64,000 bases of DNA from Bacteroidota bacterium. Its GTDB lineage: Bacteria; Bacteroidota; Bacteroidia; Flavobacteriales_D; Crocinitomicaceae. The position numbers and the translations under genes are program-made. Positions 1 to 64,000 of the stretch are shown piece after piece. The stretch is from the NCBI GenBank assembly GCA_030148165.1, contig JASBTZ010000003.1, forward strand, positions 1,054,001-1,118,000. The letters are read 5' to 3'. The notes under the pieces are model-generated. The model did no database searches. It had not been told where the DNA came from and saw nothing but the letters and a program-made list of their open reading frames with translations. The first letter of the stretch is position 1. Every line of letters starts with the position of its first letter.

Positions 1-94
1 TGGTTTTATGAAGTGATAATATAGGAAAAATGATGTTAAAATTAACCGTCTAATCCCTATCTAAATAATACGCGAACCGGCAACTATCTTTTTA

Positions 95-206
95 TCAACT
101 GATTACCTCCTTACCACATTGATTGCAGTAGATGTAGCCGAATGAGCTTTGGTTTCCACAGTTATCGCCTTTATTTTCTTTGGGATCATCGTTATCCTTT
201 TTATGT
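95..206 (-). pseudogene. Remnant of a second ion-channel C-terminal tail
   Basis: Read on the minus strand, this stretch encodes a lysine/aspartate-rich segment followed by a zinc-ribbon-like end (NCGNQSSFGYIYCNQCGKE) and a TGA stop. It matches the last ~38 residues of the channel at 1530-2333 in protein and DNA. Homology begins at the RYKK/RHKK position and nothing upstream resembles a channel. The first cysteine of the CxxC pair is lost (GDNC in place of CENC). An open frame continues upstream through a hairpin and antisense to the kinase gene, but that part has no similarity to a channel. I read it as the 3' scrap of a duplicated channel gene. Confidence 0.7.
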
Positions 207-239
207 CTCTGTTTTCCCGATTTATTCGGGTAAGCAGAG
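207..239. repeat. Two-part inverted repeat at the edge of the channel remnant
   Basis: Nested inverted repeat: outer arms CTCTG/CAGAG (207-211, 235-239) and inner arms CCCGA/TCGGG (216-220, 226-230). It begins exactly where homology to the channel tail stops, so it may mark the deletion or insertion scar. There is no clear T-run, so it is not a convincing terminator. Confidence 0.4.
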
Positions 240-305
240 CACCTATTTAAAAAGAGCTTCTCAGAAATGGGAAACTTTTTCGTTCTTAATACTATCTTTA
301 TCAGC

Positions 306-1529
306 ATGTTAAGCTTTTTTAAGCCCCCGGTTGATTTGTTCGCAGATAAATATGAACAATCCAGATTCAATCTCATCTGGAACTTTTGTATCGCCCTGGT
401 GGTTCTAATGATGTTGATAATTGCAATCAACCTCTGGGATCGCAATTACCCGATCGTACCAAATATACTCGGTGCCGGTATTGCCGCAATCGTATGGATT
501 GTATTAAAAATCACTGGTAAATACAAAGTGATCGCTGCAATTGCATCGGTAAGCAGTGTATTGGTCATGCTTTACACTTTTTTTCAGATCCATACCGTAA
601 TACACTTTACTACTGCGCTTTGGGCTGTTGTATGCATACTTTATACATTTTTCGCTTTAGGATTAATCTGGGGAATAATTATTCTGGCGGCTCATTTCGC
701 AATCATTTGCGTTTACTACACAACCAAGATCCATTACAATATTCAACATTTTAATCTCGATGCACACCCCTCACTTACACTTGATTTCATTATTGAATGC
801 TTGTTCATAGGTATTGCAATATCGTACCTTCTGGCACAATTTATCAGATCAAATAAATTCGCAGAAAATGAATTGAAACTAAAAAATAAAGCACTAACCG
901 AAAGAAATAAACTAATAAGTCGACAGAATAAAGAAAAAGAACTGATGTTGAAGGAAATCCACCATCGAGTTAAAAACAATCTCCAGGTTATCACCAGCCT
1001 TTTACGACTTCAATCCAATGATTTCAAAGACGAGGATCAAAAAGCAACTTTTCGGGAAGCAATCAACCGAATCGGCACAATGGCGCTGATACATGAGCAA
1101 ATGTATAAAAGCGAGGTAATCGTAAATTTCGACCTCGATAATTATCTGAGAACGCTTACAAACAATATTATCGAAACGTATAATGTAGAGACTGAAATTC
1201 AGTTAGAGATTAATTCAGAAGTATCCGATATTGGAATGAAAGGACTGGTTCCTGTTTCACTCATTTTTAATGAACTTATCAGCAACTCACTTAAACACGC
1301 ATTCCGCAATAAATCGAAAGGTTCAATAAGTGTTTCAATTGAGCCGTGTGAGCAGGAAGGATATTTCAAATTGATTTATAAGGATAATGGTGATTGGAAA
1401 GAGCCGGGAGCTATTACTTTTGGTATTGAATTAATAGAGACAATGACAGAACAATTAGAGGGGAAATGTCAAAAAAGCCTCGATGAATCGGGAACAAGTT
1501 TCACTTTCGAACTCAAAAAGTTAGAATGA
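306..1529 (+). CDS. Membrane sensor histidine kinase, HisKA_2 family
   Basis: Predicted two-component sensor kinase in the inner membrane. The N-terminal part has about five or six hydrophobic segments. A short charged, coiled stretch leads to the HisKA_2 dimerisation box (EIHHRVKNNLQ) carrying the phospho-acceptor histidine, then an HATPase_c domain with an N-box (FNELISNSLKHAF) and a G-box-like KDNGDW. No separate sensor domain or receiver is visible, and no response regulator gene is adjacent, so its partner is elsewhere. I prefer the ATG at 306 to the one at 267. A TATCTTTA box ends 5 nt before it, as in other genes of this window, and the extra 13 residues would overlap the degenerate region. 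The signal sensed is unknown. Confidence 0.85.
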   Translation: MLSFFKPPVDLFADKYEQSRFNLIWNFCIALVVLMMLIIAINLWDRNYPIVPNILGAGIAAIVWIVLKITGKYKVIAAIASVSSVLVMLYTFFQIHTVIHFTTALWAVVCILYTFFALGLIWGIIILAAHFAIICVYYTTKIHYNIQHFNLDAHPSLTLDFIIECLFIGIAISYLLAQFIRSNKFAENELKLKNKALTERNKLISRQNKEKELMLKEIHHRVKNNLQVITSLLRLQSNDFKDEDQKATFREAINRIGTMALIHEQMYKSEVIVNFDLDNYLRTLTNNIIETYNVETEIQLEINSEVSDIGMKGLVPVSLIFNELISNSLKHAFRNKSKGSISVSIEPCEQEGYFKLIYKDNGDWKEPGAITFGIELIETMTEQLEGKCQKSLDESGTSFTFELKKLE

Positions 1530-2333
1530 TCAACCTGTGATCGTTTCTTTACCACACTGGTTACAGTAGATGGATCCAAATGGATTGTGGTTTCCGCAGT
1601 TCTCACATTTATTTTCTCCCGAATCATCATCATCCTTTTTATATCTTGACATTTCTACGGAAATTAGTCCGGTAGGAACAGCGATGATCGCATAACCCGT
1701 TATCATCATTAATGAAGCAAGCATTTTCCCTAGAACCGTTACCGGAGCGATATCACCATAACCGACAGTCGTTGTTGTCACAATAGCCCAATAGATACTT
1801 GCGGGAATGCTATCAAATCCGTTCTCTCCTCCTTCGATCACATACATCACGGTTCCGGCGAGTACCATCATCATAAAGACAAAAAACAGAAAGACAATGA
1901 TCTTGTAATAACTCGCCTTAAGCGAATGCGCCAGTGCCTGCGATTCTGATGTGAATCGGCTTAATTTTAGAATTCTGAAAACCCTGATCAATCGGAAAGC
2001 CCTCACTACTCTTAGTGAAGTATAACCCGATAGCAATGGACTGATATAGGTCGGAATAATGCTAATCAGATCAATGATTCCCCACCAGCTAAAAATGTAG
2101 TTCAGCGGTTTTTGTGAAATCACGATACGAAGGACATATTCTATTGTAAAAAGTATGGTAAAGCCCCACTCTATGTAGTGCATTTCCTCACCGTAAGCAT
2201 CTCTCCATTCAGGAACGCTTTCGAATAATACAATCAACACAGATAGGAGGATCAGAAATAGAAGAATAATGTCAAAATTCTTTCCTGACCGGGTTGTTGT
2301 ACCAAATATTATTTCGTGAAGTTTATCGCGCAT
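1530..2333 (-). CDS. Voltage-gated-type potassium channel with zinc-ribbon tail
   Basis: Six-helix ion channel subunit. Helices S1-S4 occupy roughly residues 20-125, with an arginine-rich S4 (RVVRAFRLIRVFRILK). The pore helix carries the potassium selectivity filter TTTTVGYGD, followed by S6. The tail is unusual: after S6 comes a KKDDDD stretch and a CxxC-x10-CxxC zinc ribbon (CENCGNHNPFGSIYCNQC). Such ribbons occur in other Bacteroidota channels, but the role here is unknown. The gene ends immediately after the convergent kinase gene, with no gap. A degenerate copy of its 3' end lies at 95-206. Potassium selectivity is inferred from the filter. Confidence 0.88.
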   Translation of the reverse strand: MRDKLHEIIFGTTTRSGKNFDIILLFLILLSVLIVLFESVPEWRDAYGEEMHYIEWGFTILFTIEYVLRIVISQKPLNYIFSWWGIIDLISIIPTYISPLLSGYTSLRVVRAFRLIRVFRILKLSRFTSESQALAHSLKASYYKIIVFLFFVFMMMVLAGTVMYVIEGGENGFDSIPASIYWAIVTTTTVGYGDIAPVTVLGKMLASLMMITGYAIIAVPTGLISVEMSRYKKDDDDSGENKCENCGNHNPFGSIYCNQCGKETITG

Positions 2334-2421
2334 TGTTTGCTAAGATATAAAAGGTCTTTCAAATAGAATTGCTTTTCGATAGTTCTGCATTATAGTGCTG
2401 CGGAAAATTGTAAATTGAACT

Positions 2422-3207
2422 ATGCTTCCATTATCATTCGATGATATCCTGGAGTTACCTGATTATGTTGTCGGTATCTTCTTCTTTACTCCAATTGTCA
2501 TAGGTTTGGCGGTTTACTTTTACGGTACCAGGTATGCACGAACCTGGAAAAAGGGAATTTTTCCTCCCAAGCTAAAATTTAATGAGGACAACCTGCTTGA
2601 AGCTTATCTGGCGTTAGGAGCTCGAATGATATTGCTGGACTATTCAAATTCTAAAGGTATAACCAAATACATCAACGAATATTTCAAAAGATATTTCCCA
2701 AAGTCCAACTATAATTTTGCCGACTCCTTAGTCTTTTCAATGAAACATCCAATTCAGGTTGAAACGGTGTGCAGTTGGTTAGAACATCACCTGAAAGATG
2801 AGGGATCTCGCGCACAGGTGATTTATTTCCTCACAGGAATGGTTATACATGAAGGCAAACTCCAGAAAAAAGAATTACAATTTTTACTTGTGATAAATGA
2901 GTTACTAGGCCTGGATAAAAAGAACCTGGAAAGGATTATCGCAACATACAGTAGTTATCAGGAAACCAGAAAAAAAGAGGAACAACGCAAAAGGGACCTC
3001 GATCGAACAGAATTGATCAGTCAGTATAAACGGGTACTGGGTGTTTCGTTAGACGCTAATGAAGAGCAAATAAGAAAAGCATATAAAAAACTTGTCAAGC
3101 TGCACCATCCCGATGTTTTTGCCAATAGCTCTAAAGCTCAGCAAAAGCTCGCAGAAGAACAATTCATTAAGATTCGTGCAGCATATGAATTCTTGACTGG
3201 AAAATAA
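2422..3207 (+). CDS. DjlA-like membrane-anchored J-domain protein
   Basis: Co-chaperone expected to stimulate a DnaK-type Hsp70. One N-terminal transmembrane segment (about residues 14-34) is followed by an alpha-helical region resembling a TerB-like domain, a charged linker (KKEEQRKRDLDR) and a C-terminal J domain with the essential HPD at residues 229-231 (KLHHPDVF). This order (membrane anchor, TerB-like region, J domain) is that of DjlA, though the middle region is only weakly recognisable. The gene stands alone and shares a bidirectional terminator with ahcY. The clients are unknown. Confidence 0.82.
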   Translation: MLPLSFDDILELPDYVVGIFFFTPIVIGLAVYFYGTRYARTWKKGIFPPKLKFNEDNLLEAYLALGARMILLDYSNSKGITKYINEYFKRYFPKSNYNFADSLVFSMKHPIQVETVCSWLEHHLKDEGSRAQVIYFLTGMVIHEGKLQKKELQFLLVINELLGLDKKNLERIIATYSSYQETRKKEEQRKRDLDRTELISQYKRVLGVSLDANEEQIRKAYKKLVKLHHPDVFANSSKAQQKLAEEQFIKIRAAYEFLTGK

Positions 3208-3235
3208 AAAAGGGAGTCCTCTCAGACTCCCTTTT
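3208..3235. terminator. Bidirectional intrinsic terminator
   Basis: Stem AAAAGGGAGTC/GACTCCCTTTT with loop CTCTCA between the convergent J-protein and ahcY genes. A- and T-runs on both sides allow it to serve both strands. Confidence 0.85.
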
Positions 3236-3253
3236 CTATCTATATACTTTATT

Positions 3254-4564
3254 CTAGTATCTGTAATGTTCCGGCTTGTATGGTCCTTCAACCTTCACAC
3301 CGATATAATCAGCTTGTTCAGGACGAAGTTCTGTCAACTCAACACCAATCTTAGCCAGGTGAAGTGCAGCTACTTTCTCATCCAAATGCTTCGGAAGCAT
3401 ATATACTTTGTTTTCGTAACTACCTGAATTCGTCCAAAGCTCAATCTGAGCAAGTGTTTGGTTTGTGAATGAATTCGACATTACGAATGACGGGTGACCT
3501 GTTGCACAACCAAGGTTCACCAAACGTCCTTCTGCAAGAACGATAATGTCATTTCCATTAATCGTATACATATCAACCTGCGGCTTGATCTCAATTTTTG
3601 AAGATCCATAGTTGCTGTTCAACCATGCCATGTCAATCTCATTATCGAAGTGTCCAATGTTACAAACAATCGTCTTGTCTTTCATTGCTTCGAAATGTTT
3701 TCCCTGAACGATGTCTTTGTTTCCAGTCGTTGTTACTACGATATCCACGTTGTGTACAACTGACTCAAGCTTCTTCACTTCAAAACCGTCCATTGCTGCC
3801 TGTAATGCACAGATCGGATCGATCTCTGTTACGATAACCCTCGCTCCTGCTCCTCTCAATGAAGCGGCAGATCCCTTTCCTACATCACCGTATCCACAAA
3901 CAACAGCAACTTTTCCTGCCATCATGGTATCAGTAGCACGACGAATTGCATCTACTAACGATTCTTTACATCCGTACTTGTTATCGAATTTCGATTTAGT
4001 AACCGAATCGTTAACATTAATCGCTGGCATTACCAGTGTTCCATTCTTCATTCTTTCGTAAAGTCTGTGAACACCTGTCGTAGTCTCTTCAGAAAGACCC
4101 TTGATATCTTTTGTTAGCTCAGGGTATCGATCGAAAACCATATTCGTTAAGTCACCACCATCATCCAGGATCATGTTCAATGGTTGACCACCTTCAAATG
4201 CATGTAGCGTTTGTTCGATACACCAGTCAAATTCTTCTTCGTTCATCCCTTTCCACGCGAATACTGGAATACCTGCTGCTGCAATTGCTGCTGCTGCGTG
4301 ATCCTGCGTTGAGAAGATGTTACATGAAGACCAGGTAACATCCGCTCCCAATTCAACAAGTGTTTCAATAAGAACCGCGGTTTGGATTGTCATGTGCAGA
4401 CATCCGGCGATTCTCGCACCTGCCAATGGCTTTGATGCTCCGTATTCTTCACGTAAAGACATTAATCCCGGCATCTCTGCCTCTGCCAATCTGATCTCTT
4501 TTCGACCCCAATCAGCAAGACTGATGTCCTTTACTTTATAAGCTAATTTTTCTGTTGTACTCAT
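3254..4564 (-). CDS. ahcY: Adenosylhomocysteinase
   Basis: Hydrolyses S-adenosylhomocysteine to adenosine and homocysteine, clearing the product of SAM-dependent methylation. At 436 residues it has the family's usual length. Recognisable segments are [16 protein letters not shown] near residue 55, the substrate-site stretch [25 protein letters not shown], the NAD-binding glycine motif [12 protein letters not shown] and the C-terminal KPEHYRY. The gene is single, with a TAnnTTTG promoter box upstream and the shared terminator downstream. The 76-nt upstream gap to hemH is too short for a SAH or SAM riboswitch plus promoter, and I see none. Confidence 0.97.
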
Positions 4565-4599
4565 TATCTATTTTGTCTAATTATTAAATAATTGCACCG

Positions 4600-4607
4600 C
4601 AAAATTA
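4600..4607 (-). promoter_or_regulatory. Candidate -7 box of the ahcY promoter
   Basis: TAATTTTG on the minus strand fits the Bacteroidota TAnnTTTG -7 consensus and would give a leader of about 30 nt. No good TTTG -33 element is seen at the expected distance, only a T-rich run. Confidence 0.45.
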
Positions 4608-4640
4608 CGAAGTTACTTTGGGAATAAAAAAAGATGAGGA

Positions 4641-5666
4641 TTATAAATGATAATTGATCAAGTCTGTCAATCCATCGACAAAACGATCATGATCGTTTGA
4701 ACTGGGTACCAGCTGGATCTTTTCGCCACCATGCTCTTCGAATATTTCCTGGTACTCATCCCCTATTTCAATGATCGTTTCCAGGCAATCTGCGACAAAC
4801 GCAGGACTCAAAGCCAATATCTTCTTAGCACCTTTTTTCGCTTGCTCAATCACGACCTTATCAGAGAAGGGGGTTAACCATTTTTTATCAAGGCGTGACT
4901 GAAAACACACCGTATAGTCTTCCTCTTTCAGTCCAAGCTTTGAAGCAATCAATCTTGACGTGGCGTAGCATGTAGCTTTATAACAGAATTTATTGTGGTC
5001 ATTTACTTCGGTCTCGCAGGGTTGATCCGTACATAGATCTGAACCTTCATAAACCTTGTCCACATGTCGATCCGGTAAACCATGATAGGATATCATCACA
5101 TGATCATATTCCGACAGATTGAATTGTTTGGCTTGCTCTACGACCGAATCGATGTACCCTTCATTATCCCAAAATTGACCAACAATACTTACCTCCGGAA
5201 CTACCCACCATTTCCGAATGATCTTCATTGCCAGATCTGCCGCCGATCCTGATGTTGCGCTGGCATATTGCGGGAATAAGGGTAATACAATAATGTGATC
5301 GTAATTCTCCTTTCGCATTTGCTCCAGGACGTCATACATCGATGGATTCTGATAGCGCATAGCCACATGAATATCTACGTTCTTGTTTTCAAAACGAAGA
5401 CGCAGTTTAGCTGCGAGATTAGCCGTGTGGGTAATCAAAGGTGAAACTCCTCCTCCGTGCTCCCACAATTCTTTATAGACTTTAGCAGATTTAGGAGCTC
5501 TGAAAGGAACAATGATTCCGTTTACCAACAGCTTTCTTCCCAACCAGGGCAGATCAATCACACGTGGATCATTAAGGAATTCACTCAAATATCGCCTTAC
5601 ATCACTCACCTTAGGTGAATCAGGTGTTCCCAACTGGATCAATAATACTCCCGTCCGTTTCTGCAT
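4641..5666 (-). CDS. hemH: Ferrochelatase
   Basis: Inserts ferrous iron into protoporphyrin IX (or coproporphyrin III) in the last steps of heme synthesis. The 341-residue protein starts with the typical GVLLIQLGTPDSP and has the metal-site MISYHGLP (His195) and FVADCLETIIEI (Glu296). A cysteine-containing insert carries C212, C217, C228 and C233, with C254 after it. Cysteine inserts in this part occur in other ferrochelatases, and some members of the family bind a [2Fe-2S] cluster, but the spacing here does not prove one. It begins 1 nt after the stop of the binding-protein gene and so is last in an operon with that gene and the ABC exporter. Confidence 0.96.
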   Translation of the reverse strand: MQKRTGVLLIQLGTPDSPKVSDVRRYLSEFLNDPRVIDLPWLGRKLLVNGIIVPFRAPKSAKVYKELWEHGGGVSPLITHTANLAAKLRLRFENKNVDIHVAMRYQNPSMYDVLEQMRKENYDHIIVLPLFPQYASATSGSAADLAMKIIRKWWVVPEVSIVGQFWDNEGYIDSVVEQAKQFNLSEYDHVMISYHGLPDRHVDKVYEGSDLCTDQPCETEVNDHNKFCYKATCYATSRLIASKLGLKEEDYTVCFQSRLDKKWLTPFSDKVVIEQAKKGAKKILALSPAFVADCLETIIEIGDEYQEIFEEHGGEKIQLVPSSNDHDRFVDGLTDLINYHL

Positions 5667-5667
5667 T

Positions 5668-6522
5668 TTAAAACAATTTCGATCGCCAGTCTTTGGCTTC
5701 CTCTTCGGTTAACAAATCTAACATTAATAAATAAGAAACAGCTTTCTCAAAAGCAAGTGGATACTCTATGGCATTATAATTCCAGTCAGTCTCATTCAGC
5801 CACTTCGAAACCTGATCATGACGTAAATTATATCGCCAACTGATGATGTCAGCAGCGTTTTCATTTTCCTTCAACATCTTTGCTTTTTGCGCAACAATCT
5901 CGAAGAGCTGATTCAACTCGTCAGGATACTTCTCAAAAATCTCATTTCGAACAGCAATAGCAAAGCATGGCCACGGTGTAACTACCTCTCCTACATAACG
6001 ACACTTGTCTTGTTCTACATACGGATGCGTAGTGTATTTCTCCCAAAGGAATGCCTGTGCTTCATTGTTTTCCAGTGCCCAGAGTCCTCCGTAGACATCG
6101 CCAATCACATTAAATTTAAGTGATTTAGTATCCCAACCTTGTTGATCAGCCATCACGTATGCCATTAATTGTGATCCCGATCCAAATTTTGAAATCGCAA
6201 AGGTTTGATCTTTCAGGTCCTCCTCTCTTTGAATATCACTTTCTTGCGGAACGTGAATTCCCCAATGCAATGGTGTTGTAACGTATATACCTATGATTTT
6301 GGCGTCCAATCCTTGTAAGATTGCTTTTGTTATCCCTTCCGTGAGTAGTACAGCAATATCAATACTGCCACTTTCGAGTCCACGAATCATTTGACCCGTA
6401 CCTCCACCCATATCACTCCAGTGTAGCTGAATGCCCGAATCGCGAAAACGACCTTCTTCGATTGCCATTCTCCACGGTAAATTAAAATGCTCCGGAACAC
6501 CTCCGATCTTTAATCCAATCAT
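5668..6522 (-). CDS. Cytosolic SsuA/Ca3427-like substrate-binding-fold protein
   Basis: A 284-residue type 2 periplasmic-binding-protein fold of the SsuA/THI5/NMT1 superfamily. Seen: a ligand-site-like stretch GGGTGQMIRGLESGSIDIAV, then AISKFGSGSQLMAYVMADQ and NNEAQAFLWEKYTTHP. It has no signal peptide or lipobox. It starts directly with MIGLKIGGVPEHF, so it should stay in the cytosol, which is odd for an ABC binding protein. In this it resembles the Ca3427-type subfamily known from yeasts and bacteria, recalled from memory. It overlaps the exporter gene by 4 nt and abuts hemH, and no ABC importer is present. Its ligand is unknown. A small molecule linked to heme or cofactor metabolism is only a guess from context. 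Confidence 0.72.
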   Translation of the reverse strand: MIGLKIGGVPEHFNLPWRMAIEEGRFRDSGIQLHWSDMGGGTGQMIRGLESGSIDIAVLLTEGITKAILQGLDAKIIGIYVTTPLHWGIHVPQESDIQREEDLKDQTFAISKFGSGSQLMAYVMADQQGWDTKSLKFNVIGDVYGGLWALENNEAQAFLWEKYTTHPYVEQDKCRYVGEVVTPWPCFAIAVRNEIFEKYPDELNQLFEIVAQKAKMLKENENAADIISWRYNLRHDQVSKWLNETDWNYNAIEYPLAFEKAVSYLLMLDLLTEEEAKDWRSKLF

Positions 6523-8297
6523 CCTTTGCCAATTATCTCTTCAGAGAATTGCATTTCGTATAGATTGAAATACAATCCTTTCTTTTTCAATAATTCTGTG
6601 TGTGAGCCTGTTTCAACAATCTTTCCCTGATCCATCACCACTATTTCATCTGCCTTTTGAATCGTTGACAATCGGTGGGCTATAACGATACTCGTCCTTC
6701 CTTTCGTCAATTCCTCTGTCGCCCGCTGTATCATTTCTTCCGATTCAGAATCTACACTCGATGTTGCTTCATCCAGAATAAGAATATGCGGATTATAGAC
6801 ATATGCACGAATAAATGAAATGAGTTGTCTCTGACCTGTAGACAAAACTCCTCCTCGCTCTCCTACCTGGTAGTTGTAATCGTCAGGTAACTGCATGATA
6901 AAATCATGCGCACCTACCGCCTTAGCAGCAGCAATTACATCCTCTTTTGTTATGTTAGGATCTCCGAGTGTAATATTATTCATTATACTGTCTGAGAAAA
7001 GGAATACATCCTGCAGCACAATAGCGATATTCTCCCGTAGATACTTAATCTGGATATCCTTTATGTCGACATTACCAAATGAGATTGATCCCTTTTGGAA
7101 TTCATAAAACCTTCCTATCAAATTTACAATGGATGTTTTCCCGGCTCCGGTTGCACCAACAAACGCCACGGTAGATCCATTTTTAATTTTGAGATTTATG
7201 TCCTTCAATACCCAGTCTTCATCAACATAGGCAAAGTATAGGTCCTTAAATGAGATATCGCAGTTAAAATCGCAGTCAACATTTTTGCCTTCGTCTTGAA
7301 TCTGATCCTCTCTGTCCAGAATCTCAAAAACACGTTCAGCTCTTACAGTTCCCCGCTGAAGGATATTGAACTTATCAGCTAATTGTCGAATAGGTCGATA
7401 AAGCATATGGATCCATAAAATAAATGCGATAATTTCTCCATACATTTCTTCTACATTTCCAAGATAATCTCCTGAAACCTGCAGTGCTCCCCAAACAAGT
7501 AGCAAGGCTATCGACAGTGCACTTAACATTTCAACAACCGGAAAGAAAATGGAGTAGGCCCCTACCGCATTTAAATGAGCTCGCCTGTGTTTGTCATTGA
7601 TCACTTTAAAATGCTCATATTCCTGATTTTGTCGATTGAATAACTGCACCAATGACATACCCGTTAATCTTTCCTGCACAAAGTTGTTTAGTCGGTTTAC
7701 CTGCTCTCTTTCCTGCTGGAGTGTTTTGCGGATCACACGTGCGAATATTCGCGTAGCGATAATCAGTAATGGGATCGGGATCAGTGTAAGTAATGACAGC
7801 TTCCAGTTTACCCAGAACATGAGGCTGATAACAACTGACAACGAAATCAGTTCTCCGGCGATCTGCATCATTCCTGAAGAGAAAACATCTGTTATGGCTT
7901 CAAGGTCTGAGATCAATCTAGTTACCAAGGATCCAATTGGTGTTCGGTCGAAATACTTTAATCGAAAAGTCAATAAATGACGCATGAGTTTTTGTCTCAA
8001 ATCACGTATTATTGATTGCGCAAAAAGGTTTGAGAAATAACTGGATAGAAATTGAAAGACTCCCTCCATCACCAATAATCCAATGATCAAAAGGGTCCAG
8101 CTCAATAGCATATCAGCATCCTGATGTCCCACAATGTAGTTATCTACCATGAAACCGACCAAAAGCGGTCGTATAGGTCCCAAAATTGCCAGAACTAGTG
8201 TACATAATACCGAAATAAGGAACAGGCCTTTATACAACTTCCAAAATGATAGAAGTCGGTTGAAAACTCGAATATTCAACTTCGATTTTTGTTGCAT
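6519..8297 (-). CDS. ABC exporter half-transporter (membrane domain plus ATPase)
   Basis: MsbA/LmrA-type type IV ABC exporter of 592 residues. Six transmembrane helices lie in residues ~25-330. The nucleotide-binding domain has Walker A GATGAGKT (381-388), signature LSTGQ (485-489), Walker B LILDE (506-510) and an H-loop (IVIAHR). It should act as a homodimer, since no partner half-transporter is near. First gene of an operon with the cytosolic binding-fold protein (4-nt overlap) and ferrochelatase. A TACTTTTG box ends 5 nt before the ATG. The substrate cannot be read from sequence. Lipids, drugs or a tetrapyrrole-related compound are possible. Confidence 0.9.
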   Translation of the reverse strand: MQQKSKLNIRVFNRLLSFWKLYKGLFLISVLCTLVLAILGPIRPLLVGFMVDNYIVGHQDADMLLSWTLLIIGLLVMEGVFQFLSSYFSNLFAQSIIRDLRQKLMRHLLTFRLKYFDRTPIGSLVTRLISDLEAITDVFSSGMMQIAGELISLSVVISLMFWVNWKLSLLTLIPIPLLIIATRIFARVIRKTLQQEREQVNRLNNFVQERLTGMSLVQLFNRQNQEYEHFKVINDKHRRAHLNAVGAYSIFFPVVEMLSALSIALLLVWGALQVSGDYLGNVEEMYGEIIAFILWIHMLYRPIRQLADKFNILQRGTVRAERVFEILDREDQIQDEGKNVDCDFNCDISFKDLYFAYVDEDWVLKDINLKIKNGSTVAFVGATGAGKTSIVNLIGRFYEFQKGSISFGNVDIKDIQIKYLRENIAIVLQDVFLFSDSIMNNITLGDPNITKEDVIAAAKAVGAHDFIMQLPDDYNYQVGERGGVLSTGQRQLISFIRAYVYNPHILILDEATSSVDSESEEMIQRATEELTKGRTSIVIAHRLSTIQKADEIVVMDQGKIVETGSHTELLKKKGLYFNLYEMQFSEEIIGKG

Positions 8298-8302
8298 CCA
8301 TG

Positions 8303-8310
8303 CAAAAGTA
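8303..8310 (-). promoter_or_regulatory. TAnnTTTG box 5 nt before the ABC exporter start
   Basis: TACTTTTG on the minus strand, then 5 nt, then the ATG. In Bacteroidota promoters the start of transcription lies just a few nt after this box, so the mRNA would begin at or next to the start codon (leaderless). No clear -33 TTTG is seen. Confidence 0.5.
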
Positions 8311-8390
8311 ATTGAAAAAATGGCTTATTTAAATTGCTTTGTACGCTAATCCTTAATTTTACACTAACTTTATCAAAAAGTCAGATAAGA

Positions 8391-9038
8391 ATGATTCACG
8401 ATCTTTCGAAAACGAACTCAATATTCTCAACATTTGTAGCAGAAATAAGGGATCAGGAGATCCAAAAAGACCCACTTCGATTCAGAAGAAATCTGGAAAG
8501 AATTTCTGAAATTTTGGGATATGAACTATCCAAAAAACTGGAATATAAAGATATAGAAGTAACAACTCCGCTCGGTATTGCCGAGATGAGCGTTATGAAA
8601 GAGCAACCTGTTCTGGCTACCATTCTACGTGCAGGGCTAGGTATGCATCAAGGCTTATTGAACTATTTTGATCGTGCGGAAAGTGCCTTTATATCAGCGT
8701 ATCGTAAGCATACAACAGCCGAAGATTTTGAAATATACGTCGAGTATCTGGCTTCACCTCATCTAGATAATCGCATTCTGGTAATAAGCGACCCGATGTT
8801 AGCTACAGGCAGTTCCATGGGATTAGTATATAAAGCATTGTTAAAGCAAGGGGTACCGAAGAAGACCTTTGTGGTCTCAGCTATTGCAACGACGGATGCA
8901 ATTGATCATTTACGCACGATTTTACCGGACAACACGGAATATTATCTAGGTGCCGTAGACACCGAATTAACGGCGCAATCGTACATAGTTCCAGGCCTGG
9001 GAGATGCTGGCGATTTGGCGTTTGGTGAAAAGTGTTAG
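8391..9038 (+). CDS. upp: Uracil phosphoribosyltransferase
   Basis: Salvage enzyme converting uracil and PRPP to UMP. Seen: ATILRAGLGMHQGLL, the PRPP loop VISDPMLATGSSM and the C-terminal uracil-site segment IVPGLGDAGDLAFGEK. I place the start at the ATG at 8391 (MIHDLSKTN), giving 215 residues, close to the family's ~210. An upstream ATG at 8334 would add 19 residues unlike any UPRT. It is followed at once by a membrane protein and a YjjG-like pyrimidine nucleotidase in the same direction, which fits a pyrimidine salvage or clean-up group. Confidence 0.95.
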   Translation: MIHDLSKTNSIFSTFVAEIRDQEIQKDPLRFRRNLERISEILGYELSKKLEYKDIEVTTPLGIAEMSVMKEQPVLATILRAGLGMHQGLLNYFDRAESAFISAYRKHTTAEDFEIYVEYLASPHLDNRILVISDPMLATGSSMGLVYKALLKQGVPKKTFVVSAIATTDAIDHLRTILPDNTEYYLGAVDTELTAQSYIVPGLGDAGDLAFGEKC

Positions 9039-9040
9039 AC

Positions 9041-9499
9041 ATGCAGTGGGGAATCCTCAGTTTTATATTCTTATCGTCAACTGTAAAATTCATGTTCGCC
9101 GCTATTCCAGGTGCGGCATTTGATGTTCCTTTCTGGCAGACCTATCTGGCAAATATTGGAGGAGGAATATTAGGAGCCATTGTATTCTATTTTGCGGCAG
9201 AATATTTCATTAGACGAAATCAAAAGAAACAAATAGCAAAGCGTGAAGCCGCCATTGCCGCGGGACTCGAATACAAAGAGAAAAGAAAGTTCACAAGAAC
9301 GAATCGTTTCGTAGTTAAACTCAAAAGGAGTCTAGGCATCGTAGGTATTTCATTCTACGCTCCTTACTTTTTATCTATTCCAATTGGATGTATCATCGTC
9401 GCCAAGTTTTACGGAAAAAAGAAAATTACTTTCCCGCTAATCGTTTTAGGAATTCTGATCAACGGTTTACTATCTTCTGGAATTCCTTATATTTTCTAA
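9041..9499 (+). CDS. Uncharacterised small membrane protein
   Basis: About 152 residues starting at the ATG at 9041 (2 nt after upp). A GTG at 9032 overlapping the upp stop is possible. Hydrophobic segments lie near residues 5-20, 33-55 and 100-150, with a basic cytosolic loop between (RRNQKKQIAKREAA...EKRKFTRTNR). The second segment contains a glycine-rich stretch (NIGGGILGAIVFYF). I do not recognise the family. Position between upp and a nucleotidase gene suggests co-transcription with pyrimidine salvage, but nothing in the protein points to nucleobase transport. Confidence 0.7.
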   Translation: MQWGILSFIFLSSTVKFMFAAIPGAAFDVPFWQTYLANIGGGILGAIVFYFAAEYFIRRNQKKQIAKREAAIAAGLEYKEKRKFTRTNRFVVKLKRSLGIVGISFYAPYFLSIPIGCIIVAKFYGKKKITFPLIVLGILINGLLSSGIPYIF

Positions 9500-9500
9500 C

Positions 9501-10211
9501 ATGAAGCATCTCTTCTTTGATCTTGATAGAACTTTATGGGATTTCGAAACGAACTCGAAAAACGCATTGAAAATTTTATTCGACACACATGCCCTGGATC
9601 GGGAAATAAAAAGCTTTGAATCATTTCATAAGTCCTATAAAACCCACAATGCTCGCTTGTGGAATCAATACGGAAAGGGTAAGCTCAGCAAGGAGATACT
9701 TCGTGTAAAGCGATTTGATGATACTTTGAAGCAGTATCAGATTTTTAACAAAGAACTGGCAGAAAAAATAGCCGATGGATACGTTGAAATTTCTCCGCAT
9801 CAAACGAATGTCTTTCCCGGTACACATGACACCTTGGGTTACCTTAAAAAGGAATCGTATCAAATGCACATTATCACAAATGGTTTCAAGGAAGTTCAAT
9901 TCATTAAACTTGAAAACAGTGGTTTATTGGAGTATTTCGACATCATAGTGTGCTCGGAGGATGTCGGTAAGAATAAACCGGAACCGGACGTTTTTCATCA
10001 TTCACTTCAACAAGCGGGAGCTAAGAAGGAAGAGAGCGTCATGATAGGTGATGACTACAAGGTTGATATCGTAGGTGCTTCGAACATTGGTATGTCAGCA
10101 ATTCTGTTTGATCCTGGCAAGAAATACAAGGAGGGAACACATGAATGGCATATTGATCATCTGGAAAAAATTCCTGAAACCATTCCGTGGATCAAGCAAT
10201 CTAAGCTTTAA
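9501..10211 (+). CDS. HAD hydrolase, YjjG-like pyrimidine nucleotidase
   Basis: A 236-residue HAD superfamily phosphatase. Motif I is FFDLDRTLWDF with nucleophile Asp7 and acid/base Asp9. Motif II is IITNG, the motif III lysine lies in NKPEPDVFH, and motif IV is MIGDDYKVDIVGA. A helical cap lies between motifs I and II. LDRTLWDFETNS at the N-terminus is typical of YjjG proteins, which dephosphorylate non-canonical pyrimidine nucleotides. Its place 2 nt after the membrane-protein gene and downstream of upp agrees with that role. The exact substrate is inferred. Its 3' end overlaps the convergent gene by 11 nt. Confidence 0.85.
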   Translation: MKHLFFDLDRTLWDFETNSKNALKILFDTHALDREIKSFESFHKSYKTHNARLWNQYGKGKLSKEILRVKRFDDTLKQYQIFNKELAEKIADGYVEISPHQTNVFPGTHDTLGYLKKESYQMHIITNGFKEVQFIKLENSGLLEYFDIIVCSEDVGKNKPEPDVFHHSLQQAGAKKEESVMIGDDYKVDIVGASNIGMSAILFDPGKKYKEGTHEWHIDHLEKIPETIPWIKQSKL

Positions 10212-10668
10212 CTTTTTCCAGAACGATTTTGGTTTTCTTTGACTCAGATCCGTGCTGAATGAAAACTTTCAGTTTTTTTCGATTCAGAAATCCAAATCTA
10301 TAGGTTATTGAATACGGAACTCGCGCTTCTGAGTTTATGAACTTCATCTTACGTTTACCACCAATAAATATCATTTTTTTAGTAGCTATATCCGAGCTAT
10401 CCGCATCGATCGAATATTGTTGAATGCTGTGAACCAATACATTATTGACTGTTTTTATTGTCATATCCTCCCCATGAATCGAATCTCTGAGGCGTGTATA
10501 CCGATAGGACTCTCCCTCAAGGATATCGCCGTTTATTCGCCATATCTCAAAACCACTGCCGTTTTTATATTCCCATGCACCTTCCAGAGCTTTCACTTTG
10601 TTAGGTAACTGGCCGAAAGCCAATCCAGCAACGGCAATAAATAATATGGTCAATAATCTTGCAGGCAT
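10201..10668 (-). CDS. Small secreted protein, lipocalin-like
   Basis: 155 residues with a signal peptide (ARLLTILFIAVAGLAFG, cut before QLPNK). The mature protein is about 135 residues, beta-rich, with the pattern ALEGAWEYKNGSGFEIWRI then GESYRYTRLRDS. That resembles small lipocalin-like/DUF6265-type Bacteroidota proteins, a tentative match. Located next to rlmB on the same strand (gap 3 nt), so probably co-transcribed as the last gene of the OsmC-rlmB group. Function unknown. Confidence 0.75.
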   Translation of the reverse strand: MPARLLTILFIAVAGLAFGQLPNKVKALEGAWEYKNGSGFEIWRINGDILEGESYRYTRLRDSIHGEDMTIKTVNNVLVHSIQQYSIDADSSDIATKKMIFIGGKRKMKFINSEARVPYSITYRFGFLNRKKLKVFIQHGSESKKTKIVLEKVKA

Positions 10669-10671
10669 ATC

Positions 10672-11442
10672 TTAATGAAGTTCTTGTCTTACTTTCTCAT
10701 AAAGAATCATGCCAGTTGCCACTCCAACATTCAACGAAGCAATCTCACCCTTCATCGGGATCCGACAGCTAATGTCTGACATGTTGATCAGATCCTGCGT
10801 AACTCCGTCCTTTTCAGATCCCATAATTACCGCTACAGATCCACGCAAATTTGTTTCATAAAGAGGTACGCTACCTTTCTCCGTGCAGGATATCAATCTA
10901 AGTCCACATTGCTGAATATAGAATATTGAATCTTTCAGCTGATCTGTCTTACACACGCGAATTCGATTCAACGCACCTGCGGAAGTCTTGATAGCGTCAG
11001 AAGTAACCTGTGCTGATCCTTTCGATGGAATGAGTATGGCATCAACACCCATGCATTCAGCAGATCTGGCTATGCCCCCAAAATTCCGAACGTCAGTGAC
11101 ACGATCAAGCACAAGTATGAAAGGTTTGCGATCCTGCGCTATAAGTTCTTCCACAACATCTTCGATCTTATGATAACTAACAGGAGATACAAACGCGATC
11201 ACACCCTGATGATTCTGATCACACATTGAATCAAGCTTCTCGGAAGGAACAAATTGTAACTGAAAATCTTTGCCTTTAAGCTCCTCTTTGAGTTCCGTGA
11301 ATAGCTCTTTGTTCATACCTTTTTGGATCATGATCTTATTGAGCACTCTATCGGCTCTGATCGCTTCGATGACCGATCTTACACCAAAAATGTATTGAGA
11401 AGGATCTAGCTCCTTCTTTTTATAATTGAAATTTCTTGACAT
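10672..11442 (-). CDS. rlmB: 23S rRNA 2'-O-methyltransferase, RlmB-type
   Basis: SpoU-class (SPOUT, trefoil-knot) methyltransferase of 256 residues, expected to methylate the ribose of G2251 in 23S rRNA. An N-terminal substrate-binding domain (IFGVRSVIEAIRADRV) is followed by motif 1 NFGGIARSAECMGVDAILIP, motif 2 VIMGSEKDGV and motif 3 ISCRIPMKGEIASLNVGVA. RlmB and its TrmH-like relatives are not always separable by eye, but length and N-terminal domain favour RlmB. It sits between the OsmC gene (3-nt gap) and a small secreted protein. Confidence 0.92.
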   Translation of the reverse strand: MSRNFNYKKKELDPSQYIFGVRSVIEAIRADRVLNKIMIQKGMNKELFTELKEELKGKDFQLQFVPSEKLDSMCDQNHQGVIAFVSPVSYHKIEDVVEELIAQDRKPFILVLDRVTDVRNFGGIARSAECMGVDAILIPSKGSAQVTSDAIKTSAGALNRIRVCKTDQLKDSIFYIQQCGLRLISCTEKGSVPLYETNLRGSVAVIMGSEKDGVTQDLINMSDISCRIPMKGEIASLNVGVATGMILYEKVRQELH

Positions 11443-11445
11443 TAT

Positions 11446-11850
11446 TTAATACTTGTAATTAATGTTTATTGCTATTCCATCACTGACAGAAAGCGCGACA
11501 GGACATGCCTCAGCTGCAATGATCACCTTTTCTCGTTCTTCCTCGCTCCATTTATTTCCGGAAAGATCCATTTCAATATCAATTGCAGATACTTTTCGCG
11601 GTCCCGATACCATGGTTTTTACAACAGTTGCTTCTGCGTGGTCAAACGGAAGATTATAGCTGTTGCAATGAATTCCAATTATTGTGATCATACATGAAGC
11701 ATAAGATGTTGCGAGCAGATCAGTCGGTGAAAAAGCTTCACCCTTTCCCTTATTATCAATCGGAGCATCAGTAATAATCTTTGTGCCCGATCTCTCGTGT
11801 GTACATTCGCATCTGAGATCACCCAAATATTTCACTCTTGAAGTTGCCAT
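11446..11850 (-). CDS. OsmC/Ohr-family protein
   Basis: 134-residue OsmC-like thiol peroxidase fold. It has the two family cysteines, C53 in ATSYASCMITIIG and C116 in AAEACPVALSV, which in this family reduce organic hydroperoxides. SPTDLLATSYASCM is the typical first motif. I start it at the ATG at 11850 (MATSRVKYLG). The longer reading to 11925 would run through its own promoter and add 25 residues unlike the family. A promoter with a TTG and a TAnnTTTG box lies 48-75 nt upstream. Whether it is a peroxidase in vivo is not known. Confidence 0.9.
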   Translation of the reverse strand: MATSRVKYLGDLRCECTHERSGTKIITDAPIDNKGKGEAFSPTDLLATSYASCMITIIGIHCNSYNLPFDHAEATVVKTMVSGPRKVSAIDIEMDLSGNKWSEEEREKVIIAAEACPVALSVSDGIAININYKY

Positions 11851-11897
11851 ATTATTAGCTTTAAGTAACTTTGTATAGCGTATTGAATAAGCTACAA

Positions 11898-11925
11898 CAA
11901 AGGTAGTATTTATTTCTAGCGGCAA
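11898..11925 (-). promoter_or_regulatory. Promoter of the OsmC-rlmB group
   Basis: On the minus strand, TTG (11925-11923), 17 nt, then TACCTTTG (11905-11898). This fits the Bacteroidota -33/-7 arrangement and predicts a leader of about 40 nt before the ATG at 11850. It also supports the shorter OsmC start. Confidence 0.6.
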
Positions 11926-11935
11926 CGATTAAGGA

Positions 11936-12811
11936 ATGGCGGATACAACGGAAATAAAAGACGGTAAGGTTCGGATTAAAAAACCGAAGTGGTTGCGTGT
12001 GAAATTACCCACCGGAGAGAATTACAAAAAAGTAAGGTCGTTGGTTGATGAACACAAGCTCCACACCATCTGTGAAAGTGGTAATTGTCCAAACATGGGC
12101 GAATGCTGGGGAGCTGGCACGGCTACATTCATGATACTCGGTAACATCTGCACGCGTTCATGTGGTTTCTGTGCGGTTCAAACAGGGCGACCGGAAGAAG
12201 TAGATGAATTTGAGCCTGGTCGTGTAGCCCACAGTGTCAAAACAATGGGAGTTAAACATGCTGTTATTACCTCTGTTGACCGCGACGATTTAAAAGATGG
12301 TGGTGCTAATATTTGGGCGCAAACTGTTCGTGCAATACGTAAACAGTCACCAGGAACAACAATGGAAACATTGATTCCCGATTTTGCAGGTAAATGGGAT
12401 AATCTTCAGGTCATCATTGATGTTGCTCCTGAAATAGTGAGTCATAATCTGGAAACTGTTCGCAGATTGACAAAAGAAGTTCGAATTCAGGCAAAATACG
12501 ATCGTAGTCTGGAAGTTTTAGCACGTCTCAAGAAAGGAGGCATGCGAACGAAATCAGGAATCATGCTTGGATTGGGAGAAAGCGATCAGGAGATCATGGA
12601 AACGCTCGAAGATTTAAGGGCTGTCAATGTTGATATAGTTACACTGGGTCAATACTTACAACCAACAGCGAAACATTTACCAATTGCTGAATTCGTAACT
12701 CCCGAACGATTTGAGAAATATCGTGAAGAAGGTCTGAAAATGGGATTCAGGTATGTCGAAAGCGGTCCACTGGTTCGTTCTTCCTATCATGCTGAGAAAC
12801 ATTTGTTTTAA
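11936..12811 (+). CDS. lipA: Lipoyl synthase
   Basis: Radical SAM enzyme that inserts two sulfurs into octanoyl groups on lipoyl-carrier proteins. The auxiliary-cluster motif is C46-x4-C51-x5-C57 ([12 protein letters not shown]). The radical SAM motif is CTRSCGFC (C72, C76, C79). The C-terminal RSSYHAEK holds the conserved serine that ligates the auxiliary cluster. At 291 residues it has normal length. lpdA, another lipoate-dependent-complex gene, lies 4.8 kb downstream on the same strand beyond two proteases. Divergent from OsmC with an 85-bp gap. Confidence 0.97.
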
Positions 12812-12978
12812 GAAGTTAGACCTGTATATTTTTTATTTCATTTCAACGGTATCCATTTGACCTCCGTTTATATTTACGTAAATTTGGTTGAATTCGTCTT
12901 CTAACGTACGATCTAACTAGATTTTTTTTGTATTTTTACAAGGCGTAAAAAAGTAGAACTTTACACACAATTATACTT

Positions 12979-15165
12979 ATGAAAAATTTATTCTTGTCTA
13001 TTTCAGCACTCTTGCTTGCAGGCATTTCTTTTGGTCAGGAGCATCCTAATCATGAGCTTTGCGGAACAGACCAGGCATTGGAGATCATGTTTTTAAAAGA
13101 ACCCGAACTTGCCAAAAAGTGGGGGTCACCCGAATTATTGAAAAATAGTCTGGTTAACATAAAGGACCTCAACTACGATTCAGAGAAAAAAATCGTCTCT
13201 TACGAAATTCCAGTGGTATTTCACATTCTCCACATGTACGGAACTGAAAATATAGCAGATTCCAAAGTTTATGAGGTGATGGAATTATTAAACGAAGATT
13301 ACAGCGCAACTAACAGTGATATTATTCAGGTTGTGACTCCATTCGATACAGTTATTGCAGATATGGAGATCCGATTCAAGTTGGCGGCCATAGATCCATT
13401 TGGAAATTGTACGAATGGTATTGAACATATCTACACCCATGAAACAAACACGGGAGATATGTACTACCACAAGGTCGGACAATGGAACAGAGCACGATAT
13501 ATGAATATCTGGGTAACAAAAGAGCCTGGTAATTCACCATTCGGAGGAACCCTGTTAGGTTATGCTACCTTCCCTCCTTCTACGGATGGAACTCAGTTCT
13601 GGACAGATGGTGTCGTATTGAGAAGTACAACAGTTGGTGGTACTGATCCATACTTGCACAGAACATTAACTCACGAAGGTGGACACTGGTTAAGTCTACT
13701 TCACCCTTTCCAGGGTGGTGATCCGAGTGATCCGAATACATGTGGTGATGATGGAGTTGCTGATACTCCTCCAACTTCAGGTACTTATGGATGTAATTTG
13801 AGCTACCCGAGTTGTGACACGAATTATGTGCCGAACATTGCGAATGTTCAAAACTTCATGGATTACAGTAGTTGTCCAAGAATGTTTACAGAAGGACAAA
13901 GAGTGTTTGTTCATAATACGTTGAATGGTATAGCTGGACAAAGAAACCAATTGTGGCAAGATTCAACATTGATCATGACAGGAGTAAAAGACCTTCAGTT
14001 ACCACAAGATCCGAACAATCCACTGACAGTACCTTTATGTGCTCCGGTAGCTGACTTCTATACACCAGACAGAACACTTTGTAAAGGATCTTTCGCGCAA
14101 TTTGAAGATCATTCATGGAATGCCTTGATCGATTCGCGACAGTGGACTTTTGAAGGAGGTAGCCCGGCTACATCAACAAGTGCAAATCCGGTTGTATCAT
14201 GGAATACTTCAGGATGGAAAAAGGTAACCCTTACAGTAACAAATGCAGCCGGTTCAGATACAAGAGAAATCGATGATTATGTGTACGTATCGAACGATTG
14301 GGCTGATTATACAGGTCCGGTAATGATGAATCTCGAAGGTAATTCACATTATTACTTCTTGAATTTGAATTATGAATGGAACTACGGAAAATTCAAGGTC
14401 GTGGATAATTATGGTTACGATCAGTCACGTTGCTTCAAGTTGGCTAATTACAAAGATATTTCTCAAGCTGATCCATTTACGGATGAAGGATTTTACAATG
14501 TTCGTCTCGGTGAAAGCGTTGATGATTTGATCACAGCTTCCCTTAATCTGTCAAACACTTCTAACGTCGTAGTGAAGTTCAGATATGCTTACGCAACAAA
14601 TGCAACTGATCCGAACGATATCACTGAGAAGTTAAAAGTATATGCATCGAAAAATTGCGGTGAAACCTGGCAGACTTTAACAACGATCAATGGTACGAAT
14701 CTCGTGACTGCCGGATTTGCTGGAAACCAGGACTTCAATCCTACCAGCAATACAATGTGGGGTCAGGCACAATTCAACTATGCAGCATCAGCAACTGATA
14801 CAAAAACAAGATTCAAATTTGAATTTACAGCATCAGATCTTTCAAGTAACCTGTTCATTGACAATATTGAGATCACAGGTATTTTGGGAGTTGCAGACGA
14901 AACGATTCAGAACATGCAGTTATCTGTATTCCCTAACCCATCAAACGGAGAGGCGATAAACGTGGAATACTATGCGCAGAATGAACCGACGCAATTCACA
15001 TTGAGAGACGTTCAGGGTAAGGTGATCGCTGAGCAAGTTGTAGATCTTACAAATGCCTTTGTTAACACAACAATTGATGGAACAGAAAACTTACCTTCTG
15101 CTTGCTATTTCCTTGAAGTAACAACAGGAGACCATTCGGTAACAAAGAAGGTGGTTGTTCTATAA
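12979..15165 (+). CDS. Secreted M43-like metalloprotease with PKD and T9SS domain (copy 1)
   Basis: 728 residues: signal peptide (LFLSISALLLAGISFG), propeptide, pappalysin/M43-type metzincin domain, PKD domain (~residues 355-435), a jelly-roll-like region, and a type A T9SS sorting domain (VFPNPSNG...KKVVVL) that directs export through the outer membrane and surface attachment or release. The zinc site is HEGGHWLSLLH (residues 232-242) with Met-turn NFMDYSS. Position 8 of the zinc motif is serine where metzincins normally have glycine or asparagine, so activity may be altered. A closely similar copy follows directly at 15276. The substrate is unknown. Confidence 0.9.
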   Translation: MKNLFLSISALLLAGISFGQEHPNHELCGTDQALEIMFLKEPELAKKWGSPELLKNSLVNIKDLNYDSEKKIVSYEIPVVFHILHMYGTENIADSKVYEVMELLNEDYSATNSDIIQVVTPFDTVIADMEIRFKLAAIDPFGNCTNGIEHIYTHETNTGDMYYHKVGQWNRARYMNIWVTKEPGNSPFGGTLLGYATFPPSTDGTQFWTDGVVLRSTTVGGTDPYLHRTLTHEGGHWLSLLHPFQGGDPSDPNTCGDDGVADTPPTSGTYGCNLSYPSCDTNYVPNIANVQNFMDYSSCPRMFTEGQRVFVHNTLNGIAGQRNQLWQDSTLIMTGVKDLQLPQDPNNPLTVPLCAPVADFYTPDRTLCKGSFAQFEDHSWNALIDSRQWTFEGGSPATSTSANPVVSWNTSGWKKVTLTVTNAAGSDTREIDDYVYVSNDWADYTGPVMMNLEGNSHYYFLNLNYEWNYGKFKVVDNYGYDQSRCFKLANYKDISQADPFTDEGFYNVRLGESVDDLITASLNLSNTSNVVVKFRYAYATNATDPNDITEKLKVYASKNCGETWQTLTTINGTNLVTAGFAGNQDFNPTSNTMWGQAQFNYAASATDTKTRFKFEFTASDLSSNLFIDNIEITGILGVADETIQNMQLSVFPNPSNGEAINVEYYAQNEPTQFTLRDVQGKVIAEQVVDLTNAFVNTTIDGTENLPSACYFLEVTTGDHSVTKKVVVL

Positions 15166-15187
15166 GAAACGATTTAAAAAAAATATG

Positions 15188-15217
15188 GAGGGAGAGAAAT
15201 TCTCCCTCTTTTTTTTA
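15188..15217 (+). terminator. Intrinsic terminator after protease copy 1
   Basis: Stem GAGGGAGA/TCTCCCTC with a 5-nt loop, followed by a run of T. It separates the two protease genes, so they are probably transcribed independently. Confidence 0.85.
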
Positions 15218-15275
15218 TAGATACTTTTACGTATTTTGCATGACTTTTAAGAAAACTATTTAAACTACAGTACTT

Positions 15276-17471
15276 ATGAAAAGAGTGTTTGCAACTGCAC
15301 TAATCACCCTTTCGATCGCAATGGTCGGTCAGGCACAACAGCCGGGTGAAGAAAGTAAATGTGCTACCTATACTGAACTACAGAAAGTCTTTCAGATGTT
15401 TCCTGAACAACAGGAACTTTATAATGCACAAGAGCTTCTGGAAAACAGCCGCGTGGGAACAACCGTTAATGCAGACGGTAAAAAAGTAGCCCAATATGTA
15501 ATTCCAGTCGTTTTTCACATCCTACATGAGTATGGTAATGAAAATATAGACGATTCTCAGGTGTATGACCTGATGACTGTTTTGAATAGAGAGTTTAATG
15601 CAAATGATCCTGATTCTGTTGACTTGGTTGCTGAATACCAAAATCTTCACGGAGATGGACAAATTGAATTCAGATTAGCTGCATTGGATCCTTTCGGGAA
15701 TTGTACGAACGGTATCGAGCATATCTATACACACGAAACAAATTTCGGCGACGCTTTTTCAAAGGTGAATCAGTGGAACAGAGCACGTTATTTGAATGTT
15801 TGGGTGGTAGACATAGTAGGAACACCAGGGGCAGCAGCATACGCTACTCCTCCAGCAAGTACTGATGGTTCCGGATTCTGGTTAGATGGAGTATTATCAC
15901 GATGGACTTATATCGGTGAAATTCCCGGTGCTGAATCTGTAATTACACATGAGGTAGGACATTATTTAAACCTTAAACACGTTTGGGGTGATCTTGACCT
16001 GATCAACAACCCTCCTTCTATTTGTGGTGACGACGGTGTCCCAGATACTCCTATGACAATGGGGTGGCTGGCACCATGTCCAATGGGAATTTACCCGAAT
16101 GGTTGGATCGTATGTGATACTGCCAATAACGTAGTTGAAGATGTTCAGAACTATATGGAGTATTCTTACTGTGACAGACATTTTACACCTGGTCAGGTTG
16201 TACGTATGCACAACGCATTAAACGGATTACCAGGACAGAGAAATCAATTATGGCAGGATTCTACTTTGGTGAATACCGGAGTTAAAGATCTTCAGATGCC
16301 ACAGGTTCCTACTAACGATGTGAACAACTTAACGGTTCCATTATGTACACCAGTAGCAGATTTTCACACGGCAGATAGAACACTTTGTATTGGTGGATTC
16401 GCACAATTCGAGGATGCATCATGGAATGCAGTTATCGGTTCAAGACAATGGACTTTCGAAGGAGGTAGCCCAGCTACATCAACAAGTGCAAATCCGGTTG
16501 TATCATGGAATACAGCAGGATGGAAGAAAGTAACACTTAAAGTTACAAACGCAGCAGGATCTGACACAAAAGAAATCGACGATTACATCTATGTTTCTAA
16601 TGATTGGGCTGATTACACTGGTCCGGTATTGATGAATTTAGAAGGTAATTCCCACTGGTATTTCAAGAATTTCAACTACGAGTGGAATCATGGAGAATTC
16701 AAAGTTGTAGATGGATATGGTTACGATCAGTCAAGATGTTTCAAGTTAACTACTTACAAAGACATTTCACAAGCTGACCCATACACAGCTGATGGATTCT
16801 ACAATAATCGTCTTGGTGGAAGCATTGATGACCTGATAACAGCATCAGTAAATCTTTCAAATACTTCAAACGTTACACTTAAGTTCAAGTATGCGTACGC
16901 TACAAATGCCACTAATCCGGCGGATATTACTGAAAGACTCAAGGTTTATTCATCTAAGAACTGTGGAGAAACATGGCAGACTTTAAGTACGATTACAGGT
17001 GTTAACCTGGTAACAGCAGGATTCGCAGGGAATCAGGACTTTAACCCAACAAGTAACACCATGTGGGGTGAAAAAGTAATTAACTATGCGGCAAGTGCGA
17101 CCGATACAAAAACTAGGTTTAAAATCGAATTTGAAGCGTCTGATGTATCAAGCAACTTGTTTATCGATAACGTCGAGATCACAGGTATTCTAGGAGTAGA
17201 AGATCAAACGATCATGAACATGCAGTTGACTGTCTTCCCGAATCCATCAAACGGAGAGGCTATCAATGTAGAATATTACGCTCAGGATGAACCTACACGT
17301 TTTACATTGAGAGATGTTCAAGGTAAGATCATTGCAGAGCAAGTGATCGATCTAACGCATTCATTTGTAAATACAACTATCGACGGAACTGACAATCTTC
17401 CTGCGGCATGTTACTTCCTTGAAGTAACAACAGGAGATCACAGTGTTACGAAAAAAGTAGTTGTACTTTAA
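15276..17471 (+). CDS. Secreted M43-like metalloprotease with PKD and T9SS domain (copy 2)
   Basis: 731 residues with the same order as copy 1: signal peptide (TLSIAMVGQAQ), proregion, M43-like catalytic domain, PKD, beta-rich region, T9SS type A sorting domain ending KKVVVL. The zinc motif is HEVGHYLNLKH (225-235) with the metzincin-acceptable asparagine at position 8, and the Met-turn is NYMEYSY. The copies are nearly identical from the PKD domain to the end and more diverged in the catalytic part, consistent with duplication followed by change of specificity. A strong terminator follows. Copy 2 looks the more conventional enzyme of the pair. Confidence 0.91.
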   Translation: MKRVFATALITLSIAMVGQAQQPGEESKCATYTELQKVFQMFPEQQELYNAQELLENSRVGTTVNADGKKVAQYVIPVVFHILHEYGNENIDDSQVYDLMTVLNREFNANDPDSVDLVAEYQNLHGDGQIEFRLAALDPFGNCTNGIEHIYTHETNFGDAFSKVNQWNRARYLNVWVVDIVGTPGAAAYATPPASTDGSGFWLDGVLSRWTYIGEIPGAESVITHEVGHYLNLKHVWGDLDLINNPPSICGDDGVPDTPMTMGWLAPCPMGIYPNGWIVCDTANNVVEDVQNYMEYSYCDRHFTPGQVVRMHNALNGLPGQRNQLWQDSTLVNTGVKDLQMPQVPTNDVNNLTVPLCTPVADFHTADRTLCIGGFAQFEDASWNAVIGSRQWTFEGGSPATSTSANPVVSWNTAGWKKVTLKVTNAAGSDTKEIDDYIYVSNDWADYTGPVLMNLEGNSHWYFKNFNYEWNHGEFKVVDGYGYDQSRCFKLTTYKDISQADPYTADGFYNNRLGGSIDDLITASVNLSNTSNVTLKFKYAYATNATNPADITERLKVYSSKNCGETWQTLSTITGVNLVTAGFAGNQDFNPTSNTMWGEKVINYAASATDTKTRFKIEFEASDVSSNLFIDNVEITGILGVEDQTIMNMQLTVFPNPSNGEAINVEYYAQDEPTRFTLRDVQGKIIAEQVIDLTHSFVNTTIDGTDNLPAACYFLEVTTGDHSVTKKVVVL

Positions 17472-17492
17472 TTCAAACAGCATTATCATTAC

Positions 17493-17523
17493 AAAGAGGT
17501 TGCAATTGCAACCTCTTTTTTTT
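17493..17523 (+). terminator. Intrinsic terminator after protease copy 2
   Basis: AAAGAGGTTGCAATTGCAACCTCTTT is a perfect palindrome followed by a T-run. Confidence 0.88.
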
Positions 17524-17546
17524 AAACTCGGTTTGAGCATAAATAA

Positions 17547-17554
17547 TAAATTTG
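17547..17554 (+). promoter_or_regulatory. Candidate -7 box of lpdA
   Basis: TAAATTTG matches TAnnTTTG, 16 nt before the lpdA ATG. A TTTG at 17532 is closer than the usual -33 position, so the upstream element is uncertain. Confidence 0.4.
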
Positions 17555-17570
17555 TATAAAGTATTAAATC

Positions 17571-18974
17571 ATGAGTGATTACGACGTAATAATTATTGGA
17601 TCTGGTCCAGGTGGATATGTTGGTGCTATTCGATGTGCACAGCTGGGTTTGAAAACGGCTATTATAGAGAAGTACGAAACACTGGGAGGAACGTGTCTAA
17701 ACGTTGGTTGTATCCCATCTAAGGCTCTGCTGGATTCATCAGAACATTACCACAATGCTTCAAAGAATTTTAAAGATCACGGTATCGACGTAAAAGGCTT
17801 ATCGGCTAATATCGAACAAATGATCCAGCGGAAAAATGATGTTGTTTCACAAACATGTTCCGGAGTTAAATTTTTGATGGATAAAAATGATATCGATGTT
17901 TATCACGGAATGGGATCATTTCATGATAAAAACACAGTTGTCATCAAAGAAAAATCCGGCGAGAAGAAGATAAAAGGGAAGAACATCATTATCGCAACAG
18001 GATCAAAACCAAATTACTTCCCGGGAATGGAGCCTGACAAAAAGCGAATTATAACTTCTACCGAGGCATTAAACCTGAAAGAGATTCCTAAAAAGATGCT
18101 CGTTATCGGAGGTGGAGTCATCGGATTGGAATTAGGATCTGTTTTCGCCAGATTGGGAACCCAGATCGAAGTGATTGAATTTGCTAAGACAATTATTCCA
18201 ACAATGGATGGAACCATGTCCAAAGAGCTTACTAAAGTTCTCAAGAAAGAAGGATTTAAAATTCACACAGAACACAAGGTACAAAAGGTAACGAATGTCA
18301 AAGGTAAATCGGTATCGTTGACTGCCTTAAACAAAAAAGGTGAAGAAGTTACATTCGATGCTGATTATTGTCTCGTCGCCGTTGGAAGAAAACCATATAC
18401 AGATAATCTGGACCTTGACAAAGCAGGAGTCATCAGCAACGAACGAGGACAAATCGAAGTCAACGACAAATTGCAGACAAATGTTTTAAATATTTATGCG
18501 ATTGGCGATGTAGTTCGTGGCCCAATGCTGGCACATAAAGCAGAAGAAGAAGGTGTATTTGTAGCAGAACTACTGGCAGGACAAATACCTCATATTAACT
18601 ACAATCTCATTCCAGGTGTCGTGTATACGTGGCCCGAAGTTGCAGCAGTTGGAAAGACAGAAGAGCAGCTTATAGAAGAAGGGGTTGAATATAAAGTAGG
18701 GATGTTCCCAATGAAAGCTCTTGGACGAGCGCGAGCGAGTAAAGACATCATGGGAACAATCAAGATTCTTGCTGACAAAGAAACAGATGAAGTTCTCGGA
18801 GTACATATGATCGCAGCACGTGCAGCAGATTTGATCATGGAAGCAGTAACAGCTATGGAATATCGTGCTTCTGCAGAAGATATAGCTCGAATCTGTCATC
18901 CACACCCTACATTCTCTGAGGGCGTAAAAGAAGCAGCATTAGCGGCAACTGCAGACAGGGCACTTCATATTTAA
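17571..18974 (+). CDS. lpdA: Dihydrolipoyl dehydrogenase (E3)
   Basis: FAD-dependent E3 subunit that reoxidises dihydrolipoamide in the 2-oxoacid dehydrogenase and glycine cleavage complexes, reducing NAD. At 467 residues it has typical length. Seen: N-terminal FAD-binding IIIGSGPGGYVGAI, redox disulfide GGTCLNVGCIPSK (C42/C47), NAD-binding VIGGGVIGLELGSVFARLG, second FAD motif YAIGDVVRGPMLAHKAE and the C-terminal catalytic HPHPTFSE. No E1 or E2 gene is in the window. It ends at a terminator shared with the S46 peptidase gene. Confidence 0.97.
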   Translation: MSDYDVIIIGSGPGGYVGAIRCAQLGLKTAIIEKYETLGGTCLNVGCIPSKALLDSSEHYHNASKNFKDHGIDVKGLSANIEQMIQRKNDVVSQTCSGVKFLMDKNDIDVYHGMGSFHDKNTVVIKEKSGEKKIKGKNIIIATGSKPNYFPGMEPDKKRIITSTEALNLKEIPKKMLVIGGGVIGLELGSVFARLGTQIEVIEFAKTIIPTMDGTMSKELTKVLKKEGFKIHTEHKVQKVTNVKGKSVSLTALNKKGEEVTFDADYCLVAVGRKPYTDNLDLDKAGVISNERGQIEVNDKLQTNVLNIYAIGDVVRGPMLAHKAEEEGVFVAELLAGQIPHINYNLIPGVVYTWPEVAAVGKTEEQLIEEGVEYKVGMFPMKALGRARASKDIMGTIKILADKETDEVLGVHMIAARAADLIMEAVTAMEYRASAEDIARICHPHPTFSEGVKEAALAATADRALHI

Positions 18975-18990
18975 TAAAGAATCCAACATA

Positions 18991-19020
18991 AAAAAAGGCA
19001 TCCGATTGGATGCCTTTTTT
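18991..19020. terminator. Bidirectional terminator
   Basis: AAAAAAGGCATCC-GATT-GGATGCCTTTTTT between the convergent lpdA and S46 peptidase genes. Symmetric A/T tails serve both. Confidence 0.92.
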
Positions 19021-19030
19021 GTTTTACCGT

Positions 19031-21166
19031 TTACTTCACGATCGTCATTTCTTCAACCAGGTGACCGGCTCCGGAATAGACATCCATTACCCACATCACA
19101 TATCTGATATCAACTGCGATGTTTCTACATCGGGATGAATCGAACATGAAATCACTCATGGTGCTCTCCCAGGTACGATCAAAATTCAAGCCCATTAAAT
19201 TCCCTTCAGCGTCAATCACAGGAGAACCTGAATTACCTCCCGTTGTATGATTAGAACCGGTGAAGCACACCCATAACTCACCTTCCTGAGCGTATTGACC
19301 ATATTCCTTTTTCTCCGCCAATTCACGCATACGAGGTAATAATTCGTAGTCATAAATACCCATGTTATTCTTTGCGATAATTCCATCCAAAGTCGTGTGC
19401 TCGGTGTATTTCATTCCGTCGTGTGGAGCTGATCCCTCTAACTTTCCATAAGTGATTCGCATAGTTGAATTAGCATCCGGCCAACGCTTCTCATCCGGGA
19501 ACATCTTTGCTCTACCTTCAATATAGACTCGAATAAAGTTATCCATTTGTGTTCTAAAGAGTCTGACCTCAGGTAATACATTCTCCAAGAAATTAGTATT
19601 ACAACTATTCCAAAGCTTAAACCCACAATCCTTTAACTTGATCTTTTTAATTGATTTGGAATTCACTTTATCCAGAAAAGATATATAACGATCCTTATCG
19701 GTTAGAATTGACTTAGCATAAATCCCTTCTGCAAACTCCTCAGGAGACTTCTCTTTTAAAATTTCAGGCCATTGCTCCTGTGGTAGTTGCTTCATATATT
19801 CTTCGGTTAGCAGGATAAATATCTGCTTATCTACTTCTGCATTATAGTCTTTAAAAAATCCTTCCGCTCCCTGCTTAAGTTTTTCGATTTCTTCTTGCAA
19901 TCCACCATTTACTTCAAGATCGGTATAGCTATCCATGAAGGCATTAAGTGTTCTGGCTCGTTGGAACAATTCCGGACCAACATACAAATACTCAACCGCC
20001 ATCGCGTATGCGAAGTCATCATCTTTGTATTTAGCAACCAGATTATTCATGCTGTCTATAATACCTCCATATCTATTGAACGATTCATTCGCAGTTGACA
20101 TATCCCGATAAACCTTTTCCCGATCCAGCTTGATCTGAATGGCATCGACCGTCATCAAGCCGCCAAGCTGTCCTATCCATTTTTTCCATGCGTTGGCAAT
20201 TCGCGCTTGCTTCGATGCATACTGAATACGAGTCTGATCATCTGCTCTCATAGCAGCGTCGATAACACCCAACGATTTTTCCCGCATGGCAATTCTCGCC
20301 GGACGTTCTTTATCCATAATGTATTGCAAATGTCCTGAAGAAAGATGCTGTTCCGTTGTTCCAGGAAATCCATAAACCATTGTAAACTCACCAGCAACTC
20401 TACTCTTCATGGAAACAGGTAAAAAGTGAAGTGGTGAATATGGTACATTTGATTCAGAGTACTCCGCCGGTTTATTATTGGCATCAGCATAAACACGAAA
20501 AACTGAGAAATCACCCGTATGACGTGGCCAAACCCAGTTATCTGTATCACCACCAAATTTACCAATCGAATTTGGTGGAGTTCCCACTAAACGAACATCC
20601 TTAAAAGTTTCTGTAATGATCATGAAATAGGAATTCCCATAATCAAAAGCCTTTACTTTAGCTTCATAATGGGTTCCATTTGTCGCATCCGCAATTAGCT
20701 TATTAATATTTTCCTGCATCATGGCATACGCTGCCCTGTCATCCAATCTTTCTAATCCGAAGAAAACGGACTCTGTTACATCTACTATTACCACCACACG
20801 AGTTGCAGTTAGACCGGGATTCGGCAATTCATCCGCCTTTGTCTTCGCCCAAAAACCATATTTGAGATAATCGTTTTCAAGTGATGAGTGCGACTGAATT
20901 TGTGAATATCCACAATGATGATTCGTTAAAAGCAGTCCTTGATCAGACACTAATTCTGAAGTGCATCCTCCACCAAAATGAAGAATCGCATCCTTCAAAC
21001 TGGAGTGGTTTACACTATAAATATCTTCGGCACTCAATTTCATTCCCATTGCCTTCATATCATCTTCAAAAGCCTGAATAAGGGATGGGATCAGCATTCC
21101 TTCCTCCGCGATCGAACGGAATGCAACTGAAATCACTAATAAACTAAGTAAGACTATTCGTTTCAT
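19031..21166 (-). CDS. S46 family dipeptidyl peptidase, probably DPP11-type
   Basis: Periplasmic exopeptidase releasing dipeptides from peptide N-termini. 711 residues with signal peptide (IVLLSLLVISVAFRSIA). Chymotrypsin-like triad: His84 in TNHHCGY, Asp219 in WPRHTGDFS (assigned by analogy) and Ser646 in GGNSGSPV. Arg664 lies 18 residues after the catalytic serine (NFDRTWES). In Porphyromonas gingivalis DPP11, as I recall, Arg673 lies 18 after Ser655 and sets preference for Asp/Glu at P1, whereas DPP7 has glycine there. So this is more likely an acidic-residue-specific DPP11 than DPP7. There is no T9SS domain, in line with periplasmic location. Confidence 0.9.
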   Translation of the reverse strand: MKRIVLLSLLVISVAFRSIAEEGMLIPSLIQAFEDDMKAMGMKLSAEDIYSVNHSSLKDAILHFGGGCTSELVSDQGLLLTNHHCGYSQIQSHSSLENDYLKYGFWAKTKADELPNPGLTATRVVVIVDVTESVFFGLERLDDRAAYAMMQENINKLIADATNGTHYEAKVKAFDYGNSYFMIITETFKDVRLVGTPPNSIGKFGGDTDNWVWPRHTGDFSVFRVYADANNKPAEYSESNVPYSPLHFLPVSMKSRVAGEFTMVYGFPGTTEQHLSSGHLQYIMDKERPARIAMREKSLGVIDAAMRADDQTRIQYASKQARIANAWKKWIGQLGGLMTVDAIQIKLDREKVYRDMSTANESFNRYGGIIDSMNNLVAKYKDDDFAYAMAVEYLYVGPELFQRARTLNAFMDSYTDLEVNGGLQEEIEKLKQGAEGFFKDYNAEVDKQIFILLTEEYMKQLPQEQWPEILKEKSPEEFAEGIYAKSILTDKDRYISFLDKVNSKSIKKIKLKDCGFKLWNSCNTNFLENVLPEVRLFRTQMDNFIRVYIEGRAKMFPDEKRWPDANSTMRITYGKLEGSAPHDGMKYTEHTTLDGIIAKNNMGIYDYELLPRMRELAEKKEYGQYAQEGELWVCFTGSNHTTGGNSGSPVIDAEGNLMGLNFDRTWESTMSDFMFDSSRCRNIAVDIRYVMWVMDVYSGAGHLVEEMTIVK

Positions 21167-21264
21167 ATCTTGATTTTGGTGAGGTATAAAGATAATCAGA
21201 TTGATCCGTTTTTAAAGCAACTTGGCAACTTATCTTAAATTCATCGAGTTTCAATTTTGACTGC

Positions 21265-21272
21265 TATCTTTG
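21265..21272 (+). promoter_or_regulatory. TAnnTTTG box 4 nt before a GTG start
   Basis: TATCTTTG ends 4 nt before the GTG at 21277. If it is a -7 element, the transcript begins at the start codon. Confidence 0.45.
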
Positions 21273-21276
21273 TTAT

Positions 21277-21921
21277 GTGGATACACTCGATTTTATATTC
21301 AGACTTGGAGTTGTTTTTGCCATTTATGGCTTCTTATTTGGACTGATCGAAATTGCACTTTTGCTTTTGAGTGGTGGTCGCAAGAGGTCTCTTGGTGAAA
21401 TTTATCTTGTGCGAGCTGTGAAGTATTTCTTTCTGGTTGATGTCACATTTTTGTTTTGCCTGGAGGAAGGCCAGTCCGACACCGTTGTACTTAATCAAGT
21501 CATTCTGGCCGGAATCATTCTGCTGACCTATTTTGTGGGAAAGTTTCAAAACAACCAGAACAAAACTCGAATTTTTCAAATGATGGGTACTGGATTACCG
21601 AATCAGCTACGAACAACTAATTTCAACGCACGTGTTGAAATTGCCGTGATAAGCATTGCTTTGATCATGTTTGGTGTATTCTGGTATTACCCTCAGATTG
21701 CATCTAATCCACTTTCACTTTGGTTTCATGAAAGTATTCTCAACATTGAATCAACGCCGATCTTCGGATTTATTTTCAAGGTAATCGGTTTTTTTGTTCT
21801 GATCAATTTAATCTCGAAAATGGTGAATGGTTTAACTTTTATATTGAGTGGAGAAGCATTTGTGAGACGCGAGTCAGATGACGACAATGACGATTTTATT
21901 GACTATACTGAAGTTGATTAA
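21277..21921 (+). CDS. Uncharacterised four-helix membrane protein
   Basis: 214 residues with hydrophobic segments near 6-30, 45-60, 68-85, 118-136 and 165-190, and an acidic C-terminal tail (ESDDDNDDFIDYTEVD). The start is a GTG. No upstream in-frame ATG exists and the ATG at 21275 is in another frame. Not recognised. Its last 26 nt overlap coaE on the other strand. Divergent from the S46 peptidase gene. Confidence 0.72.
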   Translation: MDTLDFIFRLGVVFAIYGFLFGLIEIALLLLSGGRKRSLGEIYLVRAVKYFFLVDVTFLFCLEEGQSDTVVLNQVILAGIILLTYFVGKFQNNQNKTRIFQMMGTGLPNQLRTTNFNARVEIAVISIALIMFGVFWYYPQIASNPLSLWFHESILNIESTPIFGFIFKVIGFFVLINLISKMVNGLTFILSGEAFVRRESDDDNDDFIDYTEVD

Positions 21922-22489
21922 GTTCTTCTAATATCTGCTCAATTTGCCTCAGAACAGGTGTCTTGTCATCATTAATGATAATGTAATCGGCCAGTTCACT
22001 TTTTTTATCGTCAGACCATTGGGTCTTCATTCTGTCAACGACATTATCTCGACTTATCTGATCACGATTCATCACCCTTTCGATTCGAATTTCTTCAGGA
22101 GCTACCACTAATATGTTTTTATCAAACTGCTTATAGCTGCCCGTTTCAAATAAAATAGCGGCCTCGCTAAATACGAGGTCACTATTTGTTTTTTCAGAAA
22201 ATTCTTTAAATGCTGCTCTGACTCTGGGATGAACAAGTTCATTTATTCGCTCCCTCAATGATGGTTCGGAAAAAATCCTTTCGGCGAGATAATTCCTGTT
22301 CAGCTCGCCATTCAGATACGCTTCGGCACCGAAAACATCTATGATCTGCTGTTTTAACTCTTGATCAGAGATCAGCAGATCTTTAGCAACAATGTCGGAA
22401 TGAAAAACCGGATAATTAAGTGACTCAAGTACTTTGCAAACAATGCTCTTACCTGAACCTATTCCACCGGTAATTCCGATACGAAGCAT
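21896..22489 (-). CDS. coaE: Dephospho-CoA kinase
   Basis: Last step of coenzyme A synthesis: ATP-dependent phosphorylation of the 3'-hydroxyl of dephospho-CoA. 197 residues. P-loop GITGGIGSGKS (8-15 core), FHSD near residue 30, LVHPRVRAAF, and the lid region RIERVMNRDQIS. Downstream of the SiaC gene by 1 nt, so SiaB, SiaC and CoaE probably share a transcript. Convergent overlap with the membrane-protein gene. Confidence 0.96.
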   Translation of the reverse strand: MLRIGITGGIGSGKSIVCKVLESLNYPVFHSDIVAKDLLISDQELKQQIIDVFGAEAYLNGELNRNYLAERIFSEPSLRERINELVHPRVRAAFKEFSEKTNSDLVFSEAAILFETGSYKQFDKNILVVAPEEIRIERVMNRDQISRDNVVDRMKTQWSDDKKSELADYIIINDDKTPVLRQIEQILEELNQLQYSQ

Positions 22490-22490
22490 C

Positions 22491-22874
22491 TTAGATCTCT
22501 TCGACCTCTATAATTGTGAAAGGAAGTCCCACGATAGCTTTGTAGTCCTCTCCTGCCTCTTCCATATCCTCATCATCTGTTTCAAAATACCAGTTCACAT
22601 GAACTTCCGTATTTGATCCATTCACCCTTTCCAATTTCTTGAAAAAGTCCAGAATACATTTTGATGAAGATGTGTTGAAGTATTCGAGACGTACCTCAAC
22701 AGTTGTTTTCGTGCTCGGTGTTCCTGAGTAAGAATCCAGCCACTCATTCAGCGGCTTGTAGAATTCAATTGAATTCTCAGGAATTGATCTTCCTCTCAGA
22801 GATAGCACACCAGTAGCAGCATCAAATTCAATTGATGGTGTTTTAGCTGATCCGTCTATTACTAACTTATCCAT
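22491..22874 (-). CDS. siaC: SiaC-family phosphoprotein (DUF1987)
   Basis: 127-residue regulatory protein. It has the family hallmark EYFNTSSSKCILDFFK with Thr68, the residue number phosphorylated in Pseudomonas aeruginosa SiaC as I recall. In that system unphosphorylated SiaC binds and activates the diguanylate cyclase SiaD, the kinase SiaB phosphorylates it and the phosphatase SiaA reverses this. Here SiaB is encoded 12 nt upstream, but no SiaA or SiaD is in the window, so the effector may differ. Followed directly by coaE. Confidence 0.88.
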   Translation of the reverse strand: MDKLVIDGSAKTPSIEFDAATGVLSLRGRSIPENSIEFYKPLNEWLDSYSGTPSTKTTVEVRLEYFNTSSSKCILDFFKKLERVNGSNTEVHVNWYFETDDEDMEEAGEDYKAIVGLPFTIIEVEEI

Positions 22875-22886
22875 AATTCAAATATA

Positions 22887-23438
22887 TTAATCAATAACTA
22901 CATTTAAACAGAAAAATCCGATTTGATCTGTCACATCAATGAAGTTGTACTCCAATTTGTTTCGGGATTTTCTGGCAATATCTATAAAGCCTAATCCGGC
23001 TGTTCCTTTTTCTGATCTGTTTTCGTTGTTTAGTGTCTCGCGATACAACTCTCTCAATTCCTCCGAGTTGAGCTTATTTACCGTGTCGAGCTTTTCCTTA
23101 ATATTGGGAATAGCAGCCTTATCCAGGAAGTTACCTGTTCTAACCATAAAGGCTCCATCTTCGTGCTTGATCATGATCAAAGCCGTTTTCTGATGTTTTA
23201 TCAATTCCTCGGTATCACCAATTTCCTCAATGTGGTGATACAAATTCTGAAAACATTCGACTAAAATATTGTAGACCCGCTTCTTCTTTTTAGGATCAAT
23301 ATCGAGGTCTATCATTTTAGATTCCAGTATACTGAGAATGGAGGTAAGTAAGTCAGCAGTGAATACACCCTTGAACGACAGGATGATGTTATCATCCTCC
23401 ATTTTTCGATAGAAGTCGTATACGTCAGTAATGGCCAT
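22887..23438 (-). CDS. siaB: SiaB-family protein kinase (DUF6272)
   Basis: 183-residue GHKL-type kinase related to anti-sigma-factor kinases. It has an N-box-like ILVECFQNLYHHIEE and a glycine-rich ATP-lid segment KGTAGLGFIDIARKS. By analogy with the P. aeruginosa Sia system it phosphorylates SiaC, encoded next. A TATATTTG box lies 14 nt before the ATG, diverging from the methyltransferase promoter. What it controls in this organism is unknown. Confidence 0.86.
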   Translation of the reverse strand: MAITDVYDFYRKMEDDNIILSFKGVFTADLLTSILSILESKMIDLDIDPKKKKRVYNILVECFQNLYHHIEEIGDTEELIKHQKTALIMIKHEDGAFMVRTGNFLDKAAIPNIKEKLDTVNKLNSEELRELYRETLNNENRSEKGTAGLGFIDIARKSRNKLEYNFIDVTDQIGFFCLNVVID

Positions 23439-23452
23439 GATCTATTGGGCAT

Positions 23453-23460
23453 CAAATATA
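23453..23460 (-). promoter_or_regulatory. Candidate -7 box for siaB-siaC-coaE
   Basis: TATATTTG on the minus strand, 14 nt from the ATG, predicting a leader of about 10 nt. Confidence 0.45.
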
Positions 23461-23496
23461 AACAATACCGACTAAAATTAAAATGAAAAGATAGCT

Positions 23497-23504
23497 TAAC
23501 TTTG
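23497..23504 (+). promoter_or_regulatory. Candidate -7 box for the methyltransferase gene
   Basis: TAACTTTG ends 1 nt before the ATG at 23506 and 7 nt before the ATG at 23512. The expected transcription start falls between the two, which favours the second ATG with an almost absent leader. Confidence 0.45.
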
Positions 23505-23511
23505 CATGCAT

Positions 23512-24249
23512 ATGGCTGATAACGAATGGTTCAAATCATGGTTTGATACGAAATACTACCATATCCTGTATAAGGATCGCGATGAAAGTGAAGCAGATCG
23601 CTTCATCAAAAACATTGCCGGATATCTTGAAATCGAGCCTGGCAGCTACGTTTTAGACCTTGCATGCGGTAGCGGCAGACATGCAAAAAAGCTTTGTGAT
23701 TTAGGATTTAAAGTGGTTGGTGCTGACCTTTCCGAAAACAGCATTTCGACCGCAAAAAAAAGCAAGGCTGAGAATCTTGAGTTTATCGTTCACGACATGC
23801 GACAAGTCATTTCAAACTATACATTCGATTACGTTTTTAATATGTTTACCAGCTTTGGTTACTTCGAAGACAAATCAGATAATGATGCCGTTTTACAATC
23901 TATACATACAATGCTCAATTCTCAGGGTATTCTGATACTTGATTTTATGAATGTCGAAAAAGTAATTGATAATTTGATTTCTGAAGAGAAGAAGCAAATT
24001 GACGGATTGGAATTCGAAATAGCAAGATCTTACGATCAAAGTCATATTACAAAAGATATTTCATTTGTTGATGAGGGCAAAAGATACCATTTTCAGGAAC
24101 GGGTGCAGGCCTTAAAGCTTGAAGATTTTGAGGAATTAATGTTACGCAACGGGTTTAATATTCTTCGTACTTTTGGAAACTTTGATCTTGAGCCGTTCAA
24201 TGCGAGCATATCGGATCGCTTAATAATTATCGCAGCAAAAAGCGAATGA
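23512..24249 (+). CDS. Class I SAM-dependent methyltransferase
   Basis: 245 residues. Motif I is VLDLACGSGRHAKKL, the acidic motif II is VVGADLS, then FIVHDMRQ and VFNMFTSFGYFED, all typical of a Rossmann-fold methyltransferase. The N-terminal WFKSWFDTKYYHILYKDRDE is a common start of a Bacteroidota group with no defined substrate. Its stop overlaps the ZIP transporter start by 4 nt, so the two are co-translated with the PAP2 gene behind. An alternative ATG at 23506 adds two residues. Confidence 0.88.
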   Translation: MADNEWFKSWFDTKYYHILYKDRDESEADRFIKNIAGYLEIEPGSYVLDLACGSGRHAKKLCDLGFKVVGADLSENSISTAKKSKAENLEFIVHDMRQVISNYTFDYVFNMFTSFGYFEDKSDNDAVLQSIHTMLNSQGILILDFMNVEKVIDNLISEEKKQIDGLEFEIARSYDQSHITKDISFVDEGKRYHFQERVQALKLEDFEELMLRNGFNILRTFGNFDLEPFNASISDRLIIIAAKSE

Positions 24250-24980
24250 AGACACTCTTAGTATTATCATCACTTATTATTGTCGTTCTGATCGGTGGTA
24301 TTCTTGTGAACTTACTACACAAGACCCGAAATGAACAGGTGATCAAATTACTGCTTGCCTTCAGTGGCGGGTTCTTGTTGACGATCGGCTTTATTCATTT
24401 TATTCCGGAATTATACATTGAATCTAGCGTTAAGGTTGGTTTATTTATTTTACTCGGCTTTCTGATTCAGATCGTTCTTGAAATATTTTCAGGCGGTATT
24501 GAACATGGACATGTCCATCATCATCACGAGGTAGGAATACCAATCGGGCTCATCCTTGCCTTGAGTGTACATTCCTTTATCGAAGGAATTCCGATGGGAA
24601 ACATGATCGTTGGCCAGGAAATCTCGACCACACACGCGCACGACAACGATTACTCACTTCTGCTAGGCGTGCTGTTTCACCGTTTACCGGTTGCTGTAGC
24701 TTTGATGACCATGCTTATATCAAGCAAGTTAAAACCGCTGAATGCATGGCTAATCCTGGCGATTTTTGCCTTAACTGCACCAGCCGGAGTACTCTTTGGT
24801 GTTTTTGCGCAAGATCTTCTGGTCAATTTCAACTTTGATATTATCCTGGCAATCGTTGTCGGAATGTTTCTTCATATCTCAACTACCATCATTTTTGAAA
24901 CCAGTGAAAATCATAAATTCAATTTTGTTAAATTGATGACTATTGTAGCCGGAAGTGTGCTGGCATTCATCATTCACTAA
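24246..24980 (+). CDS. ZIP-family metal transporter
   Basis: 244 residues, about seven or eight membrane helices. Characteristic metal-site helices are HSFIEGIPMGN (helix IV) and HRLPVAVALMTM (helix V). A histidine-rich loop (EHGHVHHHHEVG) sits between helices III and IV, as in many ZIP proteins. Imports zinc or another divalent cation; the metal cannot be told. Second gene of a methyltransferase-ZIP-PAP2 operon. Confidence 0.9.
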   Translation: MKTLLVLSSLIIVVLIGGILVNLLHKTRNEQVIKLLLAFSGGFLLTIGFIHFIPELYIESSVKVGLFILLGFLIQIVLEIFSGGIEHGHVHHHHEVGIPIGLILALSVHSFIEGIPMGNMIVGQEISTTHAHDNDYSLLLGVLFHRLPVAVALMTMLISSKLKPLNAWLILAIFALTAPAGVLFGVFAQDLLVNFNFDIILAIVVGMFLHISTTIIFETSENHKFNFVKLMTIVAGSVLAFIIH

Positions 24981-24981
24981 A

Positions 24982-25638
24982 ATGATCCGATCTTTAAGAA
25001 ACATAACGCGAATCAAGTACTTTCTGATAGTCTCGTTTATTTCTATAATTCTAGGATTAATCTTTATTCTTAACTGGGATAAAACGTCTTTACACCTTGC
25101 TATCAATACGTTCCACTCAAATAGCCTGGATGTTTTTTTTAAGTACTGGACCTACGTAGGCGATGGATTATTAACAGCGATTGCTGTGTTAGTAATAGGA
25201 ATTGCTACACAATCGAAATATCGCTGGTCGACCTTGTTTTTGGGATTCACATGTTTAATAATCGCGGGCATCTTTGCTCAGATAATCAAACAGCTTGTAT
25301 ATCCTGACGCTTTTCGACCACTGGAATTTATCGGTAGAGACCTCCTGTATCTGGTTCCGAACGTAGATGTCCATAGCACTAATTCATTTCCATCGGGGCA
25401 TACCACCACGGCTTTTGCCTTTTTCTCGTTCCTCGCCTATTACTGGTCGAATAGAGGTGCTCTATTGCAAATAGTTCTTGCCTGTTGTGCCGTACTCATT
25501 GGATACAGCAGAATGTATTTATCTCAGCACTTTTTGGAAGATGTCGTGATGGGTGCTTGTCTGGGAATTATTAGCTACCTGCTCGCTCATCTTATAACAG
25601 GAGTAATTCCATTTAAAAAGAATCTCGTTCGGGATTAA
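24982..25638 (+). CDS. PAP2-family membrane phosphatase
   Basis: 218 residues from the ATG at 24982, 1 nt after the ZIP stop. A longer reading begins inside that gene. Five or six membrane helices. Phosphatase motifs: a variant C1 (KQLVYPDAFRP, with eight rather than six residues between K and RP), C2 PSGHTT and C3 SRMYLSQHFLEDV. Likely dephosphorylates a lipid pyrophosphate such as undecaprenyl pyrophosphate or a phosphatidate. Converges on the polysaccharide cluster, overlapping the sugar transferase stop by 4 nt. A link to lipid-carrier recycling is plausible but inferred. Confidence 0.87.
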   Translation: MIRSLRNITRIKYFLIVSFISIILGLIFILNWDKTSLHLAINTFHSNSLDVFFKYWTYVGDGLLTAIAVLVIGIATQSKYRWSTLFLGFTCLIIAGIFAQIIKQLVYPDAFRPLEFIGRDLLYLVPNVDVHSTNSFPSGHTTTAFAFFSFLAYYWSNRGALLQIVLACCAVLIGYSRMYLSQHFLEDVVMGACLGIISYLLAHLITGVIPFKKNLVRD

Positions 25639-26222
25639 GAAAAGATCTTAAGAAAAGTCTTCCAAATAATGCGAATGTACTGACCGAAGCTCGGATGCTC
25701 AATATATTTCATGTTGAGTGCGAGTTTAGCAGGCATTATCTCTTCCACGTAGGTTTTTCTGGGATCATCTGATTGTTCGAGAAGCTCGTTTTCCTTAAAA
25801 TAAGCGATGGAAGCATAATCCGTAATTCCAGGCCTAACACTAAGAACTTTTCGTTGCTCTTCCGTATATAATTCAACGTACTCTTTTACTTCCGGACGAG
25901 GTCCTACGATACTCATCTGACCAATCAGCACATTAATAAACTGCGGAAATTCATCGAGTTTGAACCTGCGTAAAACATAGCCTATTCGGGTGATCCTAGA
26001 ATCACGCATGCCAACGGTCAGTTTCCCCTCCTGATCGGCGTTCGTTTTCATTGTTCTGAATTTGATCAACTTAAATTCCTTCCCATATCGACCAACGCGA
26101 TCCTGCAGGTAGAAGACACCTCCTCTGGTAGTTACGGCAATCAACAAGGTTATCAGAATTCCAAAAGGTAGGAATATCGCAAGAACAATAATAGAAATTA
26201 ATATGTCTGAAAGACGTTTCAC
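25635..26222 (-). CDS. PglC-like phosphoglycosyl transferase
   Basis: 195-residue monotopic enzyme that starts a glycan by moving a sugar phosphate from a UDP-sugar to undecaprenyl phosphate. It has a re-entrant N-terminal hydrophobic segment, then the basic DRVGRYGKEFKLIKFRTM, the catalytic Asp-Glu pair in LDEFPQFINVL and MSIVGPRP. Small PglC type rather than the long WbaP/WcaJ form. Paired with the aminotransferase gene (1-nt gap), as in pathways using diamino- or amino-deoxy sugars. Last gene of the polysaccharide cluster. Confidence 0.92.
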   Translation of the reverse strand: MKRLSDILISIIVLAIFLPFGILITLLIAVTTRGGVFYLQDRVGRYGKEFKLIKFRTMKTNADQEGKLTVGMRDSRITRIGYVLRRFKLDEFPQFINVLIGQMSIVGPRPEVKEYVELYTEEQRKVLSVRPGITDYASIAYFKENELLEQSDDPRKTYVEEIMPAKLALNMKYIEHPSFGQYIRIIWKTFLKIFS

Positions 26223-26223
26223 A

Positions 26224-27438
26224 CTACACTTCTAGAACCTTAGATACGGCATTTTTAACAGCTTCGCTTACCCGCATAACTTGTTCATCAGTAAGATCGA
26301 AATAAACCGGCAAACTGATCTCGTTAGCGTAGTTTTCGTAAGCCTGGGGATAAGCATCCATACGGTAGCCACGTTTCTTGTAAGCTGTTAAAATCGGTAA
26401 AGGCTGAAAATGCACATTGACCGAAACATCCTGTTCAAATATTTCCTGAATGATCTCATCCCGCTGATCTTCAGTTGCTCCCTGAACGCGGAGTAAATAC
26501 AGATGATAGCTCGTTTTCTTTTGATCGTTTGCGTAAAGTGGAGTGATAGCCCAGCCTTCATTCGCAAAAGCCTGATCATATTGCTCGAATATAGCTCTTC
26601 GTCGATCCAGGTTTTCCTGATAACGGCTCAACTCGACTAACCCAATTGCGGCCTGTAGGTCTGTCATATTGCATTTGAAACCAGGCTCCTCAACGTCGTA
26701 ACGCCAATTACCTTTTTGTGTTTTAGCCAGTGCATCCTTATTTTGACCATGCAAAATTCGTGTACAGAAGTCCTTGTAAATATGGTCATGGTCGTAATTG
26801 TCAGGAAGGTTAAAGCATAATGCTCCTCCTTCTGCCGTGGTTAAATTCTTGACTGCATGAAACGAATAAGATGAAATATCGGCGGCGATGGCTGCATTCT
26901 TTCCGTTATAAATAGCTCCAAAGCTGTGAGCCGCATCACTGATCAACAATATCCTTCCCAATTTATCCTGGAGCTTATTGTCCGATTTGAAGAGCGCCAC
27001 TATCTCGGGTTCTCTGATAAGCGTATTCAATTCGGTATAATCACATGGAAAACCAGCGATATCCACCGCGATTATAGCTTTTGTCCGTTCCGTTATTGCT
27101 TCGCGAACTTGTGCAACATCAATATTGAAATCTTCTCCGTTGATATCAACCATCACCGGTTTGGCTCCTGAGTGTACGATCACATTGGCACTTGCACAAT
27201 AGGTATATGCCGGCAAAATTACTTCATCACCTTCACCTATACCCCACCAGTCGAGTAATACTTGCATGCCCATCGTCCATGAATTAACTGCCACGGTCGT
27301 CTTACATCCGCAATATTTTGTTATTTCCTTTTCGAACTGTTTGGTGCGAGGTCCGGTGGTGATCCAACCTGATTTCAACGCCGCTGTTACTTCGTCAATT
27401 ATCTGCTGATCTATCCTTGGTGGTGAAAATGGGATCAT
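26224..27438 (-). CDS. DegT/DnrJ/EryC1/StrS sugar aminotransferase
   Basis: 404-residue PLP enzyme that aminates a nucleotide keto-sugar, of the PglE/ArnB type. The PLP lysine is K197 in SFHAVKNLTTAEGG, the cofactor aspartate is in LLISDAAHSFGA, and the N-terminal WITTGPRTKQFEKE is typical. Feeds an amino sugar into the polysaccharide started by the adjacent PglC-like transferase. The 4,6-dehydratase and N-acetyltransferase expected for bacillosamine-type sugars are not in the window, apart from a hexapeptide acyltransferase at 34604 that may act on something else. Confidence 0.92.
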   Translation of the reverse strand: MIPFSPPRIDQQIIDEVTAALKSGWITTGPRTKQFEKEITKYCGCKTTVAVNSWTMGMQVLLDWWGIGEGDEVILPAYTYCASANVIVHSGAKPVMVDINGEDFNIDVAQVREAITERTKAIIAVDIAGFPCDYTELNTLIREPEIVALFKSDNKLQDKLGRILLISDAAHSFGAIYNGKNAAIAADISSYSFHAVKNLTTAEGGALCFNLPDNYDHDHIYKDFCTRILHGQNKDALAKTQKGNWRYDVEEPGFKCNMTDLQAAIGLVELSRYQENLDRRRAIFEQYDQAFANEGWAITPLYANDQKKTSYHLYLLRVQGATEDQRDEIIQEIFEQDVSVNVHFQPLPILTAYKKRGYRMDAYPQAYENYANEISLPVYFDLTDEQVMRVSEAVKNAVSKVLEV

Positions 27439-27461
27439 TCCAATCTTATTAATATTCTAAA

Positions 27462-28688
27462 TTAATGATTATTTAGCACCCTCATGAATTCTTCCGCAAT
27501 TAGGTCTCTGTTAAAATGTTCACCCACGTATATCCGTCCGCGCTTACCCATTTCTTGTATCTCATCGCTATTCTCAAGCATTCCTTTTATCCGGATTTTC
27601 AGGTCTTGTACATTTTCCGGCTCAAAGAAAAGTCCTGCCTGAGCTTTTTCGATAAAATGACTTCTCGCCTCTCCATCTACTCCCAGTAACAAGGCTTTTT
27701 CCATTGCGAGGGCTTCAAATATCTTTGAAGGAATAGCGCCCTGAAAGATGTCCAGTTTACGCAGTGGTACCAATGCCACATCCACTTCTTTGAGTATGGA
27801 TGGCATCTGATCTTTCGAAACGGGAGGTAAAAACAATACATGCTCCAATTCGTATCTGGACTTCATTTCAAGAAGATCCTCTTTTTCAGGCCCGGCACCT
27901 TGTAAGATAAAGACCGCATTCGAGTTCTTAAATTCAGATGCTACCTCCAGAATGATTTGTAATCCTTGTGCATGACCCAAAATACCACCGTAGAAAAAGA
28001 CCACCGCATCAGGTGCTATATTATTCCTGGATCTGAAACCCCGTGATTCAATCTTATCCGGGTCATAAAAAGTAAGATCCACGCCATTCGGTAGCCAATG
28101 AACTTTAGTCCCGGGAAATCTCGATTTAATATTATCGACAATTCCCATGGTCTGACCGGTAACCAAAGAAGCTCGATGATAACATTTAGCTTCCAGGCGA
28201 TAAGCCAGTCTCAGGAAGAATCGATTGGTTACCACCCCCATTTTTTCAGCGCTTTCAGGCCAAAGATCTGACACATTAAAGATCAGCTTTGCGTTTAGTT
28301 TTCGAGATAATTTCATTGCGGAATATCCCAGGAACAGAGGTGGTGATTCTACCATCAGGTAATCAAAATTCCCCAGCTTGCGCCCTCTTCGATAGGAAGT
28401 CCAGACGAAGCTGAAATAATTCAATAACCTAGCAATGATACCTTTTGATTTTGAGACAAAGATCTTAGATCGGTGCACCGGAATTCCATCAATAGTCTCT
28501 TCTCTGATCTTGCCATTGCGATATGCCTCCAGAATTTCCATCTTAGGATAATTGGGCATCGCGGTCAAAACTTCCACGTGCATACCTTTTGCCTTGAGAC
28601 GAACAGCAAGCTCGTGCAGTCTATTCTGCGGAGCACCTACCTCCGGTGGGTAATATTGAGTTAGGATAAGTAATGATTTACTGGTCAT
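27462..28688 (-). CDS. Glycosyltransferase family 4, WbuB-like
   Basis: 408 residues from the ATG at 28688, overlapping the upstream gene by 11 nt. GT-B fold: N-terminal LLILTQYYPPEVGAPQNRL and the donor-domain stretches FFYGGILGHAQGLQII and SKIFEALAMEKALLLGVDGE with the family Glu. The N-terminal segment is typical of WbuB-type transferases of O-antigen clusters, often transferring N-acetyl-fucosamine. The sugar here is unknown. A start at 28721 would add 11 residues within the upstream gene. Confidence 0.9.
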   Translation of the reverse strand: MTSKSLLILTQYYPPEVGAPQNRLHELAVRLKAKGMHVEVLTAMPNYPKMEILEAYRNGKIREETIDGIPVHRSKIFVSKSKGIIARLLNYFSFVWTSYRRGRKLGNFDYLMVESPPLFLGYSAMKLSRKLNAKLIFNVSDLWPESAEKMGVVTNRFFLRLAYRLEAKCYHRASLVTGQTMGIVDNIKSRFPGTKVHWLPNGVDLTFYDPDKIESRGFRSRNNIAPDAVVFFYGGILGHAQGLQIILEVASEFKNSNAVFILQGAGPEKEDLLEMKSRYELEHVLFLPPVSKDQMPSILKEVDVALVPLRKLDIFQGAIPSKIFEALAMEKALLLGVDGEARSHFIEKAQAGLFFEPENVQDLKIRIKGMLENSDEIQEMGKRGRIYVGEHFNRDLIAEEFMRVLNNH

Positions 28689-29940
28689 TGTTCTCAATCT
28701 TGGTGCTTTGATTACTGACAAATGTATCCGACGAAAGAAACGATGTTAACATCAGGGTCATGGAAAAAGCAATGACTCCTACTTGTCTCTCTAACATTGA
28801 TTCGAATAGACATGAAACAAAAAAACAAGCCGCCAGAATAAACAGCGGCAAATGTTTCTTCCGAAAACTTAAGGCCAGCATACGGTAAAAAATAAATAAC
28901 AAAATCAATACCCCTGGCCATCCGACAGCTATTCCCGTCTGCAAGTACTGATTATGAGGATTTAGCTTGTAGTGCACGTAATAGGTGTAACCGTAGCTTC
29001 GGTAGTATTTTTCCAGTATTATTTTAACATCACCAATTCCCCCACCAAATGGATAATCACGAAGGATTCTGGAAGAGAGTGTCCAGGTGACCAATCGCAC
29101 GGTATTGGATTCTGTATTGTTCTTGTTATCCAGTAAGAACTGTTCTGGTGATTGATAATAAGTACCGACCTTACTCAACGATGTTTGAAAATCATTTGAA
29201 ATCTTCGGTGATAAATAAATTCCCAATAAAAACAGAACTGCATAGCAAGGCAAGAGCAAGTACCATTTCCAATTTCGATCCTGAATTGCTTTCCAGACAG
29301 GTAGAATCATCAGGATAAGCGCGATACAAATGAACGCACCCAGTGACCTCAAATAAAATACAGAAATTACTATCAATCCGGTATAGGCCATTTTGATCAG
29401 TAAACCTGTTTTTCCTTTTAACTTTTGATTCCAAAGAAAAACTCCGGAGAAAATGAACAAAAGTGCCAGATAGGAAGCATGCATATTCAAGCCGTAATGA
29501 TTGGATTGAAAGGCAGTACCACTCAATCCTCCCTCTAAGACAATGGCTCTGACCAAAGAGAAGATCATGGAAATTCCACTGGCTATAATTAAGCCCCAAA
29601 CAATGCCGTTGTAAACCAATTTTCTACCTCCTTTTAGCAGAATAGCAAATAGTGGGAATAGCAAGTAAGAGAGTTTTGTCATGAGATCCTGACCACCATA
29701 ATTCCAATCCTCACTGTAGAAAATGGAAATCACATGAAGCAAATAAAATATTCCCAACGTAATTGGCAAAACAAGGTTAGTTAGGCGTTTTCCAGACTTC
29801 CAAAGGGGAATTGTCGTTAGAAAGAAGAGCAGTATAAAAGGTGGAATGAGTTGATCCCGGATAACCAATACGAAAGGCATCAAAAAACTCGACGCCAATA
29901 ATCCCTTTTCAGCAAGGGTGTATTTACTTAAACTGGTCAT
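28678..29940 (-). CDS. O-antigen ligase/polymerase family membrane protein (1)
   Basis: 420 residues, about 11-12 membrane helices and a large periplasmic loop between the later helices containing GGGIGDVKIILEKYY and HNQYLQTGIAVGWPGV. The H-x-Q-Y/x-L motif after that loop is common to WaaL/Wzy_C proteins. Could ligate O-antigen to lipid A core or polymerise repeat units. A second such protein is at 31477, so one of the pair may be ligase and the other polymerase. Overlaps its neighbours on both sides (17 and 11 nt). Confidence 0.86.
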   Translation of the reverse strand: MTSLSKYTLAEKGLLASSFLMPFVLVIRDQLIPPFILLFFLTTIPLWKSGKRLTNLVLPITLGIFYLLHVISIFYSEDWNYGGQDLMTKLSYLLFPLFAILLKGGRKLVYNGIVWGLIIASGISMIFSLVRAIVLEGGLSGTAFQSNHYGLNMHASYLALLFIFSGVFLWNQKLKGKTGLLIKMAYTGLIVISVFYLRSLGAFICIALILMILPVWKAIQDRNWKWYLLLPCYAVLFLLGIYLSPKISNDFQTSLSKVGTYYQSPEQFLLDNKNNTESNTVRLVTWTLSSRILRDYPFGGGIGDVKIILEKYYRSYGYTYYVHYKLNPHNQYLQTGIAVGWPGVLILLFIFYRMLALSFRKKHLPLFILAACFFVSCLFESMLERQVGVIAFSMTLMLTSFLSSDTFVSNQSTKIENNDQ

Positions 29941-31012
29941 ACACCTTTATTAACTTGTCTACGCAAGCATCCTCTGAAAAGTTATTAATTACGAACTGTC
30001 TCGCTGACACCCCTCTTTTTCGACGTTCTTCACGGTCTTCTAATTGTTTCAGAATAATTGCCGTTTCCTGAATCAATTCTCCGGACAACACATATCCCGA
30101 TTCAGGATCAACGACCTCCGGAAGCCCACCTGCATCCGATGTAATAACCGGTAGCCCCGAAGATTCAGCTTCTAAAACCGCTACACCGAAGCTTTCCCGG
30201 CGTGATAACGCCACATAAACATCCAGTGAATTGAAAGCAGCAACAAGCTGATTGCCGCTAACGAATCCTTCAAAGCCTACATGATCGCTTATTCCTAAAG
30301 AATCAACCAGCTTTTGCAATTTTTCTTTTTCTGATCCGCTTCCGTAAATCTTTAAGCAGGATTTTATTTCGCTGGTCTTTTGATACGCGGCATAGGCTTT
30401 GATCAACCGGTCCACTCCATAGATATGCTCAAGCGACTTTACCGTTCCAATCGTATATACCTCATGTTCTTCCGAGTTATATTGAAATCGATCAACATCA
30501 ATACCGAAAGGTGTAACCTCATATTTACGCTTGATATATTTTGATGCTTCCACAGCCATAGCCTTTGAGGTGGAGCAAACTACTGGTGCCTTTCGTAATA
30601 TTTTCTTGATCAAGAACTTATGTAATATGCTTCGTTTTGGGAATTCATAAATATCAGAGCCCCACAAAGAAATCACTGACTGTGGAAAGCTGAGTTTCGT
30701 GGCAAGCATTCCATAGGATGAAGCGTAATGTGCATGAACAATATGCGGATCAAAAGACTCTAGTAAAGGTCGGAGAGCGTGAATTGCTTTGAAATAAGAT
30801 GCCTTGCCAAATCGTTTACTGCTTCGTACAGACTCCTCGCTCATATCAAAACACTGATAAGGAATCTTCAACTCATCCGGCCAGGTACAGGTTTTGACTG
30901 ATAATGAAAATAAAGCAATCTGATATCCTCTTTTCGTTAATGATCTCACCCACTTTTCCGTATGAATAGAGTTAATATCCGCAAGAAATAATATTCTGTG
31001 AGTAGAGTCCAT
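29924..31012 (-). CDS. Glycosyltransferase family 4
   Basis: 362 residues from the ATG at 31012 (MDSTHRILFLADINSIHTEK). N-terminal acceptor domain, then the donor domain with GTVKSLEHIYGVDRLIKAY and ESFGVAVLEAESSGLPVITS, the EX7E signature of GT4 retaining enzymes. I prefer this start over 31054, which would extend into the divergent gene. A TAATTTTG box ends 5 nt before it. Probably cytosolic, building the repeat unit on the lipid carrier. It is the first gene of the left half of the polysaccharide cluster. Confidence 0.92.
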   Translation of the reverse strand: MDSTHRILFLADINSIHTEKWVRSLTKRGYQIALFSLSVKTCTWPDELKIPYQCFDMSEESVRSSKRFGKASYFKAIHALRPLLESFDPHIVHAHYASSYGMLATKLSFPQSVISLWGSDIYEFPKRSILHKFLIKKILRKAPVVCSTSKAMAVEASKYIKRKYEVTPFGIDVDRFQYNSEEHEVYTIGTVKSLEHIYGVDRLIKAYAAYQKTSEIKSCLKIYGSGSEKEKLQKLVDSLGISDHVGFEGFVSGNQLVAAFNSLDVYVALSRRESFGVAVLEAESSGLPVITSDAGGLPEVVDPESGYVLSGELIQETAIILKQLEDREERRKRGVSARQFVINNFSEDACVDKLIKVYDQFK

Positions 31013-31017
31013 TGCAA

Positions 31018-31025
31018 CAAAATTA
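31018..31025 (-). promoter_or_regulatory. TAnnTTTG box 5 nt before the GT4 start
   Basis: TAATTTTG, 5 nt, ATG on the minus strand, inside the 29-bp gap between divergent genes. Predicts a leaderless transcript. A TTTG at 31055-31052 is somewhat far for a -33 box. Confidence 0.48.
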
Positions 31026-31041
31026 ATATATTTCACACAGC

Positions 31042-31521
31042 ATGTCAGAATCAAAGAAACGAGAAATCAAGGTAATGCGGTATGGAATCATTCTGGCTGT
31101 TTTATTGTCTGCATCGTATTTCTTATTCTTCGAGGAACCAATCGTCGAATCACGACTCACATACACTTTGTCCGCAGACGAATATGCACGCTATAGCGAT
31201 CTACCCAACGAAGTCATTCAACTGGAAAATGGTGAAGCTTACCTCAGCCCTAATTATGAATCGATATCAGATACACTTCAGGCAAAAGGAGTGCGAAGGT
31301 TCGAGTTAAAAAAGTTTCTCAAAGGAAGAGGTGAAAACGATGTGATCAATGAGATCTATTTCAAAGACCAATCTAAATTGGAGGTGCCCGAGTTAATAAA
31401 GGAGCTGGATTTTGGGAAAAGTAAACCTGTCGGGAAGACAGTTGGGATTGCTCTTTTGATCATCATTTTAAGTCTGCTATTCGATCGTTTTCTCAACGGA
31501 TCGGTTCAATGGATAAAATAA
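31042..31521 (+). CDS. Uncharacterised two-helix membrane protein inside the polysaccharide cluster
   Basis: 159 residues: an N-terminal helix (YGIILAVLLSASYFLFF), a ~95-residue periplasmic domain (RLTYTLSADEYARYSDL...FLKGRGENDVINEIYF) and a C-terminal helix (VGIALLIIILSLLFDRF). The only plus-strand gene in an 11-kb minus-strand cluster. It starts 29 bp from a divergent glycosyltransferase and its 3' end overlaps the Wzy-like gene by 45 nt. Family not recognised. Two helices bracketing a periplasmic domain vaguely suggest a Wzz-like layout, but the domain is too short and not evidently coiled. Confidence 0.7.
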   Translation: MSESKKREIKVMRYGIILAVLLSASYFLFFEEPIVESRLTYTLSADEYARYSDLPNEVIQLENGEAYLSPNYESISDTLQAKGVRRFELKKFLKGRGENDVINEIYFKDQSKLEVPELIKELDFGKSKPVGKTVGIALLIIILSLLFDRFLNGSVQWIK

Positions 31522-32646
31522 GCCTGCCGTAAATAAAATCATAAGTATCGGAGCGGTTTCCAGGTTTCCGAATGACAGATTAGTGAAGCCCATTACCCCC
31601 GCAATGATTAATATTAGCAAGGCGCCACTGCCTTTTTGGCTTTTAAGTGAACCAATGATCAACACCAACAGCATTATCAAATAGATCAATATGCCAATCA
31701 AACCGTATTCCAGATAAACAAAAGCATATTCATTATCGATAGACCCTCCGATCAGAGAAGGAATGTCATTTACTTTACCTTGTCCCGTCCATACAGATTC
31801 TGAATTGACTTCAATCGTATTCGCTATCATTTCCAACCGGGTATCTACAGAATTGGAGTTAAATGCAGTGCCATCAAACAAAGATGATAGATTCATGAAT
31901 TTGAATTGAATCAGCATAATTCCAAGAACTAATCCAATTCCGAGGAATATCAATAATTGACGACGATTGTTTCTGAACACTGCAAATACAGACCACAAGA
32001 ATACGGCTGCTACGAAAGCGACGAGCGCTGTTCTCGATTGAGTCATAATTAACAAGACAAATGCTACAGCCATCCAATGATATTTGTACTTCTGATCGGA
32101 AATAAGAAAATATAAGCCAAACAAAGCCATGACAAAACCATTGTTATTCGGATTCAGAAAGCTTCCGAACACTCTGCTGTCTAGAAGGTTATTCCGTATT
32201 AGCGCAACGCTTCCATCTCCTGTATCGTAGAGGTCTAGAAAAAAATCGATCTCCATCAATTGAAAGATATTTATCAATGCCAATGCTGAAAACGCTACAA
32301 TTAAACTTTTTGAGATCAATGCACGATGGTTTTGAAATACATAATAAGTTGACCAGGCTACCGTGAATAATTTGACCCATCTAACCGACCAAATGACTTC
32401 TTGCGTGTTAATACCTCCGTGCCAATAATTGATTAATAATCTAGCTAACACATTGAGTGCAACGATACCTGCAATAATCCAAAAAGTTCGTTCCTTTCGA
32501 TAGATGACGGTTACCAATATCAATGCGAATGGAAAGATAAAGTTTGATATCGAAATAAAGTCTACAGGAGGCATCAGCAGGCTATCAACCAGCACGATCA
32601 TCAAATAGATCGGTAAAATGATATTTAGTTTATTGAGAAGTGACAT
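31477..32646 (-). CDS. O-antigen ligase/polymerase family membrane protein (2)
   Basis: 389 residues, about ten membrane helices, with the central TQSRTALVAFVAAVF motif typical of Wzy_C/WaaL-type proteins and a late periplasmic loop (TGQGKVNDIPSLIGG...IDNEYAFVYLEYGLIG). Likely polymerises the O-unit in the periplasm; ligase is the alternative. Overlaps the upstream glycosyltransferase by 17 nt. Confidence 0.85.
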   Translation of the reverse strand: MSLLNKLNIILPIYLMIVLVDSLLMPPVDFISISNFIFPFALILVTVIYRKERTFWIIAGIVALNVLARLLINYWHGGINTQEVIWSVRWVKLFTVAWSTYYVFQNHRALISKSLIVAFSALALINIFQLMEIDFFLDLYDTGDGSVALIRNNLLDSRVFGSFLNPNNNGFVMALFGLYFLISDQKYKYHWMAVAFVLLIMTQSRTALVAFVAAVFLWSVFAVFRNNRRQLLIFLGIGLVLGIMLIQFKFMNLSSLFDGTAFNSNSVDTRLEMIANTIEVNSESVWTGQGKVNDIPSLIGGSIDNEYAFVYLEYGLIGILIYLIMLLVLIIGSLKSQKGSGALLILIIAGVMGFTNLSFGNLETAPILMILFTAGLFYPLNRSVEKTIE

Positions 32647-33712
32647 TCCTAATGTAGTTTACCAATATCTGAAGACCGGCTTTTCTTGAAAACTGATCTA
32701 CATCCACAGAATTTGTTTCCATTTCTTGCAATTCCGTAATTGCCTGCTCAATTTCTTGTTGGGAGTAGGTCACCCAGCGATAATAAGGATATCGTTCCAG
32801 TTCGCGGTTAAGCACTCCCTCGCCGGCCTTACCCTGCGTAATAATCAAAATCTTACGATTCAACCCCATGTAATCATAAATCTTTGTCGTGGACTCAAAT
32901 GGAACATTCATCGTAAAGACAACACCAATTTCTGCTTTGGAAAGTGCTTTATACATATCCTGTTGGCTCAACATTCCCAACTCGTTAAAGTTGGCTGATT
33001 TTATGTAAGGATGCACATAATCTACTTCCGGTCCGGCGTGAACCATCGCGATACCCTTCTCATTCAATGAATCGAACAAGAGTCTGGGCTCCCAGTAAAA
33101 ACGACCGGCATAGAATAATTCACCTGACTGTGAATGCATGCGATCATTAGGGTCGATACATCGTTCGTCGAAGCCGTTCGGTAATACGCCTCTGTTCAGG
33201 TCTAGTTTTTCACCAATATACTCATGGCAGACATCGTTGACGGTTAGCACAAGATCCGCTGCTTTTAGAAAGCGTCTTTCATACCATTTCTTGATCCATT
33301 TCTTTAACCCTTTTTCATTAAACCTGGGGTTATAGCTGAATGGATCCCGATAATCCATGATCACCTTTATGCCCTTCTTTTTAAAATAATGTCCAAGCGA
33401 AAAGTGGAAAAACGGACCACCCGTAAAGATCACGAATTGATAGGATGAAAGATCCATGTTTCGAAGATGCTTCCACAGGTCTTTTTTCCACGTCAGTCCT
33501 TCATCCTTGATTAAAAAGGACCAAAAAGAACCTGATTGATTTGGCACAACGATTCGTTGATAATGATCCGTTGAATTGCCATCAACAGCTGTTAATACGT
33601 CCAGACTGATGTCATTAAATTGCTTAGAAATTTCCTCAGCCCAATAGGTTGGTCTTAATGCTCCGACATTTTTGTGCGGACTAAATGAATATGCAATTAG
33701 CAGTCCTTTCAC
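32630..33712 (-). CDS. Glycosyltransferase, GT-B fold
   Basis: 360 residues. N-terminal GLLIAYSFSPHKNVGALRPTYWAEE resembles GT4 enzymes. Donor-domain features are LFYAGRFYWEPRLLFDSL and FTMNVPFESTTKIYDYMGLNRKIL, where the glutamate of a usual EX7E motif is not clear, so the GT family is uncertain. Overlaps its neighbours by 4 and 17 nt, so translation is coupled. Sugar and linkage unknown. Confidence 0.82.
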   Translation of the reverse strand: MKGLLIAYSFSPHKNVGALRPTYWAEEISKQFNDISLDVLTAVDGNSTDHYQRIVVPNQSGSFWSFLIKDEGLTWKKDLWKHLRNMDLSSYQFVIFTGGPFFHFSLGHYFKKKGIKVIMDYRDPFSYNPRFNEKGLKKWIKKWYERRFLKAADLVLTVNDVCHEYIGEKLDLNRGVLPNGFDERCIDPNDRMHSQSGELFYAGRFYWEPRLLFDSLNEKGIAMVHAGPEVDYVHPYIKSANFNELGMLSQQDMYKALSKAEIGVVFTMNVPFESTTKIYDYMGLNRKILIITQGKAGEGVLNRELERYPYYRWVTYSQQEIEQAITELQEMETNSVDVDQFSRKAGLQILVNYIRNVTSQ

Positions 33713-34596
33713 AACTTCATTTCTTCAATTAGTTCAGATAGGATCTTGTCCCGATTAAAGTTCTCATCAATGAATTTAGCTCCCTCTCGATTGATTAGCT
33801 CCTCACCTGTTTTCAATTCTTCATTCATGCTTTTTACCTGCTCACTTAACTCATCGACGTTCTTCACGTATCTGCAGTGGTCAAGAGGCTCGCTGTATAG
33901 AACTTGCTTACCTCGATATAAAGATTCAAGAACAAATCCGGATAGACCATCATGTTCTACATAGCGTATCGCGCAATGTGCTTCATTAAAAAGTGGATTC
34001 ATGTCTTCCACCCAACCGTGGCAATGAACGTTCTCCGGTTGATCTCCTAGTCCATCAGTACCTACAATATTGAATTGTACCTCCGGATTTTGTCGCGCAG
34101 CAACCATAACTGCGTCCCAACCATAATACTTCTCTCGGTTTTTACTGATGTAACAAAGTATAGAAAGTTCTTTACTTTCCGGAGAGTGTATTTCCTTCGC
34201 TTCTTTGAAATTGAAAAAATTCAGAATCTTTGCATCAATGTTGAGCTCTTTCAACTCCTCCTGAATCCAACTGACCTCACAATAATGGTGTGCCTGTTTC
34301 AAATATTGCTGATTGATGTTTTCCAGTTTTTTGGACTTTGTTACATCCGTTCCTACCCACGTAAGCATCACCTTTTTGTTGAACTTGAATGCTCGATCAA
34401 ATACCCTGCTTTTCCCTAAGGTTCCATTAATTGAATAAACCACATCTACACGTGGAATTAGGAAGAAGGATTTAATCTTATCCCATTTATTGTAATAGGT
34501 ATCCAGGCTATAATAAGTGTTCTCTTTGTCAAAGGAAGATAAATCTTCCTTCAATCTTTTCGCAAATAGGGGTAAACCGACAATTAATACTCGCAT
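33709..34596 (-). CDS. Putative glycosyltransferase, GT-B-like
   Basis: 295 residues without membrane segments. Fragments of a GT-B donor domain are visible: ILCYISKNREKYYGWDAVM, FNIVGTDGLGDQPENVHCHG and HCAIRYVEHDGLSGFVLESLYRGKQVLY. Short for GT4, and the N-terminal domain is reduced. Placed between a glycosyltransferase (4-nt overlap) and an acyltransferase gene (7-nt gap), so membership in the same pathway is very likely even though the sugar is unknown. Confidence 0.75.
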   Translation of the reverse strand: MRVLIVGLPLFAKRLKEDLSSFDKENTYYSLDTYYNKWDKIKSFFLIPRVDVVYSINGTLGKSRVFDRAFKFNKKVMLTWVGTDVTKSKKLENINQQYLKQAHHYCEVSWIQEELKELNIDAKILNFFNFKEAKEIHSPESKELSILCYISKNREKYYGWDAVMVAARQNPEVQFNIVGTDGLGDQPENVHCHGWVEDMNPLFNEAHCAIRYVEHDGLSGFVLESLYRGKQVLYSEPLDHCRYVKNVDELSEQVKSMNEELKTGEELINREGAKFIDENFNRDKILSELIEEMKL

Positions 34597-34603
34597 AGTC
34601 AGA

Positions 34604-35185
34604 TCACTTTGCCCAATTATTATAGTATTCTTTTAAATCGGGATGATCTTCAAGAAAGTCAGCATCCTTCTCTTTTGTAGAACCGATCACCTCAGCCGGA
34701 TTTCCTGAGATAATTGAAAAGTCCGGGAAATCACCTTTAACAAGACTGTATGCGGCAACGATGCATCCCTTTCCGATCTTCGTATTCGGCATGATCGTTA
34801 CGTGTGGACCAATGAAGCTATATTGACCAATATGAACTTCACCTGTCACATACCCTTTCAGATCTTTATTATTGCGATACTCCGCTCCATAATAACGAAT
34901 TGAGTTATGACTACTATGCGTAAGGATTGAAATATAATTTGTCACCTGACAACCTTCCTCTATGGTTAATCCGTTGCTCGCTTCAATGAAATTAAATTGT
35001 CCTATAAAAACATTGTCCGCAAGTGATAGGTTCTCTTTACCTACAATTGATGTATGAGATCCTATACGTGTGTCTTTGAGAAATTTTCCCTTGTGATCAA
35101 TCCCATATATCATCTCGGGACTTGTCAGTGCGAGAAGGCGTTTTTTTCGCTTTGCTCTCCAGTATCTCATTAGCTTGCTAATCAT
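34604..35185 (-). CDS. Hexapeptide-repeat acyltransferase
   Basis: 193-residue left-handed beta-helix enzyme (WbbJ/LacA-like). Imperfect hexapeptide repeats run through ADNVFIGQFNFIEASNGL, QVTNYISILTHSSHNSI and GQYSFIGPHVTIMPNTKIG, ending ISGNPAEVIG. The catalytic-type histidine is in the THSSHN loop. Probably O- or N-acetylates a sugar of the surface polysaccharide using acetyl-CoA. It could be the acetyltransferase partner of the aminotransferase at 26224, but the substrate is not determined. Confidence 0.88.
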   Translation of the reverse strand: MISKLMRYWRAKRKKRLLALTSPEMIYGIDHKGKFLKDTRIGSHTSIVGKENLSLADNVFIGQFNFIEASNGLTIEEGCQVTNYISILTHSSHNSIRYYGAEYRNNKDLKGYVTGEVHIGQYSFIGPHVTIMPNTKIGKGCIVAAYSLVKGDFPDFSIISGNPAEVIGSTKEKDADFLEDHPDLKEYYNNWAK

Positions 35186-35237
35186 ATTAAGGCTAAGTGG
35201 TAATTATTTAAAGATATATAAAATATTATCCTTCAAT

Positions 35238-36530
35238 TTAATCATTCGACACCAGGTTAGATTGATCCGCCTTCTTTGCAACGTTAAGCAAGTAATACAT
35301 GATTCCCAGATAAACTGCAGCCTGTGACAGACTTACGATGTAAAAGATTTTATATCCATCTACGATTGGATCAATGAAGTAAGGAATTATTCCAAATCCG
35401 ATTAACTGAAGTGCTGTACTAACAAGTGCGAGTAAAAAGAAACTTTTCTGTTTGCCAATAACAATAGGTAGCGTGGATAATGGAGACGCTATGAAATTCA
35501 ATAGCAACCATGGTACCATGATCTCTGAAAGAATACCTGATTCTCGCCAATTCTCGCTGAATACCCAAGCGAACAACTCTTCACCAACAAAATAAACCAG
35601 GGCAAAGGGAAGAATTGAAAACAGTGTCAAATACCCCATCATCTTTCTCACAAGAGGATAAATGGCTTTGCGCTCATTATACAGCTCCGAACAACGATTA
35701 AAAAATACTTGTCCTAAAGCCGCTCCGATCACCATCATTGGTAATTTCAGCATTCGAATGGAATGCGAATAAGCTCCGAAAATAGCTTCGTCAAAGATGT
35801 ACACAATTAATAAAGCCACCAGAAATTCACGACCGGTATCCATAAGAACGTGAGGCATATTGATCCTGGGGAAGTCATTATAAGTCCTTGATAATACCCG
35901 CATTTTAGCGGGCGATGCTATGTATTGTTCCTTCTTCCTGTTTCTTAAATAATCAATAAAGAAAAAGCTGGTTGCTGCAAAAAGGCCGATGACGTATGCT
36001 ATGACGAGTCCAAGCCAACCGAACTTCAGGTATCCAAATGCAACCCGAAAAATGTTGTTTGAACCTGACTGAAGAATTTTGGCAATGGAAATCCGGCGAA
36101 ATGCTTTGACCCTGATTGCCCAGTTAGTTCCAGTATTGAAGAACACAAAGAAAAAAGTGGCCAGGACTAATGCAGCACCATAGATGGAGTTTTTGAAGCC
36201 GAATCCTGCGAAGAGCAAGTATATCAGCACACCGAATATAGTTATCGCGGTCGTGATCAGTCCAATGCGTATTGATAGTCTGAACAATTGAAAAGAGTGA
36301 TGATCTTTTTTTGGTAAAGGAAGTGATAGCTCATATCTCGCTGTCGCCACGGCAGCGATCAGTGTAACCATACGTAGGTAGACATCAAACTCACCCATTT
36401 CCTCTGGAAGGTATAGGCGTGTGACAATAGGTGCTAACGCATATCCTATTACCTGACTCAGCACAGTTCCGGTAGTCAGAACCATTACTGATTTAGCAAA
36501 TTCCGATTTTAAATTGAGCCCTTGTAACAT
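35238..36530 (-). CDS. Wzx-type polysaccharide flippase
   Basis: 430 residues, about 12 membrane helices, MATE/MOP-like superfamily (polysaccharide_synt). N-terminal SVMVLTTGTVLSQVIGYALAPIVTRLY-type start is diagnostic (residues ~15-41). Flips lipid-linked oligosaccharide units to the periplasm for the Wzy-type protein. Most upstream gene of the cluster, 28 nt after rny on the same strand, so read-through from rny is possible. Several glycosyltransferases and two Wzy/WaaL-like proteins downstream indicate a Wzx/Wzy-dependent pathway. Confidence 0.9.
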   Translation of the reverse strand: MLQGLNLKSEFAKSVMVLTTGTVLSQVIGYALAPIVTRLYLPEEMGEFDVYLRMVTLIAAVATARYELSLPLPKKDHHSFQLFRLSIRIGLITTAITIFGVLIYLLFAGFGFKNSIYGAALVLATFFFVFFNTGTNWAIRVKAFRRISIAKILQSGSNNIFRVAFGYLKFGWLGLVIAYVIGLFAATSFFFIDYLRNRKKEQYIASPAKMRVLSRTYNDFPRINMPHVLMDTGREFLVALLIVYIFDEAIFGAYSHSIRMLKLPMMVIGAALGQVFFNRCSELYNERKAIYPLVRKMMGYLTLFSILPFALVYFVGEELFAWVFSENWRESGILSEIMVPWLLLNFIASPLSTLPIVIGKQKSFFLLALVSTALQLIGFGIIPYFIDPIVDGYKIFYIVSLSQAAVYLGIMYYLLNVAKKADQSNLVSND

Positions 36531-36558
36531 TATTGGTAACTAATAACGGCTCTACAGC

Positions 36559-38088
36559 TTACTTAGCGTAATTGACTGCTCTTTTCTCCCTTATTAGTGT
36601 CACTTTTACTTGTCCCGGATAAGTCATCTCGGTTTGGATCCGTTGTGAAATCGTAAATGAAAGTTCATCTGCCTGCGCATCCGACACTTTTTCCGATTCC
36701 ACGATCACACGTAGTTCTCTACCCGCCTGAATAGCATATGCATTTGACACACCTTCATAGCCGAGTGCCAACCCTTCTAATTCCTTGATTCGCTTAATAT
36801 ACGATTCAACAATCTCTCTACGCGCACCCGGTCGAGCTCCTGAAATAGCATCACATACCTGAACGATTGGTGCAATTAGCGTACTCATTTCCACCTCGTC
36901 GTGGTGGGCTCCAATTGCATTGCATACATCCGGTTTCTCTCCAAATTTCTCAGCTAGCTTCATTCCGAGAACTGCGTGCGGTAATTCCGGTTCTTCATCC
37001 GGCACTTTTCCAATATCATGGAGCAGTCCTGCGCGTTTCGCGAGCTTAACATTTAATCCAAGCTCTGCTGCCATGATCGCACAAATGTTCGCAACCTCTC
37101 TCGAGTGCTGCAACAGGTTTTGTCCATACGATGAACGATACTTCATTCTTCCCACCATTCGCATCAATTCAGGATGCAATCCGTGAATGCCGAGATCGAT
37201 ACAGGTTCTTCTTCCTGTTTCAGCAATCTCTTCATCGAGTTGCTTCTTGGTTTTCGCTACTACCTCTTCGATTCGGGCAGGGTGTATACGACCGTCTGAC
37301 ACCAGTTGATGCAATGCCAGTCTGGCGATCTCTCTTCTTACCGGATCGAAGCATGATAATATAATTGCTTCCGGTGTATCGTCAACGATGATCTCAACTC
37401 CCGTAGCAGCTTCTAATGCACGAATGTTTCGTCCTTCGCGACCAATGATTCGACCTTTAACTTCATCCGAATCAATATTAAATACGGAAACAGAATTCTC
37501 GATTGCCTGTTCTGTAGCAACACGCTGAATAGTTTGGATAACTATTTTCTTAGCTTCTCTGTTTGCATTGAGTTTAGCCTCTTCAACGATTTCATTGATG
37601 TGTGCCATGGCATTTGTGCGGGCCTCATCTTTCAATGATTCCATCAATGCTGTTTTGGCATCTTCAGAAGACATTCCACTAACCTTTGACAATTCTGCAA
37701 CGGTCTTCTGGTGTACTTTCTCTAATTCCTGATTCTTTTTGTCGAACGCACTAATCTTCGCTTCAAGCGTTCCTTGTTCCTGATCGAGTTTTTTCTCTTT
37801 GCGATTTGCATCTTCGATCTTTTTAGAGAGCGCCTTTTCTTTACTTCTTACCCTATCTTCTGCAGATTGTAATTTACGCTCACGATCTTTGATCTTTACT
37901 TCGTGATCTTCCTTTAATTTCAAGAATTTCTCTTTCGCCTGAAGGATCTTTTGTTGTTTGAGATTCTCACCTTCTTTTTCGGCCTCTTTCAGAATTTGCT
38001 CTTTTCGACTTTTTAAAAGAACCAGTTGAATAACGACGGCAAGAACAATACCAATCGCTAAACCTCCAACTCCATAAATTATGTCCAT
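36559..38088 (-). CDS. rny: Ribonuclease Y
   Basis: Membrane-anchored endoribonuclease that starts mRNA decay. 509 residues: N-terminal helix ([21 protein letters not shown]), a long charged coiled coil (~25-150), a KH RNA-binding domain ([18 protein letters not shown], ~205-225) and an HD hydrolase domain ([14 protein letters not shown]). The usual RNase Y order and length. Lies downstream of zapA by 54 nt and is probably co-transcribed with zapA and the coiled-coil gene. Confidence 0.96.
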
Positions 38089-38142
38089 AACACTTCTATT
38101 AAATTAATTAAGTGCATCGCGACAAATGGTATGGAAAGTAGA

Positions 38143-38421
38143 TTAATCCAGCTCTTTCGAGAGATCTTCCAGTTTCTGTTCGATCTCGGATAAGTCTATA
38201 TCCGATTTCGCTCCTTTACCGGAATCTGATCTGGACGCTAGTTGCAATGCTGTCATTGCCAATAGGTCCTGCATATCTTTAACTGCATAATTCTTCTGAA
38301 GCAATTTGACAGCCTTGTTGATATCTTCAGCTGCTTTCAATACCTTTTGCTCCTCACTCTCTGATACTGAGAGCGGGTAGGTTCTACCTCCGATAACAAC
38401 TTTAAGTGATAACTTAGCCAT
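38143..38421 (-). CDS. zapA: Cell division protein ZapA
   Basis: 92-residue FtsZ-associated protein that bundles FtsZ filaments at midcell. N-terminal KLSLKVVIGGRTYPLSVSESEE then a helical region with VLKAAEDINKAVKLLQKNY and MTALQLASR, typical for the family. Starts 2 nt after the coiled-coil gene's stop. Followed by rny. No 6S RNA gene, as found next to zapA in E. coli, fits in the 54-bp gap. Confidence 0.9.
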   Translation of the reverse strand: MAKLSLKVVIGGRTYPLSVSESEEQKVLKAAEDINKAVKLLQKNYAVKDMQDLLAMTALQLASRSDSGKGAKSDIDLSEIEQKLEDLSKELD

Positions 38422-38423
38422 AC

Positions 38424-38729
38424 TTACTTCCTAAGTTTTTCTATGCAGTAATCTATTTCCTTTACCAATTCATCTATCTGCTCATCCGATAATCCATTTC
38501 CGGACTGAACAGGGATGCTTTTTTCAACCGTCCCAGTGCCAGACTTTAGCGAATTGATCTCTTCTTCCTTCTTGCTGAGCTCTTTATTCTTTGAATTCAG
38601 CTCCTCCTTCACTTTTGTCAATTCGTTCTCAAGTTCTTTTGATCTCTTTTTCTCAGCATCCAGGTCGTCCTTCGCTCGCATAGATTTTTCGCGAATTTCC
38701 CCAATTAACTGATTTATTCGATCTGACAT
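38424..38729 (-). CDS. Small coiled-coil protein upstream of zapA
   Basis: 101 residues, almost entirely one charged coiled coil (~residues 3-65, KDDLDAEKKRSKELENELTK and on), then a short linker and a conserved-looking C-terminal helix (DEQIDELVKEIDYCIEKLR). Genes of this kind commonly precede zapA in Bacteroidota. A ZapB-like role with ZapA is a reasonable guess from context, not from sequence. A TATTTTTG box lies 15 nt upstream. Confidence 0.8.
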   Translation of the reverse strand: MSDRINQLIGEIREKSMRAKDDLDAEKKRSKELENELTKVKEELNSKNKELSKKEEEINSLKSGTGTVEKSIPVQSGNGLSDEQIDELVKEIDYCIEKLRK

Positions 38730-38744
38730 AAAAACGATTTAATA

Positions 38745-38752
38745 CAAAAATA
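38745..38752 (-). promoter_or_regulatory. Candidate -7 box for the zapA operon
   Basis: TATTTTTG on the minus strand, 15 nt from the coiled-coil gene's ATG. No clear -33 TTG. Confidence 0.42.
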
Positions 38753-38792
38753 GCATTGTTGAGAACATCATGGGTATTTTTTTGCCTGATTA

Positions 38793-38823
38793 TTGATTGA
38801 AACTTTTCAAAAATTTACTTTTG
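38793..38823 (+). promoter_or_regulatory. Promoter of the M23 peptidase gene, predicted leaderless
   Basis: TTG at 38793 (and another at 38797), then TACTTTTG at 38816-38823. The spacing of 20 (or 16) nt fits the Bacteroidota -33/-7 pattern. The box ends 4 nt before the ATG at 38828, so transcription should start at the start codon. Confidence 0.58.
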
Positions 38824-38827
38824 AAAA

Positions 38828-40507
38828 ATGAAATTAAGAACTGCCTTTCCCCTTTTCATTTTGTTCCTGAGTCTCCATTCATTCGGACAACCTGACTATC
38901 ACTCTCCTCTTGGGATACCTTTGATCCTTTCCTCCAATTTCGGCGAGCTAAGACCCAACCACTTCCATATGGGACTGGATTTTAAGACCAATATGAAAAT
39001 TGGTTACCGGATCTACTCCATTGAGGAAGGCTATGTTTCTCGAGTGAAAGTGTCACCTTATGGATACGGTAAGGTGGTTTATGTTGATCACCCGAATGGT
39101 ATTACCAGTGTTTACGCACATTGCAGTGAATTCAAAGGAGCTATCGACTCGCTGGTATCAGCGACACAAAAAGCTGAAGAAAATTTTGCCATTGATGTTT
39201 ATCCAGCTAAAAATCAGATAAAAGTCAAGAAGGGCGAAGTAATTGCGATTTCAGGTAATACAGGTGGTTCAACAGCTCCGCACCTTCATTTTGAGCTTCG
39301 CGATACCGAAACGGAACACGCTTTAAACCCCTTACTTTATGGATTCGACATTGCCGACTCCAAAGCACCTGAGATTCGTGGTCTGAAGGTTTACGGACTC
39401 AATAAAGACGGTTATCGCTATGATGGCAAAGAAATCTTTAAAACCGTTGTCAAAGGAAGCAATGGGTATTACATCGGAGCTGACCAAATCATTGTGCCGG
39501 CGAGTTATTGTTCAGAAAAAGGGGGGATCGGATTTGCCTTTGATGTGATCGATCGCTTTGACGGAGCAATTAATAAATGTGGTTTATTCGGCAGTACACT
39601 TATCGTCAACGGAGACACCTTGTTTGGACAGGAAACCAGCCGCGTACCATTTGAATCAAGCCGGTATGTGAATTCTCATAAGGATTATGAAGCTTATCAG
39701 ATGCTAAAAAAGAAATTCCATAAATGTTTTAAAACAACAGAAAATGATCTTTTGATTTATGATAAAGGAACAAAATTGGGAATTCTAAAGGCAAAACCCG
39801 GAGATGTCTTTGCGGTTAAATACATTGCATATGATGTGAAGGGAAATAGTTCTAACATCAGTTTTGAAGTCGTCATTCAGCAAGGTGAAATAAACAAGGA
39901 AACGCTTGATCCCGGAGATGGTATACTTCATCCTCAAACAACCTTTCACTATGAAACGGCTGAATTGGAAATTGAATGCGGATTGGCAACGGTTTATGAG
40001 CCGGAGCAAATCGATATGGCCAATATTGATCACAGTTTTATTGACCCGGACGCACCCGTAAACCGAACGTATAATATCAAATTAAAGAAGCCAGCTAATT
40101 TCGCTGGTAAACACTACCTGGAAATGCAAACAGCCAAAGGACGAAAAAAAGCTATTACAGTCACAGAGCACGGGGATTGGCTAGTTGCTCAGTGTAAGTA
40201 TTTTGGTGAATATCAGCTCGTGGAGGATATTACTGCTCCAAGCGTATTTCCGGTAAATTTTAGACAAAGCACAACTATTATATCGACTAATACCTTAACG
40301 TGGCGAATAACCGAACGTGACTCTGGAATCGCTGATTACGACCTATATATTGATGGTGAATGGTACGTTTTGGAATACGAAACCAAAGGAAGTCTACTAA
40401 TCTTCAATAGACCTGAAAACCTGGCTGGAACGAAAGAATTAGTTCTTCGTGCCACAGATAATTGTGGAAATACAAGTGAATGGAAGAAGGATGTGACTTT
40501 TCGTTAA
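38828..40507 (+). CDS. M23 family metallopeptidase (LytM/peptidoglycan endopeptidase-like)
   Basis: 559 residues with a signal peptide (FPLFILFLSLHSFG). The LytM domain comes first: zinc ligands H47 and D51 (NHFHMGLDF), H98 (YAHCS) and HLHFELR (H152, H154), all present, so it should be active. A long C-terminal beta-rich region (~residues 180-559) contains an Ig-like end (SGIADYDLYIDGEW). No T9SS motif. Likely cleaves peptidoglycan cross-links in the periplasm. Its stop overlaps a convergent lipoprotein gene by 4 nt. Confidence 0.9.
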   Translation: MKLRTAFPLFILFLSLHSFGQPDYHSPLGIPLILSSNFGELRPNHFHMGLDFKTNMKIGYRIYSIEEGYVSRVKVSPYGYGKVVYVDHPNGITSVYAHCSEFKGAIDSLVSATQKAEENFAIDVYPAKNQIKVKKGEVIAISGNTGGSTAPHLHFELRDTETEHALNPLLYGFDIADSKAPEIRGLKVYGLNKDGYRYDGKEIFKTVVKGSNGYYIGADQIIVPASYCSEKGGIGFAFDVIDRFDGAINKCGLFGSTLIVNGDTLFGQETSRVPFESSRYVNSHKDYEAYQMLKKKFHKCFKTTENDLLIYDKGTKLGILKAKPGDVFAVKYIAYDVKGNSSNISFEVVIQQGEINKETLDPGDGILHPQTTFHYETAELEIECGLATVYEPEQIDMANIDHSFIDPDAPVNRTYNIKLKKPANFAGKHYLEMQTAKGRKKAITVTEHGDWLVAQCKYFGEYQLVEDITAPSVFPVNFRQSTTIISTNTLTWRITERDSGIADYDLYIDGEWYVLEYETKGSLLIFNRPENLAGTKELVLRATDNCGNTSEWKKDVTFR

Positions 40508-40935
40508 TCTTCGTTTGTTTTGATGATCGTTAAGTAGTTCACCACATTTCCGTGATCAGCTTTTAACGTCATTTTATCCTTCTTACATGTCATGACCTCC
40601 CAGTTATCATTCAGGAAGAAATAGGGCTCATCTACCAAGCCCGTGATGTAGAGGATCGTAGGGTTCTTGTTCGTACTAAGCTCCCAATTACCTTTTGCCC
40701 CTCCCGAATTTAACACGGTCATTGACCCTTCTTCACCGAAACCAAGCTGAACAGTAGCGAATTGACCTTCGATACTCTCACCAACATGGGTAAACAAGGT
40801 GATTTTCCAATTACCTTTTGTAAGTTTTCTCTCTACTTTACCTGGTGTAACATATTTTTCACAAGATGTAAAAACAAGCATGTTAGCTGCCAGAAGCAAA
40901 ATGCTGACTATTGTATAAAACCTCTTTTGTGCCAT
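40504..40935 (-). CDS. Small putative lipoprotein
   Basis: 143 residues from the ATG at 40935. The signal peptide ends in a lipobox (MLVFTSC, Cys +1). The mature beta-rich domain starts KYVTPGKVERKLTKGNWKIT and looks like the small lipocalin-like calycin proteins common in Bacteroidota. The longer reading to 41019 adds 28 non-hydrophobic residues before the signal peptide and is unlikely. Function unknown. Confidence 0.78.
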   Translation of the reverse strand: MAQKRFYTIVSILLLAANMLVFTSCEKYVTPGKVERKLTKGNWKITLFTHVGESIEGQFATVQLGFGEEGSMTVLNSGGAKGNWELSTNKNPTILYITGLVDEPYFFLNDNWEVMTCKKDKMTLKADHGNVVNYLTIIKTNED

Positions 40936-40993
40936 AATAAACAGGTTGATTCTATCTATTAAACGGTAAAAAGGGCAAAATGGTTTACTTTTT

Positions 40994-41305
40994 TTACGCC
41001 TGAGTTGTTGGAGTACCAAAATTCATTGGTGGCATAGGTGGTGTATTCCCTGTGTCAATTACTCCAAAAGATTGTTCGTATTTCTGCATGTTTTCCTGCA
41101 AAGCTTCCAAAAATCTCTTCGCGTTTTGCGGTGTCATTATAATACGTGAGCGCACTTTGCCTTTAGGAACTCCCGGCATCATCTGGATGAAATCCGTAAT
41201 GAACTCACTGGGTGAATGCGTTATAATTGCAAGATTTGAGTATATCCCGTTGGCTATCTCATCTGATAGCTCAATATTTACCTGATTTTCATTTTTCTTT
41301 TCCAT
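40994..41305 (-). CDS. DUF3467 domain protein
   Basis: 103 residues, cytosolic. Conserved core ELSDEIANGIYSNLAIITHS, then DFIQMMPGVPKGKVRSRIIM and a C-terminal proline-rich tail (NTPPMPPMNFGTP). DUF3467 genes often follow rpoB-rpoC in Bacteroidota; here the gene stands apart from them. A TATCTTTA box ends 4 nt before the ATG. Function unknown. Confidence 0.88.
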   Translation of the reverse strand: MEKKNENQVNIELSDEIANGIYSNLAIITHSPSEFITDFIQMMPGVPKGKVRSRIIMTPQNAKRFLEALQENMQKYEQSFGVIDTGNTPPMPPMNFGTPTTQA

Positions 41306-41327
41306 ACTGTAAAGATAGGTAAAAGCA

Positions 41328-41798
41328 TTATTCCCTAAACTTGATCATTTCCTCCTCTACCGCTTTTCGCTTTTCGACTAGCTTGGATGCATACTCATAT
41401 AAATCGATTTCCCTTGTGGTTTCCGGTTTAAATTTAGGAACCGCTGTTGGAATTCCGTCTTCATCTGTTGACACAAAAACGATGACACAATGAGAGGTCT
41501 TTTTAAACTCATCATCGATCAAAGCGCGTGAATAAACGTCAACTGCAATGTGAATACTAGTCCTTCCGGTCATTATTACCTCCGCTTCAACTTTAACTAA
41601 CGCACCAATGGAAATCGGGTGATAGAATCTAATTCCACCAACATAAACGGTAACGCAGTAATTTTGTGCCCAGCTGGTTGCTCAAGCATAGGCCGCCTGA
41701 TCAATCCATTTCATAACTTCGCCTCCATGAACCTTGCCGCCATAATTCACATCACTTGGTTCCGAGATGAATTGAAAAGTCATTTTTTTGTTATCCAT
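41328..41798 (-). pseudogene. Acyl-CoA thioesterase (hotdog) interrupted by one in-frame TGA
   Basis: From the ATG at 41798 the frame reads MDNKKMTFQFISEPSDV, then KVHGGEVMKWIDQAAYA, then TGA at 41684-41682 (codon 39). It continues without shift through ATSWAQNYCVTVYVGGIRF to a natural stop at 41328, 156 codons in all. This is a YciA/cytosolic-type acyl-CoA thioesterase. In relatives I recall, the residue at the TGA is cysteine, so one base change explains it. The part before the stop holds HGG and the catalytic-type Asp33; an internal ATG at 41573 could yield only the C-terminal half. Options are true nonsense mutation, sequencing error or read-through. TGA ends other genes here, so it is not reassigned. 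Confidence 0.85.
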
Positions 41799-41918
41799 GT
41801 ACCTAGAATTTGTCCTCAAGATAGAAATAGTAAATACAATTTAGTAACGGTTTGATCTTTGCTTATTGATTTGAGCCAACGAGAATTAAATAATTATCGT
41901 CAATTTTATAACATTACC

Positions 41919-42557
41919 ATGATTCTGAAGTGTCACATATGGCTCATCGTAATTTCATTCTGTTTGCTGGCTACACCGACAAATGCTCAGGATGACGACT
42001 ATATGTTTGCGCTGATTAACATGCGTGTGGAAGTAAAACAGCACAATTCGCAGGTAATCTGGAAGGTTCACAAAGAGCAACTGGGCCATGTTTATATCAT
42101 TGAAAAGTCGACAGACAAAGAAAACTGGGTAGAAAAAGCACGTGTACCATCCGTTGAACCGGATTCGATCATACTCGATTATAACCATGCCATCCCTGAT
42201 CGCGTTGAAGGTACGGTGGAGTACTATCGTTTAAAGAGGCTTAGTCCGGATGGTTACGAAGATATATTGAGAACATACAGCGTTTTTCACAAGGTGCTTT
42301 CGAATATGAAGATAACCTCTCCTCCGGGTCAAAGCAATAAGCTGGTTACAATTGAATATAAGGCCTTATTGGAAGTCCCTGTGAAGATCACAGTTGAAAC
42401 TATGGAGGGAGATGTAGTTTACGAATCCCGTGAAGAAACGGTAAACGGGGAAAACTGGCATACCATCAAATTGAAGAAGATCAAACCCGGAAGATATCTC
42501 GTGGTCATCAGAGATAATAACGAGAATAAGGTACAAAAGGCACTTCAGGTATATTAA
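41919..42557 (+). CDS. Secreted protein, T9SS-cargo-like, family unknown
   Basis: 212 residues from the ATG at 41919. Signal peptide (IWLIVISFCLLATPTNAQ), then two predicted beta domains. The first has HVYIIEKSTDKENW and VEYYRLKRLSPDGY, like the fibronectin-like module that precedes many T9SS sorting domains. The second ends GRYLVVIRDNNENKVQKALQVY, resembling a degenerate sorting domain. No catalytic motif. The longer reading to 41859 is unlikely. Confidence 0.75.
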   Translation: MILKCHIWLIVISFCLLATPTNAQDDDYMFALINMRVEVKQHNSQVIWKVHKEQLGHVYIIEKSTDKENWVEKARVPSVEPDSIILDYNHAIPDRVEGTVEYYRLKRLSPDGYEDILRTYSVFHKVLSNMKITSPPGQSNKLVTIEYKALLEVPVKITVETMEGDVVYESREETVNGENWHTIKLKKIKPGRYLVVIRDNNENKVQKALQVY

Positions 42558-42628
42558 TTACCTTTTATTTCTTGTATGAAGGTGCTTAATTAGCTAATTT
42601 TGATCGACTATTTGACTACTTAATTTAA

Positions 42629-43492
42629 ATGACGTACAAGCTAAACACGCTGGCCATTGCTATACTCGTCCTGTATTCAGGATGGAGTTACGGACAATCT
42701 TTTAACGAAGCAGAACTTGATCTTTTAGCCGGAAAGAAAGTGCGCCCAATAATAGTGGACGAATCCAAACAAGATTATTTCTATAAGAACTTCTATACCG
42801 ACTTTGACACGATCGAAAGAACGCTGAATAAAAAAGGAGATCAGATACATCCTTATCAAAATGGAACAGGATTTCTTGCGGTTTCAGCCTACAATGAACT
42901 GGTCGGTAGAGAGTTTACTGTTAACCACGTTTATCGGGCAAAAGCGAAAGGATCTTTCGACAAGAACAAATACTATGTTTTCGAGTTATATAATCCACTT
43001 CTGGGAACTTATTATTACGAGTATTCGACATCGACGAATTACCAAATGGAACTTGAGTTAGCCGATGAACTGGAATTTTCGTCGGAGCATTATTGCAAAA
43101 ACATTCGGGTGGAAAACAACTATGAAGACACGATCAAGTACTATTCTCCGGAAGTAAACAATCTCACACTCCTAAAGTTTGTTTCCAGTGAAGACACCAT
43201 GTATTACATGGTATTCCAGGACGAAATTGATGAACCCGAGGTAGAAGACACGAAATTAATTATGCTACTACAAAATGGAAAAGCATATGATTTTACCGAT
43301 GCCCGTTTGAGCGTTATTGACATTGGAGAAGGATATTACAGGTATAGTTTTTCTGTGGAACTGCCTCGCGAGGCACTTGTTAAATTCCGTACCGGAATGA
43401 TTAGCGATCTCGGATATTCAATCTATAGCACAAATTACAACACCAAACAGGGCCGTTTAATAAATGCCTACATAGATTGCCTGCTGAAATAA
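42629..43492 (+). CDS. Secreted protein of unknown function
   Basis: 287 residues with signal peptide (LAIAILVLYSGWSYGQ). The rest is mixed, with many aromatic and acidic residues (DFDTIERTLNKKGDQ, YNPLLGTYYYEYSTSTNY, VEDTKLIMLLQNGKAYDF). No transmembrane segment after the signal, no lipobox, no T9SS motif. Not recognised. Located between another exported protein and the convergent Lrp-type regulator, 6 nt from it. Confidence 0.75.
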   Translation: MTYKLNTLAIAILVLYSGWSYGQSFNEAELDLLAGKKVRPIIVDESKQDYFYKNFYTDFDTIERTLNKKGDQIHPYQNGTGFLAVSAYNELVGREFTVNHVYRAKAKGSFDKNKYYVFELYNPLLGTYYYEYSTSTNYQMELELADELEFSSEHYCKNIRVENNYEDTIKYYSPEVNNLTLLKFVSSEDTMYYMVFQDEIDEPEVEDTKLIMLLQNGKAYDFTDARLSVIDIGEGYYRYSFSVELPREALVKFRTGMISDLGYSIYSTNYNTKQGRLINAYIDCLLK

Positions 43493-43498
43493 GCCGTT

Positions 43499-43951
43499 TT
43501 AGAAGATTATCCTGGTGGTGTATTTAATCTCCTCAAGCACGATCTGACTATCGATGTCACTGATGTTGTGAATGGACGCGACCTCGTTCACAAGAAAATT
43601 CCTGTACTCATTGATGTTTGAAAATCGCACCTTAGCCAGGAAATCGAAACTACCGGAAGTATGATAGAACTCAACCACTGAATCCAGTGATTCCATCTGA
43701 GCCACAAATTCATCGCGTTTTTCCTTGTGATGATCTTTGATGGTCATATTCATGAATACAATGATATTTTTTCCGATTAGATCAGCATTTAATAAAGCCA
43801 CGTATTGCTTGATATAGCCTCCCTTTTCAAGTTTTTTGATACGTTCATAGATCGGCGTCGTTGTAAGAGCCAATTCCGAAGCCAGTTCTTTCGCTGTAGT
43901 CATCGAATTCTCCTGGAGAATTTCAAGGATTTTCTTATCGATTGCATCCAT
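43499..43951 (-). CDS. Lrp/AsnC family transcriptional regulator
   Basis: 150 residues. N-terminal winged helix-turn-helix (AKELASELALTTTPIYERIKKL) and C-terminal RAM ligand-binding domain (DSVVEFYHTSGSFDFLAKV). Binds amino acids or related metabolites and forms octamers. Divergent from the polyamine operon across a 103-bp AT-rich gap, so it is a candidate regulator of that arginine-using operon. A TACTTTTT box abuts its ATG. Confidence 0.92.
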   Translation of the reverse strand: MDAIDKKILEILQENSMTTAKELASELALTTTPIYERIKKLEKGGYIKQYVALLNADLIGKNIIVFMNMTIKDHHKEKRDEFVAQMESLDSVVEFYHTSGSFDFLAKVRFSNINEYRNFLVNEVASIHNISDIDSQIVLEEIKYTTRIIF

Positions 43952-44054
43952 AAAAAGTATTTTTTACTTTAATTAGTACTTTTTCCAACTAAATTTACCA
44001 AATTTTATTTAATAGACGGTTTTTTCGCTTTTTGTTTAAACATTTGTAGTGAAA

Positions 44055-44363
44055 ATGTCTATGACAATGAAAAGAGTAATTAAATCTTTTGAGAACTTTC
44101 ATGAAAGTTATCAGGAGGAAATTTACGAGCAATTCCTGAACGGAGAATTAGCACGTGCTACTTTTCCATATAAAGGCGAAATTGCCGATGGTGTATTGTT
44201 TCCGGACGAAGAAGACACAGTCTTTCTTATTCCCATTAGCTCAATTAAAGCATCCAAGTTAGCATCTGCTGAAGAAGATGACGATGACGACGAAAGAGGT
44301 GATGGTGATGACGAAGACTTCGACTCGGAAGAGTTATCGAATAATTTCGACGATGAAGAATAA
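44055..44363 (+). CDS. Acidic small protein leading the polyamine operon
   Basis: 102 residues from the ATG at 44055 (GTG at 44049 and ATG at 44067 are alternatives). A globular ~70-residue N-terminal part (RVIKSFENFHESYQEEIYEQ, ARATFPYKGEIADGVLF) is followed by a highly acidic tail rich in Asp/Glu. It overlaps the decarboxylase start by 11 nt, so translation is coupled. Family not known to me. I recall similar small acidic genes before this decarboxylase in Bacteroidota. A regulator or binding partner of the polyamine enzymes is possible; the acidic tail could bind polyamines, but that is speculation. Confidence 0.82.
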   Translation: MSMTMKRVIKSFENFHESYQEEIYEQFLNGELARATFPYKGEIADGVLFPDEEDTVFLIPISSIKASKLASAEEDDDDDERGDGDDEDFDSEELSNNFDDEE

Positions 44364-45747
44364 ATACATCGATCTGATCGAACAAACGTTCGATTTTCCA
44401 CAAGCGGAATTTAAGGTCAAGAAAGACACACTGTTCTTCAGGGATTTAGACCTGATGGAACTGGTTAATAAGTACGGTACGCCCTTGCGTTTCACGTATA
44501 TTCCGCAAATCGGTGAGCAGATTGAGACTTGTCGCTCCTGGTTTGATAGAGCAATGCAGAAAAGTAATTATCAAGGTAAGTACCACTACTGCTATTGTAC
44601 TAAGAGTTCTCACTTTCGATTTGTACTGGAAGAGTGCCTGGCACATGGTGTTAACATTGAAACCTCTTCGGCCTTCGATATTGACATTATTATGTCCCTT
44701 CACCGTCAAGGCAAAATTCCAACCGATCGTTTGATCATCTGCAACGGTTATAAGACTGATAACTACATCCTCAAGATCAAACAGCTGATAGATCTCGGAT
44801 TTCAAAATGTAATTCCTGTTATTGATAATTTTCATGAATTCGAATTACTGGATCAATTACTTGATGATCACATTGAGATTGGAATTCGAATTGCATCTGA
44901 AGAAGATCCGAAGTTCGAATTCTATACCTCCAGACTAGGTATTGGCTATAAAGACATTCTGCCATTTTATAAAAACAAAATCAAGGATAACCCTAAATTT
45001 TCGTTATCTCTACTCCATTTCTTCGTGAACACAGGAATTCGCGATAACGCTTACTATTGGAACGAACTACGGAAATTCCTAAACGTCTACCGCGAACTGA
45101 TCAAGGCAGGTAACCCGATCTACTACCTGGATATTGGAGGAGGCTTCCCGGTGAAAAATTCACTGGCATTTGATTTTGACTATGAATATATGATCGAAGA
45201 GATCATCAATCAGATTCAGTCGACTGCGGAAGAAGAAAATGCTTCTCATCCGGATATATTGACCGAGTTTGGTTCTTTTACTGTTTCCGAAGCAGGAGGG
45301 ATGATCTATACAGTGCTTGATCAGAAGAAACAGAATGATAGGGAACGGTGGAATATGATCAATGGATCTTTCATGACAACTCTGCCGGATACCTGGGCCA
45401 TCAATAAACGTTTCATCATGTTACCAGTCAACCGATGGGATGATAAATATGAGCGGGTATTTCTTGGAGGTTTGACCTGTGACAGTGACGATTATTATAA
45501 CTCCGAGCAACATATCAATGCGATTTATTTACCGGAGTTCAATGCAAACAAACCCCTTCATGTCGGGTTCTTCAACTGTGGGGCTTATCAGGAATCGATT
45601 TCAGGATACGGTGGTATCAAGCACTGCCTCATTCCTTCCCCCAAGCATGTACTGATCAACCAGGATGCTAATGGTGAATTGACTTATCAAGTATACCGCG
45701 AAGAGCAGAAAAGTGAGGACATGTTAAAATTATTAGGATACGAATGA
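44353..45747 (+). CDS. speA: Arginine decarboxylase, Bacteroidota short type
   Basis: 464 residues from the ATG at 44353. Fold-III PLP decarboxylase with a TIM barrel: PLP lysine K84 in HYCYCTKSSHF, the glycine-rich phosphate loop YLDIGGGFPV and the C-terminal domain FFNCGAYQESISGYGG. Converts arginine to agmatine. Shorter than the ~630-residue E. coli SpeA but of the length seen in this phylum. Context with agmatinase directly after (ATGA overlap) strongly supports arginine as substrate. The longer reading from 44278 lies inside the upstream gene. Confidence 0.9.
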   Translation: MKNKYIDLIEQTFDFPQAEFKVKKDTLFFRDLDLMELVNKYGTPLRFTYIPQIGEQIETCRSWFDRAMQKSNYQGKYHYCYCTKSSHFRFVLEECLAHGVNIETSSAFDIDIIMSLHRQGKIPTDRLIICNGYKTDNYILKIKQLIDLGFQNVIPVIDNFHEFELLDQLLDDHIEIGIRIASEEDPKFEFYTSRLGIGYKDILPFYKNKIKDNPKFSLSLLHFFVNTGIRDNAYYWNELRKFLNVYRELIKAGNPIYYLDIGGGFPVKNSLAFDFDYEYMIEEIINQIQSTAEEENASHPDILTEFGSFTVSEAGGMIYTVLDQKKQNDRERWNMINGSFMTTLPDTWAINKRFIMLPVNRWDDKYERVFLGGLTCDSDDYYNSEQHINAIYLPEFNANKPLHVGFFNCGAYQESISGYGGIKHCLIPSPKHVLINQDANGELTYQVYREEQKSEDMLKLLGYE

Positions 45748-46589
45748 GAACATTTGCAGGAATAGACGAAAAATATGCTCAGGAATCAAGTGCTGACGCA
45801 GTATTAATACCTGTACCATACGACGGTACCAGTACTTACGGGAAAGGGGCAGATAAAATGCCGGAAGCAATGTTCGACGCTGCTGAAAACATGGAGCTAT
45901 ACGACATTGAAACAGATTCTGAAGTCTATCGGGAAGGCATTTTTATTGCACCCGAAGTTTCGGAAGATAGTTCTCCGGAAGCTATGTGTGAAGCGGTACA
46001 AAACGAGGTCAATAAGTATCTGAATAAGGGTAAGTTTGTCACCGTAATCGGAGGAGAACACTCCGTTGCGATCGGATCTATCAAAGCTTTTAAGTCGAAG
46101 TACGACGATCTAAGTGTACTGCAATTGGATGCTCACTCTGACTTAAGACCTGAATACGAAGGATCCGCGTGTAATCATGCTTGTGCACTGCACTGGGCTT
46201 CAAAGAATACTAATCTGGTTCAGGTTGGAATACGAAGTATGGACAAGATTGAAAAACCATTTCTTAAAGAAGAGAACTTATTTACTTCCTACGCGATTCG
46301 TGAAAATGAATTCTGGCAGTCGGATGTTGTAAATTCACTCGGGAGAAATGTATATATCACCATCGATCTGGATGTATTCGATCCCTCTATTATGCCTTCT
46401 ACCGGAACACCTGAACCGGGAGGCCTTCTGTGGAACGAAACATTGGATCTGCTGAAAATGGTCTTCAAACAGAAGAATGTCGTTGGGTTTGACATGGTAG
46501 AGCTAGCGCCTATCGAAGGACTCCACGGTCCGGATTTTATGGCTGCGAAACTCTACTACAAACTGCTATCCTACAAATTCAACCTGTAA
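45744..46589 (+). CDS. speB: Agmatinase
   Basis: 281-residue ureohydrolase, dimanganese enzyme that cleaves agmatine to putrescine and urea. Metal-site motifs: TVIGGEHSVAIG, LQLDAHSDLRPEY and ITIDLDVFDPS. GTPEPGGLLWNETL near the C-terminus is family-typical. Shares an ATGA junction with the decarboxylase and a TAATG junction with the next gene. An arginase or other ureohydrolase is excluded mainly by context. Confidence 0.93.
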   Translation: MRTFAGIDEKYAQESSADAVLIPVPYDGTSTYGKGADKMPEAMFDAAENMELYDIETDSEVYREGIFIAPEVSEDSSPEAMCEAVQNEVNKYLNKGKFVTVIGGEHSVAIGSIKAFKSKYDDLSVLQLDAHSDLRPEYEGSACNHACALHWASKNTNLVQVGIRSMDKIEKPFLKEENLFTSYAIRENEFWQSDVVNSLGRNVYITIDLDVFDPSIMPSTGTPEPGGLLWNETLDLLKMVFKQKNVVGFDMVELAPIEGLHGPDFMAAKLYYKLLSYKFNL

Positions 46590-47344
46590 TGGAATTCCGA
46601 ATTCGTGCATATCATATTGGTAAGCGATTAGACCTTACACATGTTGACAGTCTGTTTTCATTGCGAGCAGCGAAATCAGACCCTACTTATCGCTTGATCG
46701 TACCAAATGAAAATACGTTCTATTACTTCAAGGATTTTGGGGCAGTTATTACCATCAACGCAACTCAGGTTGAACGTGACGAAGTACTGTCAAAACTAGG
46801 AGCTAATACAGATACATTTGAAGAATTCACATTACATGTGGACCCATCTGAATCACTCAGAGCCGACTTCAACACCATCTGGATTCCTGAATTAAACCTT
46901 GATCTGCTGCACATCATTTGTCTGAATATTGCTCAATCACTTGCGCTGGATCAATATCAAAAAGAGGTTGACATCCTGCTCGAGAAAACACGAGTGATCA
47001 CAACACAATTGGAAAAATTAGGTAAGATCAACAACTCGCAGCGAAAGTTAGCTCGATTCTCCGGTGAAATAATGAACCTCCGGAACAGGATGGCTGACAA
47101 CCTCTATATATTTGAAACGCCTCCGTTAGCCTGGAAAGATCTTCAGCTTAGTGAGATGGACGAAATATTAAACCTCGAGCTCGATTTCGGTAATCGTCAC
47201 CGTGCCATACAGCACAGTCTATTGGTAGTCAAGGATAACCACGAGTTCTTCAATAATCTATTACAACACAAACACAGTTCACTGTTGGAATGGATCATCA
47301 TAATCCTGATCCTATTCGAAGTGATTCACATTTTTATTAAATGA
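46589..47344 (+). CDS. RMD1/DUF155 family membrane protein
   Basis: 251 residues. The DUF155 core (TFYYFKDFGAVITINATQ, WIPELNLDLLHIICLNIAQS, then a long helical hairpin with ALDQYQKEVDILLEK and RNRMADNLYIFETPP) ends with one C-terminal transmembrane helix (WIIIILILFEVIHIFI). Relatives include yeast Rmd1/Rmd8 and mitochondrial RMND1; bacterial function is unknown. Its place between speB and the deoxyhypusine-synthase-like gene, with overlaps at both ends, ties it to polyamine metabolism in this genome. Confidence 0.88.
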   Translation: MEFRIRAYHIGKRLDLTHVDSLFSLRAAKSDPTYRLIVPNENTFYYFKDFGAVITINATQVERDEVLSKLGANTDTFEEFTLHVDPSESLRADFNTIWIPELNLDLLHIICLNIAQSLALDQYQKEVDILLEKTRVITTQLEKLGKINNSQRKLARFSGEIMNLRNRMADNLYIFETPPLAWKDLQLSEMDEILNLELDFGNRHRAIQHSLLVVKDNHEFFNNLLQHKHSSLLEWIIIILILFEVIHIFIK

Positions 47345-48309
47345 TTATGATACGCGAATTTATAGAACAGAACTACTTGCATTTTAATGCAGCATCATTG
47401 GTTGATGCAGCCAAAGGATATGAAACTCATATAAACAGTGGAAAGAAAATGTTGATCTCGCTGGCCGGTGCTATGAGTACGGCAGAGCTTGGTATCTCCT
47501 TGGCAGAAATGATTCGTCATGATAAGGTGCATATCATCTCTTGTACCGGTGCAAATCTGGAAGAAGACATCATGAATCTAGTGGCTCATAACAGTTATGA
47601 GCGAGTTCCTGAATACCGTGACCTAACACCACAACAAGAGTGGGCATTACTTGAAAGGGGATTGAATCGGGTTACGGACACCTGTATTCCCGAAGAAGAG
47701 GCCTTCAGAAGACTTCAACAGCACATTTTCGATATATGGAAAAAAGCAGAAGACGCGGGAAGACGAATGTTTCCGCATGAATTCATGTACGAAATGCTAT
47801 TATCCGGTGTGCTGGAACAATACTATGAGATCGACCCGAAGAATTCCTGGATGCTGGCTGCAGCGGAAAAGAACCTTCCCATTGTTGTGCCGGGCTGGGA
47901 AGATTCCACCATGGGTAACATTTTTGCATCTTACTGCCTGAAAGGTGAGTTGAATCCGCGTACGATGAAATCCGGAATCGAATATATGATGTGGTTGGCT
48001 GACTTTTACACGGATGAAGCAGGTGAAGATGGCATCGGATTCTTCCAGATTGGTGGTGGTATCGCAGGAGACTTCCCTATTTGTGTCGTTCCGATGTTGT
48101 ATCAGGATATGGAAAGAACAGACACACCTTTCTGGAGCTACTTCTGTCAGATTTCTGATTCAACTACAAGCTATGGGTCTTATTCCGGTGCTGTGCCAAA
48201 TGAAAAGATTACCTGGGGGAAACTTGATATCACGACCCCGAAATACATTATTGAATCAGACGCTACAATCGTTGCACCGTTGATCTTTCGATACATACTT
48301 GAAGGTTAA
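47341..48309 (+). CDS. Deoxyhypusine-synthase-family enzyme
   Basis: 322 residues, NAD-dependent. The catalytic lysine K294 is in NEKITWGKLD (compare WGK of eukaryotic DHS). NAD-site-like stretches are ISLAGAMSTAELGISLAE and PIVVPGWEDSTMGNIF. Bacteria lack eIF5A, so the product is probably not hypusine. Homospermidine from putrescine, the reaction of DHS-derived homospermidine synthases, fits the arginine-agmatine-putrescine genes upstream. Substrate is inferred from context. ATGA overlap with the RMD1 gene. Confidence 0.9.
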   Translation: MIMIREFIEQNYLHFNAASLVDAAKGYETHINSGKKMLISLAGAMSTAELGISLAEMIRHDKVHIISCTGANLEEDIMNLVAHNSYERVPEYRDLTPQQEWALLERGLNRVTDTCIPEEEAFRRLQQHIFDIWKKAEDAGRRMFPHEFMYEMLLSGVLEQYYEIDPKNSWMLAAAEKNLPIVVPGWEDSTMGNIFASYCLKGELNPRTMKSGIEYMMWLADFYTDEAGEDGIGFFQIGGGIAGDFPICVVPMLYQDMERTDTPFWSYFCQISDSTTSYGSYSGAVPNEKITWGKLDITTPKYIIESDATIVAPLIFRYILEG

Positions 48310-49632
48310 TTATTCTTTAGGAGTATCGTCAGTTTCATCTTCCTGAGGATCGGGAAGCTGTTCGGATTGCTCTTCGGATAAGGTATTTTCGTCAGTTGGC
48401 ATTTCCTCTTCTCTACCGAAGATTTTATTGAGACTTGCGATTGAGAAAGATCCTTTGTTGATCATGATCACAAGAATGGCACATAATACAATCGAAATTA
48501 GTACAACCGCATAGGCCAGATCCTGAATGACGTCGCCATTTTTAATCCCCATTTGAATAGGAATGGAGGCGAGAATGGCCGGCACGAGTCCCTTTGGTGA
48601 CATAATACCCATTATAGCAAGGTCCTTAACCGGCATTTTCTTCCGGACTAATACACGCACGGTAAATGGCCTTACAAATGCTATTGCCGCAACTATAAGT
48701 CCTCCTACGATGTAAAACATCGGACTTCCAAACTTGATGGTCACTCCAACATAGACGAAGAAATAGGTCTGAAGAATAAAGGCAATTTCTGAAAAGAAAT
48801 TGCGCTCCATGAGCTCCAGCCTTTGAGAAGGTAGTATAAATCGGATAGGTGTATAATTGATTATGTAAGCATTCCCCAACGTAATTCCGAACATGAGTGT
48901 AGCAATTCCACCATTCCAACCGATATAATCCGCTGAGCCGGCAACGATAAAAACTAATGCCAGATTCGTAAACATGTTGTTGGGTATTGCTCGCATCCAT
49001 CGTATAATGACAGACCACGCAATTCCCGCTCCGACACCTAACAAAGAGGCAAAGGCAAAGGACTTCCAAACGACATTTAAAATGCTCTTAATGCTAAATA
49101 CTCCCACTTCCATTGCAGATAACAATGCAAGGCCGATCACTAAACAGAAAACATCACTTAATGCCGATTCCAGTAAAAGGATTGTTGTTCCGTCCTTATT
49201 GATCTTAAGCTGATTGACAATTGGTATAACAACTGCCGAAGATGTTCCTCCGACGATCACACCGAAAAAAGTAGCACTCAACCAGCTATCCAGAGAAGTA
49301 AAGTAAAAGGCAAATACAGCGGCAATAGCGGAACTTAAAATGAAATTGGCCAGGGTTAACAAAAAGGCTGAACCTATGGTACTTCCTAATTCCCGAATAT
49401 TCAAATTAACACCACCCACAAAGAGTAAAATGATCAATGTAATGCTTGTGAATACAGGACCCACCTCTCCGAAATCTTCCGCAGACACGAATCCCATGAT
49501 CGGTCCAATTACAATTCCGATAACCAGCAGCCACAAGGCACTTGGAATCTTCGTGTATTTGAATAATCCATTGAGTAGATGGGCGAAAAATATCAGTCCG
49601 CCCAAAAAGACGATAATAATAGGAACTTTCAT
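48310..49632 (-). CDS. Cation:proton antiporter (CPA family)
   Basis: 440 residues, 12-13 membrane helices, then an acidic cytosolic tail (EEEMPTDENTLSEEQSEQ). Features of the NhaP/KefB-type fold: KIPSALWLLVIGIVIGP, GTSSAVVIPIVNQL and MGIMSPKGLVPAILASIP. Exchanges Na+ or K+ for H+; the ion is not determined. Convergent with the polyamine operon, stop codons abutting. Single gene. Confidence 0.9.
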   Translation of the reverse strand: MKVPIIIVFLGGLIFFAHLLNGLFKYTKIPSALWLLVIGIVIGPIMGFVSAEDFGEVGPVFTSITLIILLFVGGVNLNIRELGSTIGSAFLLTLANFILSSAIAAVFAFYFTSLDSWLSATFFGVIVGGTSSAVVIPIVNQLKINKDGTTILLLESALSDVFCLVIGLALLSAMEVGVFSIKSILNVVWKSFAFASLLGVGAGIAWSVIIRWMRAIPNNMFTNLALVFIVAGSADYIGWNGGIATLMFGITLGNAYIINYTPIRFILPSQRLELMERNFFSEIAFILQTYFFVYVGVTIKFGSPMFYIVGGLIVAAIAFVRPFTVRVLVRKKMPVKDLAIMGIMSPKGLVPAILASIPIQMGIKNGDVIQDLAYAVVLISIVLCAILVIMINKGSFSIASLNKIFGREEEMPTDENTLSEEQSEQLPDPQEDETDDTPKE

Positions 49633-49759
49633 TACACTAAATGTAATTAAAATTGAATTGGACTAAAGCCACATTTAGAATTTGTTTACAAACATTTTGG
49701 GTAGTCAAATAGACGTGTAAAGATTTGTCATTGCCCTTTCAATTCACTATCTTATTCAT

Positions 49760-49975
49760 ATGAAACGCTTACAGGAATTAACAAAAGAGATCATGGAGCT
49801 AACAACGCTCATTGAGGAGAAGTATCCGGAACTATACCAGCATCTCGATGAGAATCCGGTCACGCTCGGGCAAACAAATGACCCCGATCTTACCACGAAG
49901 AATTTCTCAGATTACCTGGAGAGTCTACGCACCTTATTGAAGCAATATATCGAATCCAACGAAATAAACGAATAG
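49760..49975 (+). CDS. Small conserved-looking helical protein
   Basis: 71 residues, predicted all-helical and acidic (RLQELTKEIMELTTLIEEKY, YLESLRTLLKQYIESNEI) with a loop between. No signal or membrane segment. Its stop abuts the convergent LamG/PNGase gene. Small proteins of this look are common in Bacteroidota; function unknown. Confidence 0.68.
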   Translation: MKRLQELTKEIMELTTLIEEKYPELYQHLDENPVTLGQTNDPDLTTKNFSDYLESLRTLLKQYIESNEINE

Positions 49976-52900
49976 CTATCTGGCAATAACAAATCGCTTC
50001 GAAATGATTCTGCCGTTTATATTAATCCGAACGGTATACAACCCTGATTTTAGCGAGGAAGTATTGAATGTCACTTCATCAGTAAGCGAACTCTCAGGCA
50101 ATTCACAGACCTCTCCGAATTCGTTGTAAACGGAAATAGTCGCTTTATCTATTCCTTCTCCTGCCAGATTTAATTGATCACGCGTCGGGTTAGGGTAAAG
50201 TTCTACTGACTCCGTTGCTTTAATGTCTTCGTAAGAAAGCGGGAAATCAACTGTGAAGTTATACACGATCGATTTTCCAAAATCTCCTTCAAAGGTTTTT
50301 ACAATAACCGGAACTCCGATCTCGCGAATGTACATCTGTCCTATTCCATCACTATTTGCCCAAAAATCAATTCCATCATCATCCGTATCATACACGTTTA
50401 ATTGATAACATCCCGGAGCTAACTGGAAGGTGTCACGATATAGCGTATTGTTCGCTAATCCGCCTTTCGAGAAGATGACATTACCCAGATCGTCTCTCAG
50501 ATCATAGCTTGTCTCAGCTCCCGCACTGTTGGTCTTCAGCTGGATGTAAAAGTAATTTGGAACCACATCCGGTATCTCAAAATTAGCCGAATGCTCATCA
50601 TTATATGCGTATTCGTCGCTTCCTCCATTCGGGTCTAATACGCGGGCATGGAATACATTTGGCCCTCCTGCTACTACTGTAGTCCAGAATGGTGCAGGTG
50701 TCGGTAACTCAACTTCTTCCTCTCCAAGAAAATCAAGCGATCCTGTCCAATTGAAGGTCTGTGAGTTGTTCTGATCATTGACCCAATACTCAATGGTAGC
50801 ACTTGTCAGCGTTGCACTTCCGGTATTCTGAATCACAACCTTCGGGTTGACACAAATCGCGTTCTCTCGCATGTACTCCACATAGTTGGAAGGATTTTTA
50901 ATTTCCTTAATCGTCGCATCCAGGGTGAAGTTCGGAGCATCATACGTCACTAACTGATGGTTGACAATATAGTTTGATGCACCGGATGCTGTTGTTACAC
51001 CGTAATCAAAGCTGTGCGTTTGTCCTGCGGTTACATACGGATTCAAATCCCATTCTTCCAAATCGGTTGGTCTACCAGGACACCACCCTGCACGATCGTA
51101 GATCCAAGTACCTCCCTGAGGAAAGATCGGATTCTCAGCACATTCTTTCCAAACCTGCCAGCTGAACTCATCAGCACCACCATCAATATCGACATAGTGC
51201 GTACGAGGAATAAATTCCCCTTCCTGTCCATGACCAGTTATCATCGAGCGAATCTTAAAGGCATCGCCCATAGGATTTAGCGTTATATCCCTTGGTGCAA
51301 AGTAAGTATCAGCCATGATCGCCTGATATCCTATTTTGTTGTTTCTCCAGATCTGTTGAATATCCATTACATCACGAGGAGGTGTTCCAACAATGAACAG
51401 GAATTTGATGTCGTAATCTTCATTCCATTGACCTCCACGCTCCATGGTAAAGCGCATGTCTCCTTTAAATACCGGAGCGAAATCGGTCAGGTCAAATTCC
51501 CATGTTTTACCGTTTGGACCAAGATTTAAGTAAAGACCATAAGGTGTTACGAAAGAAGTTACCTCAAATTTCATTGGCCATCTGCGATAGTAGTTCATAT
51601 CAGAGATAATGATTGAACCTGTGGACGTAACCGGAATAGTGCCAACTAAGTTTCCAAACTCATCATAGATGTTTTGATCAACCGCTTCCCAGTAATAATT
51701 AGTACTAACGAGGTTAACATCATCGTCATAAACTGTTCCTGGATTCGGAATGATCGTGTACTCTTCTACCGTATTCGGAACATTAACTAATGAATCCAAC
51801 ACCGTTACCACCGTAATCGTTGTATCGTAATTTCCTTCGAAAAGCGTAATGCTTGGACGTTCTGTAGCCACCTCAAAGAAACGGGAAAGATCTTTACCTC
51901 TCGTGTATTTCCAAATATACTGGCTGCTCGTTGTACCCGATGCTGAAGCCGGTGAATCATCCAGTACAGTCGTCATTCCGTAATCATCCAGCTTGTAGTA
52001 TGCAACCAAATTTCCCCAATTGGGATGTGTGTTATCCAAAGAGATATTCATCCAGTTGGCAATCTCGGTTGGTTGTAGCTCCACATTCCAAACAGTAACC
52101 TCATCGATCAAGCCTTTATAGTTGTTGTTATAGTTCAGGTCCTTTCCAACGATCATCTGTGCAAATTCGATCGGATTCGTTTTTCCTGTACCACTGTGCC
52201 AAAGGACTCCATCCAAATAGATGTTCATGATCCCTGTTGCAGCATTCTTTGTAAAGGTCCAGTGACGCCACTGACCTTCGAATTCATTTACTGCGGCTGC
52301 TTTATTAATTCGATCAAAACCACTTCCTAGGTCACCACAATCAAAATAAACAGATCCATTGCCCCAAGGTAAGTGCGAGCTGATGTCACGACCTCCATCG
52401 GCACCCTGACCATACATGATTGTTGTATTTACCGGTAGCGTATTTGCGTCTCCAAATGCCCAGAATGAAACAGACACTTCATTCTGTGTCGTTGACATTC
52501 CCGCTGTTGGAAATTCAATGTGACCGTTTTCTGCAACGTTTGTATGAATACCATTAGCTGCGTACATTCCCATTCCAGGAGCGGATGAAGTTCCTTCGAG
52601 ATTGATAGTTGTTGTCGGAGTTGAATTGGTAAATGAAAGCTCTATGATTACATCTGATATACCATCCCAAACAAAAGGCGTATAGAATTGGATTCTGTTT
52701 TGTCCGGCGGAGAAAGTGTAATTGTCACTGAATACTTCTGTAAATCCTGTTAGATCCGGATTGGTATTATCCAAGGAAGCACCCATTACCTGCTTCATTT
52801 TAACACGCATAAAGTTTAGGCTTCCTCCACCAATCGCATTCACAAGAAAGCCATCAATGTCACCTGCTGTAATTCCCGAACCTATGAGTTCTGCAGCGGT

Positions 52901-53425
52901 GTATACATAGAATGAGCGCCCTGAGTAATCACTACCGTTAGTAGCACTCGAAGTTGGCGTAGTGCCATTTAATACAGTGTATTGGTTTTCGCTGAGAATG
53001 TTATTCAAGGTAACCGTAGTTAAATCCTGCTGAAGAAAAGTATAGGTTGGCTGCGTTGTATAATTATACGTTGTTCCCGAAAATCCTGAGATAATATAAT
53101 CAGGAGCTGTTGAAATCAATGAGTCGATCCTTGTCGAATCATGAACATAGGTATTACAGCTATAGTCCCATTCTCCACATGCCACATAGTTTCCTCCTGT
53201 TGTATTCACATTTCCATCACGACAGCGCATGTTGTACTGCATGATGATCTTTTCATACGTCAATGTAGTGTCCGGAAAAGAAACGATCATGTCTCTCGCT
53301 CCTGAGTTACCTAACGCGGTCATCGACCAGTCAAAGGCCTGTACAACGATGGTGTCGCCCGTCGTTTGAGCAAAAAGAGAAGTCGAAGTAAGTAAGAGTC
53401 CGATTACAAATACAACTGATTTCAT
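49976..53425 (-). CDS. Large secreted LamG/PNGase F-like protein with T9SS domain
   Basis: 1149 residues with signal peptide (VFVIGLLLTSTSLFAQ). The first third is beta-rich with a LamG/concanavalin-like domain around residues 285-455 (GLIDEVTVWNVELQPTE). The middle has segments typical of PNGase F-type double jelly rolls (FTMERGGQWNEDYDIKFLF, GHGQEGEFIPRTHYVDIDGG). Then comes a beta-sandwich, and the end is a type A sorting domain (VELYPNPTRDQL...ISKRFVIAR). Possibly a surface glycan-binding or N-glycan-removing enzyme; catalytic residues were not confirmed. First of a run of T9SS cargo genes. Confidence 0.85.
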   Translation of the reverse strand: MKSVVFVIGLLLTSTSLFAQTTGDTIVVQAFDWSMTALGNSGARDMIVSFPDTTLTYEKIIMQYNMRCRDGNVNTTGGNYVACGEWDYSCNTYVHDSTRIDSLISTAPDYIISGFSGTTYNYTTQPTYTFLQQDLTTVTLNNILSENQYTVLNGTTPTSSATNGSDYSGRSFYVYTAAELIGSGITAGDIDGFLVNAIGGGSLNFMRVKMKQVMGASLDNTNPDLTGFTEVFSDNYTFSAGQNRIQFYTPFVWDGISDVIIELSFTNSTPTTTINLEGTSSAPGMGMYAANGIHTNVAENGHIEFPTAGMSTTQNEVSVSFWAFGDANTLPVNTTIMYGQGADGGRDISSHLPWGNGSVYFDCGDLGSGFDRINKAAAVNEFEGQWRHWTFTKNAATGIMNIYLDGVLWHSGTGKTNPIEFAQMIVGKDLNYNNNYKGLIDEVTVWNVELQPTEIANWMNISLDNTHPNWGNLVAYYKLDDYGMTTVLDDSPASASGTTSSQYIWKYTRGKDLSRFFEVATERPSITLFEGNYDTTITVVTVLDSLVNVPNTVEEYTIIPNPGTVYDDDVNLVSTNYYWEAVDQNIYDEFGNLVGTIPVTSTGSIIISDMNYYRRWPMKFEVTSFVTPYGLYLNLGPNGKTWEFDLTDFAPVFKGDMRFTMERGGQWNEDYDIKFLFIVGTPPRDVMDIQQIWRNNKIGYQAIMADTYFAPRDITLNPMGDAFKIRSMITGHGQEGEFIPRTHYVDIDGGADEFSWQVWKECAENPIFPQGGTWIYDRAGWCPGRPTDLEEWDLNPYVTAGQTHSFDYGVTTASGASNYIVNHQLVTYDAPNFTLDATIKEIKNPSNYVEYMRENAICVNPKVVIQNTGSATLTSATIEYWVNDQNNSQTFNWTGSLDFLGEEEVELPTPAPFWTTVVAGGPNVFHARVLDPNGGSDEYAYNDEHSANFEIPDVVPNYFYIQLKTNSAGAETSYDLRDDLGNVIFSKGGLANNTLYRDTFQLAPGCYQLNVYDTDDDGIDFWANSDGIGQMYIREIGVPVIVKTFEGDFGKSIVYNFTVDFPLSYEDIKATESVELYPNPTRDQLNLAGEGIDKATISVYNEFGEVCELPESSLTDEVTFNTSSLKSGLYTVRININGRIISKRFVIAR

Positions 53426-53627
53426 ATCAATAGTTTTAAGTCGTGAATATGGATCGGCAAGTTACGGAATTTGTCCTGTATTACTAGCGCTATGATTTTT
53501 CCAAAGTGAACAGAAATTTTGAAGAATTGGAATCCTGAAATAACCTCAAATATAAACTCAAAGACAATTTGCGACATTGATATATTTAATTCAAATACGA
53601 TACTATTCTGAAGATACGCATTACCCC

Positions 53628-53635
53628 TATTTTTG
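53628..53635 (+). promoter_or_regulatory. Candidate -7 box in the divergent 254-bp gap
   Basis: TATTTTTG, 44 nt before the ATG at 53680. The -33 position has no TTTG. The rest of the 53426-53679 gap between the divergent LamG and propeller-PKD genes is AT-rich and holds no convincing gene. The minus-strand open frame there has no coding character. Confidence 0.42.
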
Positions 53636-53679
53636 CGTATCACATGATAAAACCTTAATTTGCTTTCAAATATTATCAC

Positions 53680-56178
53680 ATGAAGAAGGCGATATCGATC
53701 ACTTTGGCATTATTTGTTTGCTGGAATTATTACGCTCAAAATTTTCAAAAAATACTTGGAGGCCCTGGAAATGAAAGGGGATCTGCCGTAGTTATTACAT
53801 ACGATGGAGGCTATGCAACCGCCGGTCACACCACTTCATATGGTGCTGGAGGAGAAGATTTCTATGTTATCAAAACTGATAGTTTAGGAAATATTTTGTG
53901 GCAAAAAACTTATGGGGCGACAGGTGATGAAGGCATGCCGGTACGTGTAGATTTGGCACAAACTCCGGACTCAGGATTTTTATTAGGCGGTGCAACATCA
54001 AGTTTCGGTGCTGTTTCTTTAGACGGGTATATTCTTAGGTTAGATTCTCTTGGTAATGTTCTATGGGAATACAAATATTCCACGGCGAACGCTATAGAAA
54101 GTATCCACGAATTCAGTTTTCTTGCTAATGGTGATATTCTTGCCTATGGTTCAGATAACCAAGATAACTTTGGCTCCGCTGATGCTCTGCTTTTAAGATT
54201 AGATAGTAATGGTAACTTGATCTGGTCAAGAGTTTATGGAGGTGGAGTTAATGACAGTTTTAGTACCGCAATGGAATTACCTGGGGGTAATATTATTGCT
54301 GCTGGTTCATCGTCGACGTTTGGTCCTGGATCTTACGGTGGATATCTTGTAAAGATGGATGCAAATGGCAACATTATATGGGATTATTCCTATGGTGGAA
54401 GTGGGCAGGATGGGTTTAGCGCATCATTGATGACTGATGACAATTACATAATTACTACAGGCCCTACCAGTTCATTTGGAAGTGGAGACGTAGATATTTT
54501 ACTTACGAAGATTGACACGAATGGTATTGTTCTTTGGTCAAAAGCATATGGTGGAAGTAACTTTGACAGAGGTGTTTCTGTCACTGAAATCCCTAATAGC
54601 ACCGATTTATATCTTGCCTCCCTGACTCAGAGCTACAATAACGGAGATTACGACATTCTGATCATGAGAGTCGATTCTATAGGTAATATGATCTGGTCCA
54701 AAAAATTCGGTACAGACGGATCTGATCAGGTTCATATCTGGGGTGCAAAGAGCACTTTGCAGTCTACAGACGATGGAGGGTTTATCTTTACCGGTTGGTC
54801 AGACAGCCTGTCTATTGGCGCAGACGACGCATTACTTATCAAAGGTGATAGTTTAGGAAGTATACTTTGTACGGACGTTGTTGTTAACACGACAAGCTTT
54901 ACCCTGCCCATGATTGATCCGACATCGAGTCAGGCGACTACTGGTACTTATATCCCTGTAACATCAACCATAACTACTCCCTCTTTCACCGATAGCAGTA
55001 TTTGTTACTGTGTTGACCCGGAAATTTGTGTAGTATGTACAACACCTTTTGCAGCTTTCACAGCCGATACAACAAGTGGATTATCTGTTCAATTTATGGA
55101 TTTTTCCAGTGGAGCGCAGACATGGCTTTGGAATTTCGGTGATGGGTATCTAAGCACACTGCAAGATCCTACACATGTTTTTAGTGCACCGGGAACCTAT
55201 AATGTCTGCCTGATAATCACTAACAGTTGTGGAACTGACACCGTGTGTGGGCCAGTGACAATCTGTGAACCTCCGGTAGCTAATTTTTCAGCTAACGAAA
55301 CTCTAAATACAATTCAGTTCAGCGATTTATCGACAAATGCTACGAACTGGCAGTGGGACTTTGGCGATGGAAATCAAAGTTCAGATCAAAATCCATTATA
55401 TACATACGCAGCACCTGGAACTTATACCGTTTGTCTTATCGCAACAAATAGCTGTAGTTCTGATACGATCTGTCAACAAGTTTGTGCGTGTGAGCCACCT
55501 AATGCAGATTTTGAAGCCGACACATTGAATGGTACAACCATTCAGTTCACTGATGTGTCATTAGGAGCGACATCGTGGTCTTGGGATTTTGGTGATGGAA
55601 ACACCAGCACGAGTCAGAACCCAGTGAATTCATATATGACCCCGGGCTATTACACGGTTTGCCTTACAGTGACAAATAGCTGTAGCTCAGATACTACATG
55701 TCAGCAGATCTACGTATGTGAACTGCCCGTCGCTGATTTCGTGCAAGACTCAACCAGTGGTTTAACTGTTTTCTTTAACAATCTTTCAAGCAACTCCACT
55801 TCATGGGAATGGGATTTTGGTGATGGGAATTATAGTACAAATCAAAATCCAACACATTATTATTCTACTGGTGGTTGGTATGACGTATGCTTGGTTGCAA
55901 TCAACGACTGCAGCTCAGATACTGTCTGTGTTCATATGTATGTTGAGGATAATGTCGGACTGGCTGATCTAAAAGCATCCGGTATTACTATTTATCCGAA
56001 TCCGACTTCAGGAGTATTCACCATTAATGGTATTATTGAAGGAAGGACGAGAGTCGTGGATATCTTTGGAAGATTGGTGCTTATAAGTGAAGGACACGAG
56101 ATTGACATGTCAGCGCATCCAAAAGGAATTTATTTCGTAAATGTTAACGACGCTGTATTTAAGTTAGTATTGCGTTAA
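53680..56178 (+). CDS. Secreted seven-unit propeller plus four PKD domains, T9SS cargo
   Basis: 832 residues with signal peptide (SITLALFVCWNYYAQ). Residues ~17-400 carry seven similar units of about 55 residues, each with a D-x-hydrophobic strand, DSLGN-type turn, W and a GG...D motif (EDFYVIKTDSLGNILWQKTYG). The extreme N-terminal strand (NFQKILGGPGNERG) would complete the last unit, predicting a closed seven-bladed beta-propeller. Four PKD domains follow (456-532, 533-607, 608-683, 684-758), each with WDFGDG or a variant and four spaced cysteines. A T9SS sorting domain ends it (IYPNPTSGVF...KLVLR). Probably a surface adhesin; no enzyme motif seen. Confidence 0.87.
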   Translation: MKKAISITLALFVCWNYYAQNFQKILGGPGNERGSAVVITYDGGYATAGHTTSYGAGGEDFYVIKTDSLGNILWQKTYGATGDEGMPVRVDLAQTPDSGFLLGGATSSFGAVSLDGYILRLDSLGNVLWEYKYSTANAIESIHEFSFLANGDILAYGSDNQDNFGSADALLLRLDSNGNLIWSRVYGGGVNDSFSTAMELPGGNIIAAGSSSTFGPGSYGGYLVKMDANGNIIWDYSYGGSGQDGFSASLMTDDNYIITTGPTSSFGSGDVDILLTKIDTNGIVLWSKAYGGSNFDRGVSVTEIPNSTDLYLASLTQSYNNGDYDILIMRVDSIGNMIWSKKFGTDGSDQVHIWGAKSTLQSTDDGGFIFTGWSDSLSIGADDALLIKGDSLGSILCTDVVVNTTSFTLPMIDPTSSQATTGTYIPVTSTITTPSFTDSSICYCVDPEICVVCTTPFAAFTADTTSGLSVQFMDFSSGAQTWLWNFGDGYLSTLQDPTHVFSAPGTYNVCLIITNSCGTDTVCGPVTICEPPVANFSANETLNTIQFSDLSTNATNWQWDFGDGNQSSDQNPLYTYAAPGTYTVCLIATNSCSSDTICQQVCACEPPNADFEADTLNGTTIQFTDVSLGATSWSWDFGDGNTSTSQNPVNSYMTPGYYTVCLTVTNSCSSDTTCQQIYVCELPVADFVQDSTSGLTVFFNNLSSNSTSWEWDFGDGNYSTNQNPTHYYSTGGWYDVCLVAINDCSSDTVCVHMYVEDNVGLADLKASGITIYPNPTSGVFTINGIIEGRTRVVDIFGRLVLISEGHEIDMSAHPKGIYFVNVNDAVFKLVLR

Positions 56179-56203
56179 TTGGATGAATTTATACCCTTTA
56201 CGA

Positions 56204-57748
56204 CTAGCGGATAATCAGCTTCTTTCTAAGTATGTTGTCCCGTGTATGGATCACCACCACATAGAGGCCAGATCCGAATTGTGTAAGATCGATCTGTTTC
56301 ACCGCTCTACCAACATAGACGGTCTCTCCTATCGAGTTGATTAAACTCACTGAATATTCGGGCAGCGATGTAATTATCATCAGTTCGTCAGTAGCCGGAT
56401 TCGGATAGATAGAAAAGGCATCCGATTCCATTTGTTCTACCGCTAATACCTGAAGCGAATCGTTCGCCAGACAAAAGTCAGGAATTCCGTACCCCATCGT
56501 ATCGTTCGGTGTATTATACAAACTTGCGCTTCTACGGATCCAATCTTTTACCTGAAACGCCGATCTTGTTGGGTTCGCCTGGATCAAACACGCAACCGCC
56601 CCGGCAGTTATCGGTGAGGCGAATGAAGTACCATTTCCCATGACCACTGATCCATTGTCCAATACAACCCAGGCACCCCACCCGGTAGCCATGACGTCCG
56701 GTTTTACCTGTCCATCAGAATTGGGTCCAACCGATGAGAAGGGAGCATAATTTCCCTGGTTATCGACTGCTCCGACACAAAGGACACTGTCAGCATCACC
56801 CGGTGTAGAAATAAAATCGGGACCACTATTTCCTGCGGAAGTCACGACTAATATCCCCTTGGTAGCAGCAGTGTTTACCCCTATAGCAGCAGGTGTCGAT
56901 TGTCCATCCAGGTCCGCGTAGGTATGGTTCTGCAGTGAGTCATCAAAGGTTTTGTAGCCCAAAGAAATATTAGCGACATCCACTCCAACTGAATCACAAC
57001 GCTCGAGTGCCATCACCAGGTTGAACTCTTCCACCAGGGTTTCTGAACCGACATCTTCGGTGAGGTATAGGGCGACATCAACATCGACCGCTGTTCCGGA
57101 GAACGGATTAGCTCCACCCATTTCACCAACAATGCACGAAGCAACAGCGGTACCATGGTAGTGAGCTCCGTAAACCGTATTTCCCGGAGCTACAAAGTTC
57201 ATCGAATCAAGTATTCTGTTTTCGATAAACAACGAATCAAAATGCGGTATGGAATCCATGTTGATGAAGCCTGCATCAATGATCGCGAGGTAAACGCCTT
57301 GACCGGTAAAGCCCTGATCGTGGAGGCAATCCACACCGATTTGTCTGATCTGCGTATCTGCGACACCATAATTCGCGTTGGACATATCGACGATTGGATC
57401 GAGTTCTTTCTTGATCCTCTGATTGGTTTGTGTCGAGACAATGTGATCAATGAAATTATATTCCGCCATCAATTCTTCAGGAGAAAAATCAGATTCATAC
57501 ACCACTGCATTTAACCATCTGGAGACTTTCATGATTGACCCCTTTTCCCGCAGCTGACTCAGGTATTCATTGGAGACCTGCTTATCGTTTTCGTCAAATA
57601 CGACATGGGCTTTCGTTCTCCTCTGAAGTGACCGATCAGAAAGTTGAAAGTATTCAGAATTGACTTTGTCTTTGAAATAAACCATGTACTGTTGGGCAAA
57701 GCTGCTTATACCCAGCGAACAGAAGACAAGAAGGAGCAGATTTTTCAT
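56204..57748 (-). CDS. Secreted S8 subtilisin-like protease with T9SS domain
   Basis: 514 residues. Signal peptide (LLLLVFCSLGISSFAQ), an inhibitor-like propeptide, then the catalytic domain with Asp158 (AIIDAGF, where DTG/DSG is usual), His198 (YHGTAVAS), oxyanion Asn307 (SAGNSG) and Ser375 (GNGTSFASP). The C-terminal type A sorting domain (IYPNPATDEL...RKKLIIR) gives T9SS export. All catalytic residues are present, so likely active at the surface or outside. A TAACTTCG box, one mismatch from consensus, lies 4 nt before the ATG. Confidence 0.93.
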   Translation of the reverse strand: MKNLLLLVFCSLGISSFAQQYMVYFKDKVNSEYFQLSDRSLQRRTKAHVVFDENDKQVSNEYLSQLREKGSIMKVSRWLNAVVYESDFSPEELMAEYNFIDHIVSTQTNQRIKKELDPIVDMSNANYGVADTQIRQIGVDCLHDQGFTGQGVYLAIIDAGFINMDSIPHFDSLFIENRILDSMNFVAPGNTVYGAHYHGTAVASCIVGEMGGANPFSGTAVDVDVALYLTEDVGSETLVEEFNLVMALERCDSVGVDVANISLGYKTFDDSLQNHTYADLDGQSTPAAIGVNTAATKGILVVTSAGNSGPDFISTPGDADSVLCVGAVDNQGNYAPFSSVGPNSDGQVKPDVMATGWGAWVVLDNGSVVMGNGTSFASPITAGAVACLIQANPTRSAFQVKDWIRRSASLYNTPNDTMGYGIPDFCLANDSLQVLAVEQMESDAFSIYPNPATDELMIITSLPEYSVSLINSIGETVYVGRAVKQIDLTQFGSGLYVVVIHTRDNILRKKLIIR

Positions 57749-57847
57749 GCGTCGAAGTTAACGAAAAATGAAAGAAATCTGCTTTAAAAAGTAGTCGTGA
57801 TCAAGCTTCTGACTAATCTGTGATACAATCTTTGCCTCTTTATTTGC

Positions 57848-57855
57848 TACCTTTG
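57848..57855 (+). promoter_or_regulatory. Candidate -7 box of the CopD-like gene
   Basis: TACCTTTG, predicting a leader of about 45 nt. A TTTG at 57831 is nearer than the normal -33 spacing. Confidence 0.42.
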
Positions 57856-57904
57856 AACAATCAGGAAAACTCATATAGGAGCTCACTGATATAATCGTTG
57901 AAAG

Positions 57905-58384
57905 ATGGAAAAGTTCACTTTAGCCAGAGTGATTCATATGCTGGCCGTTGTTCTTTGGATAGGGGGTGTGGCGATGGTCACTACTGTTATCATTCCCGCT
58001 GTCAAGAAATTGAAATCAAAAGAAGAACAAATGAAAACCTTTGAGCAGATCGAAGGAAGGTTCGCCATTCAGGCCAAGATCACAACGCTTTTGACAGCAC
58101 TTAGTGGTTTTTATATGCTTTATGTGCTTGACGCCTGGGATCGTTATCTGGATTATCGGTACTGGTGGATTCACGCCATGACGCTCATTTGGTTACTCTT
58201 CACTTTGATCCTTTTCGTGTTTGAACCACTTGTATTACATCGCTTGTTCAAAAAATATGCGGAGAAAGATCCTGCAAGGACATTTTCGATCATTCACAAA
58301 GCGCATTGGATCCTCTTAATATTGAGTCTACTCACAACCGCAGGGGCAGTTGCCGGAAGTCATGGTTGGTTTGTTATTGACTAG
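57905..58384 (+). CDS. CopD/DUF2269-like four-helix membrane protein
   Basis: 159 residues with four transmembrane helices. Conserved-type histidines lie in ARVIHMLAVVLWIGGVAM, RYWWIHAMTLIW and IHKAHWILLILSLL. The HxxxxxxWxGG pattern at the start is shared with CopD and DUF2269 proteins, which may handle heme or copper. No partner gene is adjacent. Followed by the T-tract repeat region. Confidence 0.82.
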   Translation: MEKFTLARVIHMLAVVLWIGGVAMVTTVIIPAVKKLKSKEEQMKTFEQIEGRFAIQAKITTLLTALSGFYMLYVLDAWDRYLDYRYWWIHAMTLIWLLFTLILFVFEPLVLHRLFKKYAEKDPARTFSIIHKAHWILLILSLLTTAGAVAGSHGWFVID

Positions 58385-58385
58385 A

Positions 58386-58486
58386 TTTTGTTTTTACCTA
58401 TTTTTACCGTTTTTAAGTGTTTTTGGGTTATTTTCGTTCCTTTCTAGTTCATTTTCGTCTGTTTTTGAGTTATTTGAAGCGTTTTT
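58386..58486. repeat. Phased T-tract array, predicted curved DNA
   Basis: Ten T-tracts of 3-5 bases begin at 58391, 58401, 58410, 58420, 58431, 58441, 58452, 58462, 58473 and 58482, a mean spacing of about 10.1 bp; an extra TTTT sits at 58386. Phasing near the helical repeat is the classic condition for intrinsic curvature. The units (like TTTTTACC, TTTTTAAG) look like a decayed 10-bp tandem repeat. It lies between convergent genes, after the CopD-like stop. Confidence 0.75.
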
Positions 58487-58514
58487 CAATAGCCCCTCCA
58501 AAATGGGAATAAAA

Positions 58515-58545
58515 AAGAACCGCTTCCAATAGCGATTGGAATGGC
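58515..58545 (-). terminator. Terminator of the CUB-protein gene
   Basis: On the minus strand ATTCCAAT-CGCT-ATTGGAA with a partly paired base and TTCTTTTTT after it. Its right arm resembles that of the terminator at 60087-60128. Confidence 0.7.
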
Positions 58546-58572
58546 TAGCCTTACCATATTTTATTCTATGAG

Positions 58573-59928
58573 TTACTTGCGATATACGCGTTCTACTGTT
58601 CCGTCACTATAAATTTCCAGTACTGGACCTTTAGAATCTATTGGAACTTCCTGTCCCATAAGATTTGTAACTTTTACCAACTCTCGGTCTCTATGGCGGT
58701 TATCAATGGTAACGACATTAAATGTCTTCGATTCTCCATTCATGTCTACCTGCGTAAGACGATAGTAATTCAAGGAATTCTTAAAGCTTCTGTCTTCCGA
58801 ACTGTAGTTCAATGTACTTTGAGAATTACCGGCACCGTTAACGTAACTTAATACCTCCCAGTTCTTTCCATCTACACTTCTTTCCAATTGGAAATAGTCA
58901 TTGTTCTCTTCTGAGTAGGTCTTCCAATACAATACATTTTTGGAGCCTTCATTTTGTCCTCGGAAATCAGCAAGTTCCACAGGAAGTGGTATTGCACATA
59001 TGATTGGTGTTGAATATACGGTTGCATCCCATCCCGCTCTATTTACAACGGATGTCGCCCAGAATTCAAAGGTCAAACACTGACCACTTGAACAAAATTC
59101 CATCGGGGCCGTTCCTATTCCACAATCACCAAAAGGATTATCAGGACCACTTGAGGAATTGTCGTATAAGACTGTTCCTGAAGCAGTGGAGTTGTCATAG
59201 ATCTTCATCCAATCCCAACCCGAAGTTGTATTCCACATCGCAAATTCATGGAAGTCCACATAGATGTATTCACCCGGTGCAGCACAAATCGTGGTCGTTG
59301 TAAAACAACCACAATTGCAATAGTTTCCACCACCGGCTACATCAGCACAAGGATCTCCACCCGGACCACCGTCATCATAGAATGCAACGCTGCTTCCGGG
59401 AATAGTAATGTTGTATGTTAAGTTTGCGCAAGATGTCGGTTGAACTATAGCTGGGCATGCCGGACAAGGTCCTCCACAGTCAATTCCAGTCTCTCCCTGA
59501 TTTTGTATTCCATCACTACACGTAGGCACCGGACAAGCGACACAGTTAACAGCCATTGTCCAACCGGGATAGGTTACCGATCCATCCGAATCAAATTCGA
59601 GTGTAATACATCCCGTAGATGAGGTAATCGTTTGTCCTTGTAAAGTTGTTCCAGAATAAGTCCCGATAGCCGGAGATGCCGTTGAAGGTCCATCATAAAG
59701 TGTTAGGTAATCCCATCCTGACTCAAGACTAAAGCTTGTAAATGTTACCTCAATACAGTTCCCTGAGTTCGAGCAATAAGTTGTTGAGTATAATTGATTA
59801 TTGGCATAGTTACCACCTGAACCTCCCGTATCGTAATAGTTACCGGAGCAGGTGTTTACTTGAGAAAATAGGATTGTGGGAAATAGTAATAATAGTAGTG
59901 CCGTAGTAAGCCTTAACGTGGTATGCAT
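58573..59928 (-). CDS. Secreted CUB-domain protein, probable T9SS cargo
   Basis: 451 residues with signal peptide (TALLLLLFPTILFSQ). CUB-like domain 1 (~24-130; GWDYLTLYDGPS with paired cysteines) is followed by a cysteine linker (CSDGIQNQGETGIDCGG) and CUB-like domain 2 (~163-312; GWDWMKIYDNS). A fibronectin-like module (YWKTYSEENNDYFQLERS) leads to a C-terminal segment that lacks YPNP but ends in a sorting-domain-like IYSDGTVERVYRK. Likely surface-exposed and binding rather than catalytic. Its terminator is at 58515-58545. Confidence 0.83.
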   Translation of the reverse strand: MHTTLRLTTALLLLLFPTILFSQVNTCSGNYYDTGGSGGNYANNQLYSTTYCSNSGNCIEVTFTSFSLESGWDYLTLYDGPSTASPAIGTYSGTTLQGQTITSSTGCITLEFDSDGSVTYPGWTMAVNCVACPVPTCSDGIQNQGETGIDCGGPCPACPAIVQPTSCANLTYNITIPGSSVAFYDDGGPGGDPCADVAGGGNYCNCGCFTTTTICAAPGEYIYVDFHEFAMWNTTSGWDWMKIYDNSTASGTVLYDNSSSGPDNPFGDCGIGTAPMEFCSSGQCLTFEFWATSVVNRAGWDATVYSTPIICAIPLPVELADFRGQNEGSKNVLYWKTYSEENNDYFQLERSVDGKNWEVLSYVNGAGNSQSTLNYSSEDRSFKNSLNYYRLTQVDMNGESKTFNVVTIDNRHRDRELVKVTNLMGQEVPIDSKGPVLEIYSDGTVERVYRK

Positions 59929-60055
59929 TTGGTTTTGTGTAATTGTAAGTTAATTCGGTTATCCACGAAATTACAAATCATAAATCAGAAAAAAAAACAG
60001 ATTGACATGTTCTTTGTGAAAAATTGACGCTTTTTTAATTGGATTAACTAGGGAA

Positions 60056-60079
60056 GACACATCGACTCCGCTCAGTGTC
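60056..60079. repeat. REP-like inverted repeat
   Basis: GACAC/GTGTC arms (60056-60060, 60075-60079) around ATCGACTCCGCTCA. The CGACTCCGCTCA core resembles a short motif I have often seen dispersed in Bacteroidota genomes. Only one copy occurs in this window, so the class is unproven. Confidence 0.35.
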
Positions 60080-60086
60080 CAAGGGG

Positions 60087-60128
60087 AAAAAAAAGGCCCG
60101 CTTCCGATAGCTATCGGAAGCGGGCCTT
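60087..60128 (-). terminator. Strong terminator, perfect 36-bp palindrome
   Basis: 60093-60110 and 60111-60128 are perfect 18-bp inverted arms (core CTTCCGATAGCTATCGGAAG, no loop bases), followed on the minus strand by eight T. It serves the 513-residue propeller gene. GC-rich and unusually long for this AT-rich region. Confidence 0.88.
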
Positions 60129-60159
60129 ACAATTAATGTAGATGATCGAAATTAACTAG

Positions 60160-61701
60160 CTACTCAACCATGACTTTAATAGAACCAGGTATTTGGTCGA
60201 CTGATAAGTAGTACATTCCACTGTCAAAATTATTGGTAGAAATGGAAGTTCTGGTATTCTGAATAGAACCGGTCCGGACTGTCTTACCGATGTTATCCAC
60301 TAACTTATAAGTTGAGCCTATTAATTCCTGATCACAGTTTAACCAAAAGTAGTCGCTGCTCGGATTCGGATATGCTTCTATGGAAAAACGCTCGTTTTCA
60401 GCCAGTTCAACGGTGGAAAGAATTCGCAGTTTAGCTAGAAAAATATCTCTGTTTCCATTATTACCTGAAACATCTCCGTCATTAGACGAAGAGCCTCCTG
60501 CAAAGATGAATGTCCCATTTGAATTCTCGTTGATTGAAATACCCAAATCATCGTCTGATCCGCCTATGCATCGCTGATCAAGCATATTCCCGACAGAATC
60601 GAGCACTACCACCCAGGCATCTAACCCACCTTGATTACCACTTACATCAATATCATTCGAATATGTAAGTCCGGCAATTAGATATTTATTCGTACTTGTC
60701 TGTATCACGGATAAACCTTCATCGTAATCCGAACCACCTAAAGATTTTTCCCATTCAAGTAAACCGTTTGCATCCAGTTTTAATACCCATATGTCATAAT
60801 CACCAAGTGGATTCGAAATATCTCCATCAATTGATTCAGTTGATCCGACAACGATATACCCTCCATCTGTTGTCTGCTGAACCGAATAAGCATCATCTTT
60901 TTGAGAGCCACCATAGGTCTGCTGCCATTCAAGTGTTCCAACAGAATCGAGTTTTAATATCCAAAAATCGTAGAAGCCTGCGTTGCTGGTTACATCTCCA
61001 TCATCGGAATAGGTGTTTCCCACCACAATATAACCACCATCTGAAGTCGTTTGAATATCATCCCCGTTATCCACGCTTGTACCACCATATGTGTTGGTCC
61101 AGATCATTGTTCCAGATGCTGAAATCTTAGATACAACCAGATCACCTAATCCTTGATTATTAGTTATAGAACCATTCGATGATTTAGTCGAGCCCGTTAC
61201 GGCAACACTTCCATCCGCGTTGAGACATATCCCTTCACCCATATCTTGTGCAGTTCCTCCGATTGAAATGTCCCATTGCAAAACCCCTTGGGAATCGACT
61301 TTCGCAACCCAGATATCATAATCTCCCCAATTAAAGGAAACATCATTAGTGTCAGAAGTTGAACTACCGACTGTAATGAATCCGCCATCTGCAGTTTCGA
61401 CTACGCCATTACCATTATCAGTACCCGGTCCACCCAGTGGTCGTTGCCATTCAATGTTTCCGGCTTGATCGGTTTTAACCAGCCAGGAATCCTGGCCTCC
61501 GTGTGCGCCAACAATATCACCCGAACTACCGGAATTGACCGTGCTGTTATAAATGAATCCGCCATCGGATGTTTGCATGGCATCATTAGCACCATTATCA
61601 AATCCAATTCCACCTTGAAGTTGGGTCCACTGCACTTCGATGGCTTGTGAAAAACAAATTGAAATGAATGAGCTGAAAGTTAAAAGTAGTAGTGATTTCA
61701 T
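60160..61701 (-). CDS. Secreted seven-unit propeller protein, T9SS cargo
   Basis: 513 residues with signal peptide (LLLLTFSSFISICFSQ). Seven repeats of ~55-62 residues contain YDIWVAKVDSQGVLQW-like strands and GG...D turns with DGGYIVVGST. The first strand (VQWTQLQGG) pairs logically with the last short unit (RDIFLAKLRI), predicting a ring-closed seven-bladed propeller. A type A sorting domain (AYPNPSSDYF...) ends it. Same core plan as the protein at 53680 but without PKD domains. No catalytic residues recognised. It could bind glycans or proteins at the surface. Confidence 0.86.
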   Translation of the reverse strand: MKSLLLLTFSSFISICFSQAIEVQWTQLQGGIGFDNGANDAMQTSDGGFIYNSTVNSGSSGDIVGAHGGQDSWLVKTDQAGNIEWQRPLGGPGTDNGNGVVETADGGFITVGSSTSDTNDVSFNWGDYDIWVAKVDSQGVLQWDISIGGTAQDMGEGICLNADGSVAVTGSTKSSNGSITNNQGLGDLVVSKISASGTMIWTNTYGGTSVDNGDDIQTTSDGGYIVVGNTYSDDGDVTSNAGFYDFWILKLDSVGTLEWQQTYGGSQKDDAYSVQQTTDGGYIVVGSTESIDGDISNPLGDYDIWVLKLDANGLLEWEKSLGGSDYDEGLSVIQTSTNKYLIAGLTYSNDIDVSGNQGGLDAWVVVLDSVGNMLDQRCIGGSDDDLGISINENSNGTFIFAGGSSSNDGDVSGNNGNRDIFLAKLRILSTVELAENERFSIEAYPNPSSDYFWLNCDQELIGSTYKLVDNIGKTVRTGSIQNTRTSISTNNFDSGMYYLSVDQIPGSIKVMVE

Positions 61702-61813
61702 ATGTTTTTTTCTTTAAGATAATCAATCTCAGAATGTTATGAACGATAAGGAGCCAGTCATTGATTGAAGGGTAACGTTCATCAATTGAACAGTCGAGAT
61801 AAAGAAGGTATTT

Positions 61814-61874
61814 TATAAATCGTGCGAAACGGAGGATATGCCGGAGCTCGACTACCGAAGAGGAGATAATCCTG
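61814..61874 (+). repeat. Direct repeat, left copy, beside the ice-binding gene
   Basis: 61 bp that align without gaps to 63020-63080 with 46 identical positions. Weaker similarity extends about 20 bp to the left. Mismatches show no third-codon-position pattern, so the shared element is probably non-coding. The rest of the 61702-61971 gap holds only the promoter side of the propeller gene and the terminator below. Confidence 0.65.
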
Positions 61875-61919
61875 GCATTCACCTATGGAATGACTTATCA
61901 ATCTGTCAAGCTTATATAC

Positions 61920-61955
61920 AAAAAAGCCTTGCCCAAATGGTATGGACAAGGCTTT
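61920..61955 (-). terminator. Terminator of the ice-binding protein gene
   Basis: Minus-strand stem from AAAGCCTTGCCC/GGACAAGGCTTT (11 of 12 positions paired plus one GT) with a T-run, 17 nt after the stop. Confidence 0.85.
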
Positions 61956-61971
61956 AAAGAACTTGAATTCA

Positions 61972-62718
61972 TTATGGTAATATGAAAGTGTTTCCTTCCA
62001 TCGTGACAGCACCGTTTCTTGCCAGCGCTCTTCCTTGTAATGTTGCTCCCGTATCAAAAGTGATTGACTCAAGGGCTATAACCGTACCTTTAAAAACGGT
62101 TGTTGTTCCAAAGGATGCAGAACTGCTTACTTGCCAAAAAATATTTGATGCTTGTGCACCACCACTTAGAATTACTTTACGCCCCGGCGTTGTAGTAAGT
62201 GTAGAAGCAATTTGTATAATAAATACGGCATTCGGATCTCCGAGAGCATCAAAAGTAACATCTCCGGAGGAGATCGATAAGGATGAAGTAGACTTGTAAA
62301 GTCCTGGTGTAAGTGTAAGTCCTCCGATATTTCCAGATAGTGTTACCATGTCCCCAGCTACTCTTGCAGCAGCATCATTATATGCTGTAGTTAAATCTAG
62401 TTTGGCCTGATTTGCGATGGCATCATTAATATGCAATGTTCCATTCAACGTTCCCGGAGGAAATCCACCAACTGAAGTTCCTGGGCTTAATCCAAGATCC
62501 CCTGTAATTTCCGTGGCTCCCGTATTCGTTACTGAAGAACCAGCGATTACAGCGAAATTGTTAACTCCACCAAGTTGAATTGCTGTATGAACCGTAGTCT
62601 GAAGAGGAACAGTCGTACCCGTCGTTGTTGTTGGAGCTGGAGTGTCTTCTTTCTTACACCCAATTGTTAACATCACAATTGCAATTGAAAGAATTGTGTA
62701 TAGTTTTTTCTTTTTCAT
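61972..62718 (-). CDS. DUF3494 ice-binding-type lipoprotein
   Basis: 248 residues from the ATG at 62718. Signal peptide with lipobox (VMLTIGC), a Thr-rich linker and the DUF3494 beta-solenoid: NFAVIAGSSVTNTGATEITG, DLGLSPGTSVGGFPPG, LTPGLYKSTSSLSISSGDV, FIIQIASTLTT and the closing GRALARNGAVTMEGNTF. Proteins of this fold bind ice and are spread among polar microbes by horizontal transfer. The lipobox suggests tethering to the membrane rather than release. It could also be a general adhesin, as not all family members bind ice. Flanked by direct repeats, which hints at acquisition. Confidence 0.92.
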   Translation of the reverse strand: MKKKKLYTILSIAIVMLTIGCKKEDTPAPTTTTGTTVPLQTTVHTAIQLGGVNNFAVIAGSSVTNTGATEITGDLGLSPGTSVGGFPPGTLNGTLHINDAIANQAKLDLTTAYNDAAARVAGDMVTLSGNIGGLTLTPGLYKSTSSLSISSGDVTFDALGDPNAVFIIQIASTLTTTPGRKVILSGGAQASNIFWQVSSSASFGTTTVFKGTVIALESITFDTGATLQGRALARNGAVTMEGNTFILP

Positions 62719-63019
62719 CTTGTTTATTTTAATTGTGATTGAGTAATCACAATCCAAAGTTGAGGATTATTCTGGCCTAAAGCGTTACATAAGTTTGGCT
62801 GATACTTGCATAAATGCCATTATTAATATGAATCAATGGCATCAAAATAAGGAGTTTCTGTTTGCACACCTTAATATAATCAATGAACCTCCAAATGTAT
62901 AAAACCATGAGGGTTCGGTTAGAAAGTTCAGTTTGATTTTACGTATCTACTATTTGTAATCACCAGAGTACGTATTTCGGTAGATGAAATTAAGTAGATT
63001 AACTATTAAGGAGTCGCAT

Positions 63020-63080
63020 TATAGATCGTTTGAAACAGAGGCTTTGCCGGAGTTCACCGACCAAAAAGGAGGTGATTCTG
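63020..63080 (+). repeat. Direct repeat, right copy
   Basis: Partner of 61814-61874 (46 of 61 identical, same orientation, 1.2 kb apart). The pair brackets the DUF3494 gene. No terminal inverted repeats or target duplication could be set. Confidence 0.65.
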
Positions 63081-63204
63081 TCACCCCGGCGTGCAATATC
63101 TATCAGGAATGCGTTATGCATCGTCGCTGCTCAGGCACAAGAAGACCTCGACCGAACAGCTAAAGAAGAAGCTCGACATAATGCACTCGATGGACAGGTT
63201 CTGA
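63076..63204 (+). pseudogene. Possible C-terminal coding remnant
   Basis: A 42-codon open frame ends at TGA 63202-63204 and includes MRYASSLLRHKKTSTEQLKK then KLDIMHSMDRF. It has a protein-like basic helical character, but a TGA precedes it at 63073. It may be the 3' end of a lost gene, perhaps from a mobile element. I cannot name the family, and it may be chance. Confidence 0.3.
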
Positions 63205-63214
63205 CGTAACATAA

Positions 63215-63300
63215 TGACACAATTAACGTAAATTATGTCATCATATTGACGCAATTTATGTAAATTACGGACTTATAATGACGCAATTAAGAGTAACAAA
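63215..63300 (+). repeat. Three repeats at 32-bp spacing before the ATPase gene
   Basis: TGACACAATT (63215), TGACGCAATT (63247) and TGACGCAATT (63279) start exactly 32 bp apart. Units 1 and 2 match at 23 of 32 positions. Unit 1 also holds an inverted repeat (ATGACACAATT/AATTATGTCAT, one mismatch). Spacing of about three helical turns would put bound proteins on one face. Operators for the following gene are the likeliest reading. Confidence 0.6.
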
Positions 63301-64000
63301 ATGAGTGAATCATACATAGATAGGGCAATTGAGGGCGAATTCGCAAAGCGAGTACAGCCGAAAAAGGTACTTGTACTTTACGGGCCAAGGCGTGTCGGTA
63401 AGACAGAACTGATAACGCGCTATCTGAGCGATAAAAGCGAGGATGATTACCTTCTGCTCAATGGTGAGGATCAGGCCGTAGTGAGTCTGATGGCAGAGCG
63501 GACAGAAGAAAATTACCGAAGGCTGCTTGGTAGCAAAAAGCTTCTTGTCATAGACGAAGCACAGCAGATACCTGAGATCGGCCAAAAGCTCAAACTGATC
63601 GTGGATCAAATCGAGGACGTGAGCATCATCGCAAGCGGATCATCAATTTTCGATCTGAACAACCAACTCGGCGAACCGCTTGTTGGCCGGAAATACACGC
63701 TTAAACTGTACCCTCTTTCTGTGATGGAGCTCTCGAAACAGGAAAACCTGGTTCAGACAACTTCGCGATTAGAGGAACGCATGGTATTTGGCGGATACCC
63801 CGAACTGCAACACTTACCTGATCGCCAGGACAAGGTCGATTACCTGAACGAGATGGTCAACTCCTATTTACTTCGAGACATACTGGAGTTCGAGGGCATT
63901 CGTAAGGCCGACAAGATTCTTGACCTGCTTCGATTAATAGCATTCCAGATAGGCAAGCCCGCGAATCTGGAAGAACTTGGTAGCGCGCTGAACATATCGA
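63301..64000 (+). CDS. DUF4143-type AAA ATPase, truncated by window end
   Basis: 233 codons visible from ATG 63301, still open at the end. Walker A GPRRVGKT (28-35), Walker B LLVIDEA (81-87), sensor ASGSS, then FGGYPELQ and LNEMVNSYLLRDILEFEGI, the hallmarks of the AAA_14/DUF4143 ATPases abundant in Bacteroidota and archaea. Their role is unclear, and many sit in variable genome regions. Codon choice is richer in G and C than in neighbouring genes, a sign of transfer. The C-terminal DUF4143 domain lies beyond the window. Confidence 0.88.
   Translation, partial: MSESYIDRAIEGEFAKRVQPKKVLVLYGPRRVGKTELITRYLSDKSEDDYLLLNGEDQAVVSLMAERTEENYRRLLGSKKLLVIDEAQQIPEIGQKLKLIVDQIEDVSIIASGSSIFDLNNQLGEPLVGRKYTLKLYPLSVMELSKQENLVQTTSRLEERMVFGGYPELQHLPDRQDKVDYLNEMVNSYLLRDILEFEGIRKADKILDLLRLIAFQIGKPANLEELGSALNIS

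Follow-up and report, generated by a model that had tools for sequence, protein, structure and literature searches.

The ornithine decarboxylase antizyme is a small protein involved in the control of polyamines, and the mitochondrial DUF155 protein, RMND1 in humans, is tied to translation. Human RMND1, a DUF155 protein, is drawn with DUF155, coiled-coil and transmembrane (TM) parts, and its variants are described as a cause of disease (PMC7564844). Keyword searches of the open literature, with subscription journals outside their scope, named no biochemical activity of DUF155, and returned nothing on the point for DUF155 with polyamine, only unrelated papers for RMND1 with CorA, and nothing for RMND1 with 240 kDa or with Rmd1 and structure. 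The core formed by arginine decarboxylase (ADC), agmatinase and SpeY is a pathway already known, and SpeY is described as a homologue of deoxyhypusine synthase (DHS) that works as a homospermidine synthase (PMC9992855). Homospermidine is given as the major polyamine in two Flavobacterium species (PMC8570120) and is stated to be that of all Flavobacteriaceae (PMC3072086); an open-literature keyword search found nothing joining homospermidine synthase, Flavobacterium and arginine decarboxylase.

In the window, that is the whole stretch of 64,000 nucleotides analysed here from a Bacteroidota bacterium of the Flavobacteriales group, genes of these three enzyme families lie in one row with those of two putative helpers, a small acidic protein and a predicted membrane protein of the RMD1/DUF155 family (Table 1). 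The five ORFs are all on the + strand, and their overlaps of 11, 4, 1 and 4 nt are as stated in the original prediction; the overlaps suggest that the genes may be translationally coupled. The last one, of 4 nt, depends on whether translation of the DHS-like protein begins at 47341 or at 47347. For the acidic gene the ATG at 44067 is the likelier start, since many homologues begin at or near M-K-R-V-I. A scan of positions 42000–50000 against Rfam gave no RNA element above gathering scores, and scans for σ70 promoters (14, with a shuffle mean of 13.9) and terminators (3, with 3.7 in shuffles) gave no excess. The order ADC-SpeB-RMD1-DHS is found again in other genomes, and its recurrence in other genera and families rules out a chance arrangement or local oddity.

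Table 1. Features of the polyamine locus, with positions counted from the first nucleotide of the window.
Feature	Position	Strand	Basis
Lrp/AsnC-family regulator, divergent from the operon	43499..43951	-	PF01037, PF13412, PF13404 (HTH and AsnC ligand domain)
Intergenic region between Lrp gene and operon	43952..44054		Conserved block, AAAGTA/TACTTT inverted repeats and TTTG-type promoter-like stretch, by eye
Small acidic protein, about 98 aa	44067..44363 (start in the original prediction 44055, 102 aa)	+	Homologues beside the same enzymes; matches no family searched
Short SpeA-type ADC, 464 aa	44353..45747	+	PF02784; overlaps acidic gene by 11 nt
Agmatinase SpeB, 281 aa	45744..46589	+	PF00491, TIGR01230; overlaps ADC gene by 4 nt
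RMD1/DUF155 membrane protein, 251 aa	46589..47344	+	PF02582; overlaps SpeB gene by 1 nt (TAATG)
C-terminal hydrophobic helix of RMD1, with Glu234 and Glu244	47288..47338	+	Column counts of alignment A4
DHS-like putative homospermidine synthase (SpeY type), 322 aa	47341..48309	+	PF01916; overlaps RMD1 gene by 4 nt

The ADC matches PF02784, with PF00278 slightly below the cut-off (Pfam), and it is regarded as a short variant because the speA models of NCBIfam match below their cut-offs. Its nearest solved structures are the biosynthetic ADCs of E. coli and Vibrio, with an alignment that runs through the CDSD motif, and at E 1e-10 three structures were matched, each of them an arginine decarboxylase, the best one aligned in two stretches. 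SpeB reaches 227.3 bits with TIGR01230 (NCBIfam cut-off 174.3) and has the agmatine ureohydrolase 3pzl as its nearest solved structure. The DHS-like protein is the sole PF01916 match in the genome, with 136.5 bits (Pfam cut-off 27), and carries at residue 292 a lysine motif WGK that aligns with the WGK of DHS structures. It lies below every listed NCBIfam DHS/HSS equivalog cut-off, and a deoxyhypusine synthase proper was rejected, with 91.5 bits for TIGR00321 (cut-off 304.25) and the other listed DHS models also below cut-off. All three enzyme families of the pathway claimed originally are identified by Pfam, NCBIfam and structure matches, and judged from these genes the operon probably leads from arginine via agmatine and putrescine to a homospermidine-type product.

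The two helpers recur in the row but are optional. Among the 80 best loci with an operon-type RMD1/DUF155 gene (the selection is biased in favour of this type) 38 have pathway genes within about 8 kb. RMD1 is located behind the agmatinase gene in 25 of them, 23 times directly before SpeY, and 11 of these 25 loci are Tenacibaculum, leaving fewer independent cases; in the other 13 it is found downstream of SpeY, mostly after further genes. RMD1 is linked to the pathway in 11 of the 20 order-level genomes over the cut-off. For the phylum sample, with flanks of 1.5 kb, the figure is 2 of 14 genomes, and of the 8 genomes with RMD1 over the cut-off in the class sample (149 genomes drawn evenly from the class, 108 of them DHS-bearing) only the window's own has it linked. 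Rare linkage elsewhere, the outcome that was to speak against the original prediction, is thus found in the phylum and class samples and not in the order-level sample or the best loci. In the window's family 9 of the 15 operons of this kind have no RMD1 gene, which together with the low linkage in the wide samples indicates that the pathway and RMD1 each occur without the other. The five-gene order can accordingly not be maintained as a conserved unit, and a fixed operon is ruled out, RMD1 and the acidic gene both being optional and varying in position. The two placements of RMD1 lie on different branches of the RMD1 tree (quick method, SH-aLRT support only; RMD1 of L014, L089, L093 and L098 gave no whole ORF and is absent), and the link to the pathway therefore probably arose twice. 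A single clade for all linked RMD1 is weakly rejected (AU p 0.043, for a group defined only once the tree was known), and with an AU p of 0.116 a single clade of the 29 behind-SpeB rows is neither established nor rejected; alignment A3 holds 29 loci and the window.

The acidic protein belongs to an unnamed family, and is modelled as a β-α-β-β-β-α domain followed by a D/E-rich tail (AF2 pLDDT 75). The tail has a median of 48% D/E from residue 65 onward, and the window's protein a net charge of -24. No match was found for it in Pfam, NCBIfam, PHROGs or PADLOC, of the homologues compared with Pfam and NCBIfam none was over the cut-off, and a fold search against the PDB gave nothing under E 1e-3; bacterial STING and glyoxalase folds were set aside, the top fold-search rows reaching a TM of 0.2–0.3 only. 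Its gene is present in 33 of the 38 pathway-linked RMD1 loci and in none of the 42 unlinked ones, the same 33 being found by the first acidic model, built from six sequences with the window's among them. Cultured relatives that have RMD1 and the acidic gene include Algibacter lectus DSM 15365, Crocinitomix algicola and Olleya namhaensis (loci L169, L125 and L184). In 20 of the 33 loci the acidic gene lies at most 30 nt from a core gene or RMD1, and it is located downstream of DHS in most linked loci and upstream of ADC in a few species. Another species of the genus (G431, L105) has the 11-nt overlap as well; there the acidic ORF spans 3695-3964 and ADC homology begins at 3954. In the class sample 19 of the 108 genomes with DHS have a homologue, which lies near DHS in 11 of them (five families), and in 5 genomes a homologue is present without DHS; in the window's family the gene is found in 7 of 15 operons within the stretches examined. 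Rare linkage of the acidic gene, likewise named as an argument against the original prediction, does not apply to the linked loci and does apply to the class sample, with only 11 of 108 genomes having it near DHS. The window's genome also has a second copy of the acidic gene, next to sucD.

The divergent Lrp gene, which had been suggested to control the set, occupies this position in six other genomes of the family (G425, G359, G395, G415, G332 and G431), but is rare elsewhere, with no more than 2 of the 38 linked loci having it. Aligned with six relatives the intergenic region has a mean column identity of 68%, partly explained by relatedness since five of the six are of one genus, and its TTTG-type stretch is promoter-like by eye. 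From this arrangement Lrp probably controls the operon from the shared intergenic region. Other genes recur in the neighbourhood. A CorA gene is present in 10 of the 38 linked loci and in none of the 42 unlinked ones, 8 of the 10 being Tenacibaculum, and in the class sample CorA lies within 3.5 kb of DHS in 6 genomes of three genera; MscS-type genes are also seen near the loci. VOC (16), ‘sec108’ (17) and GNAT-CN hydrolase (5) genes recur in the 38 linked loci as well, and recurrence alone does therefore not reveal the job of a gene.

RMD1 is the sole PF02582 match in the genome (84.5 bits, Pfam cut-off 27), and its AF2 model has a pLDDT of 92.5. The hydrophobic C-terminal helix, evident also in the sequence, is the end of a helix of residues 200-250, and its two glutamates are identical in 76 of 76 sequences of alignment A4 (75 of the 80 loci and the window, with L151, L163, L172, L173 and L178 omitted). 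The predicted fold weakly resembles the CorA/Mrs2 channels: CtMrs2 and human MRS2 are the first two Foldseek matches (E 1.6e-3 and 1.8e-3, prob 0.94 and 0.92), and in VIA-align several CorA/Mrs2 chains match over residues 1-251 with Z 8.3 to 9.5, the alignment ending in a stretch that we take to be TM1. RMD1 might on these grounds, and with CorA genes recurring near the locus, be a CorA/Mrs2-shaped oligomer with one TM, its long helix running into the membrane and the conserved glutamates lining a path for polyamine or Mg2+, as an export valve or leak. This is distinctly unlikely, as the overall VIA-align scores of Z 7.8 to 10.9 are within helical noise, helical models reaching Z 13 without kinship by the tool's own note and designed coiled coils scoring 10.8 and 10.9 among the same matches; TATA-binding protein chains are found at similar scores with the N-terminal domain taken by itself (prob up to 1.00 in Foldseek, Z 7.0 to 7.7 in VIA-align), and profile comparison with CorA (hhalign) gave a probability of 0.2%. 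Membership in the CorA family itself was rejected, with no PF01544 match at E up to 1, no GMN motif and a single TM. Against the PDB the RMD1 sequence gave a best E of 0.07 (single sequence) or 0.7 (profile) with unrelated names, taken as chance, and no solved structure among those searched for both helpers assigns either of them a function. A membrane anchor, as in the original prediction, or a scaffold that would keep the polyamine enzymes together as a metabolon agrees with the C-terminal hydrophobic helix, the long helices and the 23 loci with RMD1 directly between SpeB and SpeY, but is unlikely in view of the second subfamily placed after SpeY, mostly behind further genes, the 42 of 80 loci without such neighbours and the family operons that lack RMD1.

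Somewhat less unlikely is that both helpers are general stress or cation genes riding with a well-expressed operon and having no direct contact with polyamine metabolism. Both genes do occur away from the pathway, the acidic gene is missing from most DHS-bearing genomes of the class sample, and the neighbour genes vary; this would leave unexplained the confinement of the acidic gene to linked loci among the 80, the two RMD1 placements on separate branches, and helpers that are mostly co-directional and often only a few nt from their neighbours. It is very unlikely that the DHS-like enzyme yields another polyamine on which the helpers act, for instance spermidine or a guanidino product from agmatine. 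The NCBIfam matches of the enzyme, all below cut-off, include a 1,9-bis(guanidino)-5-aza-nonane synthase, but the agmatinase gene lies beside the DHS-like gene in 14 of 15 family operons (the exception is G362), indicating putrescine as the substrate, and the Flavobacterium species measured contain homospermidine, as given in PMC8570120.

The explanation that we prefer, with about an even chance of being right, is a homospermidine operon under probable Lrp control, in which one helper, the acidic protein, would respond to polycations and the other, RMD1, would act from the membrane on their balance. ADC would decarboxylate arginine to agmatine, SpeB would cut this to putrescine, and the SpeY-type enzyme would build homospermidine from putrescine, with the divergent Lrp/AsnC regulator acting from the shared intergenic region. 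The helpers, optional yet selected, might both deal with the charge of the product, a polycation. The acidic protein would most likely be a cytosolic polycation-responsive partner, whose D/E-rich tail may bind homospermidine or basic surfaces while through its small domain it may signal to the enzymes of the biosynthesis or hold them back, antizyme-like in effect and not in ancestry. RMD1 would most likely be a membrane-anchored oligomer with the N-terminal domain in the cytoplasm, and may act at the membrane on the balance of polycations and divalent cations. A bolder version, which we consider highly improbable, is that the DUF155/RMD1 family forms, from bacteria up to human RMND1, membrane oligomers of CorA/Mrs2 shape which move or sense polycations, that the acidic protein is a regulator dedicated to binding homospermidine, and that both were put into homospermidine operons, RMD1 twice independently, to balance polyamine against Mg2+ and K+. 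If true, this would offer a first lead to the biochemistry of a conserved family that is linked to disease.

The presence of two helpers in the row of related bacteria suggests that they help to manage charged polyamines. Since the link in genomes to one small-molecule pathway recurs, and does so in cultivable bacteria, the function of DUF155 becomes experimentally approachable; the acidic protein, of an unnamed family, has a place that lends itself to tests just as well. Like the known ADC-agmatinase-SpeY pathway, the window has all three families in order and a single PF01916 gene; unlike it, the row includes the acidic protein and RMD1, and the product is predicted from genes alone. The likeness of the acidic protein to ornithine decarboxylase antizyme is in idea only and is meant as an analogy. 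With the CorA/Mrs2/ZntB channels RMD1 shares, in its model, the order of parts, namely an α/β domain, long helices and a helix to the membrane end, but it differs in having one TM, no GMN motif and no sequence relation that could be found. By its PF02582 score it is of the same family as RMND1, Sif2-Sif3 and Mrx10, and differs from these in being bacterial and encoded within a polyamine operon.

The operon consists, as originally predicted, of an overlapped row of five genes on the + strand, encoding an acidic protein, arginine decarboxylase (ADC), agmatinase (SpeB), the membrane protein RMD1 and a DHS-like enzyme, with overlaps of 11, 4, 1 and 4 nt. Comparison of the starts with those of relatives makes that of ADC firm (MKNKYIDLI...), while the likeliest start of the acidic protein is the ATG at 44067 and the DHS-like gene starts at 47341 or 47347. 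The last stop codon of the operon is abutted at 48309/48310, with zero spacer, by a Na+/H+-exchanger-type gene. Below, G, C, L and f numbers denote sampled genomes, contigs, loci and families, G000 and f1 being those of the window.

Coordinates of the operon, its neighbours and other genes mentioned (window positions unless a contig or locus is named)
Feature	Position	Strand	Remark
Lrp/AsnC gene	43499-43951	-	
Acidic protein gene	44055-44363	+	
ADC	44353-45747	+	
SpeB	45744-46589	+	
RMD1	46589-47344	+	PF02582 (DUF155)
DHS-like gene	47341-48309	+	PF01916, SpeY type
Na+/H+-exchanger-type gene	48310-49632	-	head-on behind operon
Second acidic-family gene	G000:C18:108046-108318		loci L121, L245
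GNAT-CN hydrolase fusion	L112, ~4153-5682		between SpeB and DHS-like gene
GNAT-CN hydrolase fusion	L114		between SpeB and DHS-like gene
GNAT-CN hydrolase fusion	L175, 5567-7102		behind DHS-like gene
GNAT-CN hydrolase fusion	L193, 6409-7941		behind DHS-like gene; PF00583 + PF00795

ADC is a short SpeA-type enzyme whose nearest solved structures are the E. coli and Vibrio biosynthetic enzymes, the best being aligned in two stretches that run through the CDSD motif, and SpeB lies over the agmatinase equivalog cut-off. The genome has one PF01916 match, the DHS-family protein, which retains the WGK lysine motif and scores far under curated deoxyhypusine synthase values. PMC9992855 describes SpeY as a DHS homologue working as homospermidine synthase. 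In two Flavobacterium species homospermidine is the major polyamine (PMC8570120), and the same is stated for all Flavobacteriaceae (PMC3072086). Only 15 of 80 f1 genomes have the DHS-like gene and the pathway is therefore patchy in this family; ADC lies beside it in all 15 and SpeB in 14 (not in G362).

RMD1 is the sole PF02582 match in its genome, and the domain is uncommon in the phylum (14/247 genomes), order (21/299, 20 over cut-off) and class samples (9/149, 8 over cut-off). RMD1 is linked to the pathway genes in 11 of the 20 order-sample genomes (G000, G397, G480, G277, G344, G413, G307, G385, G268, G286 and G269), counting G385, whose short contig has just RMD1-DHS in view. The link is seen in 2 of 14 genomes of the phylum sample, G000 and G109, viewed with flanks of 1.5 kb; in G109 ADC-SpeB-RMD1 runs up to the end of contig C49 (L098) with no DHS gene behind as far as seen, and the DHS gene is found on contig C42 (L119), preceded by a gene for a 624-aa protein that looks MutL-like by eye. 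In the class sample only the window's own RMD1 is linked (1/8), the other seven genomes having RMD1 and DHS on different contigs of drafts. Within f1, six of the 15 operons contain RMD1 (G000, G397, G277, G344, G413, G557) and nine do not.

Named genomes were also scanned with an alignment of operon-type RMD1; of the 403 relatives confirmed, the best 80, a set biased towards such sequences, gave 38 loci with pathway genes. In 25 of these 38, RMD1 lies behind SpeB, 23 times directly before the DHS-like gene, the exceptions being L129 with three intervening genes and L145 where DHS was not found; 11 are from Tenacibaculum and the rest from Crocinitomix, a Polaribacter MAG, Saprospiraceae and other MAGs. 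The remaining 13 loci have RMD1 downstream of the DHS-like gene and come from Algibacter, Lacinutrix, Olleya, Aquimarina, Psychroserpens, Mangrovimonas, Bizionia, Flavobacterium and others. The RMD1 frames of L089 (G269) and L093 (G293) have in-frame stops, and these genes look broken or mis-assembled. Bacteroidota-type RMD1 also occurs on MAG contigs labelled Saccharospirillaceae (L142, with the entire ADC-SpeB-RMD1-DHS row), Beijerinckiaceae (L152) and Thermoanaerobaculia (L196), which are probably mis-binned.

On a tree built from 96 RMD1 proteins, 3 changes suffice for the behind-SpeB group (29 rows) and 2 for the downstream group (13 rows), with shuffles giving 25.0 and 12.4, contrasts that are inflated by near-copies. 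The two groups fall on different branches, and a single clade for all linked RMD1 with four neighbours, a group picked after the tree was seen, is weakly rejected (AU p 0.043), so the link to the pathway probably arose twice.

The acidic protein has no match in Pfam, NCBIfam, PHROGs or PADLOC, and none of the homologues tried is over cut-off in Pfam or NCBIfam. The homologues have in common a domain of roughly 65 residues and a tail rich in D/E (median 48%). The predicted model (pLDDT 75, b-a-b-b-b-a) matches no solved structure under E 1e-3. Among the best 80 of 403, a homologue is present in 33 of 38 linked versus 0 of 42 unlinked loci, by a model built partly from many of the counted sequences; the identical 33 were recovered by the first model, made from the window's protein plus five further sequences, L125 and L144 being contigs of two of its rows. 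The gene lies downstream of the DHS-like gene on the same strand in 28 of the 33 and upstream of ADC, 454 to 3925 nt away, in three; in L123 it is far upstream on the opposite strand and in L145 after RMD1. It occurs in seven of the 15 f1 operons (G000, G277, G344, G413, G557, G431, G524); G431, G524, G021 and G029 have it without RMD1, and none was seen in the stretch viewed of the operons, likewise lacking RMD1, of G425, G359, G395, G415, G332, G427 and G362.

Of 149 class-sample genomes, 24 have the acidic gene, 108 a DHS-family gene (including a few of a different, high-scoring type) and 19 both. In 11 of the 19, from five families (f1, f2, f6, f62, f83), the acidic gene and DHS are no more than 3.1 kb apart, ten of these pairs lying within 65 nt between match ends; the acidic gene is on another contig in eight, and five genomes have it without DHS. 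DHS-distant copies can adjoin a GNAT-CN hydrolase gene (G644, G613; the fusion lies by such copies in L232 and L237) or CorA (G597). The second acidic-family gene of the window's genome is away from polyamine genes and adjoins sucD (succinyl-CoA ligase alpha, read by eye).

The original prediction of the five-gene row is correct, and the association of the acidic protein and RMD1 with the pathway genes holds in near relatives, and more widely than a reader of the sequence could know, but in wide samples both are mostly absent or elsewhere. The locus is a flexible neighbourhood rather than a fixed five-gene machine, and GNAT-CN hydrolase (5/38), VOC (16/38), the 'sec108' short protein family (17/38) and NUDIX (3/38) also recur among the linked loci of the best 80 of 403. 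The Lrp gene is found in only 2 of these 38. Its divergent orientation to the operon in the window is shared by six further genomes (G425, G359, G395, G415, G332, G431), whereas in G344, G413 and G557 it lies behind the operon and is convergent. The Lrp-operon intergenic region can be aligned over the window and the six genomes with the divergent gene, five of these six being of one genus, with a conserved block near a predicted TTTG-type promoter.

Any functions assigned to the acidic protein and RMD1 are putative. Among the best 80 of 403, CorA genes are present in 10 of 38 linked loci (eight Tenacibaculum) versus 0 of 42 unlinked; of the 111 class-sample genomes with CorA, six (three genera, two families) have it no more than 3.5 kb from DHS. 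Genes for CorA and for MscS-type channels are recurrent neighbours of the predicted homospermidine operon (L127, L128, L134, L125 and L122). Glu234 and Glu244 of RMD1 are identical in 76 of 76 aligned sequences. The confident AF2 model (pLDDT 92.5, pTM 0.84) combines an a/b domain with long helices and closes with a helix of about 50 residues that is hydrophobic at its end. The CorA neighbours, conserved glutamates and fold likeness may serve as leads, not as proof. The CorA profile does not match that of RMD1 (0.2%), and CorA, ZntB and Mrs2 chains reach VIA-align Z 7.8 to 10.9, not above the designed coiled coils listed. The top Foldseek matches of the RMD1 model are CtMrs2 and MRS2 (E 1.6e-3, TM ~0.3), closely followed, for the N-terminal domain, by TATA-binding protein chains.
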